Origin: Bacteroidota bacterium
Lineage (GTDB): Bacteria; Bacteroidota; Bacteroidia; Chitinophagales; Chitinophagaceae
Assembly (NCBI GenBank): GCA_005883765.1
Contig: VBAQ01000077.1
Span: forward strand, 1 to 45,096
Length of the DNA: 45,096 nucleotides
Direction of reading: 5' to 3'
A program made the translations under genes and the position numbers. Numbering within the stretch: position 1 is the stretch's first letter; each line of letters begins with the position of its first letter. The notes under the pieces are model-generated. The model was not told where the DNA came from and ran no database searches. It worked only from the letters and a program-made list of their open reading frames with translations. This document shows, piece after piece, positions 1 to 45,096 of this stretch.

Positions 1-796
1 TTGAATAATTAATCACCTGATCTTTGTCAAACATCTTCAACCTGTAATAATTCTTATCGGAATTCATGACTTCACTGAAGGAATAACTCTCTGAACCGTA
101 CTTGCCACTGGCTACAACGAGGCCAGCTGTTTCGAATACTTTGCCATCTACGCTTCTTTGAACTTCAAAATGATCGTTCATTTCATTTTCTGCAACGGTC
201 CATTGTAAGCTCACTTTGCCAGCGTTGAGATTGCCCTGGAAACTGACAAGCTTAACTGGCAGCGGACTCTGTGAAGGTGCACAACCACCGGGATAAAAGT
301 AATTAGCTGAGATGTTAAGTTCATCGAATGTTACGCTGACATTATTGCTAAACTGGAACATGATCTTCCCTTTCAAAGGAAAGTGGTTGCCGGGCGTATT
401 GGAATTGTCAAACGAATTTGAGTAACTGTGAAGATTTCCATCATTCAAGACGATGTTGTCAAGGATGGTCTGATTTCCAGTGGTGTCAACCAGGTAAACT
501 TTTAAAGTTCGGCTGCCACCCGAGACGGCCACCCGCTGATAGTCAAAACTAAGAGTTACGCTTGAACCAATATTGAGGTAAGGAGTAGCAATTTGACTCG
601 TGCTGTTAAGCTGTGAAGTCATACTGCCGATTCCATCTATTGGCGCGGAATTGTTGTGGCTGACCGTTGTGAACGTCCAGCATTCGTTGATCATGTTGGT
701 AACGTCACCTGAGGTTTCAAAAGTTTCTGAAATTTGCGAGAACGATTTCGCTGCAATTAATGATGTGCATGCGAATAGGGTAAAAATCTTTTTCAT
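1..796 (-). CDS. Secreted protein, probable T9SS client (3' end cut by window edge)
   Basis: The frame is open from an ATG at 796 to the left edge, giving 265 codons with no stop. It begins with a signal peptide (MKKIFTLFACTSLIAAKSFS, cleavage near the following Q). A beta-rich region follows, like a carbohydrate-binding or MAM-type sandwich (residues about 25-170). Next is a fibronectin-III-like segment starting at LPVKLVSFQG and continuing through HFEVQRSVDGK to YYRLKMFDKD. In Bacteroidota that segment usually directly precedes a C-terminal T9SS sorting domain, so the missing end probably carries one; this is inferred. The protein is expected to be exported across the outer membrane. Substrate and function are not recognisable. 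Confidence 0.85.
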   Translation of the reverse strand, partial: MKKIFTLFACTSLIAAKSFSQISETFETSGDVTNMINECWTFTTVSHNNSAPIDGIGSMTSQLNSTSQIATPYLNIGSSVTLSFDYQRVAVSGGSRTLKVYLVDTTGNQTILDNIVLNDGNLHSYSNSFDNSNTPGNHFPLKGKIMFQFSNNVSVTFDELNISANYFYPGGCAPSQSPLPVKLVSFQGNLNAGKVSLQWTVAENEMNDHFEVQRSVDGKVFETAGLVVASGKYGSESYSFSEVMNSDKNYYRLKMFDKDQVINYS

Positions 797-960
797 TTCT
801 TAGGGGTTTTGAATTATTTAATAGAGATTCAAATGTCCCATAGAAACATTGGAAATAGTGAAGCTGTTCGGAGGATGCTTGGAAAGCGGGATCAATAGGA
901 GGTTGGAAAAAAACTGTTAGTCACAGTTACTATGATTAGAGGCAAGCCGTAATGATAACA

Positions 961-1085
961 GGTAAACTTTTAAGAGGGTCAACAGTACGGATTCAACTAA
1001 TCGTAGTTCTTCGGAGGAATATGTGGTTTTCTGAATAGAATAACAAACCTAATATGCGATTTTTGTTTTTGCAAGTATTTTTTGA
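961..1085. repeat. Degenerate noncoding repeat, copy A
   Basis: This stretch shares blocks in the same order with 1661-1775. The blocks are GGTAAACTTT, then GTACGGATTC followed by CTAATCGTAGTTCTTCG, then AACCTAATATGCG, then TTTTTGCAAG and a T-run. Outside these blocks the copies differ by small indels. No gene runs through it. The rest of the 797-1276 gap holds only the terminator at 1197-1222. Confidence 0.5.
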
Positions 1086-1196
1086 AAAAAATTTCCATTT
1101 TGTTTTTAAATTATTCATAGTCAGGATCACCGTATTTTTTCCTTTTTTGCTGCACTCGAATTTTGTTGTAAGATCTTTTTCACTTTGAGCGTTGAA

Positions 1197-1222
1197 AAAA
1201 GATCCCAACAAAGGGATCTTTT
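1197..1222 (-). terminator. Intrinsic terminator of the orphan sorting-domain ORF
   Basis: A 10-bp perfect stem (AAAAGATCCC / GGGATCTTTT) with loop AACAAA lies 54 bases downstream of the minus-strand stop at 1277. It has T-runs on both strands and could work in both directions. Confidence 0.75.
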
Positions 1223-1276
1223 CTTTTTCGCTTCTCTATTTGTACTCATAGTCATTAAGAACCGTCTTTGTTTATA

Positions 1277-1555
1277 TTATTGCTTAATAAACTTAGCTGT
1301 AAAGTTTTTATCAGTCGATAATTGCAGTACATACATTCCGTTTCCTAAAACAGATGCCAAAGGAATGCTGATCAAATTTGCGCCCTGGTATAAATTGATC
1401 TTTTGCCTGATTTGAACACGGCCTGACAGATCAAGCACATTTAAATCATCACTCCGGCACGATTCGGACTGAAAACTAAAGGTCAGTTTATCAGTTGCGG
1501 GGTTGCTTAATATTTTCAACCCGGCATTATCAGTGACCCTGGTTTGGAATATCAA
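1277..1555 (-). pseudogene. Orphan T9SS sorting-domain remnant
   Basis: A 92-codon frame beginning at a TTG contains an almost complete T9SS type A sorting domain. It has the LSNPATDKLTFSF strand (canonical form YPNP), DLSGRV, LYQGANLISIPL, GNGMYVLQL and a terminal FTAKFIKQ. There is no signal peptide. The frame stays open upstream to a TAG at 1682-1684, but that part shows no passenger domain and partly coincides with noncoding repeat copy B. The most economical reading is the surviving 3' end of a decayed secreted-protein gene that kept its terminator. A short functional gene is less likely because the domain needs an N-terminal signal peptide to be used. Confidence 0.6.
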
Positions 1556-1660
1556 TATTCTGGAATAATCAAATAGATTCTCCAGGAATTTGGAACTCTT
1601 GATTGGTTGGTATTCGTAGTAGAGGAAACTGTGATCAGCACAATGAAGCCGTAGAGGAAC

Positions 1661-1775
1661 GGTAAACTTTGTACGGATCCGCTAATTGTAGTTTTTCGTA
1701 AGTTGGATAGGGATATTTACAATTGCAGGTGCAAAGCTAACATGCGTTTTTTACTCTTGCAATGGTTTTTTATTT
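1661..1775. repeat. Degenerate noncoding repeat, copy B (upstream of the ABC operon)
   Basis: This is the counterpart of 961-1085: GGTAAACTTT, GTACGGATCC then GCTAATTGTAGTTTTTCG, AAGCTAACATGCG, CTTGCAA and a T-run. It ends about 45 bases before the ATPase start at 1821 and may form that operon's 5' region. Confidence 0.5.
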
Positions 1776-1820
1776 TACTTTTAATTAATTGACTTTTGTC
1801 AAAACGCTTTAAATACAATA

Positions 1821-2753
1821 ATGTCTGTTATCGATGTAAGGAGTGTAACAAAAGATTTCAAAGACGTAAAAGCCCTCATTGATCTTTCATTTTCTGTTCC
1901 CCAGGGAAAAATATATGGCTTCCTTGGCCAAAATGGTGCTGGCAAATCTACAATGATCCGCATACTGCTTACGCTAATTAAACCTACCTCGGGTAAGATT
2001 GAAATATTTGGGATGGATCTTGAGAAATGCCGAAAACAAATTTTAAGAAAGATCGGGGCGATCATTGAAAAACCTGATCTGTATAAGTATTTAACGGCAA
2101 AGGAAAACCTCGAAATATTTGCCGTCATGAGCGGGGTAAAAGTTTCTGAAAAAAAATTGATGGAGTATTTAGAAAAAGTGGGGTTGATCGAAAGAGCAAA
2201 GAGCAAGGTAAAGACTTACTCGCAGGGAATGAAGCAACGACTGGGTATTGCCATTGCACTGATTCATGATCCGGAATTGATAATACTTGACGAACCTATG
2301 AATGGCCTGGACCCACAGGGTATTACTGATGTAAGAAATCTCATTTTGCATTTAAGCCGGGAGATGGGAAAAACGGTATTTGTCTCTTCACATTTACTCA
2401 GTGAAATGGAATTGATTGCCGACTCCATGTTGATCATCGACAAGGGGAAAAAAGTAGTGGAAGGTAAGATGACGGATCTTTTTGATCCTGCCGAAACAAT
2501 GGTTGAGTTGGAAACAAATAATGTCGCCGAAGTATTTGAAAAATTAAAGCATGGAGATCTACGGGAATATGTTTTTACTAAAAGAGGCGACTACATTTTA
2601 TTCAAATTACATCGCAGTGAGGTTCCAATGATGATAAAGAAACTTGTCCAAATGGACATTGAGATCATTTCATTGTACTCCAGGCACTCGCTGGAAAATT
2701 ATTTTTTGTCTCTTACATCGGAAAATCAACATGTGGAAGCTTTTAAAGATTGA
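1821..2753 (+). CDS. ABC transporter ATP-binding protein
   Basis: This is a 310-residue ABC ATPase of the CcmA/DrrA-like exporter type. Visible motifs are Walker A GQNGAGKST (36-44), signature YSQGM (133-137), Walker B LIILDEP (153-159), a D-loop NGLDP and the switch histidine in VSSH (191). The last 90 residues match the C-terminal extension (DUF4162 type) common in two-component ABC-2 exporters. It should hydrolyse ATP at the inner face of the cytoplasmic membrane to drive the permease encoded next. The permease start lies inside this gene (23-bp overlap), which implies translational coupling. The substrate cannot be read from sequence. Confidence 0.95.
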   Translation: MSVIDVRSVTKDFKDVKALIDLSFSVPQGKIYGFLGQNGAGKSTMIRILLTLIKPTSGKIEIFGMDLEKCRKQILRKIGAIIEKPDLYKYLTAKENLEIFAVMSGVKVSEKKLMEYLEKVGLIERAKSKVKTYSQGMKQRLGIAIALIHDPELIILDEPMNGLDPQGITDVRNLILHLSREMGKTVFVSSHLLSEMELIADSMLIIDKGKKVVEGKMTDLFDPAETMVELETNNVAEVFEKLKHGDLREYVFTKRGDYILFKLHRSEVPMMIKKLVQMDIEIISLYSRHSLENYFLSLTSENQHVEAFKD

Positions 2754-3621
2754 GTTATTTAAGATATTCAGGCGGCCGCGAACGTATATAGCTTTTGGTG
2801 CCATAGCGTTGGTTGTCTTGTTATTCCAAATCGCATTGAAATTTGATGGCAAATCCTATGTTGACCTGATCTTAAGTAACGTCAAAAATTTCTTTGAGTT
2901 TTCTGATGATTTCAAAAACAGGTTGCTCAATGGATATTTTGTTTGTTTCGCTGTTCTGAATATCCTTTTAATTCAGATGCCTCTTCTTGTTGCGCTCATT
3001 GCTGGCGATTCCATTGCCGGTGAGGCAAATATGGGAACTCTTCGCTTGTCATTGACAAAACCCATTAGCCGAGTGCAGTACATGCTGGTAAAATTTCTGG
3101 CCTCATTCATTTATACAGTGGCGCTTTTAATATGCCTGGCGATATTAGGTTTGTTCGGAAGCATGCTATTGTTTGGAACAAATGATCTCGTCGTGCTGCG
3201 CTCCACAGGCATTGATCAGATAGCATCCCACGATGTTTTCTGGCGATACATAGTAGCTTTTATATACGCGGCAATGGCCCTTACCACCGTTGCATCTCTT
3301 GCATTTTTGTTAAGTGTGTTTGCCGAAAACTCCATAGGCCCGATCATTGCTACCATGAGTATTGTAATTGTTTTCACCATTTTGTCTGAAATGAATATCC
3401 CGATCTATGACAAAACAATCAAACCGTTTCTGTTTACGACACACATGGTGGCATGGAAGGGATTTTTTTACGTGAAGGCAAGCGATGATGGCACAACCAT
3501 TAATGGCTCTATTGAAAATTTGCCGGCCATTTTGAAAAGCATGGCCATTTTGCTGATATATATATTTCTATTTGTAACCGCTGCGATTTGGGCGTTTCGA
3601 AAGAAAGATATTTTAAGTTAA
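2731..3621 (+). CDS. ABC-2 type transporter permease
   Basis: A 296-residue membrane protein starts MWKLLKIELFKIFRRPRTYI, the usual cytoplasmic amphipathic entry of ABC-2 permeases. About six hydrophobic segments follow. The segment LIAGDSIAGEANMGTLRLSL followed by TKPISR is the conserved cytoplasmic motif of this family. I chose ATG 2731 because it gives the canonical N-terminus; the frame extends further upstream only inside the ATPase gene. It pairs with the ATPase at 1821-2753. Family role is secure; the exported substrate is unknown. Confidence 0.92.
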   Translation: MWKLLKIELFKIFRRPRTYIAFGAIALVVLLFQIALKFDGKSYVDLILSNVKNFFEFSDDFKNRLLNGYFVCFAVLNILLIQMPLLVALIAGDSIAGEANMGTLRLSLTKPISRVQYMLVKFLASFIYTVALLICLAILGLFGSMLLFGTNDLVVLRSTGIDQIASHDVFWRYIVAFIYAAMALTTVASLAFLLSVFAENSIGPIIATMSIVIVFTILSEMNIPIYDKTIKPFLFTTHMVAWKGFFYVKASDDGTTINGSIENLPAILKSMAILLIYIFLFVTAAIWAFRKKDILS

Positions 3622-3661
3622 AGCATTCATGACCCATAGTTTAATGTCAGGTCTAAATGGT

Positions 3662-4333
3662 ATGGTAAAATACCTCAAGAATACAATCACAATAATCGTT
3701 TTGCTGTGTTCTGCATTTTCTTTGAAAGCTCAAACGGCAGAAGAGATCGTGCAACAGCTTAGAAGAAAATTGCAGTCAGTAGACAACTATGAAGCTCGTG
3801 GGAAAATGAAAACCAATGTTGCTTTTATCAAAGCCCCCGTTGCAACGGTAAAGGTTTATTATAAAAAGCCGGATATGCTTCGCATTGTGAATGAGACCGG
3901 AATTTCCTTTATACCAAAAGGCTCCGTCAATATTAACTTGAATTCTGTTCTCCTAAATACGCAAAATTTTGATGTTATCGATGTTGGTAAAAACCAATCC
4001 GGATTACGCGTCATCAAATTGCTGCCAAAGGATGATACAGCCGACATAGTATTGTCAACGCTGTATGTCGATGAAAAAAATATCCTGATAAAAAAATCAA
4101 AGACTACAACTAAAGATAATGGCACTTATGAGTTGGATATGACTTATGGAAAATATGCAGCGTATGGATTGCCCGATAAGATCGTGTTTTCTTTTAACAC
4201 TAAGGATTATAAATTACCCAAAGGCATCACACTTGACTATGACGATGGATCAAAGAAAAATGAGGAAAGACTTAAAAACAAAAAAGGGACCGTAGAAATC
4301 ACTTATGCAAATTATATTATCAACAAGCTATGA
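3662..4333 (+). CDS. Secreted LolA-like (outer membrane lipoprotein-sorting type) protein
   Basis: From the ATG at 3662 the protein is 223 residues with a clear signal peptide (MVKYLKNTITIIVLLCSAFS, cleaved near LKAQ). The mature part has the LolA/LppX-type arrangement: a helix EEIVQQLRRKLQSVDNYEA, strands KVYYKKPDMLRIV, and YVDEKNILIKKS. An ATG at 3629 is also in frame but adds 11 residues before the signal peptide, so 3662 is preferred. It follows the ABC permease closely and is probably co-transcribed, which suggests envelope lipid or lipoprotein handling by this exporter; that link is inference. It ends one base from the converging gene at 4335. Confidence 0.8.
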   Translation: MVKYLKNTITIIVLLCSAFSLKAQTAEEIVQQLRRKLQSVDNYEARGKMKTNVAFIKAPVATVKVYYKKPDMLRIVNETGISFIPKGSVNINLNSVLLNTQNFDVIDVGKNQSGLRVIKLLPKDDTADIVLSTLYVDEKNILIKKSKTTTKDNGTYELDMTYGKYAAYGLPDKIVFSFNTKDYKLPKGITLDYDDGSKKNEERLKNKKGTVEITYANYIINKL

Positions 4334-4334
4334 C

Positions 4335-4685
4335 TTATTCTTTTTTTGGTTTTATGGTAAGGTTCGGTTGTTGACTTACTGTCTTGCTATTTGTTGGCTG
4401 TGTATTTGTTGTTTCAACGCGCTGAACGGGTTGCTGTGATGTTGGTGTTCCCACCTTCGTATTGACAGATGCAGTCGGCGCATTTTGATTGTCGGAAACA
4501 GCTTTTGCAGGAGCAGTTTGTTTCATTTGCTGCAACATTTTATTCCGCGTGATCTGCTTTTGCTGTATCTCGTTCATGATTGAAGTAAAGGACCTTTCAC
4601 TAGGTCGTTGTTGACCATAGGAAGTGACAAAGCATGCGCTGGTCATTAACAATACCAGGGAATTTATTTGGATCTTTTTTTTCAT
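4335..4685 (-). CDS. Small secreted Gln/Thr-rich hypothetical protein
   Basis: A 116-residue protein with a signal peptide (MKKKIQINSLVLLMTSACFV, cleaved near SYGQ). The mature part is low complexity, rich in Gln, Thr, Pro and Lys, and ends in KPKKE. The stretch RSFTSIMNEIQQKQITRNKM could form a short helix; the rest looks disordered. It lies 26 bases downstream of the 1250-residue repeat protein on the same strand and is probably in the same transcript. No family recognised. The signal peptide and ATG start support it being real. Confidence 0.65.
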   Translation of the reverse strand: MKKKIQINSLVLLMTSACFVTSYGQQRPSERSFTSIMNEIQQKQITRNKMLQQMKQTAPAKAVSDNQNAPTASVNTKVGTPTSQQPVQRVETTNTQPTNSKTVSQQPNLTIKPKKE

Positions 4686-4711
4686 GATTGATCTTTTAAT
4701 TTGAATATCAA

Positions 4712-7700
4712 TTATTTTATGCTTACAAGTACATTGATCTTACCAACCGATGTTCCATTATACTCCTGCAAGGCCTTACCTATCACTTGTCCGACCTTGA
4801 CTTTATCAGGATCGGCTTTCATGGCAACGCCTGCAACTGAAGAAGTAACAAGTAAGTCTCCTCGTTTAATAGTTCCACCTTCGAGGCAAACCTTCGTCGG
4901 AATTACGCCAACAACTCCCATCGGTACCATTTTATCGAGTTGATCCTGCTCGGCATTTTTCTCCGTTAATAACACACCGGGCCTCGTTGCATATACACCC
5001 GCCACCAATGTTGAATATGGAGAAGAAGATTTCTTTACTTTGCGATCAGAATTTTGGGAGATCACCAGCACATCTCCAGCTTCATAATTTTTATTGTCTC
5101 CTTCAATATCGAATGCTTCGGCTACATCTGCTCCCGAGTTTTGAGTACCACCATTAAAAAATCCTTTACCTGTGTCATCAATTCTCGCCTTGTTGGTAGT
5201 GCCAACCTTAAATACTGCAAGATTGCCATTCCCTGATTGAAGAGAAGCAACAAGTGCAGTACCATTGTTGGCGCCGCCATCATTTGCAATGGCGGACACG
5301 CCGACGCCATTATTGCCAGAATTTCTTCCTACCACCGCACCAGTTCCGGCACCATTGTTTATCCCTGTTATTGCTTCACCGCCGCCGGCATTGACACCAA
5401 AAATACCAGCCGCGAAGGCATTTAGAGTTATGCCCCACACGCCGTTGCCCTGCTCACTGAGGCTGTAGACGCCGTTGCCTGTTCCTGTTGTATTTGCCAC
5501 GACTGCATCAGAGGCGTTGGATGCATTTGAGATATCAAAATAAGCTGCGCTATAATTATCACTTGTACCAAACACACCAATACTATTTGTAGAATATCCG
5601 TGCACGGCATTTCCATTAACAGAAGTTCCATACACGCCAATACCAGAACCATTATGCGAGCCCCATACTCCAATTCCATTTGAATTTGTTGCACTGTTGA
5701 TGCCGCGCACTGCTGCAGAAGAAGCTCCGGGTGTAGTCGATGTAATCTTCCCGACGATTCCAAACGCATTTGCATTGGTGGATGAATTGATCCCTTCAAG
5801 GCCCGCGCCCGTTCCACTATTCGAAACCGAAATAAGACTTTGTGCGCTACTTAAGCTATTCGAGTAGGGTAAAGTGAGGCCGGAATTATCGGTTCCGGGT
5901 GCCCATTGCGTGCCGTTGAATTTCAAAACCTGGCCATTTGTAGGAACTGTTCCGTTCAATCCAATGCCCACCAACTTATTTACTGAAGGGTTGGGATAAG
6001 TTCCAGACAGATCACCTCCTGCTGCTCCATTTGGAGGAAGGGAAGTTGGAATAACACCGGCTGCAAGTTTTGCTGCAGTAACAGATGCATCAACAATTTT
6101 TGCAGTCGTTACAGAGTTGTCCGCTAGTTTGGCTGTGGTAACAGCGTTTGCTCCAATCGTTGGATTGGGATATGTTCCTGAAAGGTCACCACCTGCCGGG
6201 CCAGTTGGACTTCCACCTCCACCGGTATTGTCCGTCCCCGGCGACCATTGTACTCCGTCAAATTTTAAAATTTGTCCTGTCGTGGGAGCCGCGTTGTTCA
6301 GTGATATCCCTAATAATTTATTTACTGTTGGGTTGGGATAAGTGCCGGACAGATCGCCGCCGGCTGAGCCATTTGGAGGCAATGAAGTTGGAATGACACC
6401 CGCAGCAAGTTTCGCCGAGGTAACTGAACCATCAACAATTTTTACAGTGGTTACAGAAAGATCAGCCAATTTGTTTGTGTTCACAGCACCATCAGCAAGT
6501 TTTGGCGTAACGATTGATCCATTCGCAATTTTTGGAGTGGTTACTGCTCCCGATGCAATATTGGGATCGGGATAATTTCCGGAAAGATCACCGCCTGCAG
6601 GTCCGGTCGGATTGCTGCCGCTGCCCCCGTTATCAGTTCCCGGTGCCCATTGTACACCATTGAATTTTAAAACCTGGCCCGCTGAAGGTAGTGTATTGCT
6701 TACAGGAACGGTCTGGATCTGGCTGACTGTTGGACTTGGGTAGCTTCCAGAAAGATCACCACCTGCCGTTCCGTTGGGAGGTAATGAAGTTGGAATTACA
6801 CCTGCTGCAAGTTTTGCTGCGGTAACAGACGCATCGACAATTTTCGTCGTGGAGACAGAATTGTCTGCAAGTTTTATTGTTGTAATCGCGTTGACCGCAA
6901 TCGTCGGATCGGGATAGGTTCCTGAGAGATCACCACCTGCCGGTCCTCCACTGGTGCCGGCATTATCAATTCCGGGCGCCCATTGTGTGCCATTAAATTT
7001 CAGAACCTGGCCGGATGTGGGAGCGGTGCTGTTCAATGAAACTCCAAGCAGTTTATTGACGGATGGATTCGGATAGCTTCCTGAAAGATCACCGCCTGCA
7101 CTGCCATTTGGTGGCAATGAACTAGGAATGACTCCCGCTGCAAGCTTAGCTGAAGTAACAGATGCATCAACAATTTTTGATGTAGAAACAGAGTTATCGG
7201 CCAACTTGGTTGTTGTTACTGAATTATTCGCAATACTCGGATTGGGATAAGTTCCGGAGAGATCTCCGCCCGCGCTCCCATTCGGTGGTAGCGACGTGGG
7301 GATCACACCCGCCGCAAGTTTTGCCGATGTAATTGAAGCATTCGCAATTTTATTTGTTGTAATGGCATTAGTTCCAACAGTTGGATTTGGATAAGTTCCG
7401 GAGAGATCACCGCCTGCAGTTCCATTTGGTGGCAGTGAACTTGGAATTACTCCTGCCGCAAGTTTTGCAGATGTAACAGACGCATCTGCAATTTTTGAAG
7501 TAGTAACGGCATTGGTTGCGATACTTGGATTCGGGTAGGTTCCTGAAAGATCGCCTCCCGCGGATCCGCCGCTGCTTCCGGAATTGTCAATGCCAGGTGC
7601 CCATTCAAAACCATTAAATTTTAGGACCTGGCCGGTTGTGGGAGCCGTACCGTTCAATGAAATTCCAAGTAATTTGTTGACGGATGGATTCGGATAGCTT

Positions 7701-8464
7701 CCTGAAAGATCCCCACCGGCCGTTCCATTTGGTGGCAGCGAACTTGGGATTACACCTGCCGCAAGTTTTGCCGAAGTTATCGAAGCATCGGCGATCTTGT
7801 TTGTTGTAATTGCATTATTAGTGATGGTCGGATTTGGATAGGTTCCGAAAAGATCACCCCCGGCTGCTCCATTTGGTGGCAGTGAGGTAGGAATCACCCC
7901 CGCCGCCAGTTTAGTAGAAGTAACAGATGCATCTGCAATTTTTAAAGTAGTGACGGAATTATCAGCCAATTTATTTGTCGTCACAGCACCGGTTGCAATG
8001 GCCGGGTCAGGATAATTTCCAGCGAGATCGCCGGCAGCTGTTCCTGTAGGTGTAGCACTCGCACTGTTTCCGGAAAATAACGCGTAGGGAACAGATAACA
8101 ATTGTGCTGCACCAAGATCCATAAAATTTGATCCGCCGGAAGGATCGACCTCTACCTGCAAAAATTTTGCGCCGGCACCCCAGTCGATAGTAGCAATTGT
8201 TCCCGTTACACTTACTGCTCCCGGGCTTCCAATGGCAATATTGAACAACCCGAAATTACTAGTCGTTACATTTCTGAGTTCTTTGTAAACTACCACACCG
8301 GTCGCACTTCCATCATGTATGGACAAACGAACAGAAATATTTTTCTTTGGTAAGACGTTCCCGACAGAGTTACGCGCAACACCCTGGTAGTTGATTTGGT
8401 TTGGCACCTGGCCATAAGCAATAGAAGAAAAAACAAGCAGTAGAAAAAGTAAATTTTTTTTCAT
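4712..8464 (-). CDS. Giant secreted repeat protein (GGDLSG-YPNP repeats)
   Basis: A 1250-residue protein with signal peptide MKKNLLFLLLVFSSIAYGQ. Residues about 20-135 form a globular N-terminal domain (INYQGVARNSVGNVL through LLSVPYALFSG) seen in many Bacteroidota surface proteins. Residues about 140-860 are a tandem array with 13 GDL(S/A/F)G-x-YP-x-P copies, alternating with VTTxKLADxSV and AKLAAGVIPTSLPPNG blocks and five VLKFNG-QWAPG-DN blocks. Then come glycine-rich turns (GVYGTS, GVFGTS, GNGVYS) and a C-terminal domain from GADVAEAFDIEGD with GDVLVISQNSDRKVKK and IGKALQEYNG. No T9SS sorting signal is present. The architecture resembles fibre or adhesin stalks with a small beta head. It is likely co-transcribed with 8491-9018. 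Confidence 0.9.
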   Translation of the reverse strand: MKKNLLFLLLVFSSIAYGQVPNQINYQGVARNSVGNVLPKKNISVRLSIHDGSATGVVVYKELRNVTTSNFGLFNIAIGSPGAVSVTGTIATIDWGAGAKFLQVEVDPSGGSNFMDLGAAQLLSVPYALFSGNSASATPTGTAAGDLAGNYPDPAIATGAVTTNKLADNSVTTLKIADASVTSTKLAAGVIPTSLPPNGAAGGDLFGTYPNPTITNNAITTNKIADASITSAKLAAGVIPSSLPPNGTAGGDLSGSYPNPSVNKLLGISLNGTAPTTGQVLKFNGFEWAPGIDNSGSSGGSAGGDLSGTYPNPSIATNAVTTSKIADASVTSAKLAAGVIPSSLPPNGTAGGDLSGTYPNPTVGTNAITTNKIANASITSAKLAAGVIPTSLPPNGSAGGDLSGTYPNPSIANNSVTTTKLADNSVSTSKIVDASVTSAKLAAGVIPSSLPPNGSAGGDLSGSYPNPSVNKLLGVSLNSTAPTSGQVLKFNGTQWAPGIDNAGTSGGPAGGDLSGTYPDPTIAVNAITTIKLADNSVSTTKIVDASVTAAKLAAGVIPTSLPPNGTAGGDLSGSYPSPTVSQIQTVPVSNTLPSAGQVLKFNGVQWAPGTDNGGSGSNPTGPAGGDLSGNYPDPNIASGAVTTPKIANGSIVTPKLADGAVNTNKLADLSVTTVKIVDGSVTSAKLAAGVIPTSLPPNGSAGGDLSGTYPNPTVNKLLGISLNNAAPTTGQILKFDGVQWSPGTDNTGGGGSPTGPAGGDLSGTYPNPTIGANAVTTAKLADNSVTTAKIVDASVTAAKLAAGVIPTSLPPNGAAGGDLSGTYPNPSVNKLVGIGLNGTVPTNGQVLKFNGTQWAPGTDNSGLTLPYSNSLSSAQSLISVSNSGTGAGLEGINSSTNANAFGIVGKITSTTPGASSAAVRGINSATNSNGIGVWGSHNGSGIGVYGTSVNGNAVHGYSTNSIGVFGTSDNYSAAYFDISNASNASDAVVANTTGTGNGVYSLSEQGNGVWGITLNAFAAGIFGVNAGGGEAITGINNGAGTGAVVGRNSGNNGVGVSAIANDGGANNGTALVASLQSGNGNLAVFKVGTTNKARIDDTGKGFFNGGTQNSGADVAEAFDIEGDNKNYEAGDVLVISQNSDRKVKKSSSPYSTLVAGVYATRPGVLLTEKNAEQDQLDKMVPMGVVGVIPTKVCLEGGTIKRGDLLVTSSVAGVAMKADPDKVKVGQVIGKALQEYNGTSVGKINVLVSIK
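5880..8045 (-). repeat. Intragenic tandem repeat array in the stalk-like protein
   Basis: The DNA encodes 13 GDLxG-YP modules, 8 LPPNG modules and 5 WxPGxDN modules in changing order. Copies are alike but not identical at the nucleotide level (for example many variants of the segment encoding AKLAAGVIPTSLPPNG). The array is prone to recombination, and copy number could be wrong in a short-read assembly. Confidence 0.85.
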
Positions 8465-8490
8465 CGCTATGACATTTGGTTTTAAATCGG

Positions 8491-9018
8491 TTATTGAATT
8501 TTGATGATTTTATATGCACCGTTCTTTGAAACAAAATTCTGGTCAGCCTCCAGCTCAATGTGCAACACATATGTTCCCGATGATAAATGACTAACCGGGA
8601 TTTTTTGTATCAGGTCGACGCCGAAAGTTTGCAATTCAGTTGAATAAACTTTCTGGCCTAATGCGTTGTAAAAAGCAATCCTTAACCGGCCTTGCTCGTG
8701 GGTGAAAAGATTTATTTCCACATAGCTCGAAGCTGGACTCGGGAAAATTTTGATCTCATCGGCGTTAAACTGGTTATTCGGATTATTGAGTGCGGGATTT
8801 AATAAATAAGGTTGAAGAAAACCGTTTGTGAGAACAAACAGGTTGGGCTTTGATTCCATTTCATTGATCAATGACATTTCTCCAACACTCCATTCGAATT
8901 GGTAATACCCTTTCTGTGAGCTGCCACCAGAAATATTAATGACGGCTGGAGTGATGCTTTGTGAAAAGCAGGAAATAGAAATGAAGGAAACAATGATGAT
9001 GGCGATCTTGTTTTTCAT
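8491..9018 (-). CDS. Secreted protein with T9SS type A sorting domain
   Basis: A 175-residue protein with signal peptide MKNKIAIIIVSFISISCFS. A short N-terminal region (QFEWSVGEMSLI followed by FVLTNGFLQPYLLNP) is widely seen in small Bacteroidota proteins. A complete C-terminal sorting domain follows: IKIFPSPASSYVEINL, IAFYNALGQKVYS, SSGTYVLHIEL and a basic tail. It should be exported by the T9SS with its sorting domain removed at the surface. It lies 26 bases upstream of the 1250-residue repeat protein on the same strand. That protein lacks a sorting domain, so the two may be partners at the surface; this is inference. Confidence 0.85.
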   Translation of the reverse strand: MKNKIAIIIVSFISISCFSQSITPAVINISGGSSQKGYYQFEWSVGEMSLINEMESKPNLFVLTNGFLQPYLLNPALNNPNNQFNADEIKIFPSPASSYVEINLFTHEQGRLRIAFYNALGQKVYSTELQTFGVDLIQKIPVSHLSSGTYVLHIELEADQNFVSKNGAYKIIKIQ

Positions 9019-9372
9019 ACAAATGGATATCGAACCTAATTGATCTTCCGCGGAAAACTAATAAGATATTTTAATTAGTGAAAGTCAAATTTCGCTGTTG
9101 CCGAAGAATGGATCCGTGGCTAAGTTGTTTTTGATATTAATCAATTGTAAATGAAGAAAATTGCATTTGGTTTTGTTAGCGGAGGAAAATTTACCAGGTA
9201 AATTATCGTAGATAAAACAGAATTTATGGAAACCTATTTCAGTAATTTTCGGGATACTAAAAATATTTTTTTAGAGAAAGATATTTGTTCGTCAAGATGT
9301 TAAACAGGAAATATGATAAAAGAGATTTTTCATGTCACACATCAATATTTTTTTTGTCGATGCGCGATCGGG
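9019..9372. other. Intergenic gap, no feature recognised
   Basis: The 354 bases between the pdxA stop and the 8491-9018 start are AT-rich. I see no convincing ORF, strong hairpin or TAnnTTTG box on the relevant strand. The promoter of the secreted-protein group should lie here. Confidence 0.5.
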
Positions 9373-10458
9373 CTATTGTTCTTCGATTTTTTCATCCTCG
9401 GCGTTGGCAAGTACTTCGGATGTCATCTTGCGTAATGGGTTTTTCCGACTTTCTTCATAATCATTTCTACGACGGAGAATATCAATACACTCAAAGAAAG
9501 CCGCGAGAAATGAAGAAGCATCTGCTTTGTTTTTCCCGGCAATATCCAATGCCGTTCCATGATCGGGCGAAGTTCTGACCGCCGGTAGGCCCGCAGTGAA
9601 ATTTACGCCCTCTCCCACTGAAAGCGTTTTAAAAGGAATCAATCCCTGGTCATGATACATGGCGAGTACTGCATCAAAGCGCTCATGATAACGTCTCGCA
9701 AAAAAAGCATCAGCGCTGTAGGGACCTGTTACGATCATAGAATGTTTTGCCTCTTTCAAAGCGGGCTTGATAATTTCCTCTTCTTCTTTGCCAATTAGTC
9801 CTTCATCGCCTGCATGCGGATTCAGGCCAAGCACCGCAATTTTTGGCTTTTCGATTCCAAAATCCTTCATCAAACTTTGATGAAGAATAGTGAGTTTAGA
9901 TAAAATATTTTCGCGTGTTATATTCTGGGCCACTTCTTTTACAGGCAAATGTTCGGTAACCAATCCTACCCGAAAGCTGCCGGCGCACAACATCATTACA
10001 ACATCATTTACATTAAAAAAACTTTTTAAAAAGGGCGTGTGGCCGGTAAAGTTAAATCCAGGTGATTGAATATTTTTTTTATGAATGGGAGCAGTAATCA
10101 AACCATGCACGTGGTTTTGTTTGAGAGCTTCGACTGCCGCCCGCAATGATTTGATGGCATACATACCACCGGTTTCGTTTAGCTGGCCCGGTGTAATGCT
10201 CACTTCTTCTTCCCAACAATTAAAAACATTTACCTGCTTGCTATTTATGCGACTTAATTCTTTTATGCTTTGATAATTAAAATTTATCTCCGGCACGGAT
10301 TTGCGATAGAAATTGATAACCTTGTTGGAAGCAAAAATCACAGGAGTACATTGATCCAGTATCCGGTTATCAGAAAAAACTTTGATGATAAGTTCAATTC
10401 CAATTCCATTCAGATCGCCGCAGGAAATGCCAATGTTTGGTTTGCTAGCTGGACTCAT
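9373..10458 (-). CDS. pdxA: 4-hydroxythreonine-4-phosphate dehydrogenase
   Basis: A 361-residue PdxA. It oxidises 4-phosphohydroxy-L-threonine with NAD(P); the product then feeds PdxJ in pyridoxal 5'-phosphate synthesis (DXP-dependent route). Family motifs are GISCGDLNGIGIE (10-22), TGHTPFL with metal-ligand His140, GLNPHAGDEG with His215, and MYHDQGLIPFKT with His269. The tail VRTSPDHGTALDIAG is diagnostic. Length is slightly above the usual 330-340, with the extra at the C-terminal tail (NDYEESRKNPLRKM onward). It stands alone on the minus strand with no other pdx gene in the window. The ATG at 10458 gives the expected N-terminus. Confidence 0.96.
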   Translation of the reverse strand: MSPASKPNIGISCGDLNGIGIELIIKVFSDNRILDQCTPVIFASNKVINFYRKSVPEINFNYQSIKELSRINSKQVNVFNCWEEEVSITPGQLNETGGMYAIKSLRAAVEALKQNHVHGLITAPIHKKNIQSPGFNFTGHTPFLKSFFNVNDVVMMLCAGSFRVGLVTEHLPVKEVAQNITRENILSKLTILHQSLMKDFGIEKPKIAVLGLNPHAGDEGLIGKEEEEIIKPALKEAKHSMIVTGPYSADAFFARRYHERFDAVLAMYHDQGLIPFKTLSVGEGVNFTAGLPAVRTSPDHGTALDIAGKNKADASSFLAAFFECIDILRRRNDYEESRKNPLRKMTSEVLANAEDEKIEEQ

Positions 10459-10520
10459 TGCCTTAGTATTATCCGGTAAAATTACTGTTAGATACTAACA
10501 AAAAAATCACTTTAAAATAA

Positions 10521-10548
10521 AAAAGGAAGAAATTGATTTCTTCCTTTT
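10521..10548 (-). terminator. Intrinsic terminator of the 10572-13733 gene
   Basis: A 12-bp stem (AAAAGGAAGAAA / TTTCTTCCTTTT) around a TTGA loop, 23 bases past the minus-strand stop, followed by a T-rich run on that strand. Confidence 0.8.
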
Positions 10549-10571
10549 GCCTCAGTGCTGGACGACAAGAT

Positions 10572-13500
10572 TTATTTCTTGATCAATTTTCTATTGATAA
10601 TTTTTTCCTTATTTTTTACCTGCAAAATATAGATGCCCGCTGGCAATCCTTCGGTATTGGGAATTGTCAAGCTGTTAACGCCGCCATATGCTATGAAGCT
10701 TTCTTTTCTTAATGGCTTACCGGATAGATTTGTCAGCACGACTTCAATGGTGGTGTTTTCGGGAACCTGGACCTCAAAATTGAGTTCATAGTTAAAGGGA
10801 TTGAGAATATTATTCAGGCTGAAGTCGATCACTTCATCCATTAACGAAATGACCTGGGAATATTTTTTCTTACCATTGGCATTCTTCATTGCAATTCGAT
10901 AAAATGCCCTACCTAACACTGCTGTTGGGTCTGTGAAAGTATAGTAGTTATTTTCATTGCTAGAATTTCCATGCCCATCTACAGTTGCGACATTGGTAAA
11001 GTTAATTCCGTCAGCGCTTCTCTCAACGACGAAGGAAATAGCTTCAAACTCTTTGGATGTGATCCATAGCAGGTTTGCGTTGTGATTACTTAGCTTGCCG
11101 TTGAACGAAAGCAGATCGACATCCAGTACCGGTCCGCAGTTATTTACGATTAGCGTGATGATACTTACGCCATCGGTAAAAAGACATGAACTGTTACCCA
11201 AATTAGACGAGGTGGTAGCCACTACGACTCTGTATTTATTGCCGCTGTCTGCTGTAGTTGTATTACCCTGGGGAATTGTGTATGTTGTTACATACTGGTA
11301 TGCTGAGCCGTTCCATGTCGGTGTGGTGCTTGCCGGCGATGTTACATCAGTCCATGTACTTCCTCCATTCGTGCTTCGCTGCCATTTATAATTGGAATAA
11401 TTATTAAAATAGGAACGCACCGTGTCATTAATTGCGAGTGTTGGATTATTCTGACAGGTAGTAGGACTTAAGGATGGTGAATATTGCATGTTCGGTAAGC
11501 AGGTGGCAAGAGAAATGTCATCCAGTGCCCAGTCATTTCCTCCACCGCCCGGGGCATTGTTGCGAATAGTTAGTGTCAATGAACTTTGGCTGCTTCCGGT
11601 TAAATACACAAATCCTCTTTTTACCCAAACATTAGTAGAATCGGAGCCTGCTTGCGTGGTTGGAGAGATACCCGCATAAGGAATATTTCCTGTAGTATAA
11701 TAATCGGTACCATTTATATCAAATGCAAGGTTAGGCTGAACACCAGAAGAATCATTTGTTGCAAAAGGAAGATACCCTGCGCCAGAAGTGCCGACACCAT
11801 TTGAATCACAACCGCATTTATAACAAATATTTTTAACCCAGGCTGAGATCTCATAATAAGTATTAGGACATAAGTTGGTAACACCATATTGAAAAGCAGT
11901 ATCAGTTTTGTAGGCAGAGTTAATTACCAGCATGTATCCACAAGGGTTAGTTGCACTAACAGCTTTCGTAGTATCGCATGGGGGATTTCCTTTTGCGGTA
12001 TTTGTTGCGCCGGTATGATCGCCCGTTATGTCCCACACGTTGAATATTCGATGACTTGGTGCGCTTCCATCTGGCTTAGCCCAGGTAGTTGTTGTTGTAA
12101 AACTTCCGCTTGTATTGTTGGCGATGCCATAATAATAATCCTGGGGAGCGTTTGCTGCACTGGTAAAAGTATTATACGTGTAGCCTAAAACATTTGCTGA
12201 AGTACCCCGGTTTCTTGCGAAGGGAGGACTTCCTGCGGGAGTGCCGAAAGTACCGTTGAAGTCACCACCAATCGCATTGCTTGCAGAAACCGCGTTGGGA
12301 CACAAGCCGGGACTGCTATAAACCACAGCGTTTCTCGTACTGAATGATAAATTGTTTGCAATGCCTGTATTGGCATCTCTCATGGTAATAACACCACCTC
12401 CCAGGTTGATGGTACTGTTATAAGCCGCGTACGCAACGACCCGATAAGTAGCCATAATAATACAGGTGCTGTTAAATACTGAGGGTCGTGACGTATTTGA
12501 CAGGCTGCCACGGGCTACATTTGATGCTCCTACACCCATATTAATACGAATAACAGTGTCCGATGATCCGGTTGTATAATAGTATCCGGCATCGCTATCA
12601 AAGGCATCCGTGAAAGCTGATTTTACCGGACTGTCGCGACGATAAATTTTTCCTTCGTTCGTTCTTAATGCGATAGAACCAGGAACCAATCGTACGCCAC
12701 CACCTACGTGTAAAGTATCAAAAAAGGCAAGGCTATCAAATGAAGAACCGGCGATCCTGACTACAAAAGTTCCTCGCATTTCTAAAGTATCGCCAGGATT
12801 AATCGTTCCACCTCCGGTTCCTTTTGTGATGTTTACATAACTTTTACTATAATCATAAATTGAAGATGCTGGATGATAAACACAAATATTAAAGCTCCCA
12901 TTGCTCGTGACAGCCGAACCAACGTTGGAAACACGGACATAATAAGTATTGCCTACGGTTAAGCCCGTGGCAGTAATAGACGTGGTGCCACACTGAAGTG
13001 AAGTGAGCGAACCACAGGTGCCGCTATACAGTTGCAGTTGTGGGCTCGTGAAATTGCTTCCCAAACTACTTATTGAGATAAGTTCATAAGTACTGGCTGC
13101 AATAAATTTATACCAGACATCATAATGAGTTCCTCCAGTTTCACAACCAGCGGGAAGACCTGTGGTTGCTGTTGCGAGGCTTACCGTTGTTGATGTATTT
13201 GAACAACTGGCTGCAGGGGTTAAGGTGACCGCGCCGGCACAATCATCGTTGGCGGGAGGATTCTGAACACAGATATCAAAATTCCATTTGTTTATAGGGT
13301 TACCGGTGGGATTGCTGGTAACATACACACGTATATAATAAGTTGTTCCGGATACTGTAGTTAATGGAAGGTTTGAAGAAACGTTTTGACACGAAATCAC
13401 TGAAAGCGCTGCGCAATTGCCGCTGAAGACTTCTAAATAAGTTGTGGTTGCAGTAAGAAAGCTTCCTAAATTATTAACTGTGATGGTTGAGGAGGTTGAA

Positions 13501-13733
13501 CTCGCTGTGAATTTATACCATACACCATAGGTGGTGGTTAAAGTCGCTCCACCGCAGGAACCGGCAGGAGCTGCACTAATAGCGTTCTGTAAATTACCTG
13601 TAGTTGCAGTGCACGATGTTCCTGGAGTTAAACCAGGCGCCGTAACACAAGTTGCCTGTGAATAAATGATTGACGGCAGACTGATAAATGAGAAAGCAAA
13701 CAATAAGATACGGGCAGTAGAAATGGATTTCAT
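10572..13733 (-). CDS. Large T9SS-secreted multidomain protein with PPC-like domains
   Basis: A 1053-residue protein with a signal peptide (cleavage near IIYSQA). Two tandem PPC-like beta-sandwich domains follow (about 25-155 and 157-285; markers ANDDCAGAVTL, YDVWYKF, GNTYYVRV). A middle region from YDYSKSYVNITKG carries cohesin-like strands. A jelly-roll segment ends in NDWALDDISLATC. An Ig-like domain (YKWQRSTNGGSTW) and a fibronectin-like module (LLSFNGKLSNHNANLLW) precede the T9SS type A sorting domain (about 975-1053, ending GIYILQVKNKEKIINRKL). Many cysteine pairs fit an extracellular location. It is divergent from the related gene at 13981 across 247 bases that must hold both promoters. 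No catalytic domain seen; binding or adhesion is a guess. Confidence 0.9.
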   Translation of the reverse strand: MKSISTARILLFAFSFISLPSIIYSQATCVTAPGLTPGTSCTATTGNLQNAISAAPAGSCGGATLTTTYGVWYKFTASSTSSTITVNNLGSFLTATTTYLEVFSGNCAALSVISCQNVSSNLPLTTVSGTTYYIRVYVTSNPTGNPINKWNFDICVQNPPANDDCAGAVTLTPAASCSNTSTTVSLATATTGLPAGCETGGTHYDVWYKFIAASTYELISISSLGSNFTSPQLQLYSGTCGSLTSLQCGTTSITATGLTVGNTYYVRVSNVGSAVTSNGSFNICVYHPASSIYDYSKSYVNITKGTGGGTINPGDTLEMRGTFVVRIAGSSFDSLAFFDTLHVGGGVRLVPGSIALRTNEGKIYRRDSPVKSAFTDAFDSDAGYYYTTGSSDTVIRINMGVGASNVARGSLSNTSRPSVFNSTCIIMATYRVVAYAAYNSTINLGGGVITMRDANTGIANNLSFSTRNAVVYSSPGLCPNAVSASNAIGGDFNGTFGTPAGSPPFARNRGTSANVLGYTYNTFTSAANAPQDYYYGIANNTSGSFTTTTTWAKPDGSAPSHRIFNVWDITGDHTGATNTAKGNPPCDTTKAVSATNPCGYMLVINSAYKTDTAFQYGVTNLCPNTYYEISAWVKNICYKCGCDSNGVGTSGAGYLPFATNDSSGVQPNLAFDINGTDYYTTGNIPYAGISPTTQAGSDSTNVWVKRGFVYLTGSSQSSLTLTIRNNAPGGGGNDWALDDISLATCLPNMQYSPSLSPTTCQNNPTLAINDTVRSYFNNYSNYKWQRSTNGGSTWTDVTSPASTTPTWNGSAYQYVTTYTIPQGNTTTADSGNKYRVVVATTSSNLGNSSCLFTDGVSIITLIVNNCGPVLDVDLLSFNGKLSNHNANLLWITSKEFEAISFVVERSADGINFTNVATVDGHGNSSNENNYYTFTDPTAVLGRAFYRIAMKNANGKKKYSQVISLMDEVIDFSLNNILNPFNYELNFEVQVPENTTIEVVLTNLSGKPLRKESFIAYGGVNSLTIPNTEGLPAGIYILQVKNKEKIINRKLIKK

Positions 13734-13980
13734 GGAATGGATTTGGCTTTTAGGATATTTGGATTCAACTTATCTCAAATCCCGATCATATTATAATTAA
13801 TCAAACGAGCGATAAAACTAATAAGTGTAAATATTTATTGCAATAGAAAATTTCCCCTTATTACTACTTAGTATTTTCTGCACTAAAAATAGGATTGTTG
13901 CTATTACTGCTCTGAATTTTCTTATTTACTTTTATTTTTTTTTAATACGTATTTACTCATCCAAATCCTGTCTTAAAACC

Positions 13981-14883
13981 ATGCAACAAGCTACTGCACG
14001 AACCACTATTCAATTCTTATTTTTTATTTTAATTTCCAAAACTCTATTTTCTGCTCCCGGCAATGATCTTTGCAGTGCATCAACGAATTTAACTCCTGTT
14101 ACGAGCTGTGGTGCTACGGGTGGCCAAAACCTTTACCAGGCGACGCTAACCGGAAGTCCGGCCAGTACCTGTGGCGCCAGCACGTATGATGTGTGGTACA
14201 CGTTCACAGTTCCAGCAGGTATTACTTCAATTGATATTGCGTTATCGGGACTCGGAAACAATTTAAATAGCACGAACACTTTTATTGAGGCGTATAATGC
14301 TTCCTCGTGTGCGTCTGCAACTGCAGTGAATACACTTGGATGTGCAGATGCAGGAGCAGGCCTTAGTCTTACGGGCTTAACTCCAGGAAATACTTACTAT
14401 TTCAGAGTATTTACAACAACGAACCCAACAGCAAACCCTGCCAGCAAGTGGGCGTTTAGTGTCTGCGTTTCTTATGTGCCGCCACCTTCAAACGATGATT
14501 GCGCTACAGCAACTGCACTCACGATCGGAACAACAAATAGTTCAGGCTCAGTATGGCTTGCATCGGCGAGCAGTGGCATACCGGTAGGTTGCGCAACAGG
14601 AAATCTGCAAAAAGCAACGTCGGCTCTTACAGATTTATCAACTTCAGGAAGTTGTGGGGTAGCTACACTTGCAACAACATTTGATGTCTGGTATAAGTTC
14701 ACTGCTTCCGCAACTACTACCGCAATTACTATTTCTAGTCTGGGCGCCAATTTAACGGGCTCTTTCACTCCATATGTAGAAGTTTTATTGGAAACACGTA
14801 CTATATCAGAGTATATTCTTTTGGCGCAGGATCCATCGGAGGTAATTCTTCGGGCTCAGTTTTCAGCATCACCGTTACGGTAA
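13981..14883 (+). CDS. N-terminal fragment of a frameshifted secreted sugar dehydrogenase: PPC-like domains
   Basis: A 300-codon frame with a signal peptide (cleavage after TLFSA). One complete PPC-like domain (APGNDLCSAST to WAFSVCVSYV) is followed by a second that looks recombined: GIPVGCATG runs straight into NLQKATSALTD, a segment that elsewhere starts a domain. The frame is normal up to TPYVEV near 14783 and then reads nonsense to the stop. In the +2 frame the domain resumes at IGNTYYIRVYSFGAG (from 14787). About 23 residues that normally sit between (SGTCGSL through GLT) are missing. So this and the next entry are one broken gene: a deletion not divisible by three, or an assembly error between similar repeats. 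Confidence 0.75.
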   Translation: MQQATARTTIQFLFFILISKTLFSAPGNDLCSASTNLTPVTSCGATGGQNLYQATLTGSPASTCGASTYDVWYTFTVPAGITSIDIALSGLGNNLNSTNTFIEAYNASSCASATAVNTLGCADAGAGLSLTGLTPGNTYYFRVFTTTNPTANPASKWAFSVCVSYVPPPSNDDCATATALTIGTTNSSGSVWLASASSGIPVGCATGNLQKATSALTDLSTSGSCGVATLATTFDVWYKFTASATTTAITISSLGANLTGSFTPYVEVLLETRTISEYILLAQDPSEVILRAQFSASPLR

Positions 14884-14888
14884 ATCCC

Positions 14889-17312
14889 TTGAATGATGAT
14901 TGCGCCAATGCTTATTTATTGCCTACAGCTATCAGCTGTTTCAGTGCACAAGGGACAGTAACCGGCGCAACTAATTCGGGAGTTTCGGTCGGAAGTTGTA
15001 CTGGCACCGCGGATGATGATGTATGGTATAAGTTTGTGGCGACAAAAACAAATCCTACCATTTCACTCAGCAGTATTTCGGCTAACTTATCTGGCTCGGG
15101 CGCACGATTGCAGTTATTTTCCGGCACGTGTGGCTCACTCGCTTCCGTCGCCTGCGGTACCACTTCGATCGCCTCGACTGGCCTCACGGTCGGAAACACT
15201 TATTATGTAAGAGTGTATTCTGCCGGGAGCACTTCACTTACCAGCGCAACTTTTGATATTTGTGTTACCGATCCTTCGCCCGCCATCGTAGCAGATTCAA
15301 CGACTGCCCTATTTAATATGGACACAGTTGCAAAGACTCTTGGCTATCCTTGGGAAATAACTTACGGTCCTGACGATTCATTATGGATCACAGAAGCAAG
15401 AGGGTACCGTGTATTGCGTGTAAGCTCGTCAAGAACAACTTTACAACAAAATATTGCCGCGCAACAGATATTGAAACTGTCACTGGGTAGCAATGGAAAC
15501 CCCGGACCAACCTTTGATCGCAGCGTAGGTACATGGCCACAGGGCGGAATGGAAGGCCTTGCCATCCATCCTGAATTTATGACCAACAGCGCTAAGCGTT
15601 GGGTATATGTGGCCTATGTTTATAGCGGAACCTGTCCTTCCAGTGCATCCTCGCCTTGTATCTTCAGGTCGAAAATAATTCGCTGTCGTTTTTATTTTGC
15701 TGCTGATGCAGGTAATCCCACCAGCTTGCCACATCGCGATACGCTGGTTGTACTGGATACGGTCATTTCCAATTTGTCGGGAAGTAATGATCACAACTCG
15801 GGAAGATTAAAGATCGGGCCGGTAACAGAAGGACCTGACAACACTTATAAACTGTACTACACGATTGGCGATATGGGAGCGGGTCAGTTCAATAATACAA
15901 CCAGGACAAATAACGCGCAAAATAAAGATACATGTGAGGGAAAGATTTTGAGATTGAATACTGAACCTGATGGTGACGCATCATTTGGAATTACTCATGA
16001 CTTCAATACGTGGAGGCAGTGGATTCCGAATGATAATCCCTTTACACATTCCACAAATGGATTACGAACCCCTGTTTACAGTTATGGCCATCGAAATGCG
16101 CAAGGTCTTGTGTGGGGGAATGTAAACAGCACGTGGCGATTGTATAGCAGTGAGCATGGAGATCATTCGGATGATGAAGTAAATATCATTGAGGCTGGCA
16201 AAAACTATGGTTGGCCAAAGGTGGCCGGCGTTGCTGACAACAATTACACGACAGCTGATGATGCTTCAGATGGATTTACTTTCAATAATATTCTTGCCAA
16301 CCAGTCGGTGAGTGATGAAATAACTTTTGCGAATGCAAATGCGAATTACAAGGATCCGATTTTTGATTTCTTCAACTGGAATCCGGCACAGATCGAAACA
16401 AGTAACACGGGTAATATTTTCAACTGGCCAACCATTGCTCCATCGAGCATCGATTTATATACCAGCACACAAATACCAGGCTGGCAAAATTCGTTACTGG
16501 TTACTTCATTAAAATATGGAATGTTCCGGCTCAAATTAAAATCTACCGGCGATGCGATTGACAGTACCATTTGTACAAACGCAGTTGACACATTCCCGCT
16601 GCTACACAGCTGGAGAGTGAGAGATATTGCCATTTCCCCAAATGGAGGATATATCTGGGCAATCACGGATAGTTCGGGATCTACGTCAGGACCTACAGGT
16701 GGTTTTAACGGAAGCAGTACCAGCACAAAGAGCCCAGGTATGATCTTAAGATTGACATACAAAAATCTTATGCCTTTACCGGTGACCTTTATCAGCTTTT
16801 CAGGCAGACTTATGGCTGACAAAACCGTTGAATTAAAATGGGAAGCGACTATTGATCAGAAGCATGAATATTTTGAAGTGGAAAAATCTGTGGACATGAG
16901 TAGTTTTGTTCCTATTGGCAGAGTCTACGGACGACCTTACTCATTAATTGATCCCTACCCCGTTATCGGCAATAATTACTATCGTGTAAAATCAGTGGAT
17001 GATGATGGACACGTATTTTATAGCAAGACAATAAACATCGCTTATCACGATGCGTCGATCATTGTCTCTGTTTATCCAAACCCGGTAAAAGAAAATTTAA
17101 ATGTGAAGATCAACAGCAACAATTCCGGGATATATGACTTACGGGTTGCAGACTTGGCTGGCCATCTTGTTTACCAAAAAAACATTACCACCGGAAATAC
17201 GGCTAACTTGTTTTCCGTCAATGTAAGGTCCTGGGCACCGGGAGTCTATATCTTGAAGCTCGTAAGCAGCAGCAATGAAACGATCTGGCTCCAAAAAATA
17301 GTAAGACAATAA
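14889..17312 (+). CDS. PQQ-dependent sugar dehydrogenase (GSDH family) with T9SS sorting domain, C-terminal part of a frameshifted gene
   Basis: An 807-codon frame; the marked start is a TTG, but coding similarity in this frame begins at about 14787, so it is the continuation of the preceding entry. Domains: PPC-like (1-130), then a soluble aldose dehydrogenase beta-propeller (about 135-610), then fibronectin-like and T9SS type A sorting domains (about 635-807). Propeller hallmarks are GYPWEITYGPDDSLWITE, DHNSGRLKIGP with the expected catalytic His (about 301), YSYGHRNAQGLVW (about 397-409) and EHGDHSDDEVNIIEAGKNYG. The family oxidises sugars using PQQ and calcium outside the cytoplasm. No pqq biosynthesis gene is in the window. 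Without a signal peptide this fragment alone could not be exported. Confidence 0.88.
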   Translation: MNDDCANAYLLPTAISCFSAQGTVTGATNSGVSVGSCTGTADDDVWYKFVATKTNPTISLSSISANLSGSGARLQLFSGTCGSLASVACGTTSIASTGLTVGNTYYVRVYSAGSTSLTSATFDICVTDPSPAIVADSTTALFNMDTVAKTLGYPWEITYGPDDSLWITEARGYRVLRVSSSRTTLQQNIAAQQILKLSLGSNGNPGPTFDRSVGTWPQGGMEGLAIHPEFMTNSAKRWVYVAYVYSGTCPSSASSPCIFRSKIIRCRFYFAADAGNPTSLPHRDTLVVLDTVISNLSGSNDHNSGRLKIGPVTEGPDNTYKLYYTIGDMGAGQFNNTTRTNNAQNKDTCEGKILRLNTEPDGDASFGITHDFNTWRQWIPNDNPFTHSTNGLRTPVYSYGHRNAQGLVWGNVNSTWRLYSSEHGDHSDDEVNIIEAGKNYGWPKVAGVADNNYTTADDASDGFTFNNILANQSVSDEITFANANANYKDPIFDFFNWNPAQIETSNTGNIFNWPTIAPSSIDLYTSTQIPGWQNSLLVTSLKYGMFRLKLKSTGDAIDSTICTNAVDTFPLLHSWRVRDIAISPNGGYIWAITDSSGSTSGPTGGFNGSSTSTKSPGMILRLTYKNLMPLPVTFISFSGRLMADKTVELKWEATIDQKHEYFEVEKSVDMSSFVPIGRVYGRPYSLIDPYPVIGNNYYRVKSVDDDGHVFYSKTINIAYHDASIIVSVYPNPVKENLNVKINSNNSGIYDLRVADLAGHLVYQKNITTGNTANLFSVNVRSWAPGVYILKLVSSSNETIWLQKIVRQ

Positions 17313-17331
17313 AAGGTTTAAAACAAAATTT

Positions 17332-17358
17332 AAAAACCCTCTCAAAAAGAGGGTTTTT
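17332..17358 (+). terminator. Intrinsic terminator after the sugar dehydrogenase
   Basis: An 11-bp stem AAAAACCCTCT / AGAGGGTTTTT with loop CAAAA, starting 19 bases after the stop and running into a T-tract. Confidence 0.88.
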
Positions 17359-17493
17359 TCATTTTATCGTAGAAACCAGTAAGTAAATTTTCTTAGTTCT
17401 ACTTCTTTTGTCAAACGGTGTAAGTTTTCAGGGAAAATATCCCTTGTATTTCAATACTTGAATGTATAGCTTTATGGAACAAAAATCGTACTT

Positions 17494-17895
17494 ATGAAAA
17501 CAAAGATCACTATTGTGGCCATTATATTAATGGCTTTTATAGCAATCTCAGCTACACCGATAGCAAAACCTTCCCCAAAAACAAGTTTGAAAAAAACCAG
17601 CGATAGTTTTTCTTTTATAAGAACACATCGCCAGGGCAAAGGTGGAACTGTAACCTGGGCATTTAGTTCTTCAAACGCATCAGGTTTTTGCGTGGAGAGA
17701 ACGAATGAAGATCCTACAGATCCATATTCTGTTTGGGTCGATGTTGGAGACATTCCCTGCAATTCATCGCGTTCATACAAATGTCACGACCCAAATCCTT
17801 TTCCGGGATTGATAAATTATCGTGTCATAGCATTTTTGAACGATGGCAGCACGGTAACTTCGGACGTGTCTACAATCAAGATTATGTCGCACTAA
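17494..17895 (+). CDS. Small secreted protein with a fibronectin-III-like fold
   Basis: A 133-residue protein with a signal peptide (MKTKITIVAIILMAFIAISA) and a single domain of about 85 residues. The pattern TVTWAFSSSNASGFCVERT, YSVWVDVGDIPC, INYRVIAFLNDGS and SDVSTIKI is the fibronectin-III-like module that precedes sorting domains in the neighbouring large proteins. No sorting domain follows. Three cysteines are present in the mature part. It is preceded by 135 bases without a gene and transcribed in the same direction as 17986-19977. Function unknown; it may be a stand-alone version of the module. Confidence 0.75.
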   Translation: MKTKITIVAIILMAFIAISATPIAKPSPKTSLKKTSDSFSFIRTHRQGKGGTVTWAFSSSNASGFCVERTNEDPTDPYSVWVDVGDIPCNSSRSYKCHDPNPFPGLINYRVIAFLNDGSTVTSDVSTIKIMSH

Positions 17896-17985
17896 AAATT
17901 TAACAACTACCAGTAAAATGCAGTTACCTGTCTCCGATATCCGATGTCTTATGAAACTTCGAGTGGTTGATATAAATGTGTGCCT

Positions 17986-19977
17986 ATGAAAACTTTTTTA
18001 CGCTTATTAATTTTTATTGGCCCGTTATTTTCACAAGCGCAGATAACCACACCCGTTGTCAAGGCAAACTTTGGTGTGGATGCCGATCTTCGTGCCAATT
18101 ATTTTAATGGACTGATCACAGGTTCGAGCGACGACTGGTTCAATAACGGAACAGCAGGTACTGGTCGCTACGTGATCGACACCACGGGAGCTGCGTCAAT
18201 TATTGCAGGTTATAACAGTGACGTTTCTCCTTGGCCAAAAAGAATGGCTACTCTTTATCGTGGAATGAGCCTTCCCACTTTTACAGTATACAATAACAGG
18301 CTTTGGCTCGACGCCATCTTCGTCAGGGATTATCATGGCACCGATACGACAGTATTCACGGTGGCATCTAAAAACGGGGAAAGTCCAGCCATCTGGACAC
18401 CAGGTATTCAAGCGATCCCTGATAAGAATGACATTCTGGATATGTTTATGCATATCAGGAGAGCTGGTCCGAATACTACTGACTCTTTATGGATGTTTGG
18501 TGGAATATCAATGGATAATGTTACAGGTAACAGATATTTTGATTTTGAATTGTACCAAACAGATATCTATTATGACAGACCCTCACAAAAGTTTTACGGC
18601 TATGGTCCGGACCTGGGGCATACATCCTGGAAATTTGATGCAGCAGGAAATGTGATAAAACCGGGCGATATCATTCTCACTGGTGCATTTCAGAGTTCAA
18701 CGTTGACGAATATAGAAGCTCGTATTTGGGTAAGCCAAGCTGATTGGTCAACCGTAGTACCGGCTGCGTTTAACTGGAGCGGTTTGTTTGATGGAGGTAC
18801 TCCTGGTGCCGCATATGGTTACGCCAGTATAATGCCCAATACGTCTGGTGCTTTTTATACAGGTTTGGGCTCGGTGAATAATGCCTGGTCTGGTCCCTTC
18901 GGACTTGTGTTGCAGAGTAACGCTCTCCAATATAGTGGTGGCGGACCTGCATCTACTACCAATGGTAAATACGTTGCGGACCAGTTTATAGAATTCTCTG
19001 TAAACCTTACCAAACTAGGTCTTGACCCCGTAACTACCCTTGGAACCGATGTTTGCGGAACACCCTTTAACAGGCTTGTTGTAAAAACTCGTTCATCAGC
19101 ATCATTCACTGCGGATCTAAAAGACTTTGTTGCTCCAACCGACTTATTCCTGGCTCCCAGAGCTGTTGCAGCGGCCGACGTGCCGATTTTTTGCGACACT
19201 GTTGGAGTAAGCTTGATACAAGTACAAAACCCTTCTGGCTCTTCTAACTACACCTGGACGACAACAGATGGTCATATTGTTGGACCTTCTTCAGGAGTCA
19301 GTATTACAGTGGATTCACCGGGAACCTATATTGTTACGCAGAGATTAGCCGTGGGCTGTAACCCGTATGCTTATGACACGGTGACCATCACCCGTAGCTC
19401 TACGTGTCATACTCTCGATAATAATGTTTTAATTTTTAAAGGAGCAATCAACAATAACATCACGAAACTTGATTGGACAATTGCAGAAAATAAAGACGTT
19501 TCCTATTTCGAGGTTGAAAGAAGTTTTGATGGCAGATTTTTTGACTACGTTACTCGTGTAGCTGCCGACCCTGAAGAAAGTCAGTCAGCAGCTTATTCTG
19601 CTTATGATGATCTCAGTTCTATGCCTGTAAAACCTGCGGTCTATTATAGATTAAAATTAACAAAGGCTAACGGAGGTATCAGTTACAGTAAAATCATTCG
19701 CATTCCGTATGGCTTTATTGTCACGCGTGTATCCATTGCGCCAAACCCGGTTCATGACATGATGCAGGTAAGTTTCAATTCTCTAAACAATGGCATTATG
19801 GAATTATATCTTTACGACATGTCGGGCAAAGTGGTTCGCAAAATGAGAACTGATATGCAGGCAGGCGTGAATGTGGTGGGCATCGATAATCTTTCTTCCC
19901 TGCAAAATGGAATGTACCTGGTTGTTATTTCGACGGGTAAAGAAATATTCAGACAAAAAGTAGTGCTTGCTAAATAG
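17986..19977 (+). CDS. T9SS-secreted protein of unknown function
   Basis: A 663-residue protein from ATG 17986 (a GTG two codons earlier is in frame but less likely). Signal peptide MKTFLRLLIFIGPLFSQAQ. Residues about 22-390 form a large beta-rich domain (FGVDADLRANYFNG, GSSDDWFNNGTAGTGRYVID, FFDFELYQT-like strands). This type of domain recurs in Bacteroidota surface proteins; I know no assigned function. Then an Ig/PKD-like domain (SSNYTWTTTDGHIVG), a fibronectin-like module (HFEVERSFDG-type, here YFEVERSFDGRFF) and a T9SS type A sorting domain (VSIAPNPVHDMMQVSF to the end). A strong terminator follows. Export to the surface is likely. Confidence 0.88.
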   Translation: MKTFLRLLIFIGPLFSQAQITTPVVKANFGVDADLRANYFNGLITGSSDDWFNNGTAGTGRYVIDTTGAASIIAGYNSDVSPWPKRMATLYRGMSLPTFTVYNNRLWLDAIFVRDYHGTDTTVFTVASKNGESPAIWTPGIQAIPDKNDILDMFMHIRRAGPNTTDSLWMFGGISMDNVTGNRYFDFELYQTDIYYDRPSQKFYGYGPDLGHTSWKFDAAGNVIKPGDIILTGAFQSSTLTNIEARIWVSQADWSTVVPAAFNWSGLFDGGTPGAAYGYASIMPNTSGAFYTGLGSVNNAWSGPFGLVLQSNALQYSGGGPASTTNGKYVADQFIEFSVNLTKLGLDPVTTLGTDVCGTPFNRLVVKTRSSASFTADLKDFVAPTDLFLAPRAVAAADVPIFCDTVGVSLIQVQNPSGSSNYTWTTTDGHIVGPSSGVSITVDSPGTYIVTQRLAVGCNPYAYDTVTITRSSTCHTLDNNVLIFKGAINNNITKLDWTIAENKDVSYFEVERSFDGRFFDYVTRVAADPEESQSAAYSAYDDLSSMPVKPAVYYRLKLTKANGGISYSKIIRIPYGFIVTRVSIAPNPVHDMMQVSFNSLNNGIMELYLYDMSGKVVRKMRTDMQAGVNVVGIDNLSSLQNGMYLVVISTGKEIFRQKVVLAK

Positions 19978-19999
19978 GTTATTTTAATTTGCTTTCATA

Positions 20000-20031
20000 T
20001 TCCTCCTCAAAAAAAGAGGGGGAATTTTTTT
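20000..20031 (+). terminator. Intrinsic terminator before rsmA
   Basis: Stem TTCCTCCTC / GAGGGGGAA (one T-G wobble) around an A7 loop, followed by a run of T, 22 bases after the stop at 19977. Confidence 0.88.
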
Positions 20032-20058
20032 ATTACCACATTCGTGCGACAATCCTTT

Positions 20059-20066
20059 TACTTTTG
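20059..20066 (+). promoter_or_regulatory. Bacteroidota-type -7 box of rsmA
   Basis: TACTTTTG matches TAnnTTTG exactly and sits 5 bases before the rsmA ATG, directly after the terminator of the upstream gene. If used, transcription would begin at or next to the start codon, giving a leaderless or nearly leaderless mRNA. No clear -33 TTG element was found. Confidence 0.4.
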
Positions 20067-20071
20067 CTGCC

Positions 20072-20827
20072 ATGTATACCTTGAGGAAATCTTTAGGTCA
20101 GCATTTTTTAAAAGACGAAAATATTTGCAAAAAAATTGTCGCGGCACTTCAGCAATGCTCCTTTGTAAATCTTCTTGAAATAGGACCGGGCGCCGGCGCC
20201 CTGACAAAATACTTGTTAAAAATCCCGGCCGTTAATTTTAAAGCCGTGGATCTTGATGTAGAAAAAGTCGAATATTTGTTAATGAATTTTCCGGAATTGA
20301 AGGAAAAGATTGTGCATAATAATTTCCTTGACATGGACAAACCCTTCAACGAAAAGTTCACCATCGTCGTAAACTTTCCTTATAACATCTCGACCCAGAT
20401 CCGTTTTAAGATACTTGAATGGAAAAAAGATATTCAATGTGCAGTAGGAATGTTTCAGAAAGAAGTAGCGCAGCGCATTGCTGCCAGCGAAGGGAGTAAA
20501 GTTTACGGTATTTCCAGTGTGCTGACGCAGGCTTTTTTCAATGTTGAATACTTATTTGAAGTGAGTGAGAGATCTTTTCAACCACCGCCCAAAGTGAATA
20601 GCGCTGTGATACGATTAACACCAAAGAATGATTATTTGACAATGAAAGACGAAGAAAGTTTTTTTCTATTGGTCAAGACGGCATTTAATCAGCGTCGCAA
20701 AACGTTGCGCAACGCCGTGAAGAAATTGTTCGATAAAGAGACCCTGCAACAGAAAATATTTGATAAAAGGGCCGAGCAATTGAACGTGGAAGATTTCGCC
20801 AATCTTAGTTTTAAAATGCTACCTTAA
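20072..20827 (+). CDS. rsmA: 16S rRNA (adenine1518-N6/adenine1519-N6)-dimethyltransferase
   Basis: A 251-residue RsmA/KsgA. It dimethylates two adjacent adenines in the 3' terminal loop of 16S rRNA during small-subunit maturation, using S-adenosylmethionine. Motifs are the N-terminal KSLGQHFLKD, SAM-binding LEIGPGAGALT (35-45), acidic motif II in KAVDLD, and catalytic motif IV NFPY (101-104; most phyla have NLPY). The C-terminal part FQPPPKVNSAVIRL and FNQRRKTLRNAVKKL is typical. It starts a short cluster with the 2-hydroxyacid dehydrogenase 6 bases downstream. Confidence 0.97.
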   Translation: MYTLRKSLGQHFLKDENICKKIVAALQQCSFVNLLEIGPGAGALTKYLLKIPAVNFKAVDLDVEKVEYLLMNFPELKEKIVHNNFLDMDKPFNEKFTIVVNFPYNISTQIRFKILEWKKDIQCAVGMFQKEVAQRIAASEGSKVYGISSVLTQAFFNVEYLFEVSERSFQPPPKVNSAVIRLTPKNDYLTMKDEESFFLLVKTAFNQRRKTLRNAVKKLFDKETLQQKIFDKRAEQLNVEDFANLSFKMLP

Positions 20828-20833
20828 AACTTT

Positions 20834-21757
20834 ATGTTGAAAGTGATCATTACAGCCAGAGCGCATGATTATCTGATTGACCAGTTGAAGCAGAGAGGAT
20901 GTGATGTTTATTATCTGCCAATGATAACTTACGAGGAGTTGAGAGCGAAAATTGAGGATGTTTCAGGTTTAATAGTTACAACCAGAATTAAAGTTGACAA
21001 AGAAATTCTTGATGCGGCTTCGTCGCTCAAATGGATCGGTCGCCTGGGAAGTGGCATGGAATTAATTGATGTGGACTATGCAACATCTAAAGGAATAAGG
21101 TGTGAAAGCAGTCCTGAAGGGAACCGCAATGCAGTAGCAGAGCATTGCCTGGGGCTGTTATTGAACCTGATGGACAACATTACATCTTCATTTAAGGAAA
21201 TCAGCCAGGGAAAATGGTTCCGTGCAGAAAATACAGGAACGGAATTGAACGGCAAAACTGTAGGGATCCTTGGATATGGGAATACAGGCAGCGCCTTTGC
21301 GGCATTGTTAAAGCCGTTTTGTGTTACGGTGCTTGCGTATGACAAATATAAGTTTGGTTTCGGACGTAACTATATCAAGGAGGCCAGTCTTGAGCAAATC
21401 TGTCGATATGCTAACGTTATCAGTTTTCACGTGCCACTAACAGAGGAAACTTATCACCTGGCCAATGCTAATTTCTTCTCCTCATTAAAGCAGCAGCCTT
21501 ATTTACTGAATACATCAAGAGGCAGGGTCGCAAAAATGGACGACCTGATCAATGCGTTAAAAAATAAATTGATTGCAGGGGCCGCCCTGGATGTTTTGGA
21601 AAATGAAAAATTAGAGACATATTCCAATGCTGAAAAAGAACAACTGAATTGGCTCCTGGATCAGCCAAATGTTATTATTACCCCTCACATAGCCGGATAT
21701 AGCCAAGAAGCATTTTATAAAATGGCCAAAGTATTGATTGAAAAATTGTTCCCTTAA
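20834..21757 (+). CDS. D-isomer-specific 2-hydroxyacid dehydrogenase (SerA-like)
   Basis: A 307-residue NAD-dependent dehydrogenase of the D-2-hydroxyacid family. It has the nucleotide-binding motif [13 protein letters not shown] (144-156), then [15 protein letters not shown] with substrate Arg229, [10 protein letters not shown] with the acidic residue near 258, and TPHIAGYS with catalytic His285. The N-terminal domain shows [15 protein letters not shown]. It is shorter than typical SerA and lacks the regulatory ACT domain, so phosphoglycerate, phosphonate or another 2-hydroxyacid is possible. It follows rsmA by 6 bases, suggesting co-transcription. The exact substrate cannot be assigned. Confidence 0.9.
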
Positions 21758-21804
21758 ATGATTTGAAAAATCGGCTTTTTTATTAAAGATTTTTGTTTTT
21801 TCTT

Positions 21805-21812
21805 TATATTTG
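21805..21812 (+). promoter_or_regulatory. Candidate -7 box for greA
   Basis: TATATTTG matches TAnnTTTG and lies 91 bases before the greA ATG, in the gap after the upstream stop at 21757. A start near 21818 would place the hairpin at 21825 at the very 5' end of the transcript. The -33 region is not convincing. Confidence 0.5.
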
Positions 21813-21824
21813 TCGTCTACAATT

Positions 21825-21863
21825 ACAACGCTTCAGCATTAACTGGGGCGTTGTTATTTTTTT
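21825..21863 (+). terminator. Terminator-like hairpin in the greA leader
   Basis: A 12-bp stem ACAACGCTTCAG / CTGGGGCGTTGT (two G-T pairs) around CATTAA, followed by TATTTTTTTC. It lies between the TATATTTG box and the greA ribosome-binding site. It may terminate the rsmA-dehydrogenase transcript, attenuate greA, or do both. Confidence 0.7.
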
Positions 21864-21891
21864 CTGTTTTTGTTCCAAAACCAGGAAAATC

Positions 21892-21897
21892 AGGAGG
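21892..21897 (+). promoter_or_regulatory. Strong Shine-Dalgarno site that fixes the greA start
   Basis: AGGAGG lies 6 bases before ATG 21904. Such a perfect site is unusual in Bacteroidota, which mostly have weak ones, and it rejects the longer frame beginning near 21793. Confidence 0.75.
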
Positions 21898-21903
21898 TGC
21901 ATT

Positions 21904-22377
21904 ATGACAGGTATTCAATACATAACACAGGAGACATTAGAACAAATGAAAACCGAACTTCAGCGGTTAAGGGCTGTAGAGCGTCCCGCGGCTTCAAGGG
22001 CAATTGCCGAGGCAAGAGAAAAGGGAGATCTGAAAGAAAATGCGGAATATGATGCAGCTAAGGAATTACAGGGCTTGCTTGAGGCCAAGATTGCCGTTCT
22101 TGAAGGACAGATTGCCAGTGCAAGGGTAATTGACGAATCAACTGTTGACACAAGCAAAGTGTCCATTCTTACAAAAGTGAGAGTAATCAATTTGAATACA
22201 AAAAAAGAAATGACTTATAAGATCGTGAGTGAAAAAGAAGCGGATCTCAAAGCCGGAAAGATATCAATAACATCCCCGATCGGGAAAGGGCTGTTAGGGA
22301 AAAAAGTAGGTGAAACTGCTGAAGTTCAGGCCCCGGCCGGGATAATAAAGTTCACGATAGAAGACATCTCAATTTAG
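21904..22377 (+). CDS. greA: Transcription elongation factor GreA
   Basis: A 157-residue GreA, the usual length. It enters the RNA polymerase secondary channel and promotes cleavage of backtracked transcripts. The N-terminal coiled coil (LEQMKTELQRLRAVERPAAS) holds the catalytic tip acidic pair in the segment GDLKENAEYDAAKE. The C-terminal FKBP-like domain contains YKIVSEKEAD, ISITSPIGKGLLGKKVGE and a closing FTIEDISI. A perfect ribosome-binding site precedes this ATG. A terminator-like hairpin in the leader suggests regulation by attenuation (see findings), and an intrinsic terminator follows the gene. Confidence 0.97.
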   Translation: MTGIQYITQETLEQMKTELQRLRAVERPAASRAIAEAREKGDLKENAEYDAAKELQGLLEAKIAVLEGQIASARVIDESTVDTSKVSILTKVRVINLNTKKEMTYKIVSEKEADLKAGKISITSPIGKGLLGKKVGETAEVQAPAGIIKFTIEDISI

Positions 22378-22380
22378 TTT

Positions 22381-22398
22381 AAGCCCCGCAAGGGGCTT
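22381..22398 (+). terminator. Hairpin terminator after greA
   Basis: AAGCCCC / GGGGCTT with a GCAA tetraloop, 3 bases after the greA stop. The downstream T-run is short and interrupted. Confidence 0.6.
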
Positions 22399-22404
22399 TC
22401 CCAA

Positions 22405-22488
22405 TTTTAGATTTCGGAATGCAGAATTAAATTTGCCAAATGAATTGGGAGCGAATAAAATCCGAAATCATAAATCTACAATCTAAAA
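22405..22488. repeat. Inverted heptamer array (TTTCGGA/TCCGAAA family)
   Basis: The left arm from 22405 reads TTTTAGA, TTTCGGA, ATGCAGA. The right arm from 22461 reads TCCGAAA, TCATAAA, TCTACAA, TCTAAAA. The arms share the same words on opposite strands (TTTCGGA with TCCGAAA, TTTTAGA with TCTAAAA) and keep a 7-nt register. The array fills the gap between the greA terminator and the HIT gene start at 22500. Confidence 0.7.
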
Positions 22489-22499
22489 TTTTTAGGGGT

Positions 22500-22895
22500 A
22501 TGACCATCTTTTCAAAAATCATTGCTGGTGAAATTCCCAGCTATAGAATTGCAGAAAATGAAAAGTTTTTTGCATTCCTCGACATTTTCCCTTTGCGGGA
22601 GGGTCATGTATTGGTAGTTCCCAAAATTGAGATCGATAACTTATTTGATTTGCCCAACGATTACTTAAAGGAAATACTAGAGTTTGCTCAACCTATTGCA
22701 AAAGCCATTGAAAAGTCGTTTCGTTGTAATCGCTGTGGCCTTAGTGTGATCGGGTTGGACGTACCGCACGCACATATACATCTCATCCCGATCAATTCCT
22801 CCAATGATCTCAATTTTACACAGCCCAAAGAAAAAGCGTCAGACCACGCATTAAAAAAGGTCCAGGAAAGGATACTTGCAAACCTGGCACTATAA
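22500..22895 (+). CDS. HIT family nucleotide-binding hydrolase
   Basis: A 131-residue HIT (histidine triad) protein, close to the usual length. The hallmark is HAHIHLIP with His90, His92 and His94; the N-terminal IFSKIIAGEIPSYRIAE and PLREGHVLVVPK are also typical. These enzymes cleave nucleoside phosphoramidates or related AMP conjugates. ATG 22500 is chosen because the longer frame from 22440 would start inside the heptamer array and adds 20 residues that match nothing in the family. The last 6 bases overlap the converging ruvC gene. Confidence 0.94.
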   Translation: MTIFSKIIAGEIPSYRIAENEKFFAFLDIFPLREGHVLVVPKIEIDNLFDLPNDYLKEILEFAQPIAKAIEKSFRCNRCGLSVIGLDVPHAHIHLIPINSSNDLNFTQPKEKASDHALKKVQERILANLAL

Positions 22896-23474
22896 GCGAA
22901 GCCTGGCGGGATTCTGTTTTATGAATTCTTCCCAGGTGTTTTTTTTCGCGGGTGTTTTCTTTTTCCTGTTATTGGATTTAACCAGGCTGTTACTTTGAAA
23001 GTGATGACAGATGGCAACAGCCAACGCGTCGGTTGCATCGTAATGTTTTGGCCTTTCGTCAATCAAAAGAATTCTTTGAAGCATTTTCCATACCTGGTCT
23101 TTGTCCGCATTTCCATTGCCTGTAATAGATTGTTTCACTTTTTTTGGAGAATATTCTGTAACGGCAAGGTTAGCACTCATCGCTGCTGCTATGGCAACTC
23201 CCTGTGCCCTTCCTAATTTTAGCATGCTCTGGACATTTTTTCCAAAAAAGGGAGCTTCGATGGCAAATTCGTGAGGCCTGTGCTGGCCAATAAGTCCTAT
23301 GATTTTTTCATGAATAAGTTGCAGCCTTTCGTGGTTACCCTTTTTGCCCGAAAGTTTGAGCACGTTCATCTCTTTTAAATGAATTTTCTTATCGTCATAC
23401 ACTTCTATGATCCCATAGCCCATCATGAGAGTACCGGGGTCAATACCAAGAATTATTTTAAGAGGCTTTTGCAA
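22890..23474 (-). CDS. ruvC: Crossover junction endodeoxyribonuclease RuvC
   Basis: A 194-residue Holliday-junction resolvase. Acidic catalytic residues are visible: Asp12 in ILGIDPGT, Glu72 in FAIEAPFF, and Asp145 and Asp148 in YDATDALAVAICH. The C-terminal tail is basic (NRKKKTPAKKN). The start appears to be TTG at 23474: the frame opens only at 23495 after a TAA and contains no ATG before the conserved LGIDPG. It works with RuvAB at recombination forks; ruvB is at 40526 in this window but is not linked. The 3' end overlaps the HIT gene by 6 bases, so the two genes are convergent with no room for a terminator. Confidence 0.95.
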   Translation of the reverse strand: MQKPLKIILGIDPGTLMMGYGIIEVYDDKKIHLKEMNVLKLSGKKGNHERLQLIHEKIIGLIGQHRPHEFAIEAPFFGKNVQSMLKLGRAQGVAIAAAMSANLAVTEYSPKKVKQSITGNGNADKDQVWKMLQRILLIDERPKHYDATDALAVAICHHFQSNSLVKSNNRKKKTPAKKNTWEEFIKQNPARLRL

Positions 23475-23578
23475 AGAGGGCCGTATTTTTACCGATTAAT
23501 GAGGCGCAACAAATCGACTTGAACTTTTTCAACCGTAACTGCAAAATCCGTTTTGAAAACTTCAACCAGGATTTCCTA

Positions 23579-24607
23579 ATGGCTAAGGTGAAAGTAAAAA
23601 ATAATCATAAGAAAAATATCAAAATCTTTCTCAACTATTTTCTCGGACCTCTTTTATTTATATGGTTGTCCGCCTCGATTTACAACCAGGTGAGGCACCA
23701 GCCCAATCTTGGAGCTTCATGGATAAAAATCAAACAGTCCATGGAAAGCGCTAAAATATGGAATCTCGTAATTGTTATTTTTTTAATGCTCATCAATTGG
23801 GCTATTGAGGCTGTGAAATGGAAAATCGCTATGCACAATATTCAACGGATCAGCTTTTTTAAATCATTCAGAGCTGTTTTATCCGGAGTATCGTTCTCGG
23901 TGAATACGCCAAACCGGGTGGGTGAGTATTTAGGAAGAGTATTATACATGGAAGAAGGTAATCGACTCAGAGCAGTATCTCTGACTATCGTCTGCAGCAT
24001 CAGTCAACTCATCGTCACCTTGTTCGTGGGATTGATCGGATTGTTTTGTATCAGGAGAAAAATTGAAACCGGCGAGATGATCCGCGGGTTCGATTCTTCA
24101 CTTTGGTTGCAAGTTTTGCAATATGGTGTAATCACAGTCCTGGTTATTTTAACACTACTTTATTTTCGGCTTTCCTTACTTGCCCGGTTGGTTGACAGGT
24201 TGCAAAATCGTAACCGCTATGACTGGCTCACGCATTCGTTGAAAAATATTCGTGCAACTATACTTTTAAAATTATTGTCTCTATCAGCAGCGCGGTATAT
24301 TGTTTTTATTGTACAATATTTTTTGCTTTTTCGTTTATTCGAAGTCGATATCGGATGGTGGCAATGTTGTTGGGCCGTAAGCGTAATTTTTTTAGTGCTG
24401 GCCATCCTCCCTACTTTTGCGATTGCGGAATTAGGGATCCGTGGCCAGGTCAGCCTGAAATTGCTGGAATTATTTAGTACAAATGGCCTTGGCATAAGTT
24501 TAGCCACGGCAACTATCTGGCTTATAAACCTGGTAGTGCCAGCCATGGCGGGGAGCTTATTAATCGCAAGCATTAAAATATTCAAATATCGAAATGAAAG
24601 GAATTAG
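23579..24607 (+). CDS. Lysylphosphatidylglycerol synthase TM-region / UPF0104-type membrane protein
   Basis: A 342-residue integral membrane protein with about eight hydrophobic segments. Its motif pattern is that of the LPG_synthase_TM (YbhN/UPF0104) family: AIEAVKWKIAMH, SFFKSFRAVLSGVSFSVNTP, NRVGEYLGRV and AILPTFAIAELGIRGQVSL. Members are thought to act in lipid flipping or as membrane modules of lipid-modifying enzymes. No C-terminal aminoacyl-transferase domain is present here, so a flippase-like role is more likely. ATG 23579 is chosen over a longer in-frame TTG region. It overlaps the following DUF3108 gene by 14 bases. Confidence 0.85.
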   Translation: MAKVKVKNNHKKNIKIFLNYFLGPLLFIWLSASIYNQVRHQPNLGASWIKIKQSMESAKIWNLVIVIFLMLINWAIEAVKWKIAMHNIQRISFFKSFRAVLSGVSFSVNTPNRVGEYLGRVLYMEEGNRLRAVSLTIVCSISQLIVTLFVGLIGLFCIRRKIETGEMIRGFDSSLWLQVLQYGVITVLVILTLLYFRLSLLARLVDRLQNRNRYDWLTHSLKNIRATILLKLLSLSAARYIVFIVQYFLLFRLFEVDIGWWQCCWAVSVIFLVLAILPTFAIAELGIRGQVSLKLLELFSTNGLGISLATATIWLINLVVPAMAGSLLIASIKIFKYRNERN

Positions 24608-25406
24608 GCCATTATGTATCCTGGGGTTTGCGTTTATGGCGTTCACAATTAAAGCAAAGGCTCCCGGTGATGAATATTGCGGAGTTAAAAATACAGCCTT
24701 CCAGGCCGGGGAAGAAATTTCGTATACGGTCTATTATGCGGTTGCCGGCATTTACATCGATGCTGGCAACGCCACATTTACCAACGTTCTGGAAAGGATG
24801 AATAACAGGCCGGTCTATCATGTCGCCGGAGTTGGCAAAACAAATCCGTCATATGATTGGATATATAAAGTACGGGATAAGTATGAATCTTTTATTGACA
24901 CGGCTACTTTGCAGCCCCTGAAGTTTCTAAGAAATGTGGATGAAGGAGGTTATAAAAAATATGAGAATATAACTTTCAATCGAAATGCTAATACAGCCGT
25001 AACTACGGAAGGCGTTTTTAAGGTTCCTGATTGCGTTCAGGATGTTCTCAGTGCCGTGTATTACGCCCGTAATATTGATTTCAGCAAATACCAGCCAAAC
25101 GACAAGATTCCTTTCAACATGTTTCTCGATAATGAAGTCTTCAATATGTATGTCCGGTATCTCGGGAAAGAAACAGTGAAAACAAAATATGGCAAGTTCA
25201 GAGCCATCAAGTTCAAGCCACTGCTTATTAAAGGCACCATTTTCCAGGGCGGCGAGAAGATGACCGTTTGGGTGTCCGATGACGCCAACCGTGTACCTGT
25301 TCGCATAGAAAGCCCGATCGTAGTAGGAAAGGTAAAAGTGGATATGATGGGCAGTAAAAACCTTCGATATCCTCTCACGTCATTAATTAAATTGAAGGGC
25401 GGCTAA
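24594..25406 (+). CDS. DUF3108 domain-containing secreted protein
   Basis: A 270-residue protein with a signal peptide (MKGIRPLCILGFAFMAFTIK, cleaved near KAKA). Almost all of the mature part is a DUF3108 domain: FQAGEEISYTVYYAVAGIYI, YHVAGVGKTNPSYDWIYKVRD, LQPLKFLRNVDEGGY, and VWVSDDANRVPVRIES. The family is periplasmic, probably beta-barrel-like, with no assigned biochemical role. It overlaps the upstream flippase-like gene by 14 bases, which points to joint envelope function. The stop codon lies inside the terminator stem that follows. Confidence 0.9.
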   Translation: MKGIRPLCILGFAFMAFTIKAKAPGDEYCGVKNTAFQAGEEISYTVYYAVAGIYIDAGNATFTNVLERMNNRPVYHVAGVGKTNPSYDWIYKVRDKYESFIDTATLQPLKFLRNVDEGGYKKYENITFNRNANTAVTTEGVFKVPDCVQDVLSAVYYARNIDFSKYQPNDKIPFNMFLDNEVFNMYVRYLGKETVKTKYGKFRAIKFKPLLIKGTIFQGGEKMTVWVSDDANRVPVRIESPIVVGKVKVDMMGSKNLRYPLTSLIKLKGG

Positions 25407-25419
25407 GAATTAGCCGCCC
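25397..25419. terminator. Perfect 10-bp hairpin between convergent genes
   Basis: GGGCGGCTAA / TTAGCCGCCC around GAA. The TAA stop of the DUF3108 gene forms the top of the stem. Only weak T-runs flank it, but its place between convergent genes fits a bidirectional terminator. Confidence 0.7.
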
Positions 25420-25452
25420 GTATTGTTTCAATTCGATTCCCAATAGCCTCAC

Positions 25453-26337
25453 TTAAATTTCATCGAGCCTGAAAAACTCTTTGGGTCTTATTCCTTTGGA
25501 AGTGTGTTGAAGCGTACAACATTCATATTCGGGATCGTGTTCAAAAAAAAGTATATAATCTCCTCTCAAAGCTTCATGGAGAAAAGTAGATTTTTCTCCC
25601 ATTGATATTAATGGCTGCACATCGTAAGCCATTACGTAGGGAATAGGAATATGGCCTTGAGAGGGAAGAAGATCGGCCATAAATACAACCGTTTTCCCGT
25701 TGTAATTAATTTTCGGCAGCATCATGCTTTGCGTGTGTCCATTTACTTCAATTACTTTAACAGTGTCACTGAAAGTAAATTCATTTTCCGGATACATCAC
25801 CCAACCATGCCCCGACTCCCGCAAGGGAGGTGTTTCAAAAACAAATTTTAGTTTCCCACTTTCTTCGATCGGTAAAATATTTTCTTTTAAGAAACTTGCT
25901 TTTTCCCTTTCATTCGGATGAGTTGCTGCTTGCCAATGTAATTCATTGCTCCAGTATACCGCGTTCCTAAACGCAGGTACTAATTTGTCGCCTTCGCGCA
26001 TGATGCTTCCGCCACAGTGATCAAAATGCAAATGCGTCAGGAATACATCGGTGATATCATCACGGTAGAAGCCATGTTTTGCAAGCGATTTGTCGAGCGT
26101 ATCATCTCCGTGCAGATAATAGTAACTGAAGAATTTTGCATCCTGCTTATCACCCATGCCGTTATCAACGAGTATTAACTTTTCTCCGTCCTCGATCAGC
26201 AATGACCGCAGCGCCCAGCTGCACATATTATTTTCGTCGGCAGGATTAATCCTGTTCCAGATCGTTTTCGGTACCACGCCAAACATGGCCCCACCATCAA
26301 GTTTGAAATAGCCGGTATTGATCGAGTATAGATTCAT
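25453..26337 (-). CDS. MBL-fold metallo-hydrolase
   Basis: A 294-residue metallo-beta-lactamase fold protein. The metal-binding motif THLHFDHCGG gives His102, His104, Asp106 and His107. Further ligands are expected in EVNGHTQSMML and VFMADLLPSQGHI. The N-terminal SLLIEDGEKLILVDNGMGDK is typical of the lactonase-like branch. No signal peptide, so it is cytoplasmic. It lies 7 bases downstream of the UMF1-type transporter on the same strand. Substrate unknown; lactone or thioester hydrolysis would be usual for the family. Confidence 0.92.
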   Translation of the reverse strand: MNLYSINTGYFKLDGGAMFGVVPKTIWNRINPADENNMCSWALRSLLIEDGEKLILVDNGMGDKQDAKFFSYYYLHGDDTLDKSLAKHGFYRDDITDVFLTHLHFDHCGGSIMREGDKLVPAFRNAVYWSNELHWQAATHPNEREKASFLKENILPIEESGKLKFVFETPPLRESGHGWVMYPENEFTFSDTVKVIEVNGHTQSMMLPKINYNGKTVVFMADLLPSQGHIPIPYVMAYDVQPLISMGEKSTFLHEALRGDYILFFEHDPEYECCTLQHTSKGIRPKEFFRLDEI

Positions 26338-26344
26338 TAATAGT

Positions 26345-27679
26345 TTAAAACTTTTTGGTCAGTTCTGCCATTCTTTTTTCATAGGCAGGTTTTGTATACA
26401 ATAAGGCAATAATGCTGGCGATAAAAAAACCTCCGAGAGCAAAAATACTGTTACGCATGCTGCCACTTTGTTCCTCAACAAAACCAAAAATAAAAATGCC
26501 GATAACAAGGGCAATCTTTTCTGTTACGTCATAAAAGCTGAAGAATGAAGTGGTGTCCTGTGTTTCGGGCATTAACTTACTGTATGTGCTCCGGCTCATG
26601 CTTTGTATTCCTCCCATTACTAAGCCAACGATGGCCGCAAGTATGTAGAATGTTGTTTGGGTTTTTACAAGGTATCCTCCGACGCAAACACCAATCCATA
26701 TTATTACTGCGATGGTAATTACCCACCAATTGCCAATTCTTTTGCTAAGACGGCTCATTGCCCAGGCACCTACCATAGCTACTAATTGAATAATGATGAT
26801 CGTTATTAGAAGTTTCGGTTCATCTTTTGGATCAGGAAAAATTTCTTTTTTCCCGAATCCTGCTGCCACGAGCATGACTGTTTGTACCCCCATGCTATAT
26901 AGAAAAAAGCTGAATAGAAATCTTCCTAGGGATGGCATATGTTTCAGCTGGCTCCATACAAGACTTAGTTCATGAAATCCATTGATAAGAATGTGTTTTT
27001 TTGCTTTTCGCTCTGTTGATGAAGTTTCGGGCAGTCTTCTGAATGTTATCTGGGCAAAACCTATCCACCATAAGCCAGTAAGAAAAAAAGATAATCGTGC
27101 GCCAATAGTTTTATCTGCATCGCCTAATCCAAACCAGGTTGGTTTCAGGATGATCACAAAACAAATCATCTGCAACAATACACTGCCTATATAACCGAGG
27201 GCAAAGCCCTTTGCACTGATCCTGTCCTGGTCTTCCGGTGCCGCGATATCGGGTAAATAGGAATTATAAAAAACAAGACTGCTCCAGAAACCCCACGCTG
27301 CCATTGCAAATGCAATAATTCCGAATTCGATATTATCCTTTGTAAAAAAGAAAAGAGTCATACAAGCTGCGGCTCCTAAATAACAAAATCCCTTTAGCCA
27401 GTTTTTTTTATTTCGCTTATAATCGGCAATTGAACTAAGAATGGGTGAGCTGAATGACACCACGAGAAAAACGATGGCGAGGGCATAATCCTGCAAAGCC
27501 GTATTAATAAATCTTCTTCCAAAAAAATTTACATAAGATTTTTCTCCGGAATGTGCGGCTGCGGTAATGCCTACGTAATAAGCCGGAAAAATTGTGGACG
27601 TAATGACAAGATTATATGCTGAGTTGGCCCAATCGTACATGGCCCAACCATTAATTACTTTTTTGGAAGCCGTTTGCAT
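26345..27679 (-). CDS. MFS transporter, UMF1 (Atg22-like) family
   Basis: A 444-residue protein with about 12 transmembrane segments. The opening motif VINGWAMYDWANSAYNLVI is diagnostic of the UMF1/Atg22-like branch. A later segment GGIQSMSRSTYSKLMPE is also characteristic. In yeast, Atg22 exports amino acids from the vacuole; the bacterial members have no settled substrate. It is transcribed 7 bases ahead of the MBL hydrolase, and the pair may be functionally linked. It lies 62 bases downstream of uppP on the same strand. Confidence 0.92.
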   Translation of the reverse strand: MQTASKKVINGWAMYDWANSAYNLVITSTIFPAYYVGITAAAHSGEKSYVNFFGRRFINTALQDYALAIVFLVVSFSSPILSSIADYKRNKKNWLKGFCYLGAAACMTLFFFTKDNIEFGIIAFAMAAWGFWSSLVFYNSYLPDIAAPEDQDRISAKGFALGYIGSVLLQMICFVIILKPTWFGLGDADKTIGARLSFFLTGLWWIGFAQITFRRLPETSSTERKAKKHILINGFHELSLVWSQLKHMPSLGRFLFSFFLYSMGVQTVMLVAAGFGKKEIFPDPKDEPKLLITIIIIQLVAMVGAWAMSRLSKRIGNWWVITIAVIIWIGVCVGGYLVKTQTTFYILAAIVGLVMGGIQSMSRSTYSKLMPETQDTTSFFSFYDVTEKIALVIGIFIFGFVEEQSGSMRNSIFALGGFFIASIIALLYTKPAYEKRMAELTKKF

Positions 27680-27741
27680 GCAGTCTTTTTTGGCAGTTGA
27701 AATTAGTATTTCACCCCTTCAGCACAAATTTATTTAATCAA

Positions 27742-28557
27742 TCACCTGGGAAGATAACCAGCTATCATCATCAACAATAAAACAATTCCGACAATGATCC
27801 GATAATATCCAAAAATTCTAAATCCATGTTTTTGCAGGTAGCCGATAAAAAATTTAATGGCCAGGATGGCTACAACGAAAGCCACAAGGTTTCCTATACC
27901 TAAAACCATTAAATTATGATGGTCTTTAAGAATCCCTGGGTTAACCTTGTATGTCTTTAATATTTTGTACCCTGTTGCTGCAAGCATCGTTGGCACAGCA
28001 AGAAGAAAAGAGAATTCAGCAGCCAATTGTCTTGTGAGTTTTTGTTGCATGCCACCGATGATGGAGGCTGCACTGCGACTAACCCCCGGCACCATCGCGA
28101 TCACTTGCCAGACACCAATGAAAAAAGCTTTTTGGAGACTTATTCCTTCTTCGGTTTGGACAGTTGGGCTTTCGAAGTAATTATCAATTAAAACCAGCAC
28201 AATGCCACCCAACAGCATAGTTATGACCACGATGGTAGTACTTTCAAGCAGTGTATCGATCTTGTTAGAAAATAAATATCCAAAAAACAATGCGGGTATC
28301 ACAGCGACAATAAGTTTTAGATAAAATCGCCAGCGACTGCCCCCCGTAGTTATTGGCGTAAAGAATTTTTTCCAATATAAAACAACAACAGACAGAATAG
28401 CTCCCAATTGAATGGCAACTGTGAATAGCGTAGTGAAATCATCTTCTTTTACGCCTAAGAATTTCTCAGTAATGATCATGTGACCGGTCGAAGAAATAGG
28501 AAGGAATTCAGTAAGGCCTTCTACAATACCGATAATGATTGATTGGATGACATCCAT
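27742..28557 (-). CDS. uppP: Undecaprenyl-diphosphatase
   Basis: A 271-residue UppP (BacA family). It dephosphorylates undecaprenyl diphosphate on the outer face of the cytoplasmic membrane and so recycles the lipid carrier for peptidoglycan and other polymers. Motifs are IVEGLTEFLPISSTGHMI (12-28) and PGVSRSAASI in the second half. About eight hydrophobic segments are visible. ATG 28557 (MDVIQSII) is chosen; a longer in-frame start adds 18 polar residues. It follows ftsX and a DUF3098 gene on the same strand, an order I know from other Bacteroidota. Confidence 0.96.
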   Translation of the reverse strand: MDVIQSIIIGIVEGLTEFLPISSTGHMIITEKFLGVKEDDFTTLFTVAIQLGAILSVVVLYWKKFFTPITTGGSRWRFYLKLIVAVIPALFFGYLFSNKIDTLLESTTIVVITMLLGGIVLVLIDNYFESPTVQTEEGISLQKAFFIGVWQVIAMVPGVSRSAASIIGGMQQKLTRQLAAEFSFLLAVPTMLAATGYKILKTYKVNPGILKDHHNLMVLGIGNLVAFVVAILAIKFFIGYLQKHGFRIFGYYRIIVGIVLLLMMIAGYLPR

Positions 28558-28630
28558 AATCTGGTGCTGAAATAATTCAGATGAAGATATTCCTAATGCG
28601 GCAAACTGCAAATCCGCATTTCACACGTAT

Positions 28631-28897
28631 TTACTGTTTCGGTTTTCTGAAAATAGCAAAAACTTCAAGCACAAGACCGGCAACGATCAGGATGGGAGCA
28701 ACAGTGATTCTCCGCGCACTGTATACCTGGTCGGGATGAAATTGGTTCGGATCATCGCTCTTCCCTCCAGCCATCAACAGCAGGCCAATGGCCATCACTA
28801 TGATGCCGGCCAGCATCCACAGGTAATTATCTTTTTCAAAAATGGGAAACGTCTTTGTTTCTTTTGACGCTGCAGAAGAGTGTCTCTTTTCGGCCAT
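28631..28897 (-). CDS. DUF3098 family small membrane protein
   Basis: An 88-residue protein with two hydrophobic segments (about 26-44 and 66-82) around a short loop PDQVYSARRITVAP. This is the DUF3098 pattern. The N-terminus is polar and cytoplasmic. It lies between ftsX and uppP. That conserved position suggests a role in envelope growth or division, but no biochemical function is known. It is separated from ftsX by the heptamer hairpin at 28934-29015. Confidence 0.88.
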   Translation of the reverse strand: MAEKRHSSAASKETKTFPIFEKDNYLWMLAGIIVMAIGLLLMAGGKSDDPNQFHPDQVYSARRITVAPILIVAGLVLEVFAIFRKPKQ

Positions 28898-28933
28898 AAA
28901 TTATTTTGAGGGGTGCAAGATAGGAAAAAGGGC

Positions 28934-29015
28934 TGAGGTATGAGGTAGGAAGTCGGAGGTCAGAAGTCAGATAGCAAATGTCAACCTCATACTTCAGACC
29001 TCCGACCTCGTACCT
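28934..29015. repeat. Inverted heptamer array (GGAGGTC family) between ftsX and the DUF3098 gene
   Basis: The left arm from 28934 reads TGAGGTA, TGAGGTA, GGAAGTC, GGAGGTC, AGAAGTC, five perfect-length units. The right arm (about 28984-29015) carries the same words on the other strand (CCTCATA, CTTCAGA, CCTCCGA, CCTCGTA). The arms can pair over about 25 bases with a single 7-nt unit bulged out, and the right arm stops 2 bases from the ftsX stop codon. Confidence 0.75.
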
Positions 29016-29017
29016 TG

Positions 29018-29890
29018 TTAGTAAAGATCGTCAAGCTTCATGCGCAGGTATTTTAAAACACTGCGATGAGTACTGAAGAGGGTAATTCCAATGCCTAAAA
29101 TGATAAGAACAATAGCGAGCAGGATCATCATATTGGTGTCGTGCAATTTCTTGAAACCATCAAAAAAGTTTTCTGCCAGCAACAATAACAGATAAACGAT
29201 AGCAGTAGCAATGATCCCGCTTATGGCGCCATTCAAAATGGCACGCTTGTCAAGAGGTTTCGCGATAAACCAACGTGTGGCTCCCACCATTTGCATGGTC
29301 TTAATCAAAAAACGATTGCTGAACATGGCAAGGCGGATGGTGTTATCAATAAGAATGATGACCATAAGTGCGATCAGGATAGCAACAATTGAAAGTACGA
29401 TTCCAATCGCTCTGAAGTTTTTCATCATCGAACCGACAACTGCATTAGGGAACCTAACCTCGTCCACGTTTGGGTTTTGTGCGATATCAACTTGTATATT
29501 GCTGAGCTGAGCCGAGTCCACAAATTCATTCTTCAAAGTAAAGTCAATGCTCGGGGGCAACAGGCTGTTATCAATGAACTCTGTAAAATCTTCACCACCG
29601 CTCTTCAGCCATTCTTTTTTCGCGGTTTCTTTGTCCGTGTATTTTATGCTTTTTGTGTATGGCTTGGATGCAATGTAATTCTGAAGATTGATGCGGGCGG
29701 TATCTTTGACATTTTGCTTGAGGAACACATGTACCTCCACACTTTCCTTTAAATTCTGAATCAGTTTGCGTGAATTAATAGTGATCAGGCCAATTATACC
29801 AAAGAGGCATAACACTAAAGTTACACCGAGGATTGCCATGAAATAAGAAGGTTTTCCGCGTTTGATGGATGCTTTTCCGGATTGACTCAT
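29018..29890 (-). CDS. ftsX: Cell division protein FtsX
   Basis: A 290-residue FtsX-type permease. Topology: a short cytoplasmic N-terminus rich in Lys and Gly, TM1 at about 18-39, an extracytoplasmic domain (VEVHVFLKQNVKD to PNAVVGSM), then three C-terminal segments including IVLSIVAILIALMVIILIDN. The motif NTIRLAMFSNRFLIKTMQMV followed by GATRWFI is characteristic. With FtsE it transmits division signals to peptidoglycan hydrolases. ftsE is not next to it, as is common in Bacteroidota. Confidence 0.94.
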   Translation of the reverse strand: MSQSGKASIKRGKPSYFMAILGVTLVLCLFGIIGLITINSRKLIQNLKESVEVHVFLKQNVKDTARINLQNYIASKPYTKSIKYTDKETAKKEWLKSGGEDFTEFIDNSLLPPSIDFTLKNEFVDSAQLSNIQVDIAQNPNVDEVRFPNAVVGSMMKNFRAIGIVLSIVAILIALMVIILIDNTIRLAMFSNRFLIKTMQMVGATRWFIAKPLDKRAILNGAISGIIATAIVYLLLLLAENFFDGFKKLHDTNMMILLAIVLIILGIGITLFSTHRSVLKYLRMKLDDLY

Positions 29891-29918
29891 GATACTGAAT
29901 TTGATTTTAAAGCCGCGG

Positions 29919-29926
29919 CAAAAATA
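29919..29926 (-). promoter_or_regulatory. Candidate -7 box for ftsX
   Basis: On the minus strand this reads TATTTTTG, an exact TAnnTTTG match, 28 bases upstream of the ftsX ATG. The -33 element is unclear. Confidence 0.4.
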
Positions 29927-29948
29927 ACAGATTTAAAAGTGCAATCCG

Positions 29949-29956
29949 TATTTTTG
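29949..29956 (+). promoter_or_regulatory. Candidate -7 box for leuS
   Basis: TATTTTTG on the plus strand, divergent from the ftsX box 22 bases away. Transcription from here would give a leader of about 255 bases before leuS, containing a 19-codon ORF at 29971-30030. Confidence 0.35.
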
Positions 29957-30218
29957 CCACTCCCAAAACGATGATGTTACCATTATATTGCCGGAAGTCG
30001 ATGGGGACTTGGAAGTTGTATTTTTTTTAAATCTTCTTTCACATATTTACTCGACCTCCGTTGCCTCGACTCTTGTATTGCAACGATTCTGCTCAGCAAT
30101 CAACAATCTTGCCGAATAGCGATCTGAACGTACAAGTGAGTGACACAACAGGTGCTGAAGAGAATTACTAAAGTTGGAGCATAATAAAAAAACATACCAT
30201 AAGGAATCAGTAACAAGA

Positions 30219-33200
30219 ATGGAATACAAATTCAGAGATATTGAAAAAAAATGGCAGCAGTGGTGGAAGGAAAAGAATATTTACAAGGTTGAGAATGCCA
30301 GTAGCAAGCCCAAATGCTACGTGCTCGATATGTTTCCGTATCCGAGCGGAGCGGGATTGCATGTAGGGCATCCCCTGGGATATATTGCGAGCGATATTTT
30401 CGCAAGGTTCAAGCGATTAAAAGGGTTTAATGTACTACACCCGATGGGATATGATGCGTTTGGTCTGCCCGCAGAGCAGTATGCGATCGAACACGGCATT
30501 CACCCGGCTGTTTCGACGGAGAACAACATCAATATTTTTCGCAAGCAGTTAGACAATATTGGTTTTTGTTTTGACTGGAGTCGCGAAGTGCGTACGTGTG
30601 ATCCGAAATATTACAAATGGACACAATGGATTTTTTTGCAAATTTTTGATAGCTGGTTCAACCGAAAAATTCAAAAGGCCCAACGCATCAGCCAACTAAT
30701 GAAAATTTTCGGAGAAACAGGAAATCTACAGCATGAATTTCCAAATGAAAAATTTGAATTGCCTTCCGGCAAGACCCAATTCACTGCTGAGGAATGGAAA
30801 TCGTTTGATGAAAGGTTAAAACAGGAAATACTGATGCAGTACCGTTTGGCATACCTGGCCTATACGGATGTGAATTGGTGCGAAGCCCTGGGAACTGTTT
30901 TGGCAAATGATGAAGTGATCAATGGTTTGAGCTATCGGGGCGGATTCCCGGTAGTTAAAAAGAAGATGAGGCAATGGAGCCTGCGCATTACAGAATATGC
31001 CGATCGACTGTTGAAAGGCCTGGAAGAAATTGATTTCAGCGAGTCAATGAAAGATATTCAGACGAATTGGATCGGGAAGAGTAGCGGAGCGGAGATTTTG
31101 TTTCGAATACAAGCCCCAACCCAGTCTTCCCCTGAGGGGAAGGAGAGCCAGCGCACAGAGCCTCGGTATCGAACAGCACAAACTTCTTTGTACCATTTCA
31201 CAAAGATATTAGCCGAAGAAAAGAGAAAAAATCCCACACATGAAGAGATGTTGATGTGGCAAAGATTGAAAAATAATCAAACAGGTTTTCACATTCGCCG
31301 ACAACATATCATTGGAGCATACATGGTGGATTTTGCATGCCTTGATAAATTAGCAACGATAGAAATCGATGGAGCATATCACAATGAACCGGAGATAAGG
31401 AAATACGATGAGGCAAGAACAAAATTCTTAGAAGAAAATGGGTTTACCGAACTCCGGTATTCAAATAAAATGGTGAGAGCTGATATTGAAAAAGTAATCT
31501 CTGATATAATTTCTAAGCTGAGCAGCCTTCCTTCGGTTCCTAAAAAATCGGAATCTTCGAAAGTCTTCCCCTCAGGGGGAGATTTAGAGGGGGCTTCTTT
31601 TCGTGTTTACACCACCCGCCCTGATACGATTTTTGGGGTGGATTTCATGGTGCTGGCTCCCGAACATGAACTGGTCAAACAAATTACGGCCCCCCCGCAT
31701 TCGGAAGAAATAGAAAAATATCTTTTGTATGTGCAGGGTCGGAGCGAGGTTGAGCGAATGGCCGAAGTGAAAAAGATCACTGGTTGTTTCACCGGCGCCT
31801 ATGCCATTCATCCTTTTAATAAAAAACGAATTCCTGTTTGGGTATCTGAATATGTGTTGGTAGGCTATGGAACAGGAGCTATCATGGGGGTGCCTTGCGG
31901 AGATGAAAGAGACCATAAGTTTGCAAAGCATTTTAATATTCCAATCACAAATATTATTGGTGATTATTATAATGGTGAAGAAGCAAATCCAACAAAGGAT
32001 GCCGTTTTACAAAATAGTGATTTCCTCGATGGAATGGTAATGAGAGACGCGATTGAAGTGGCTATTGATAAAATGGAAGAATTAAAAGTAGGAGAGAGAA
32101 AAGTAAATTATAAAATGAGGGATGCAGGATGGAGTCGTCAGCGTTATTGGGGTGAACCGTTTCCCGTAATATTCAGAGATGATATTCCATATGCCATGGA
32201 CGAAAAAGATCTTCCCCTGGAATTACCACCCCTGAATGATTTCAGATCTGCAGGCACTGGTGAAGGCCCATTGGCTAACGCAAAAGACTGGGTACAGATC
32301 AGTGAGCATGAGAAGAGAGATACGAATACAATGCCGACACATGCGGGAGCAGCCTGGTATTTTCTTCGATATATGGATCCTCATAACGATAAAATTTTTG
32401 CCGAGAAGAAAAATCTTGATTACTGGGGACAGGTAGATGTATATATTGGAGGATCCGAACATGCAGTTGCGCATTTACTGTATTCCAGGCTTTGGGTAAA
32501 AATTTTGAATGATCTTGGTTACGTGGACTTCGATGAGCCGTTTAGAAAATTAATTAACCAGGGAAAAATAACCGGTGATTCGAGATTTGTGTATCGCATT
32601 CGTAACAAAAATATGTTCGTATCGTTCGGACTTAAAGATCAGTATGAAACCGATCCATTGCACGTAGATGTAAATATTGTAGATGGACTGGAATTGGAGA
32701 TAGATGCATTCAGAAATTGGAAACCTGATTTTGCAGATGCGGAATTTATTTTAGAGAATGGAAAATATATCTGCGGATCTGCCATTGAGAAAATGAGTAA
32801 ATCATATTTCAATGTTATTAATCCCGACACCGTTGTTGAAAAATATGGTGCCGATACATTCAGGATGTACGAAATGTTCCTTGGACCCCTTGAAGCTTCA
32901 AAACCCTGGGATATTAAAGGCATTGAAGGGGTGCATCGGTTCTTAAAAAAATTTTGGCGGTTGTATGTTGGTGAAGAAAAAGGTTTGATCGTCACAAATG
33001 AGCCGGCAACCAATGAAGAACTAAAGATTCTTCATCAGGCAATAAAAAAAATTCAAGAAGATACAGAACGATTCTCTTTCAATACCTGTGTGAGTGCTTT
33101 TATGATCGCCACGAATGTGCTTACCGATCTTAAATGTCACACGCGTTCAATTCTTGAGCCCTTGCTGATCTTGCTGGCTCCTTATGCGCCGCATATTGCC

Positions 33201-33509
33201 GAAGAACTGTATCAGCAATTAAGAAGCTCGAAAGTCCTCCCCTTAGGGGAGGATTTAGGTGGGGCCTCTTCCGTTGTTGATGCCACCTATCCACAGTTTG
33301 AAGAAAAATATGTGAAAGAATCTTCAAAAACTTATCCAGTTGCCATCAATGGTAAAACAAGAACCGAATTGACAATTGCGCTCGATGCTACTCAGCAGCA
33401 GGTTGAAGAACTTGTTTTAGCGAATGACGTCGTTAAAAAATGGATGGAAGGAAAACCACCGAAAAAAGTGATCTATGTGAAGAATAGGATGGTGAATGTA
33501 GTTGTGTAG
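30219..33509 (+). CDS. leuS: Leucine--tRNA ligase with two in-frame palindromic insertions, one carrying a DUF559 domain
   Basis: A 1096-residue leucyl-tRNA synthetase, well above the usual 860-930. It charges tRNA-Leu and edits mischarged products. Motifs: HVGH (48-51), KMSKS (858-862), and the editing-domain threonine-rich motif YTTRPDTIFG. Inserted at about residues 296-462 is a segment absent from normal LeuRS, between GAEILFRI and FRVYTTRPDT, the turn leading into the CP1 editing domain. It carries a DUF559 domain. A second insert of about 15 residues (SSKVLPLGEDLGGAS) lies in the C-terminal anticodon-binding region before VVDATYPQFEEKY. Removing both leaves a normal-looking synthetase. 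ATG 30219 gives the canonical MEYKFRDIEKKWQQWW; an upstream in-frame TTG is rejected. Confidence 0.96.
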   Translation: MEYKFRDIEKKWQQWWKEKNIYKVENASSKPKCYVLDMFPYPSGAGLHVGHPLGYIASDIFARFKRLKGFNVLHPMGYDAFGLPAEQYAIEHGIHPAVSTENNINIFRKQLDNIGFCFDWSREVRTCDPKYYKWTQWIFLQIFDSWFNRKIQKAQRISQLMKIFGETGNLQHEFPNEKFELPSGKTQFTAEEWKSFDERLKQEILMQYRLAYLAYTDVNWCEALGTVLANDEVINGLSYRGGFPVVKKKMRQWSLRITEYADRLLKGLEEIDFSESMKDIQTNWIGKSSGAEILFRIQAPTQSSPEGKESQRTEPRYRTAQTSLYHFTKILAEEKRKNPTHEEMLMWQRLKNNQTGFHIRRQHIIGAYMVDFACLDKLATIEIDGAYHNEPEIRKYDEARTKFLEENGFTELRYSNKMVRADIEKVISDIISKLSSLPSVPKKSESSKVFPSGGDLEGASFRVYTTRPDTIFGVDFMVLAPEHELVKQITAPPHSEEIEKYLLYVQGRSEVERMAEVKKITGCFTGAYAIHPFNKKRIPVWVSEYVLVGYGTGAIMGVPCGDERDHKFAKHFNIPITNIIGDYYNGEEANPTKDAVLQNSDFLDGMVMRDAIEVAIDKMEELKVGERKVNYKMRDAGWSRQRYWGEPFPVIFRDDIPYAMDEKDLPLELPPLNDFRSAGTGEGPLANAKDWVQISEHEKRDTNTMPTHAGAAWYFLRYMDPHNDKIFAEKKNLDYWGQVDVYIGGSEHAVAHLLYSRLWVKILNDLGYVDFDEPFRKLINQGKITGDSRFVYRIRNKNMFVSFGLKDQYETDPLHVDVNIVDGLELEIDAFRNWKPDFADAEFILENGKYICGSAIEKMSKSYFNVINPDTVVEKYGADTFRMYEMFLGPLEASKPWDIKGIEGVHRFLKKFWRLYVGEEKGLIVTNEPATNEELKILHQAIKKIQEDTERFSFNTCVSAFMIATNVLTDLKCHTRSILEPLLILLAPYAPHIAEELYQQLRSSKVLPLGEDLGGASSVVDATYPQFEEKYVKESSKTYPVAINGKTRTELTIALDATQQQVEELVLANDVVKKWMEGKPPKKVIYVKNRMVNVVV
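31104..31603 (+). mobile_element. Palindrome-bounded DUF559 element inserted in frame in leuS
   Basis: The termini are inverted repeats. The left end starts CGAATACAAGCCCC and continues to CTTCCCCTGAGGGGAAG (from 31125). The right end carries CTTCCCCTCAGGGGG (from 31564) and finishes GGGGGCTTCTTTTCG. The reverse complement of the right end matches the left over CCCCTGAGGGGAAG and AAGCCCC exactly. Each terminus is itself palindromic. Between them is a DUF559 domain (residues about 332-433 of LeuRS): EEKRKNPTHEEMLMWQRLKN, HIRRQHIIGAYMVDFAC, ATIEIDGAYHNE, KYDEARTKFLEENGF. These match the Vsr-like endonuclease fold, with the Asp of VDF, the Glu/Asp of IEIDG and the His of YHN. The reading frame is open throughout. 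No clear target-site duplication. Confidence 0.8.
33228..33273 (+). repeat. Second copy of the element terminus, in frame in leuS, no cargo
   Basis: Starts TCGAAAGTCCTCCCC, continues TTAGGGGAGGATTTAGG and ends GGGGCCTCTTCCG. It aligns end to end with 31557-31603, with about eight differences and one length change, and is read in the same frame (SSKV-P-G-DL-GAS in both). The core CCTCCCC-TTA-GGGGAGG is a perfect palindrome. Confidence 0.8.
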
Positions 33510-33551
33510 AAACACCTGGTGGAGAATGAATATCGACCAAGGAACAAGGAA

Positions 33552-33586
33552 TTTCGATCTACTTATTTCGGATTTCGGATTTTAAT
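33552..33586. repeat. Heptamer array (TTTCGGA family)
   Basis: Five units in register: TTTCGAT, CTACTTA, TTTCGGA, TTTCGGA, TTTTAAT. The word TTTCGGA is the same as in the array at 22405-22488. It lies in the gap between the convergent leuS and 33595 genes. Confidence 0.55.
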
Positions 33587-33594
33587 CGGACTCT

Positions 33595-34191
33595 TTAGGG
33601 GAGATGCGGCGGCTCTTCCTTTTTTAATTTGATCATCGCACTGCTATTTTCTGTACTTGCTAATTGTGCATCGTATCGTTTGTCGCCGACTATCGCAACC
33701 ATATAAGAAGTATTTGGAGGAATTTCCCCCAGGTTTTCTGCTACCATGATGAGCTCATTCGTTTCCTTCAGATCACTGACCGCTAATTTTACAACATAAG
33801 CTTTCTCAGTTAGATTGATGTGCTCAAAAATAAGTTTGCCGTTTAGAAAAAGAGAAATGGAATCACCGTCAATTTCTGCATTATCATAAAAGCGCAGTTC
33901 AATTGAATCCCCCGTTAATGTGATCTCCTTTTGAAAAACTTTTTCACGACTTGTAAATTTTTGCACAATGGAAGGTGCCGCAATTCTTGTTTCTCCAAAA
34001 GATGGACCCTGGACTGGTCTGTTTTCCTGTTTCGAAACAGGAACCATCACCAATTCTTTTTTCGCGGCAGAATCTTTTTCATCAGGCTGATCATTTTTTA
34101 CCAAAACGGGCTTCTGTTTATCTGCCATTGTATCAATGGAAGGCGTCATAGTAGTTGGTTGCAAAGCAATGGAGGAAACACTATCGATCAT
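33595..34191 (-). CDS. C-terminal part of a split conserved secreted protein
   Basis: A 198-codon frame whose ATG (34191) overlaps the stop of the upstream frame by ATGA. The N-terminal third is a Pro/Lys/Asp-rich linker. The rest is a compact domain: SREKVFQKEITLTGDSIELR, FYDNAEIDGDSISLFLNGKL, ELIMVAENLGEIPPNTSYMV and GDKRYDAQLASTENSSAMI. This domain is common at the C-terminus of secreted Chitinophagaceae proteins; function unknown. Its own frame continues upstream without a stop (WDFIINNYTVGANDPDM). That joins the 34188-34724 frame if one copy of the 17-bp tandem repeat at 34231-34264 is removed. It is therefore probably the 3' half of one gene. Confidence 0.7.
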   Translation of the reverse strand: MIDSVSSIALQPTTMTPSIDTMADKQKPVLVKNDQPDEKDSAAKKELVMVPVSKQENRPVQGPSFGETRIAAPSIVQKFTSREKVFQKEITLTGDSIELRFYDNAEIDGDSISLFLNGKLIFEHINLTEKAYVVKLAVSDLKETNELIMVAENLGEIPPNTSYMVAIVGDKRYDAQLASTENSSAMIKLKKEEPPHLP

Positions 34192-34724
34192 GTCCGGGTC
34201 ATTGGCACCGACAGTGTAGTTGTTGATAATAAAATCCCACTCATCTTAAAATCCCACTCATCTTTAAATAGTATAGTTTCGGTTTTATCAAGATGTACAT
34301 CGCCCCTCGGTTTTTTTTGATTGTCCTCTGCATACATTTTGCCGTCAAGCATCATAACTCCCGGGCCAGGACAATTGAAATCTGCTTTTGATTCTCCGCG
34401 TTTTTTTCTCGAAAAAAGAGTCAATCCCTTTGTTTTATCCTCAATTAATTGATCGTCCCACCAAACCACGCTGTTGTCCGTTTCATCAAAGTACCCTTTA
34501 ATAATGTACCTGCGGTAACGTGAGGCAGATTCATAATAATATGAAGTGCCGGTAATACTATCACCCGTTTGTATCATTTTGACCTCGACCTTCTCATTAT
34601 CTATTTTTCCATGCCAAACTCCTGTGATCATTTGGGCATTTATTGCAGAATAACAAGCGGAAAAGATGAATAGGAGGGCAATCCTGGAAGAACAGGTGTT
34701 TGTCAAATAGGTTATTTTTTGCAT
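34188..34724 (-). CDS. N-terminal part of a split conserved secreted protein
   Basis: A 178-codon frame with a signal peptide (cleaved near SAINAQ). The domain that follows opens MITGVWHGKIDNEKVEVKMI, SITGTSYYYESASRYRRY and KGYFDETDNSVVWWDDQLIE, a lipocalin-like strand pattern. The last residues after LFKDEWDF (KMSGILLSTTTLSVPMTRT) are out-of-frame reading caused by a 17-bp tandem duplication. With one copy removed, the frame continues into the next entry, giving a secreted protein of about 375 residues. As the sequence stands, this half could still be exported, but without its C-terminal domain. Confidence 0.7.
   Translation of the reverse strand: MQKITYLTNTCSSRIALLFIFSACYSAINAQMITGVWHGKIDNEKVEVKMIQTGDSITGTSYYYESASRYRRYIIKGYFDETDNSVVWWDDQLIEDKTKGLTLFSRKKRGESKADFNCPGPGVMMLDGKMYAEDNQKKPRGDVHLDKTETILFKDEWDFKMSGILLSTTTLSVPMTRT
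34231..34264. repeat. Perfect 17-bp tandem duplication causing a frameshift
   Basis: AAAATCCCACTCATCTT occurs twice back to back (34231-34247 and 34248-34264). Seventeen is not a multiple of three, so the duplication shifts the minus-strand frame at this point. Confidence 0.95.
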
Positions 34725-34825
34725 TAAGCTAAGCTTATCTATTTTAACGAAAACTCAAAGATTATATTTCGCTTTCGCATTTTATTAGCAGTCATTTACA
34801 TAGTTTTTCTTCGGAAATTTGCGAT

Positions 34826-35359
34826 ATGGCTATAGCAAATTCTGAACTTATAGATGCTTTACGCGAAACTGCAAAACGACTGAAAAATGGAGCTGATTAT
34901 GCATGGGGTCATCACGGGGCGTGCAACTGCGGAAATCTTTTGCAAGTGACCACACGATTAAGCAAAGAAGAGATAGTTCGGTATGCGCAGACGGGCATTG
35001 GTGAATGGACAGAACTCGCACAAGATTATTGCGGAGTTACAAACGCGCCGGTTGATCTCCTGATATCAGAATTACAAAAACTCGGCCTTACGCCAACGGA
35101 TATTCACAATCTTGAATACCTGCAGGACAGATCAGTACTGGAAAAATTGCCCGGTGGTTTCAGGTGGTTAAAAAGAAATGTAAGGGAAGACGTGATCGTT
35201 TATTTTGAAACATTTGCTGACTTACTTGAAGAAGAATTATTGAGCGATATAAATTTCTCGCACGGTGAATTGCTGCGGGAATTAGACGTACCAAGGTCTT
35301 TGTATGAGCATAAAAAAAAGTCGGAACCTCGTCCGGCCTTTTTGCAAATAAATTCTTGA
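34826..35359 (+). CDS. Conserved hypothetical cytoplasmic protein with HHGACNCG motif
   Basis: A 177-residue soluble protein without signal peptide or membrane segments. The N-terminal part contains ADYAWGHHGACNCGNLLQV, a His/Cys cluster that could bind metal. A later segment DYCGVTNAPVDLLISELQKL holds another cysteine. The C-terminal half is helical and charged (GGFRWLKRNVREDVIVYFET followed by FADLLEEELL). I recall such proteins in many Bacteroidota genomes but not any assigned function. It is preceded by about 100 gene-free bases and stands alone on its strand. Confidence 0.75.
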   Translation: MAIANSELIDALRETAKRLKNGADYAWGHHGACNCGNLLQVTTRLSKEEIVRYAQTGIGEWTELAQDYCGVTNAPVDLLISELQKLGLTPTDIHNLEYLQDRSVLEKLPGGFRWLKRNVREDVIVYFETFADLLEEELLSDINFSHGELLRELDVPRSLYEHKKKSEPRPAFLQINS

Positions 35360-35378
35360 TCAAAAACTTTTTTTGTCT

Positions 35379-35513
35379 TTATTGTTTTTTATTGCTTCCT
35401 GCATTTCCTTTACTGCTCTTTCCAATTGCGGATCTTTTCCACGGGTTATTTTGTGCAGTAACTTGCATGGTAGTGCTTACTGCAACACACAGAACGAGCA
35501 TCATCTTTTTCAT
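35379..35513 (-). CDS. Small secreted peptide (44 aa)
   Basis: A 44-codon frame from ATG 35513, MKKMMLVLCVAVSTTMQVTA then Q. This is a textbook signal peptide followed by a 23-residue basic tail rich in Lys, Ser, Gly and Asn (NNPWKRSAIGKSSKGNAGSN). It sits between two plus-strand genes, 19 bases past the stop of the first. A longer in-frame start at 35609 would overlap the M23 gene and bury the signal peptide, so the short form is preferred. No family recognised. Confidence 0.5.
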   Translation of the reverse strand: MKKMMLVLCVAVSTTMQVTAQNNPWKRSAIGKSSKGNAGSNKKQ

Positions 35514-35555
35514 AAAAGAAGTTTTGGGGAGTATTAAAGTTACCAACAAATCACA

Positions 35556-36266
35556 ATGAACAGTCAGCCGCTTGTGGAAGTTTTGATGAGTCACTCTTCC
35601 ATTTTTCACAACGTAGTTCCCTTTGATCCATTAAAAGACAAGGTGGCGTTGTTTGATTTTTCAAAGAACAATAAAGAAATTTTTGAAGATATTTTTAGTA
35701 ACACGCAAAAATTTACAAATTATATAAATCAGAAATTGCAGTCGGCCCAGGCTAAGTTTGGAATTGGTGGATACAATGAATATCGCGAAGTATACAGGCG
35801 CAGCAGGGTCTTTGACTCCAACGCTGATGACGAGCCCAGGAGATTGCATATTGGTATTGATATTTGGGGGAAACCATATACGCCGGTCATGTCGCCATTG
35901 GATGGAATCATCCATAGTTTTGCATTCAATAACAATTTTGGCGATTACGGAGCCACCATCATTCTTTCCCACAACCTGGATAGAAATTCATTTCACACCC
36001 TATACGGTCATCTTAGTTTGAATTCAATAAAAAATTTGCGTGAGGGTGCAAACGTGCGAAAGGGAGATGTGATCGGTGAATTTGGAATACCCATGGAAAA
36101 TGGTCAATGGCCTCCGCATCTGCATTTTCAGGTTATCAAAGATATGGGAGAAGGGAAAGGAGATTATCCGGGCGTGTGTAAACTTTCCGAGAGAGAAAAA
36201 TATTTGGAAAACTGTCCTGATCCGGATTTGATTTTGGGTATGATGGGATATGCAACAAGAATTTAG
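35556..36266 (+). CDS. M23 family metallopeptidase (LytM-type domain)
   Basis: A 236-residue protein. The C-terminal two thirds is an M23 peptidase domain with all zinc and catalytic residues: His98 and Asp102 in HIGIDIWG, His152 in LYGHLS, and His188 and His190 in PHLHFQ. The segment GIIHSFAFNNNFGDYGATII is the usual core strand set. M23 enzymes cut peptidoglycan cross-bridges, but no signal peptide or membrane anchor is visible from ATG 35556 or from the alternative ATG at 35586. It may be exported by another route or act on a cytoplasmic substrate. It ends by a 4-base overlap with the converging gene at 36263. Confidence 0.88.
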   Translation: MNSQPLVEVLMSHSSIFHNVVPFDPLKDKVALFDFSKNNKEIFEDIFSNTQKFTNYINQKLQSAQAKFGIGGYNEYREVYRRSRVFDSNADDEPRRLHIGIDIWGKPYTPVMSPLDGIIHSFAFNNNFGDYGATIILSHNLDRNSFHTLYGHLSLNSIKNLREGANVRKGDVIGEFGIPMENGQWPPHLHFQVIKDMGEGKGDYPGVCKLSEREKYLENCPDPDLILGMMGYATRI

Positions 36267-36547
36267 ATATGTATTAAACCACTTGCAATAAAAATCATTA
36301 GAAAAAATAAAATTAATGCTGATAACAAAAGGCCTTTTGCAAATTTTTCTGATTTCTTAAAGAAGAGCATGATTACTCCTGCAATGAAATAAATACCTAC
36401 AAAAGGCAGCAGGCTAAATCCTACACCTACACCAGCTTTTCCGCCCTCACGGTGTATACTTCTGATCATTTCAAAAGTTTGAATCACACTAAGAAGCAAG
36501 GCAACAAACAAACTGCTCAGTAATCCCCAGTAAAATTCTGATCTCAT
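36263..36547 (-). CDS. Small membrane protein, three TM segments
   Basis: A 94-residue protein with three hydrophobic segments (about 7-25, 42-63 and 71-92) separated by charged loops IRSIHREGGKAG and FFKKSEKFAKG. No family recognised. It has an ATG start and a well-formed membrane topology, and it converges on the M23 gene with a 4-base overlap. It may be a monocistronic gene; its promoter would lie in the 36548-36617 gap shared with the oxidoreductase gene. Confidence 0.65.
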   Translation of the reverse strand: MRSEFYWGLLSSLFVALLLSVIQTFEMIRSIHREGGKAGVGVGFSLLPFVGIYFIAGVIMLFFKKSEKFAKGLLLSALILFFLMIFIASGLIHI

Positions 36548-36617
36548 AATATTTCCTTATGCAATTCTGCAAATTTTATTCGCCTAACTTTCCACTCTTT
36601 TCGGTAATTTGTCTTTT

Positions 36618-37706
36618 ATGCAGATCAGATCATTTTTCCTAATGCTCTTCATCTCCTCATTCATCGCGAGCTTTGCTCAGCAAACGAAACCCCTGCGGAT
36701 CGGGATAGCAGGTCTTACTCACGCGCATGTAAATTGGTTATTGAGCCGGGCGCATGACAGCGATATTGAAATTGTAGGTATTGCTGAAGCCAATCGCGAT
36801 GTGGCGCAACGGTATTTGAAAAAATATAATTTACCCCTTAGCTTATTATACTCTTCGCTCGAAGAAATGCTTGATAAATGCAAGCCGGAAGCTGTTTGTG
36901 CATTCAATAGTATTTATGAACACCTTGAAGTGGTGAAGGCCTGCGCACCAAGAAGAATTAACGTCATGGTAGAGAAACCACTGGCCGTAAGTTTAGATCA
37001 TGCAAAACAAATGCAGGCCCTTGCGGTAAAATACGGCATTCTATTGCTCACCAATTACGAAACCACGTGGTATGGTAGTAACAAAAAGGCTTTTGAAATG
37101 CTTGATTCGATTGGTGAAATTCGAAAGATAGTTGTACATGATGGACACCAGGGTCCCAAGGAAATTGGCGTACCGCAGGAATTTTTCGAATGGCTGACAG
37201 ATCCAGTGAAAAACGGCGGAGGTGCGATAACTGATTTTGGTTGTTATGGCGCTAACCTTGTGACCTGGCTAATGAGAGGAGAAAGACCATTATCTGTCTT
37301 CGGCGCTACGAGGCACATCAAACCTGAGATTTATCCCCGCGTGGATGATGAGGCCACGATCATTGTAAATTATCCAAAGGCCCAAGGGATCATCCAGGCA
37401 TCCTGGAACTGGCCCTTCGGACGAAAAGACATCGAAATATATGGACAGCACGGTTACATGTTCGCAGACCGCAATGGTCTTAAAAAAAGAACAGCCGAAG
37501 CAAGAAAAGAAGAATCTGAAACCGTTCCGCCGCCGCCTTCTCCTTACCAGGATCCTTTTGCTTATTTAGCCGCAGCAGTACGCGGAAAAATTACTGTTAA
37601 ACCGACGGATCTCTCATCACTGCAAAATAATATGATAGTGGTGGAGATCCTGGACGCTGCTAAAAGATCTGCCAAAGAAGGAAAGGTGATCTATTTGAAT
37701 AAATAA
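36618..37706 (+). CDS. Exported Gfo/Idh/MocA family oxidoreductase
   Basis: A 362-residue protein from ATG 36618. Its signal peptide (MQIRSFFLMLFISSFIASFA, cleaved near QQ) precedes a Gfo/Idh/MocA fold. The nucleotide-binding motif is altered to RIGIAGLTHAHVNWL, and the conserved EKPLAVS is at 119-125. Mid-domain GGGAITDFGCYGANL is typical and supplies catalytic side chains. The family oxidises sugars or polyols with NAD(P). Exported members are frequent in Bacteroidota and may carry bound cofactor, but no twin-arginine motif is present. Substrate unknown. It stands alone, upstream of a gene-poor junction. Confidence 0.9.
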   Translation: MQIRSFFLMLFISSFIASFAQQTKPLRIGIAGLTHAHVNWLLSRAHDSDIEIVGIAEANRDVAQRYLKKYNLPLSLLYSSLEEMLDKCKPEAVCAFNSIYEHLEVVKACAPRRINVMVEKPLAVSLDHAKQMQALAVKYGILLLTNYETTWYGSNKKAFEMLDSIGEIRKIVVHDGHQGPKEIGVPQEFFEWLTDPVKNGGGAITDFGCYGANLVTWLMRGERPLSVFGATRHIKPEIYPRVDDEATIIVNYPKAQGIIQASWNWPFGRKDIEIYGQHGYMFADRNGLKKRTAEARKEESETVPPPPSPYQDPFAYLAAAVRGKITVKPTDLSSLQNNMIVVEILDAAKRSAKEGKVIYLNK

Positions 37707-37729
37707 CAAAAACACGTCACGGCTTTTTT

Positions 37730-38017
37730 TTATTCAAGTAATGACTGCACAATATTTTTCCATTCATCCTGCAACGAAATAGCTGGTCTTGATTTGCCTG
37801 CCCTTCGATACCAGTAATCAGCATTCGCAATATCACCCTCCTTGCGATGGAGATAGGCATGTATCCACGACGCTGTTCGATCTTCCATATTCTGAATGAC
37901 TGAATGAGCTTTATTCCAATCACCTTTTGCATCATACCATAGCGATTGAAGATATTGAGAGACATCACCGGGAGGAGCTGATGAAGCCAGGGAGTTTTGA
38001 AACTCTTCAAATGTCAT
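37730..38017 (-). CDS. Small helical TPR-like conserved protein
   Basis: A 95-residue cytoplasmic protein predicted to be all helix. The segments YLQSLWYDAKGDWNKAHSVI and ASWIHAYLHRKEGDIANADY followed by WYRRAGK form two tetratricopeptide-like helix pairs (A-H and A-Y packing positions). I have seen such short proteins in many bacteria without an assigned role. It begins 3 bases after the stop of the reductase gene at 38021 and so closes the MarR-headed operon. An overlapping frame at 37717-38010 on the same strand looks like a shadow. Confidence 0.75.
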   Translation of the reverse strand: MTFEEFQNSLASSAPPGDVSQYLQSLWYDAKGDWNKAHSVIQNMEDRTASWIHAYLHRKEGDIANADYWYRRAGKSRPAISLQDEWKNIVQSLLE

Positions 38018-38020
38018 GTT

Positions 38021-38668
38021 CTACATTTTCAAAAGTTTAAATGCGTGTGTCCATTGATTACCGATGAAGCCGGGAATACACCATAGGATGGCAAGTGGCT
38101 CGATAGCTCTTGCGGCTTCAATCTGACCCATATCTTCTGTTTCCCATCCGAATAAGATAAGAAAATCCTTCACCACTGTTTTTGCTCTATCATCATTACC
38201 ACAAATAAACATGGTGGGAGTGCCGCCAGGAAACTTTGGTTTGTACATAAACGCATTACCGACACTATTAAAAGCCTTCACAACTTTTGCCTCCGGAATT
38301 AATTTTTGAATTCTTTCCATCAATGATTCTTCAAGTGACGTAAAAAAATGTATAACTCCGTTTGAAGGTGCAACGGTTTCCGAAATTGGATTGGTTGCAT
38401 CGATGACTACTTTATTGCTGAAGTTATTAATACCAGCGAGTTTAATCGCTTCCTCTGCACCTGATCCCTTTGTTGCAAGAACAATTACCTGGGCCTGTTT
38501 TGCCACTTCTTCGAATGTTGCAATGGCAATATTTGTTACTTTATTAAATTTTACCACATCCTCTTTCGATGTGTTTCGCGTGCCGAGCGTGACTTCATAA
38601 CCTTCAGCCTTGAATGCTTTGGCTAATACCTGGCCCACGATTCCGGAGCCGATGATTCCAACTTTCAT
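38021..38668 (-). CDS. NADPH-dependent F420 reductase-like oxidoreductase
   Basis: A 215-residue Rossmann protein with KVGIIGSGIVGQVLAKAFKA (2-21), then EVTLGTRNTSKED, where the Arg fits 2'-phosphate recognition of NADPH. Further segments are IVLATKGSGAEEAIKLAG, VVIDATNPIS and EAKVVKAFNSVGNAFM. This is the F420_oxidored (NADP-binding) family. Bacteroidota are not known to make coenzyme F420, so the natural partner here is probably another substrate. It is the third gene of the group behind the MarR-type regulator, 21 bases after the NmrA-like gene. Confidence 0.9.
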   Translation of the reverse strand: MKVGIIGSGIVGQVLAKAFKAEGYEVTLGTRNTSKEDVVKFNKVTNIAIATFEEVAKQAQVIVLATKGSGAEEAIKLAGINNFSNKVVIDATNPISETVAPSNGVIHFFTSLEESLMERIQKLIPEAKVVKAFNSVGNAFMYKPKFPGGTPTMFICGNDDRAKTVVKDFLILFGWETEDMGQIEAARAIEPLAILWCIPGFIGNQWTHAFKLLKM

Positions 38669-38689
38669 AACTTCTTTTTTTAGTAGTGA

Positions 38690-39583
38690 TCAATTTAAAT
38701 GATAGACGTGAGCGAATGTTTTCGCAAAGTCCTCGATAGTGGTTGGGGTGGTGCTGGAAGAATCTCTTATTTCCGTATTGAAATACCCGAGATTAATGCC
38801 CTCCGACATCTCCGTAAATGCCTGCGCCACGCTTTCACTGATGCCCCACTGCACCATCGCTTCCTTTGCCTGCTGATATGGAAACTGCACATAGGACAAT
38901 GCTGGTTGATCAATAGATTCTCCCAGTACCCTGGTAACTTCATTCATGCTGTAATCCCTCGCGCCAAGTAAAGGTAAAGTTGATTTCCCTTCCCAGTCTA
39001 ACTGGTCTAATTTTTCGGCGATTACTTTTGCTATATCCCTTGTCGCTATTAGTGGGAACTGCTTGTCGGCCGACATCGCAGAACCATTGATGTGCATGTT
39101 TTTGATCATCGAGATGTTACCAAGAAAATTTTCCATGAAATAGGTAGGCCGAAGAATAAGGACGTCTACACCTTCCAATTTCTTTAAGCGGATTTCCTGC
39201 CTGGCAAGTCCCGCGACAATTCCAGTGTGCTCCTCCGTGTGGCCGCCAACGGAACTCAGGAATAAGACTTTTTTTATTCCGCTTTTCCTGATCGCCTCGA
39301 TCTGCGCCTTGCCTATTTCATCCTGGTAGGCCGCTGTATTTTCCGCTAGCAAATTTGTTGGTATCATCAGCATGGCTACATCACTTCCCTTCATGACGCT
39401 CGCAAGGAAATCACTATTGAACGAATCACCGGCATGAACTTCTACTCCTTTCTTGTCTGCAAATTGTTGCAATTTATCTGCGTGCCGTGCTATAAGACGA
39501 AGGTTGTGACCTTTGCCCAATAAATTATTTACTGTTTGGGAACCTACCTGGCCTGTAGCACCCAGGATCGTGATAGTACTCAT
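38690..39583 (-). CDS. NmrA-like NAD(P)-binding oxidoreductase
   Basis: A 297-residue atypical short-chain dehydrogenase. The nucleotide-binding motif ILGATGQVGSQTVNNLLGKG (6-25) is followed by LRLIARHADKLQQF, then SSVGGHTEEHTGIV and LRPTYFMENFLGNI. This pattern fits NmrA/quinone reductase QOR2-like proteins. The usual catalytic YxxxK of classical SDRs is not evident, so a regulatory or quinone-reducing role is possible. It lies 5 bases downstream of the membrane-protein gene and should share its MarR-controlled promoter. A response to electrophilic or quinone stress is plausible but inferred. Confidence 0.88.
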   Translation of the reverse strand: MSTITILGATGQVGSQTVNNLLGKGHNLRLIARHADKLQQFADKKGVEVHAGDSFNSDFLASVMKGSDVAMLMIPTNLLAENTAAYQDEIGKAQIEAIRKSGIKKVLFLSSVGGHTEEHTGIVAGLARQEIRLKKLEGVDVLILRPTYFMENFLGNISMIKNMHINGSAMSADKQFPLIATRDIAKVIAEKLDQLDWEGKSTLPLLGARDYSMNEVTRVLGESIDQPALSYVQFPYQQAKEAMVQWGISESVAQAFTEMSEGINLGYFNTEIRDSSSTTPTTIEDFAKTFAHVYHLN

Positions 39584-39588
39584 TTTTA

Positions 39589-39948
39589 TTATTTTTTGAT
39601 AAGTGAAATAATTAGAATGATCAGAGCTAAGGAATTAATTAATAGAGTGGCAATCGATTTTAAAAAAGGGAAAATCATAAAACAATAAACGATCATGCTC
39701 ACCAGCGCGACACCTGCCACATAATATCCTTGCGAAAACGAAGCGCCGATGCCCGCACTTGTTATCATCAAAATAATCCCGCAAGTCATCAACAAGTGCC
39801 CATCCATGAGCAGGCGTAACAAATTCCTGTCATATTGTTTTCCATGTTCCGATTTTAAGACAAACACGTCGTGCAATATACCATTGGCCAGGTTCCAGGA
39901 GCCTGCGATGAAAACAATCGATGAAACATAATTTACAATATTTTCCAT
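39589..39948 (-). CDS. Four-TM conserved membrane protein
   Basis: A 119-residue protein with four hydrophobic segments (about 7-24, 47-65, 74-92 and 97-117) and a polar loop KSEHGKQYDRNLLRLLMDGH. ATG 39948 (MENIVNYVSS) is preferred over ATG 39966. The operator-like palindrome at 39972-39983 then lies 23 bases upstream, matching the 26-base distance in front of marR, while the longer form would leave only 5. It heads the downstream group of three genes. No family is recognised with certainty; it resembles small DoxX-like or unknown-function membrane proteins found with MarR regulators. Confidence 0.7.
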   Translation of the reverse strand: MENIVNYVSSIVFIAGSWNLANGILHDVFVLKSEHGKQYDRNLLRLLMDGHLLMTCGIILMITSAGIGASFSQGYYVAGVALVSMIVYCFMIFPFLKSIATLLINSLALIILIISLIKK

Positions 39949-39971
39949 CCGCCGAATACTTTCCATTATAG

Positions 39972-39983
39972 TTGCATATACAA
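39972..39983. promoter_or_regulatory. Operator-like palindrome before the membrane protein gene
   Basis: TTGCATATACAA, one base from the perfect palindrome TTGTATATACAA found before marR, and followed by the same ATAC. It lies in the 37-base gap between the marR stop (40004) and the next gene. Confidence 0.6.
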
Positions 39984-40003
39984 ATACCGAACGGAAAAAA
40001 TTT

Positions 40004-40432
40004 TTAAACGTCCAGCTTGTCCGCTATTTTACCCATATTTTGAACCAGTCTCGCACTTTCGTCTTTTCCCAATATTTCTGAATAGCGACTGTAAAATTCA
40101 TGCAAACACTCGTGGAGCCTGGGTAGCAGATCTTTTCCTTTGGGTGTTGGATATACATTTGTGATTTTGCCTTCATACGTTCGGATCAAAAGTTTTTTCC
40201 CCTCAAGCTTTTCAATCAAACGCGTGATGGTGCTGGGCTGCAACTGTAAGTGTTCAGACAGGGAAGTAGGTTGAATGCCGGGCTTTTCCGCGACAAGCAT
40301 TAATAAATAGGCATGACTCGGAGACAAACTAACTCTGCTCCAACTTTCCAACGCCAATTTCTCAATTTTTCGGGCCAGTGCATTTGCGGTAAAGTAAAGG
40401 CACTTACAATACTTACTATCCGATGTTTTCAT
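40004..40432 (-). CDS. MarR family transcriptional regulator
   Basis: A 142-residue winged-helix regulator. The recognition region is GIQPTSLSEHLQLQPSTITR followed by LIEKLEGKKLLIRTYEGKI, the typical HTH plus wing, ending in TPKGKDLLPRLHECL. The N-terminus KYCKCLYFTANALARKIEKL carries two cysteines (Cys9 and Cys11), which could act as a redox sensor; this is inference. It heads a same-strand group (membrane protein, NmrA-like, F420-reductase-like, TPR-like). Near-identical palindromes lie before it and before the next gene, which implies autorepression and repression of the group. It is divergent from ruvB. Confidence 0.92.
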   Translation of the reverse strand: MKTSDSKYCKCLYFTANALARKIEKLALESWSRVSLSPSHAYLLMLVAEKPGIQPTSLSEHLQLQPSTITRLIEKLEGKKLLIRTYEGKITNVYPTPKGKDLLPRLHECLHEFYSRYSEILGKDESARLVQNMGKIADKLDV

Positions 40433-40458
40433 GGAGGGACAATTTACGAACCTTTTGC

Positions 40459-40470
40459 TTGTATATACAA
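40459..40470. promoter_or_regulatory. Operator-like palindrome upstream of marR
   Basis: TTGTATATACAA, a perfect 12-bp palindrome, 26 bases before the marR ATG and 55 before the ruvB ATG. With the flanking ATAC it shares 15 of 16 bases with 39972-39987. Probable MarR binding site. Confidence 0.65.
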
Positions 40471-40525
40471 ATACGTGGGAATAAATTTTTTTAATGCTAC
40501 AGGCAGGGATCGTTAAATTTACACA

Positions 40526-41560
40526 ATGCCAAATCCAAACTTAAATAGTGGTAAAGAAAGCCTGACGGCCATTGATAAGGAGTTTGAAAATAATATCCGT
40601 CCAACGCATATTGAGGAATTTGCGGGTCAGCCGCAGATCATCGAGAACCTGAAAATTTTTATCAAGGCTGCCAAGATGAGATCCGAGGCGTTGGATCATG
40701 TTCTTTTTCATGGTCCTCCTGGTTTGGGAAAAACTACACTATCAAGAATTGTGGCCAATGAACTGGGAGTAAATATTAAGGAAACCTCGGGGCCGGTAAT
40801 TGAAAAACCAGGCGACCTGGCGGGGCTGTTGACGAATCTTGAGCCTCATGATGTGTTATTCATTGACGAAATTCATCGCCTGAGCACCGTGGTTGAAGAG
40901 TATTTGTATGCGGCCATGGAAGATTACCGCATTGATATTATGATCGACAGCGGACCAAGTGCAAGGAGCGTCCAGCTAACTCTCAATCCATTCACTTTAA
41001 TAGGCGCAACAACAAGAAGTGGTTTGCTCACCGCTCCTTTGCTGTCGCGCTTCGCAATTAAGTCAAGGCTGGAATATTATACCGCGGAAATTCTTCAAAA
41101 GATCATTAATCGCTCTGCAAATATTTTGGGCGTAAGAATCACTTCTGACGCCGCTAACGAAATTTCCCGGCGTAGCAGGGGAACTCCACGAATCGCTAAT
41201 GGCTTGCTGAGAAGGGTCAGGGATTTTGCCCAGGTTCTCAGCAACGGTACAGTCGATCTTGGAATCACTCAGCACTCGCTCAAAGCGCTCAATGTGGATG
41301 AATATGGATTGGATGACATGGACAATAAGATCCTGCTTACCATCATTGAGAAATTCAAGGGAGGTCCGGTGGGTATCTCAACCATCGCGACGGCCGTTGG
41401 CGAAGAAGCGGGTACATTGGAAGAAGTTTATGAACCTTTTCTTATCCAGGAGGGATTCCTTCAACGCACACCGAGAGGAAGAGAGGTTACTGCGAAAGCC
41501 TATGAGCACCTGGGAAAAAATAATCCTAATATGGGGTTACGCGGAACATTATTTTCATAA
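40526..41560 (+). CDS. ruvB: Holliday junction branch migration helicase RuvB
   Basis: A 344-residue AAA+ ATPase of usual length. Walker [10 protein letters not shown] (63-71), Walker [11 protein letters not shown] (DEIH 114-117), then [18 protein letters not shown] with sensor 1 and arginine-finger positions. The C-terminal winged helix includes [20 protein letters not shown]. It drives branch migration with RuvA and feeds RuvC. ruvA is not in the window and ruvC is 17 kb away. It is divergent from marR; a TAAATTTA box at about 40513 is one base from the -7 consensus. The stop codon touches the heptamer array at 41560. Confidence 0.97.
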
Positions 41561-41638
41561 GTCAAAAGTGAAAATTCAAAATATCCCGGCGGTTGTTTCT
41601 GGGTTTAAATTTTGACTTTTAAATTTTGACTTTTTTCT
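41560..41638. repeat. Inverted heptamer array (AGTCAAA family) filling the ruvB / regulator gap
   Basis: The left arm reads AGTCAAA, AGTGAAA, ATTCAAA (41560-41580). The right arm reads TTTAAAT, TTTGACT, TTTAAAT, TTTGACT, TTTTTCT (41604-41638), the same words on the other strand. The left arm begins at the last base of the ruvB stop and the right arm runs into the stop of the converging regulator gene. It can fold and end in T-runs on both strands, so it may serve as a bidirectional terminator. Confidence 0.75.
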
Positions 41639-42335
41639 ATGGCTGCACCACCAATCTGAACCCGTTGCCATGTATGTTTACGATCTCAATTTTATCATCA
41701 TCTTTCAGGTACTTGCGAAGTTTAGCAATATAAACATCCATGCTGCGGCCATTGAAATAGGTGTCACTACCCCAAATCTTTTTTAATGCGGCTTCTCTTG
41801 GCAAAAGATCATTCATGTGCTCAGCAAGCATTTTCAATAACTCATTTTCTTTGGGAGAGAGAGTCTGAGTAATTCCATCATGAGAAAGCTGTCGAAGCTT
41901 GGGATTAAAATGATAACTGGAAAGATCAAATTCCCTGTTCTCAGCCTCCTTGTTTAATTCTTCGTTTCGTTTTAAGATCGCTTTTATCTTGAGCATTAAA
42001 ACTTCGCTATCGAAGGGTTTCGTAATGTAATCATCTGCCCCCAATTTATAACCCTGGATGATATCATCCTTCATCGTTTTTGCACTTAAAAAGAAAAGAG
42101 GAATATCAGGATCGACATCGCGTATTTCCTCCGCCAGGGTAAAGCCATCCATGTTCGGCATCATTACATCCAGCAGGCAGAGATCAAACTTTTCCCGCTG
42201 AAAGGCGGGAAGACCGAGCCAGCCATCTCTTTCAAGCGTTACATCATAATCGTTCAATTCCAGGTAATTCTTAAGCACACTTCCTAAATTCGTATCATCT
42301 TCGCATAGTAAAATTTTTGGTTTCTTTCCTTCCAT
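41637..42335 (-). CDS. OmpR-family response regulator, RprY-like
   Basis: A 232-residue regulator. The receiver domain has acidic pocket CEDD (11-14), phospho-acceptor Asp56 in LLDVMMP, the conserved Thr/Ser in FFLSAKT and Lys in YITKPF. The winged-helix DNA-binding domain (about 130-230) contains QTLSPKENELLKMLAEH and SMDVYIAKLRKYLKDD. The sequence resembles RprY of Bacteroides. No histidine kinase gene is adjacent, so it is an orphan in this window. It converges on ruvB across the heptamer array and is divergent from the GroES-like gene. Confidence 0.93.
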   Translation of the reverse strand: MEGKKPKILLCEDDTNLGSVLKNYLELNDYDVTLERDGWLGLPAFQREKFDLCLLDVMMPNMDGFTLAEEIRDVDPDIPLFFLSAKTMKDDIIQGYKLGADDYITKPFDSEVLMLKIKAILKRNEELNKEAENREFDLSSYHFNPKLRQLSHDGITQTLSPKENELLKMLAEHMNDLLPREAALKKIWGSDTYFNGRSMDVYIAKLRKYLKDDDKIEIVNIHGNGFRLVVQP

Positions 42336-42365
42336 GACTTTATGTTTTTAGTTATTTATTTGCTT

Positions 42366-42405
42366 CCTCCTTCTCCATTCATGGAGAGGGTTGGGGTGAG
42401 GCTGC
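42366..42405. repeat. Intergenic palindromic repeat of the CTCC/GGAG type
   Basis: TCTCCAT-TC-ATGGAGA flanked by CCTCC on the left and GGGTTGGGGTGAGG on the right. The layout (palindrome followed by a G-rich arm) parallels the repeats in leuS, but the sequence is a different subfamily. It lies between the response regulator and the GroES-like gene. Confidence 0.6.
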
Positions 42406-42530
42406 AAATAAAGTTAAGGAAATTAAAAGCCACCAAATTAACCATTCATTTTTTTGTTAAAAGAATCAGGACATTTGTACGTGGTTTCCCAAATTACCTT
42501 GTATTACAATTACAGACATCAAACCAAATC

Positions 42531-42902
42531 ATGCATATTACTCCTGATAACAGGCTCAAAAAACTGGTTGTAATTGGCGATCGTGTGCTCATCAAACCTA
42601 CAAAACCTGACGAACGAACAGCCAGCGGCTTGTACCTGCCTCCGGGTGTGCAGGAAAAAGAAAAAGTGCAGCAGGGATATGTGATCAAAACCGGCCCTGG
42701 CTATGCAATTCCACTGCCTCCGGAGGAAGAGCCGTGGAAACAGGATGAAGAAAAAATAAAGTATGTGCCATTACAGGCAAAAGAAGGTGACCTGGCGATT
42801 TTTTTAGTAGGAGGCGCCACTGAAATTTTTTACCAGAACGAAAAATATTTTATTGTTCCGCAAATGGCGATCCTGATGCTGGAAAGAGAAGAAGACTTGT
42901 AA
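42531..42902 (+). CDS. GroES-like (Cpn10 family) co-chaperone
   Basis: A 123-residue protein with a Cpn10 fold: VVIGDRVLIKPTKPDERTAS then GLYLPP, a mobile-loop region, GYVIKTGPGYAIPLP, and a closing strand set EIFYQNEKYFIVPQMAILML. It is longer than true GroES (about 95 residues), with an insert PPEEEPWKQDEEKIKYVPLQ. No groEL is adjacent, so this is a paralogue and not the main co-chaperonin. ATG 42531 is chosen because upstream codons in the frame run into the palindromic repeat. It precedes the HerA-like ATPase gene by 52 bases on the same strand. Confidence 0.85.
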   Translation: MHITPDNRLKKLVVIGDRVLIKPTKPDERTASGLYLPPGVQEKEKVQQGYVIKTGPGYAIPLPPEEEPWKQDEEKIKYVPLQAKEGDLAIFLVGGATEIFYQNEKYFIVPQMAILMLEREEDL

Positions 42903-42954
42903 TGGTTCAATCATTATCCTTTTGCGGTAATTGTTACTAATCAAATTTTTTTCC

Positions 42955-44499
42955 ATGGCTACGACTGAGAATTTTGTAAAAAAAATCAAAGATGGATATT
43001 CATTTAAGGGCGATGCAGTGCTTATCGGAACGGGGATGATAAATGGAGAAGTCGTAAAAGGCGCAGATGTTCTTCTTCCTCTGAAAACCATGAACCGCCA
43101 CGGTTTGATCGCTGGCGCCACGGGAACAGGGAAAACAAAAACTTTACAGCTGATCAGTGAATGCCTGAGCGATAATAGCGTGCCTGTTTTGTTGATGGAC
43201 ATTAAAGGGGACCTGGGCGGCATTGCCGCTGCGGGAGAAAAAAATGACAGGGTCGCCGAGCGTTGTCAAAAATTAAATATCCAATATAAACCAGCTGCAT
43301 TTCCTGTTGAGTTACTCACGTTGAGTAACCAGAAAGGAGTTCGCCTTCGCGCCACGGTGAGTGAGTTTGGTCCCGTGCTGCTCTCAAAAATTCTTGAGTT
43401 AAATGACACCCAGGAAAGTTTTGTAGCGCTTATTTTTAAATATTGTGATGACAACAAACTTCCACTCCTCGATCTCAAAGATTTTATAAAGGTCCTTCAA
43501 TTTATCAGTAGTGACGGAAAGGCCGATATTGAAAAAGCCTATGGAAAGATCTCCACCACTTCCACGGGGACAATCTTACGTAAGGTGATCGAATTGCAAC
43601 AACAAGGCGCTGATCTTTTTTTTGGTGAAAAAAGTTTTGAAATTGACGACCTGGTGCGAATCAGCGATGATGGCCGGGGCACCATCTCAATCATACGTGT
43701 AACCGATCTGCAGGACAAGCCAAAGCTCTTCTCGACTTTTATGCTGCAGATGTTAGCAGAATTGTATGCTTCCAGCCCGGAGGAAGGTGACTTGGACAAA
43801 CCAAAATTGGTGATATTCATAGATGAAGCCCACCTTATTTTCCAGGAAGCCAGTTCCGCGTTGCTGCAACAGATCGAAACCATCGTGAAACTGATCCGTT
43901 CAAAAGGGATCGGTATTTTCTTTTGCACACAAAATCCCATGGACGTGCCCGCCTCCGTGCTGGCGCAACTGGGATTGAAGGTGCAGCATGCATTGAGAGC
44001 ATTCACTGCTGCGGACAGGAAGACCATTAAGCAGACCGCGGAGAATTATCCCGAAACCGAATTTTATAAAACGGAAAGCCTGATCACGGAGTTAGGAATA
44101 GGAGAGGCACTGGTGACGATGCTGAATGAAAAAGGAATCCCGACACCTCTCGTGCATACCATGCTTTGCCCTCCCCGCAGCCGAATGGATGTTTTGACTG
44201 AGCGTGAAATTGATAATATTGTCTCTCGCTCAAAACTTGCGACAAAATATAACGAGTCAATTGACAGTGAAAGTGCCTATGAAATGCTTACTGCAAAACT
44301 CGAACAAGCTTCACAACAATCCGCGCAGGAAAAGCAAGGCGCACAAAAACAAAAAGTTTCGGGAAGGACCGCTCAAAAAGAAGACAGCATTTTTGATACT
44401 CCTGTGATGAGACAGGTTGAGCGCACAGCAGCCAGTGTTCTTACAAGAAGCTTACTGGGAGTACTGGGCTTAGGTGGCCGGCGAAAGAGTTTATTTTAG
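42955..44499 (+). CDS. HerA/YjgR-like P-loop ATPase (DUF853)
   Basis: A 514-residue ATPase of the DUF853 (YjgR) family, related to HerA/VirB4-type motors. Walker A GATGTGKT (54-61), Walker B LVIFIDEAHLIFQEA, and a sensor region IGIFFCTQNPMDVPASVLAQ followed by LGLKVQHALRAF are diagnostic. The family is linked to DNA or protein translocation, but its cellular role is unsettled. The C-terminal 80 residues are Gln/Lys-rich and probably flexible before a final LTRSLLGVLGLGGRRKSLF. ATG 42955 (MATTENFVKK) is preferred over an upstream frame start. No partner nuclease (NurA type) is adjacent. Confidence 0.93.
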   Translation: MATTENFVKKIKDGYSFKGDAVLIGTGMINGEVVKGADVLLPLKTMNRHGLIAGATGTGKTKTLQLISECLSDNSVPVLLMDIKGDLGGIAAAGEKNDRVAERCQKLNIQYKPAAFPVELLTLSNQKGVRLRATVSEFGPVLLSKILELNDTQESFVALIFKYCDDNKLPLLDLKDFIKVLQFISSDGKADIEKAYGKISTTSTGTILRKVIELQQQGADLFFGEKSFEIDDLVRISDDGRGTISIIRVTDLQDKPKLFSTFMLQMLAELYASSPEEGDLDKPKLVIFIDEAHLIFQEASSALLQQIETIVKLIRSKGIGIFFCTQNPMDVPASVLAQLGLKVQHALRAFTAADRKTIKQTAENYPETEFYKTESLITELGIGEALVTMLNEKGIPTPLVHTMLCPPRSRMDVLTEREIDNIVSRSKLATKYNESIDSESAYEMLTAKLEQASQQSAQEKQGAQKQKVSGRTAQKEDSIFDTPVMRQVERTAASVLTRSLLGVLGLGGRRKSLF

Positions 44500-44523
44500 T
44501 CCTTGTTGCCGTTGCGCCTCATT

Positions 44524-44604
44524 ACCTTATTACCCTCTCAGGCCATGAACGATAAGATAAAAAGGTAGATTTATTTTTTACAATGTTTACCAAGGTAATA
44601 AGGT
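44524..44604. repeat. Inverted repeat downstream of the DUF853 gene
   Basis: ACCTTATTACC (44524-44534) is the exact reverse complement of GGTAATAAGGT (44594-44604), 59 bases apart. The left arm belongs to a short TCATTACC/TTATTACC tandem. It lies in the convergent gap. Confidence 0.6.
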
Positions 44605-44662
44605 CCATTTAATTTTAGGCAGCTGTTGCTAAGGGCATAAAGTAGAAAGACTATGACTTTCT

Positions 44663-44697
44663 CATTGCCAATTGCCCATTGCCAGTTGCTCATTGCT
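44663..44697. repeat. Heptamer array (CATTGCC family) running into the prohibitin stop codon
   Basis: Five units in register: CATTGCC, AATTGCC, CATTGCC, AGTTGCT, CATTGCT. The last units contain the minus-strand stop codon at 44690-44692, so the 3' end of the neighbouring gene lies inside the array. Confidence 0.65.
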
Positions 44698-45096
44698 TCG
44701 TATCGAGGATCACTGGCGCCCCTCCCTTTCCGATTACGATCACCTTTGCATTTTGCGAGAGTGCCATTTCTTTATAAGCCTTGATTTGTTCGTACTGCAA
44801 TTGTTTGTCGGTAAGACTTTCACTGATGATGCGCTGGTAGTCGGAGATCCCTTGTGCTTCTATTCTTTTTCTATCTGCTTCCTGTTTTTCTTTCTGTAAA
44901 ACGAATTGCATTTTTTGTGCTTCCTGTTCGGCCTGGATCTTTTGTTCAATAGTGCTTTTTACTGCCGCTGGCAATGTTATGTTCCTGACCAATAAATTCT
45001 CAAGCAGTAAACCTCTTTTTTTGAAATCATTTTCTATGCCGCTGAAAATACGATTTTGAAATTCGTCTCTTTTTGAGGAGTTCAAGGTCACGGCCG
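44690..45096 (-). CDS. Prohibitin / SPFH domain protein (5' end beyond the window)
   Basis: The last 134 codons of a prohibitin-family membrane scaffold; the frame is open to the right edge. The visible part covers the end of the SPFH domain (EFQNRIFSGIENDFKKRGLL followed by LENLLVRNITLP) and the long charged coiled coil (STIEQKIQAEQEAQKMQFVL, then QKEKQEADRKRIEAQGISD). It ends with ALSQNAKVIVIGKGGAPVIL. In bacteria these proteins form ring assemblies in the cytoplasmic membrane and modulate proteases. The final codons overlap the CATTGCC heptamer array. Confidence 0.88.
   Translation of the reverse strand, partial: AVTLNSSKRDEFQNRIFSGIENDFKKRGLLLENLLVRNITLPAAVKSTIEQKIQAEQEAQKMQFVLQKEKQEADRKRIEAQGISDYQRIISESLTDKQLQYEQIKAYKEMALSQNAKVIVIGKGGAPVILDTKQ

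Follow-up and report, generated by a model that had tools for sequence, protein, structure and literature searches.

A DUF559 nuclease gene between palindromic inverted repeats, translated in frame within leucyl-tRNA synthetase, as a probable mobile element in Chitinophagaceae

The gene for leucyl-tRNA synthetase (LeuRS) is essential, and yet in one Bacteroidota genome it is interrupted by about 500 nucleotides encoding a DUF559 nuclease domain, which raises the question of what this insert is and how it persists in such a place. Here, we analyse the locus in its window, i.e. the whole stretch of 45,096 nucleotides under study (assembly GCA_005883765.1, contig VBAQ01000077.1), together with 117 genomes of the family Chitinophagaceae.

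The leuS gene is one open frame from the ATG at 30213 to 33509, running without internal stop across the insert (Table 1), and both the HVGH and KMSKS motifs are present in its translation. Pfam places DUF559 at residues 333-436 of this LeuRS, between the catalytic and editing domains (E=2.2e-26, 92 bits against a cut-off of 20.6). In the 1098-aa protein no HINT/intein splicing domain was matched in Pfam or NCBIfam up to E 0.001, and an Rfam search of 30100-33600 for group I/II introns up to E 1 gave one sub-threshold hit outside the insert, so that the readings as intein and as intron were set aside. In the window copy, Pfam detected only DUF559 in the stretch enclosed by the arms, and no DDE transposase gene. 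The original prediction, made from the sequence alone, of a stop-free, in-frame DUF559 insertion that spares the LeuRS motifs and lacks intein splice signals was thus borne out. A solo repeat of the same kind as those of the insert, which had escaped that prediction, sits near the 3' end of the gene.

Table 1. Features of leuS and its insert in the window (positions in nucleotides).
Feature	Position	Strand	Remarks
leuS 5' part	30213-31103	+	host sequence as far as the CP1 hairpin; carries the catalytic core with HVGH
Left terminal repeat	31104-31142	+	tail AAGCCCCAACCCAGT and palindrome CTTCCCCTGAGGGGAAG (31126-31142)
Element-encoded lead-in to DUF559	31167-31205	+	YRTAQTSLYHFTK; similar in the copies of G013 (second LeuRS) and G074
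DUF559 nuclease domain (EDxHD/Vsr-like)	31206-31520	+	D, ExD, H motif kept (MVDF...IEIDGAYH)
Right terminal repeat	31562-31603	+	palindrome CTTCCCCTCAGGGGGAG (31565-31581) and tail ATTTAGAGGGGGCTT
leuS 3' part	31604-33509	+	YTTRPDT, editing domain, KMSKS, anticodon-binding domain, stop
Solo repeat without nuclease	about 33229-33268	+	in frame in leuS; encodes KVLPLGEDLGGAS

The window copy is one of many. DUF559 was matched in 59 of the 117 genomes, and we read 88 copies, comprising 82 family matches outside the window genome and six of the nine rows of the window genome itself; about 30 weaker or fragmentary rows were left out, as were G066:C1:632702 and G079:C412:5634, both above 90 bits. 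More than half of the copies read (47/88) lie in frame inside, or are fused to, other proteins, with hosts including LeuRS (two sites, A, which is that of the window, and B), AroC, MetH, CinA, adenine deaminase, MetRS, IcmF, IspG, ArgB and HisA. Ten fused enzymes, LeuRS and nine more, are confirmed by Pfam, and the remaining host names, among them the HsdR, M23, IleRS, IspF, alphaproteobacterial, LeuRS site B, ThrB and DUF58-like gene calls, were read by eye from translations. For the window insert and ten embedded copies checked by Pfam, DUF559 and host domains were the only ones found, without PF01797. Elements have been exchanged between host genes, with two copies at unrelated loci of one genome sharing 97.7% identity over 484 nt, one supported DUF559 clade uniting hosts of three kinds (LeuRS site A, LeuRS site B and AroC), and an adenine deaminase copy pairing with a MetRS copy. 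Homologous insertions are present in isolates as well, for example at LeuRS site A in Flavobacterium subsaxonicum DSM 21790 and at LeuRS site B in Ilyomonas limi 17mud1-8. The window genome has nine DUF559 matches at eight loci, seven of them beyond leuS, and two of the further loci are likewise in frame with other genes, icmF and argB. Neither these additional loci nor the dispersed repeats of this genome had been noticed in the original prediction.

The ends of the window insert form an inverted repeat (31104-31142 versus 31565-31603) with 79% complementarity over 39 nt and with the predicted palindromes inside. This arm pair scores 38, whereas none of 30 mononucleotide shuffles exceeds 22; when the arms are folded singly, 35 and 38 of 200 dinucleotide shuffles fold as well, and the strength of the observation therefore comes from the comparison across copies. 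An inverted-end score of at least 28 was found in 57 of the 88 DUF559 copies (32/47 embedded and 25/41 stand-alone), versus none of 83 control flanks taken 700-1000 nt away, and in named genomes with full flanks the corresponding numbers were 35/45 and 0/45. The median arm-to-arm span of the 57 copies with strong ends is 517 nt. From genome to genome, repeat type tracks the lineage of the DUF559 (57 elements, Mantel r 0.43, p 0.0005). The inverted orientation outscores the direct one by 64 to 22 with two ties, a strong inverted pair is missing in 31 of the 88 copies, and the direct score is the higher one in 14 of the 62 copies having any strong pair. Outside Bacteroidota, three of six DUF559 genes, that of E. 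coli among them, lack such ends and one is borderline, so that DUF559 also occurs outside such elements; six of the 44 plasmid-collection records with a DUF559 match were inspected.

A full insert occupies LeuRS site A in 14 of the 99 LeuRS rows read, a set that leaves out 16 of the 117 genomes and three loci outside the search pattern, and placing these 14 inserts on the LeuRS tree takes 13 changes, the mean for shuffled labels being 13.3. The site may be empty, hold a nuclease-less repeat (G079, G116) or hold the full element, and it is also filled in other Bacteroidota, for instance Flavobacterium, Dokdonia and a Prevotellaceae genome. The nearest hosts are 83% identical and yet their inserts are only 41% identical, while host and insert identity are weakly correlated (Mantel r 0.27, p 0.009), so that there is some vertical descent. 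That correlation, and the identical site in 14 of the family's LeuRS and in the other Bacteroidota, could be explained by an ancient domain of LeuRS, passed on vertically and lost many times, but we disfavour this reading as very improbable, because occupancy is as sporadic as that of random labels, the nearest hosts carry unlike inserts, and the inserts found here are spread over several DUF559 clades in which copies from other hosts are intermingled. An assembly or binning chimera, for which the fragmented assembly (403 contigs) might speak, is hardly credible given that the insert is located 31 kb into its contig of 48 kb and that homologous in-frame insertions occur in many independent genomes, isolates included. 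Both readings were therefore set aside. Neither a target-site duplication nor an exact empty site could be called, the flanks of the relatives being too diverged (67-81% nucleotide identity).

Profile matches of the DUF559 domain to 3r3p ('mobile intron protein', E 1.6e-6), which we take to be I-Bth0305I, and to 3hrl agree with the kinship to Vsr/EDxHD nucleases proposed at the outset. The active-site pattern is kept in 45 of 47 embedded copies and dN/dS or pN/pS is 0.10-0.29 in 13 pairs; judged from these comparisons, the nuclease is under purifying selection. At LeuRS site A, 11 of the 14 copies lack an in-frame ATG immediately upstream of DUF559, although most have a GTG or TTG. This conservation, the translation of the insert together with an essential enzyme and the frequent lack of a separate ATG would also fit a domesticated LeuRS-DUF559 chimera that is kept for a benefit, such as nuclease-based regulation or defence, rather than a selfish element. 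We regard domestication as quite improbable, since the same domain occurs in ten Pfam-confirmed enzymes, its occupancy on the LeuRS tree is as scattered as random labels, inserts at one site come from different DUF559 lineages, and a search for a defence role with PADLOC gave only weak matches (E at least 0.0068). Additionally, 22 relatives of DUF559 were seen on viral contigs.

The terminal repeats are also dispersed beyond leuS, as a genome search suggested by the original prediction revealed. A strict repeat pattern matched only six places in the window genome. A looser tail-plus-stem pattern, already associated with DUF559 (24/49 versus 8/68 genomes, p 1.5e-5), gave 307 matches with 187 in its backward control, and because of this poor specificity an exact hairpin pattern was used instead. 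For hairpins of type II, reversal gives almost the original pattern displaced by one base, making the backward control uninformative, and exact type I hairpins were found in 311 places in 45 of the 117 genomes with a backward control of 0 in all 117. At least three type I hairpins are present in 24 of 49 genomes with DUF559 versus 2 of 68 others (p 2e-9), these counts being uncorrected for phylogeny, including the arms of the elements themselves and treating ten weak-match genomes as DUF559-negative, with 24/59 versus 2/58 if they are scored as positive. In a sample of 30 solo repeats, 12 loci could be placed in context. Five of these are deep within long frames, and among the five is the LeuRS site B element itself.

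These repeats could alternatively be moved by a REP-type Y1 transposase or by repeat-repeat recombination that carries whatever lies between them, DUF559 being a passenger. Palindromic repeats near Y1 transposases are known from Bacteroidetes and Cyanobacteria, according to the accessible part of one source (PMC6006769). RAYT genes occur in 67 of the 117 genomes, G000 included, two hairpin-rich genomes (G039 with 30 copies and G045 with 14) have no strong DUF559 match, and the predominance of direct repeats in 22 of the 88 elements likewise fits this reading. However, at least three hairpins occur in 19 of 67 genomes with RAYT versus 7 of 50 without (p 0.075), and when both genes are considered, in 18/32 genomes with DUF559 and RAYT, 6/17 with DUF559 only, 1/35 with RAYT only and 1/33 with neither. 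Inverted ends were found at 11 of 30 RAYT loci, their arms differing by eye from those described here and often having a GTTTGTAG-like tail, and three loci (L380, L391, L392) also have a CCCC..GGGG palindrome. Among the RAYT matches listed, none lies in a frame longer than 287 codons. With hairpin counts not clearly linked to RAYT and with arms that differ by eye, RAYT was set aside as the mover, and the kept active site and purifying selection of DUF559 also argue against a passenger, a role that we find unlikely; the search for cargo between the repeats covered DUF559 and RAYT.

Recurrence, inverted ends and sporadic occupancy thus characterise the insert, and we consider it probable that it is a mobile palindromic element with an EDxHD/Vsr-like DUF559 nuclease as its sole gene, tolerated through in-frame translation. 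Such an element of about 500 nt would consist of one DUF559 gene between inverted terminal repeats that are each a palindrome, and its copies would insert into many genes. In essential genes the survivors would be stop-free, in-frame copies at loops tolerating extra sequence, and since only in-frame copies would survive there, the nuclease would be translated as a domain of the host enzyme, in its interior or at its N-terminus, and stay in it unspliced. Solo repeats without the nuclease are dispersed in the same genomes and can fill the same site. We infer that the nuclease moves the element, DUF559 presumably cutting the repeats and/or target DNA and thereby driving copying in a manner resembling homing or REP transposases. 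The claim of a selfish element translated through in an essential gene gains from the scattered occupancy, the dispersed repeats and the kin in many other genes. Such recurrence in core genes of related bacteria speaks for a type of mobile DNA that has received little notice and persists by being translated within host proteins.

A broader reading, to which as a whole we give slightly less than an even chance, would make DUF559 the engine of cross-phylum palindromic mobile elements, a class parallel to and independent of REP/RAYT and a source of GC-rich palindromic repeats in Bacteroidota and perhaps Cyanobacteria. The elements would settle beside conserved motifs of essential genes with the frame kept, the cell making its mobiliser as a domain of LeuRS, AroC, MetH or MetRS, and at operon junctions they would supply the start codon for the next gene; residence in genes or at start codons would then render any loss except a frame-keeping excision lethal. 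If the proposed interpretation is right, a widespread domain of unknown function would serve as the enzyme for mobile DNA of an unrecognised kind. Bacteria would then be producing a foreign nuclease within their own essential enzymes, as an internal domain, and new domain architectures would arise in an unusual way. Further, what moves and maintains palindromic repeats without RAYT would become a directly testable question, and annotators would be warned that many DUF559 'fusion proteins' may be insertion products.

An open-access literature search returned no description of this element, and it can be compared with several known systems. Insertion sequences with a DDE transposase differ in their transposase gene, which the window copy lacks. 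The VsrA protein of Caulobacter has the same Pfam domain as the insert, and palindromic ends or host-gene insertion are not mentioned in the accessible part of its description (PMC12907096). Rickettsia palindromic elements (RPEs) and intragenic REPs are short palindromic repeats translated in frame in housekeeping genes and found between genes as well, and the available parts of two sources give RPEs a size of about 100-150 nt and mention no gene within them (PMC4316617, PMC3733652). In-frame translation of a palindromic repeat in host ORFs is found here too, but the RPE is a short repeat with, as far as described, no gene of its own, so that only the solo copies would qualify, and the arms here have no GTAG or CGTC tag evident by eye. 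The predicted combination of RPE logic with a nuclease fits, although not as a one-off passenger, DUF559 being recurrent with the repeats and in far more than one gene. REPtrons comprise an enzyme gene flanked by palindromic repeats, with dispersed solo copies linked to the enzyme lineage, as far as the accessible portions of the sources describe them (PMC3733652, PMC6006769). In our element, too, a gene is enclosed by inverted palindromic repeats which recur as dispersed copies and follow the lineage of the enzyme, but this enzyme is a DUF559 nuclease instead of an HUH/Y1 transposase (PF01797), and the arms at RAYT loci of the same genome family look different by eye. EDxHD homing endonucleases (I-Bth0305I) and free-standing homing genes share a related catalytic domain and the recurrent use of the same gene sites, but differ in that no intron or intein splice domain was found in the insert. 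To our knowledge, palindromic ends and solo copies are not a feature of homing genes. One source (PMC9403480) assigns a DUF559 gene to EDxHD. Lastly, the WHO elements of yeast, in the accessible account (PMC7282813), comprise a homing-type nuclease associated with the core gene FBA1 without protein splicing, and thus resemble our element in a nuclease that lives unspliced with a core gene; WHO replaces the 3' end of FBA1, whereas the element described here is an insertion within its host gene and remains part of the protein.

The leuS gene of the window carries an in-frame DUF559 insert, as the original prediction held: a PF04480 match lies inside one uninterrupted frame, and the inverted repeats that bound it each contain a CCCCT/AGGGG palindrome (see table). 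The expected lack of intein splice signals was likewise confirmed, as no splicing signal was found in the leuS product (Pfam, NCBIfam) or in its DNA (Rfam). Since a genome search returned one strong leuS match, this appears to be the sole copy of the gene in the genome. The arms (terminal repeats) of this element are degenerate, and they fold no better than dinucleotide shuffles.

Features of the window and arm types of the elements
Feature	Position	Sequence	Remarks
leuS	30213-33509		single open frame
DUF559 domain	LeuRS residues 333-436		PF04480, E 2.2e-26; flanked by catalytic core and editing domain
Imperfect inverted repeat	31104-31142 and 31565-31603		79% complementary; flanks DUF559 in leuS
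Solo (nuclease-less) repeat of the same kind	about 33229-33268		in frame within leuS
Palindrome	22384-22395	CCCCGCAAGGGG	possibly a further dispersed repeat
Arm type I		ACCTCACCCC..CCCCTCTCC..GGAGAGGGG	by eye
Arm type II		GCCCCCTCTAAAT..CTCCCCC..GGGGGAG	by eye
Arm type III		GCCCC..CCCCTAAAGGGG	by eye
Arm type IV		ATCCCCTCC..GGAGGGG	by eye

The same genome yielded nine PF04480 matches at eight loci, including a DUF559 joined to the N-terminus of ArgB (contig C104), one within IcmF, where it separates the B12-binding from the GTPase part (C152), and one standing alone (C229). Palindromes of the CCCCTAAAGGGG type flank both the ArgB and the stand-alone copy on either side. Two further copies, on contigs C194 and C293, are 98% identical over 184 nt; one is cut by a contig end, and no significant inverted ends were seen in its counterpart.

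Across the family, 59 of 117 genomes have a DUF559 match. We read 88 copies in frame (82 from relatives and six from the window's genome), of which 47 were embedded, defined by a run of over 70 codons without a stop on at least one side of DUF559, and 41 stand-alone. All ten host proteins tested with Pfam were confirmed, namely chorismate synthase, CinA, adenine deaminase, methionine synthase (two different sites), methionyl-tRNA synthetase (MetRS), fused methylmalonyl-CoA mutase, amino acid kinase (ArgB), HisA and GcpE/IspG, giving ten confirmed host enzymes including LeuRS. The host domain was split in six of the ten, matching in two stretches, with DUF559 adjoining the better of these at its inner end. 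In contrast, among the matches listed for the REP-associated Y1 transposase (RAYT) in the 117 genomes, no frame exceeded 287 codons. Within LeuRS, site A (before YTTRPDT, the site of the window copy) is occupied in 14 LeuRS from 13 genomes and site B (before TNTMPG) in 5 genomes, with both filled in genome G014, where a single LeuRS frame of 1315 codons holds the two DUF559 domains (locus L048, contig C90). The binned genome G013 has two different LeuRS with differing inserts (L074, L092), reflecting either a mixed bin or true paralogues.

Element ends were assessed by local alignment of the 300 nt upstream of DUF559 against the reverse complement of the 300 nt downstream, with flank pairs 700-1000 nt further out as control. 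Strong inverted ends (score of at least 28) were present in 32/47 embedded and 25/41 stand-alone copies, compared with 0/83 control pairs, and in 35/45 copies from named genomes with full flanks (0/45 controls); in this alignment, 31 of the 88 copies had no strong inverted pair. The inverted orientation outscored the direct one in 64 of the 88 copies and fell below it in 22. The 57 strong-end copies have a median span of 517 nt, and in 34 of them both arms pass a simple palindrome threshold. Arms consist of a tail and a hairpin, and their similarity tracks that of DUF559 between different genomes (Mantel r 0.43, p 0.0005 for 57 elements), which is what an enzyme and ends belonging to one unit should show.

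Repeats of the terminal kind, for which the original prediction proposed a search with the 46-bp terminus, are also dispersed without DUF559, the window's genome included. A scan for the exact type I hairpin (CCCTCTCC, 2-6 nt, GGAGAGGG), whose stem is fixed by the pattern and whose loops vary, gave 311 places across 45 of the 117 genomes, 28 of the places being in the window's genome; the pattern read backward gave 0. Counting element arms and treating genomes without phylogenetic correction, at least three hairpins were found in 24/49 genomes with a strong DUF559 match and 2/68 others (Fisher p 2e-9), or in 24/59 and 2/58 when the ten weak-match genomes are taken as positive (p 8e-7). An earlier, looser repeat pattern pointed in the same direction (24/49 vs 8/68), but its backward control was poor. 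Movement by RAYT is a competing possibility: by this transposase, the split was 19/67 with and 7/50 without (p 0.075), and in combination 18/32 for DUF559 plus RAYT, 6/17 for DUF559 only, 1/35 for RAYT only and 1/33 for neither. Inverted ends were found at 11 of 30 RAYT loci tested; their arms are, by eye, other sequences, three of which also hold a CCCC..GGGG palindrome. The exact hairpin count favours a mobile palindromic element with DUF559 as its sole gene, tolerated through in-frame translation. Counting against it are G039 and G045, hairpin-rich genomes (30 and 14) without a strong DUF559 match, which a lost partner, a missed copy or another mover could explain. Separately, a tandem array at G089:C6:71342-71746 comprises six type I-like repeat matches at regular 77-nt spacing.

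Occupancy of LeuRS site A, readable in 99 LeuRS rows from 98 genomes, is sporadic. DUF559 is present in 14 rows and a DUF559-less repeat in two (G079 and G116, the latter a short stretch enclosed by inverted ends AAAGCCCC/GGGGCTTT); four rows have other long loops of 29-58 residues, and all others have 14-24. One of the long loops (58 residues, L129 in G076) sits at the site A turn and is dissimilar to the element. The site is empty in G001, of the same genus as the window's genome. There (L128) and in G011 (L340), short tandem units (AATTCAG, ATTCAAC) encode the hairpin of the empty site, so this loop tolerates simple repeats too. Placing these 14 inserts on the LeuRS tree takes 13 changes, and shuffled labels average 13.3 (259/500 as low); well-supported branches by themselves require at least seven. 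Between the window's LeuRS and its nearest relative (the first copy of G013) the host part is 83% and the insert 41% identical, and with G074 both are 66% identical; host and insert still correlate weakly (Mantel r 0.27, p 0.009). In the DUF559 tree, a supported clade mixes three kinds of host (LeuRS at site A, LeuRS at site B, and AroC), with a site A copy (G068) paired to a site B copy (G106; support 100/95), and elsewhere a copy in adenine deaminase pairs with one in MetRS (100/88); copies have therefore switched host gene. Additionally, G064 has two copies (L088, L094) that are 97.7% identical over 484 nt, upstream of two unrelated genes for a DUF58-like protein and ThrB (named by eye). 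An ATG from the element's 3' end overlaps the DUF559 stop, and the two proteins therefore share identical element-encoded N-terminal residues. These copies are recent, lie at operon junctions and provide the next gene with a new start, possibly a route to start-codon capture.

The nuclease itself is conserved. A pattern search found the D, ExD and H motif in 45/47 embedded copies; L042 has EFD where the pattern required V, I or L, and the CinA copy (L119) has lost the E. Ratios of amino-acid to silent change were 0.10-0.29 in 13 pairs (12 embedded, one stand-alone), seven of them computed by pN/pS because silent sites were saturated. In 11 of the 14 site A copies there is no in-frame ATG a short way upstream of DUF559 (just three of the 11 are also without GTG and TTG), so most of the nuclease is probably produced within the LeuRS chain. 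In structure databases, a profile of 18 DUF559 domains matched PDB 3hrl (E 2.9e-30) and 3r3p, a 'mobile intron protein' (E 1.6e-6) that we take to be the homing endonuclease I-Bth0305I; the match to the restriction enzyme PvuRts1I was weak (E 0.001).

Outside the family, the best 80 of at least 567 relatives in a wider scan of genome contigs included 48 embedded copies by the same rule, a share biased upwards because the query was built from embedded copies, and 56 of the 78 with both flanks had inverted ends. By eye, LeuRS site A is filled in Flavobacterium subsaxonicum DSM 21790, Dokdonia, a Prevotellaceae genome and others, and site B in Ilyomonas limi. Names outside Bacteroidota account for 19 of the best 80 (ten with inverted ends, eight with long frames) and are leads, as GC-rich genomes give long frames by chance. 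Six DUF559 genes were sampled from 44 matching plasmid-collection records: those of Pseudanabaena (score 128) and Sphingomonas (74) have long palindromic inverted ends, that of Picosynechococcus has borderline ends (29 against 24), and those of Sinorhizobium, E. coli and Shinella, tested for inverted ends, had none. Viral contigs gave a further 22 DUF559 relatives (L198-L219), 20 of them on viral contigs of 4-10 kb.

The unit consists of its ends and one nuclease gene; it has dispersed relatives, its occupancy is scattered, and it has changed host gene. We infer that the DUF559 nuclease, which is related to homing and Vsr enzymes, may recognise the palindromic ends or a nearby target and would initiate repair-mediated copying that places the element at a new site; insertions breaking essential genes would be lost, and those in frame at surface loops would persist. 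A search limited to open-access literature gave no description of palindromic ends, in-frame insertion or an element for DUF559, which does not establish that none exists. One report places a DUF559 gene within the EDxHD homing endonuclease family (PMC9403480), and another names a transposase/DUF559 segment of Legionella as a recombination hotspot (PMC12308824).
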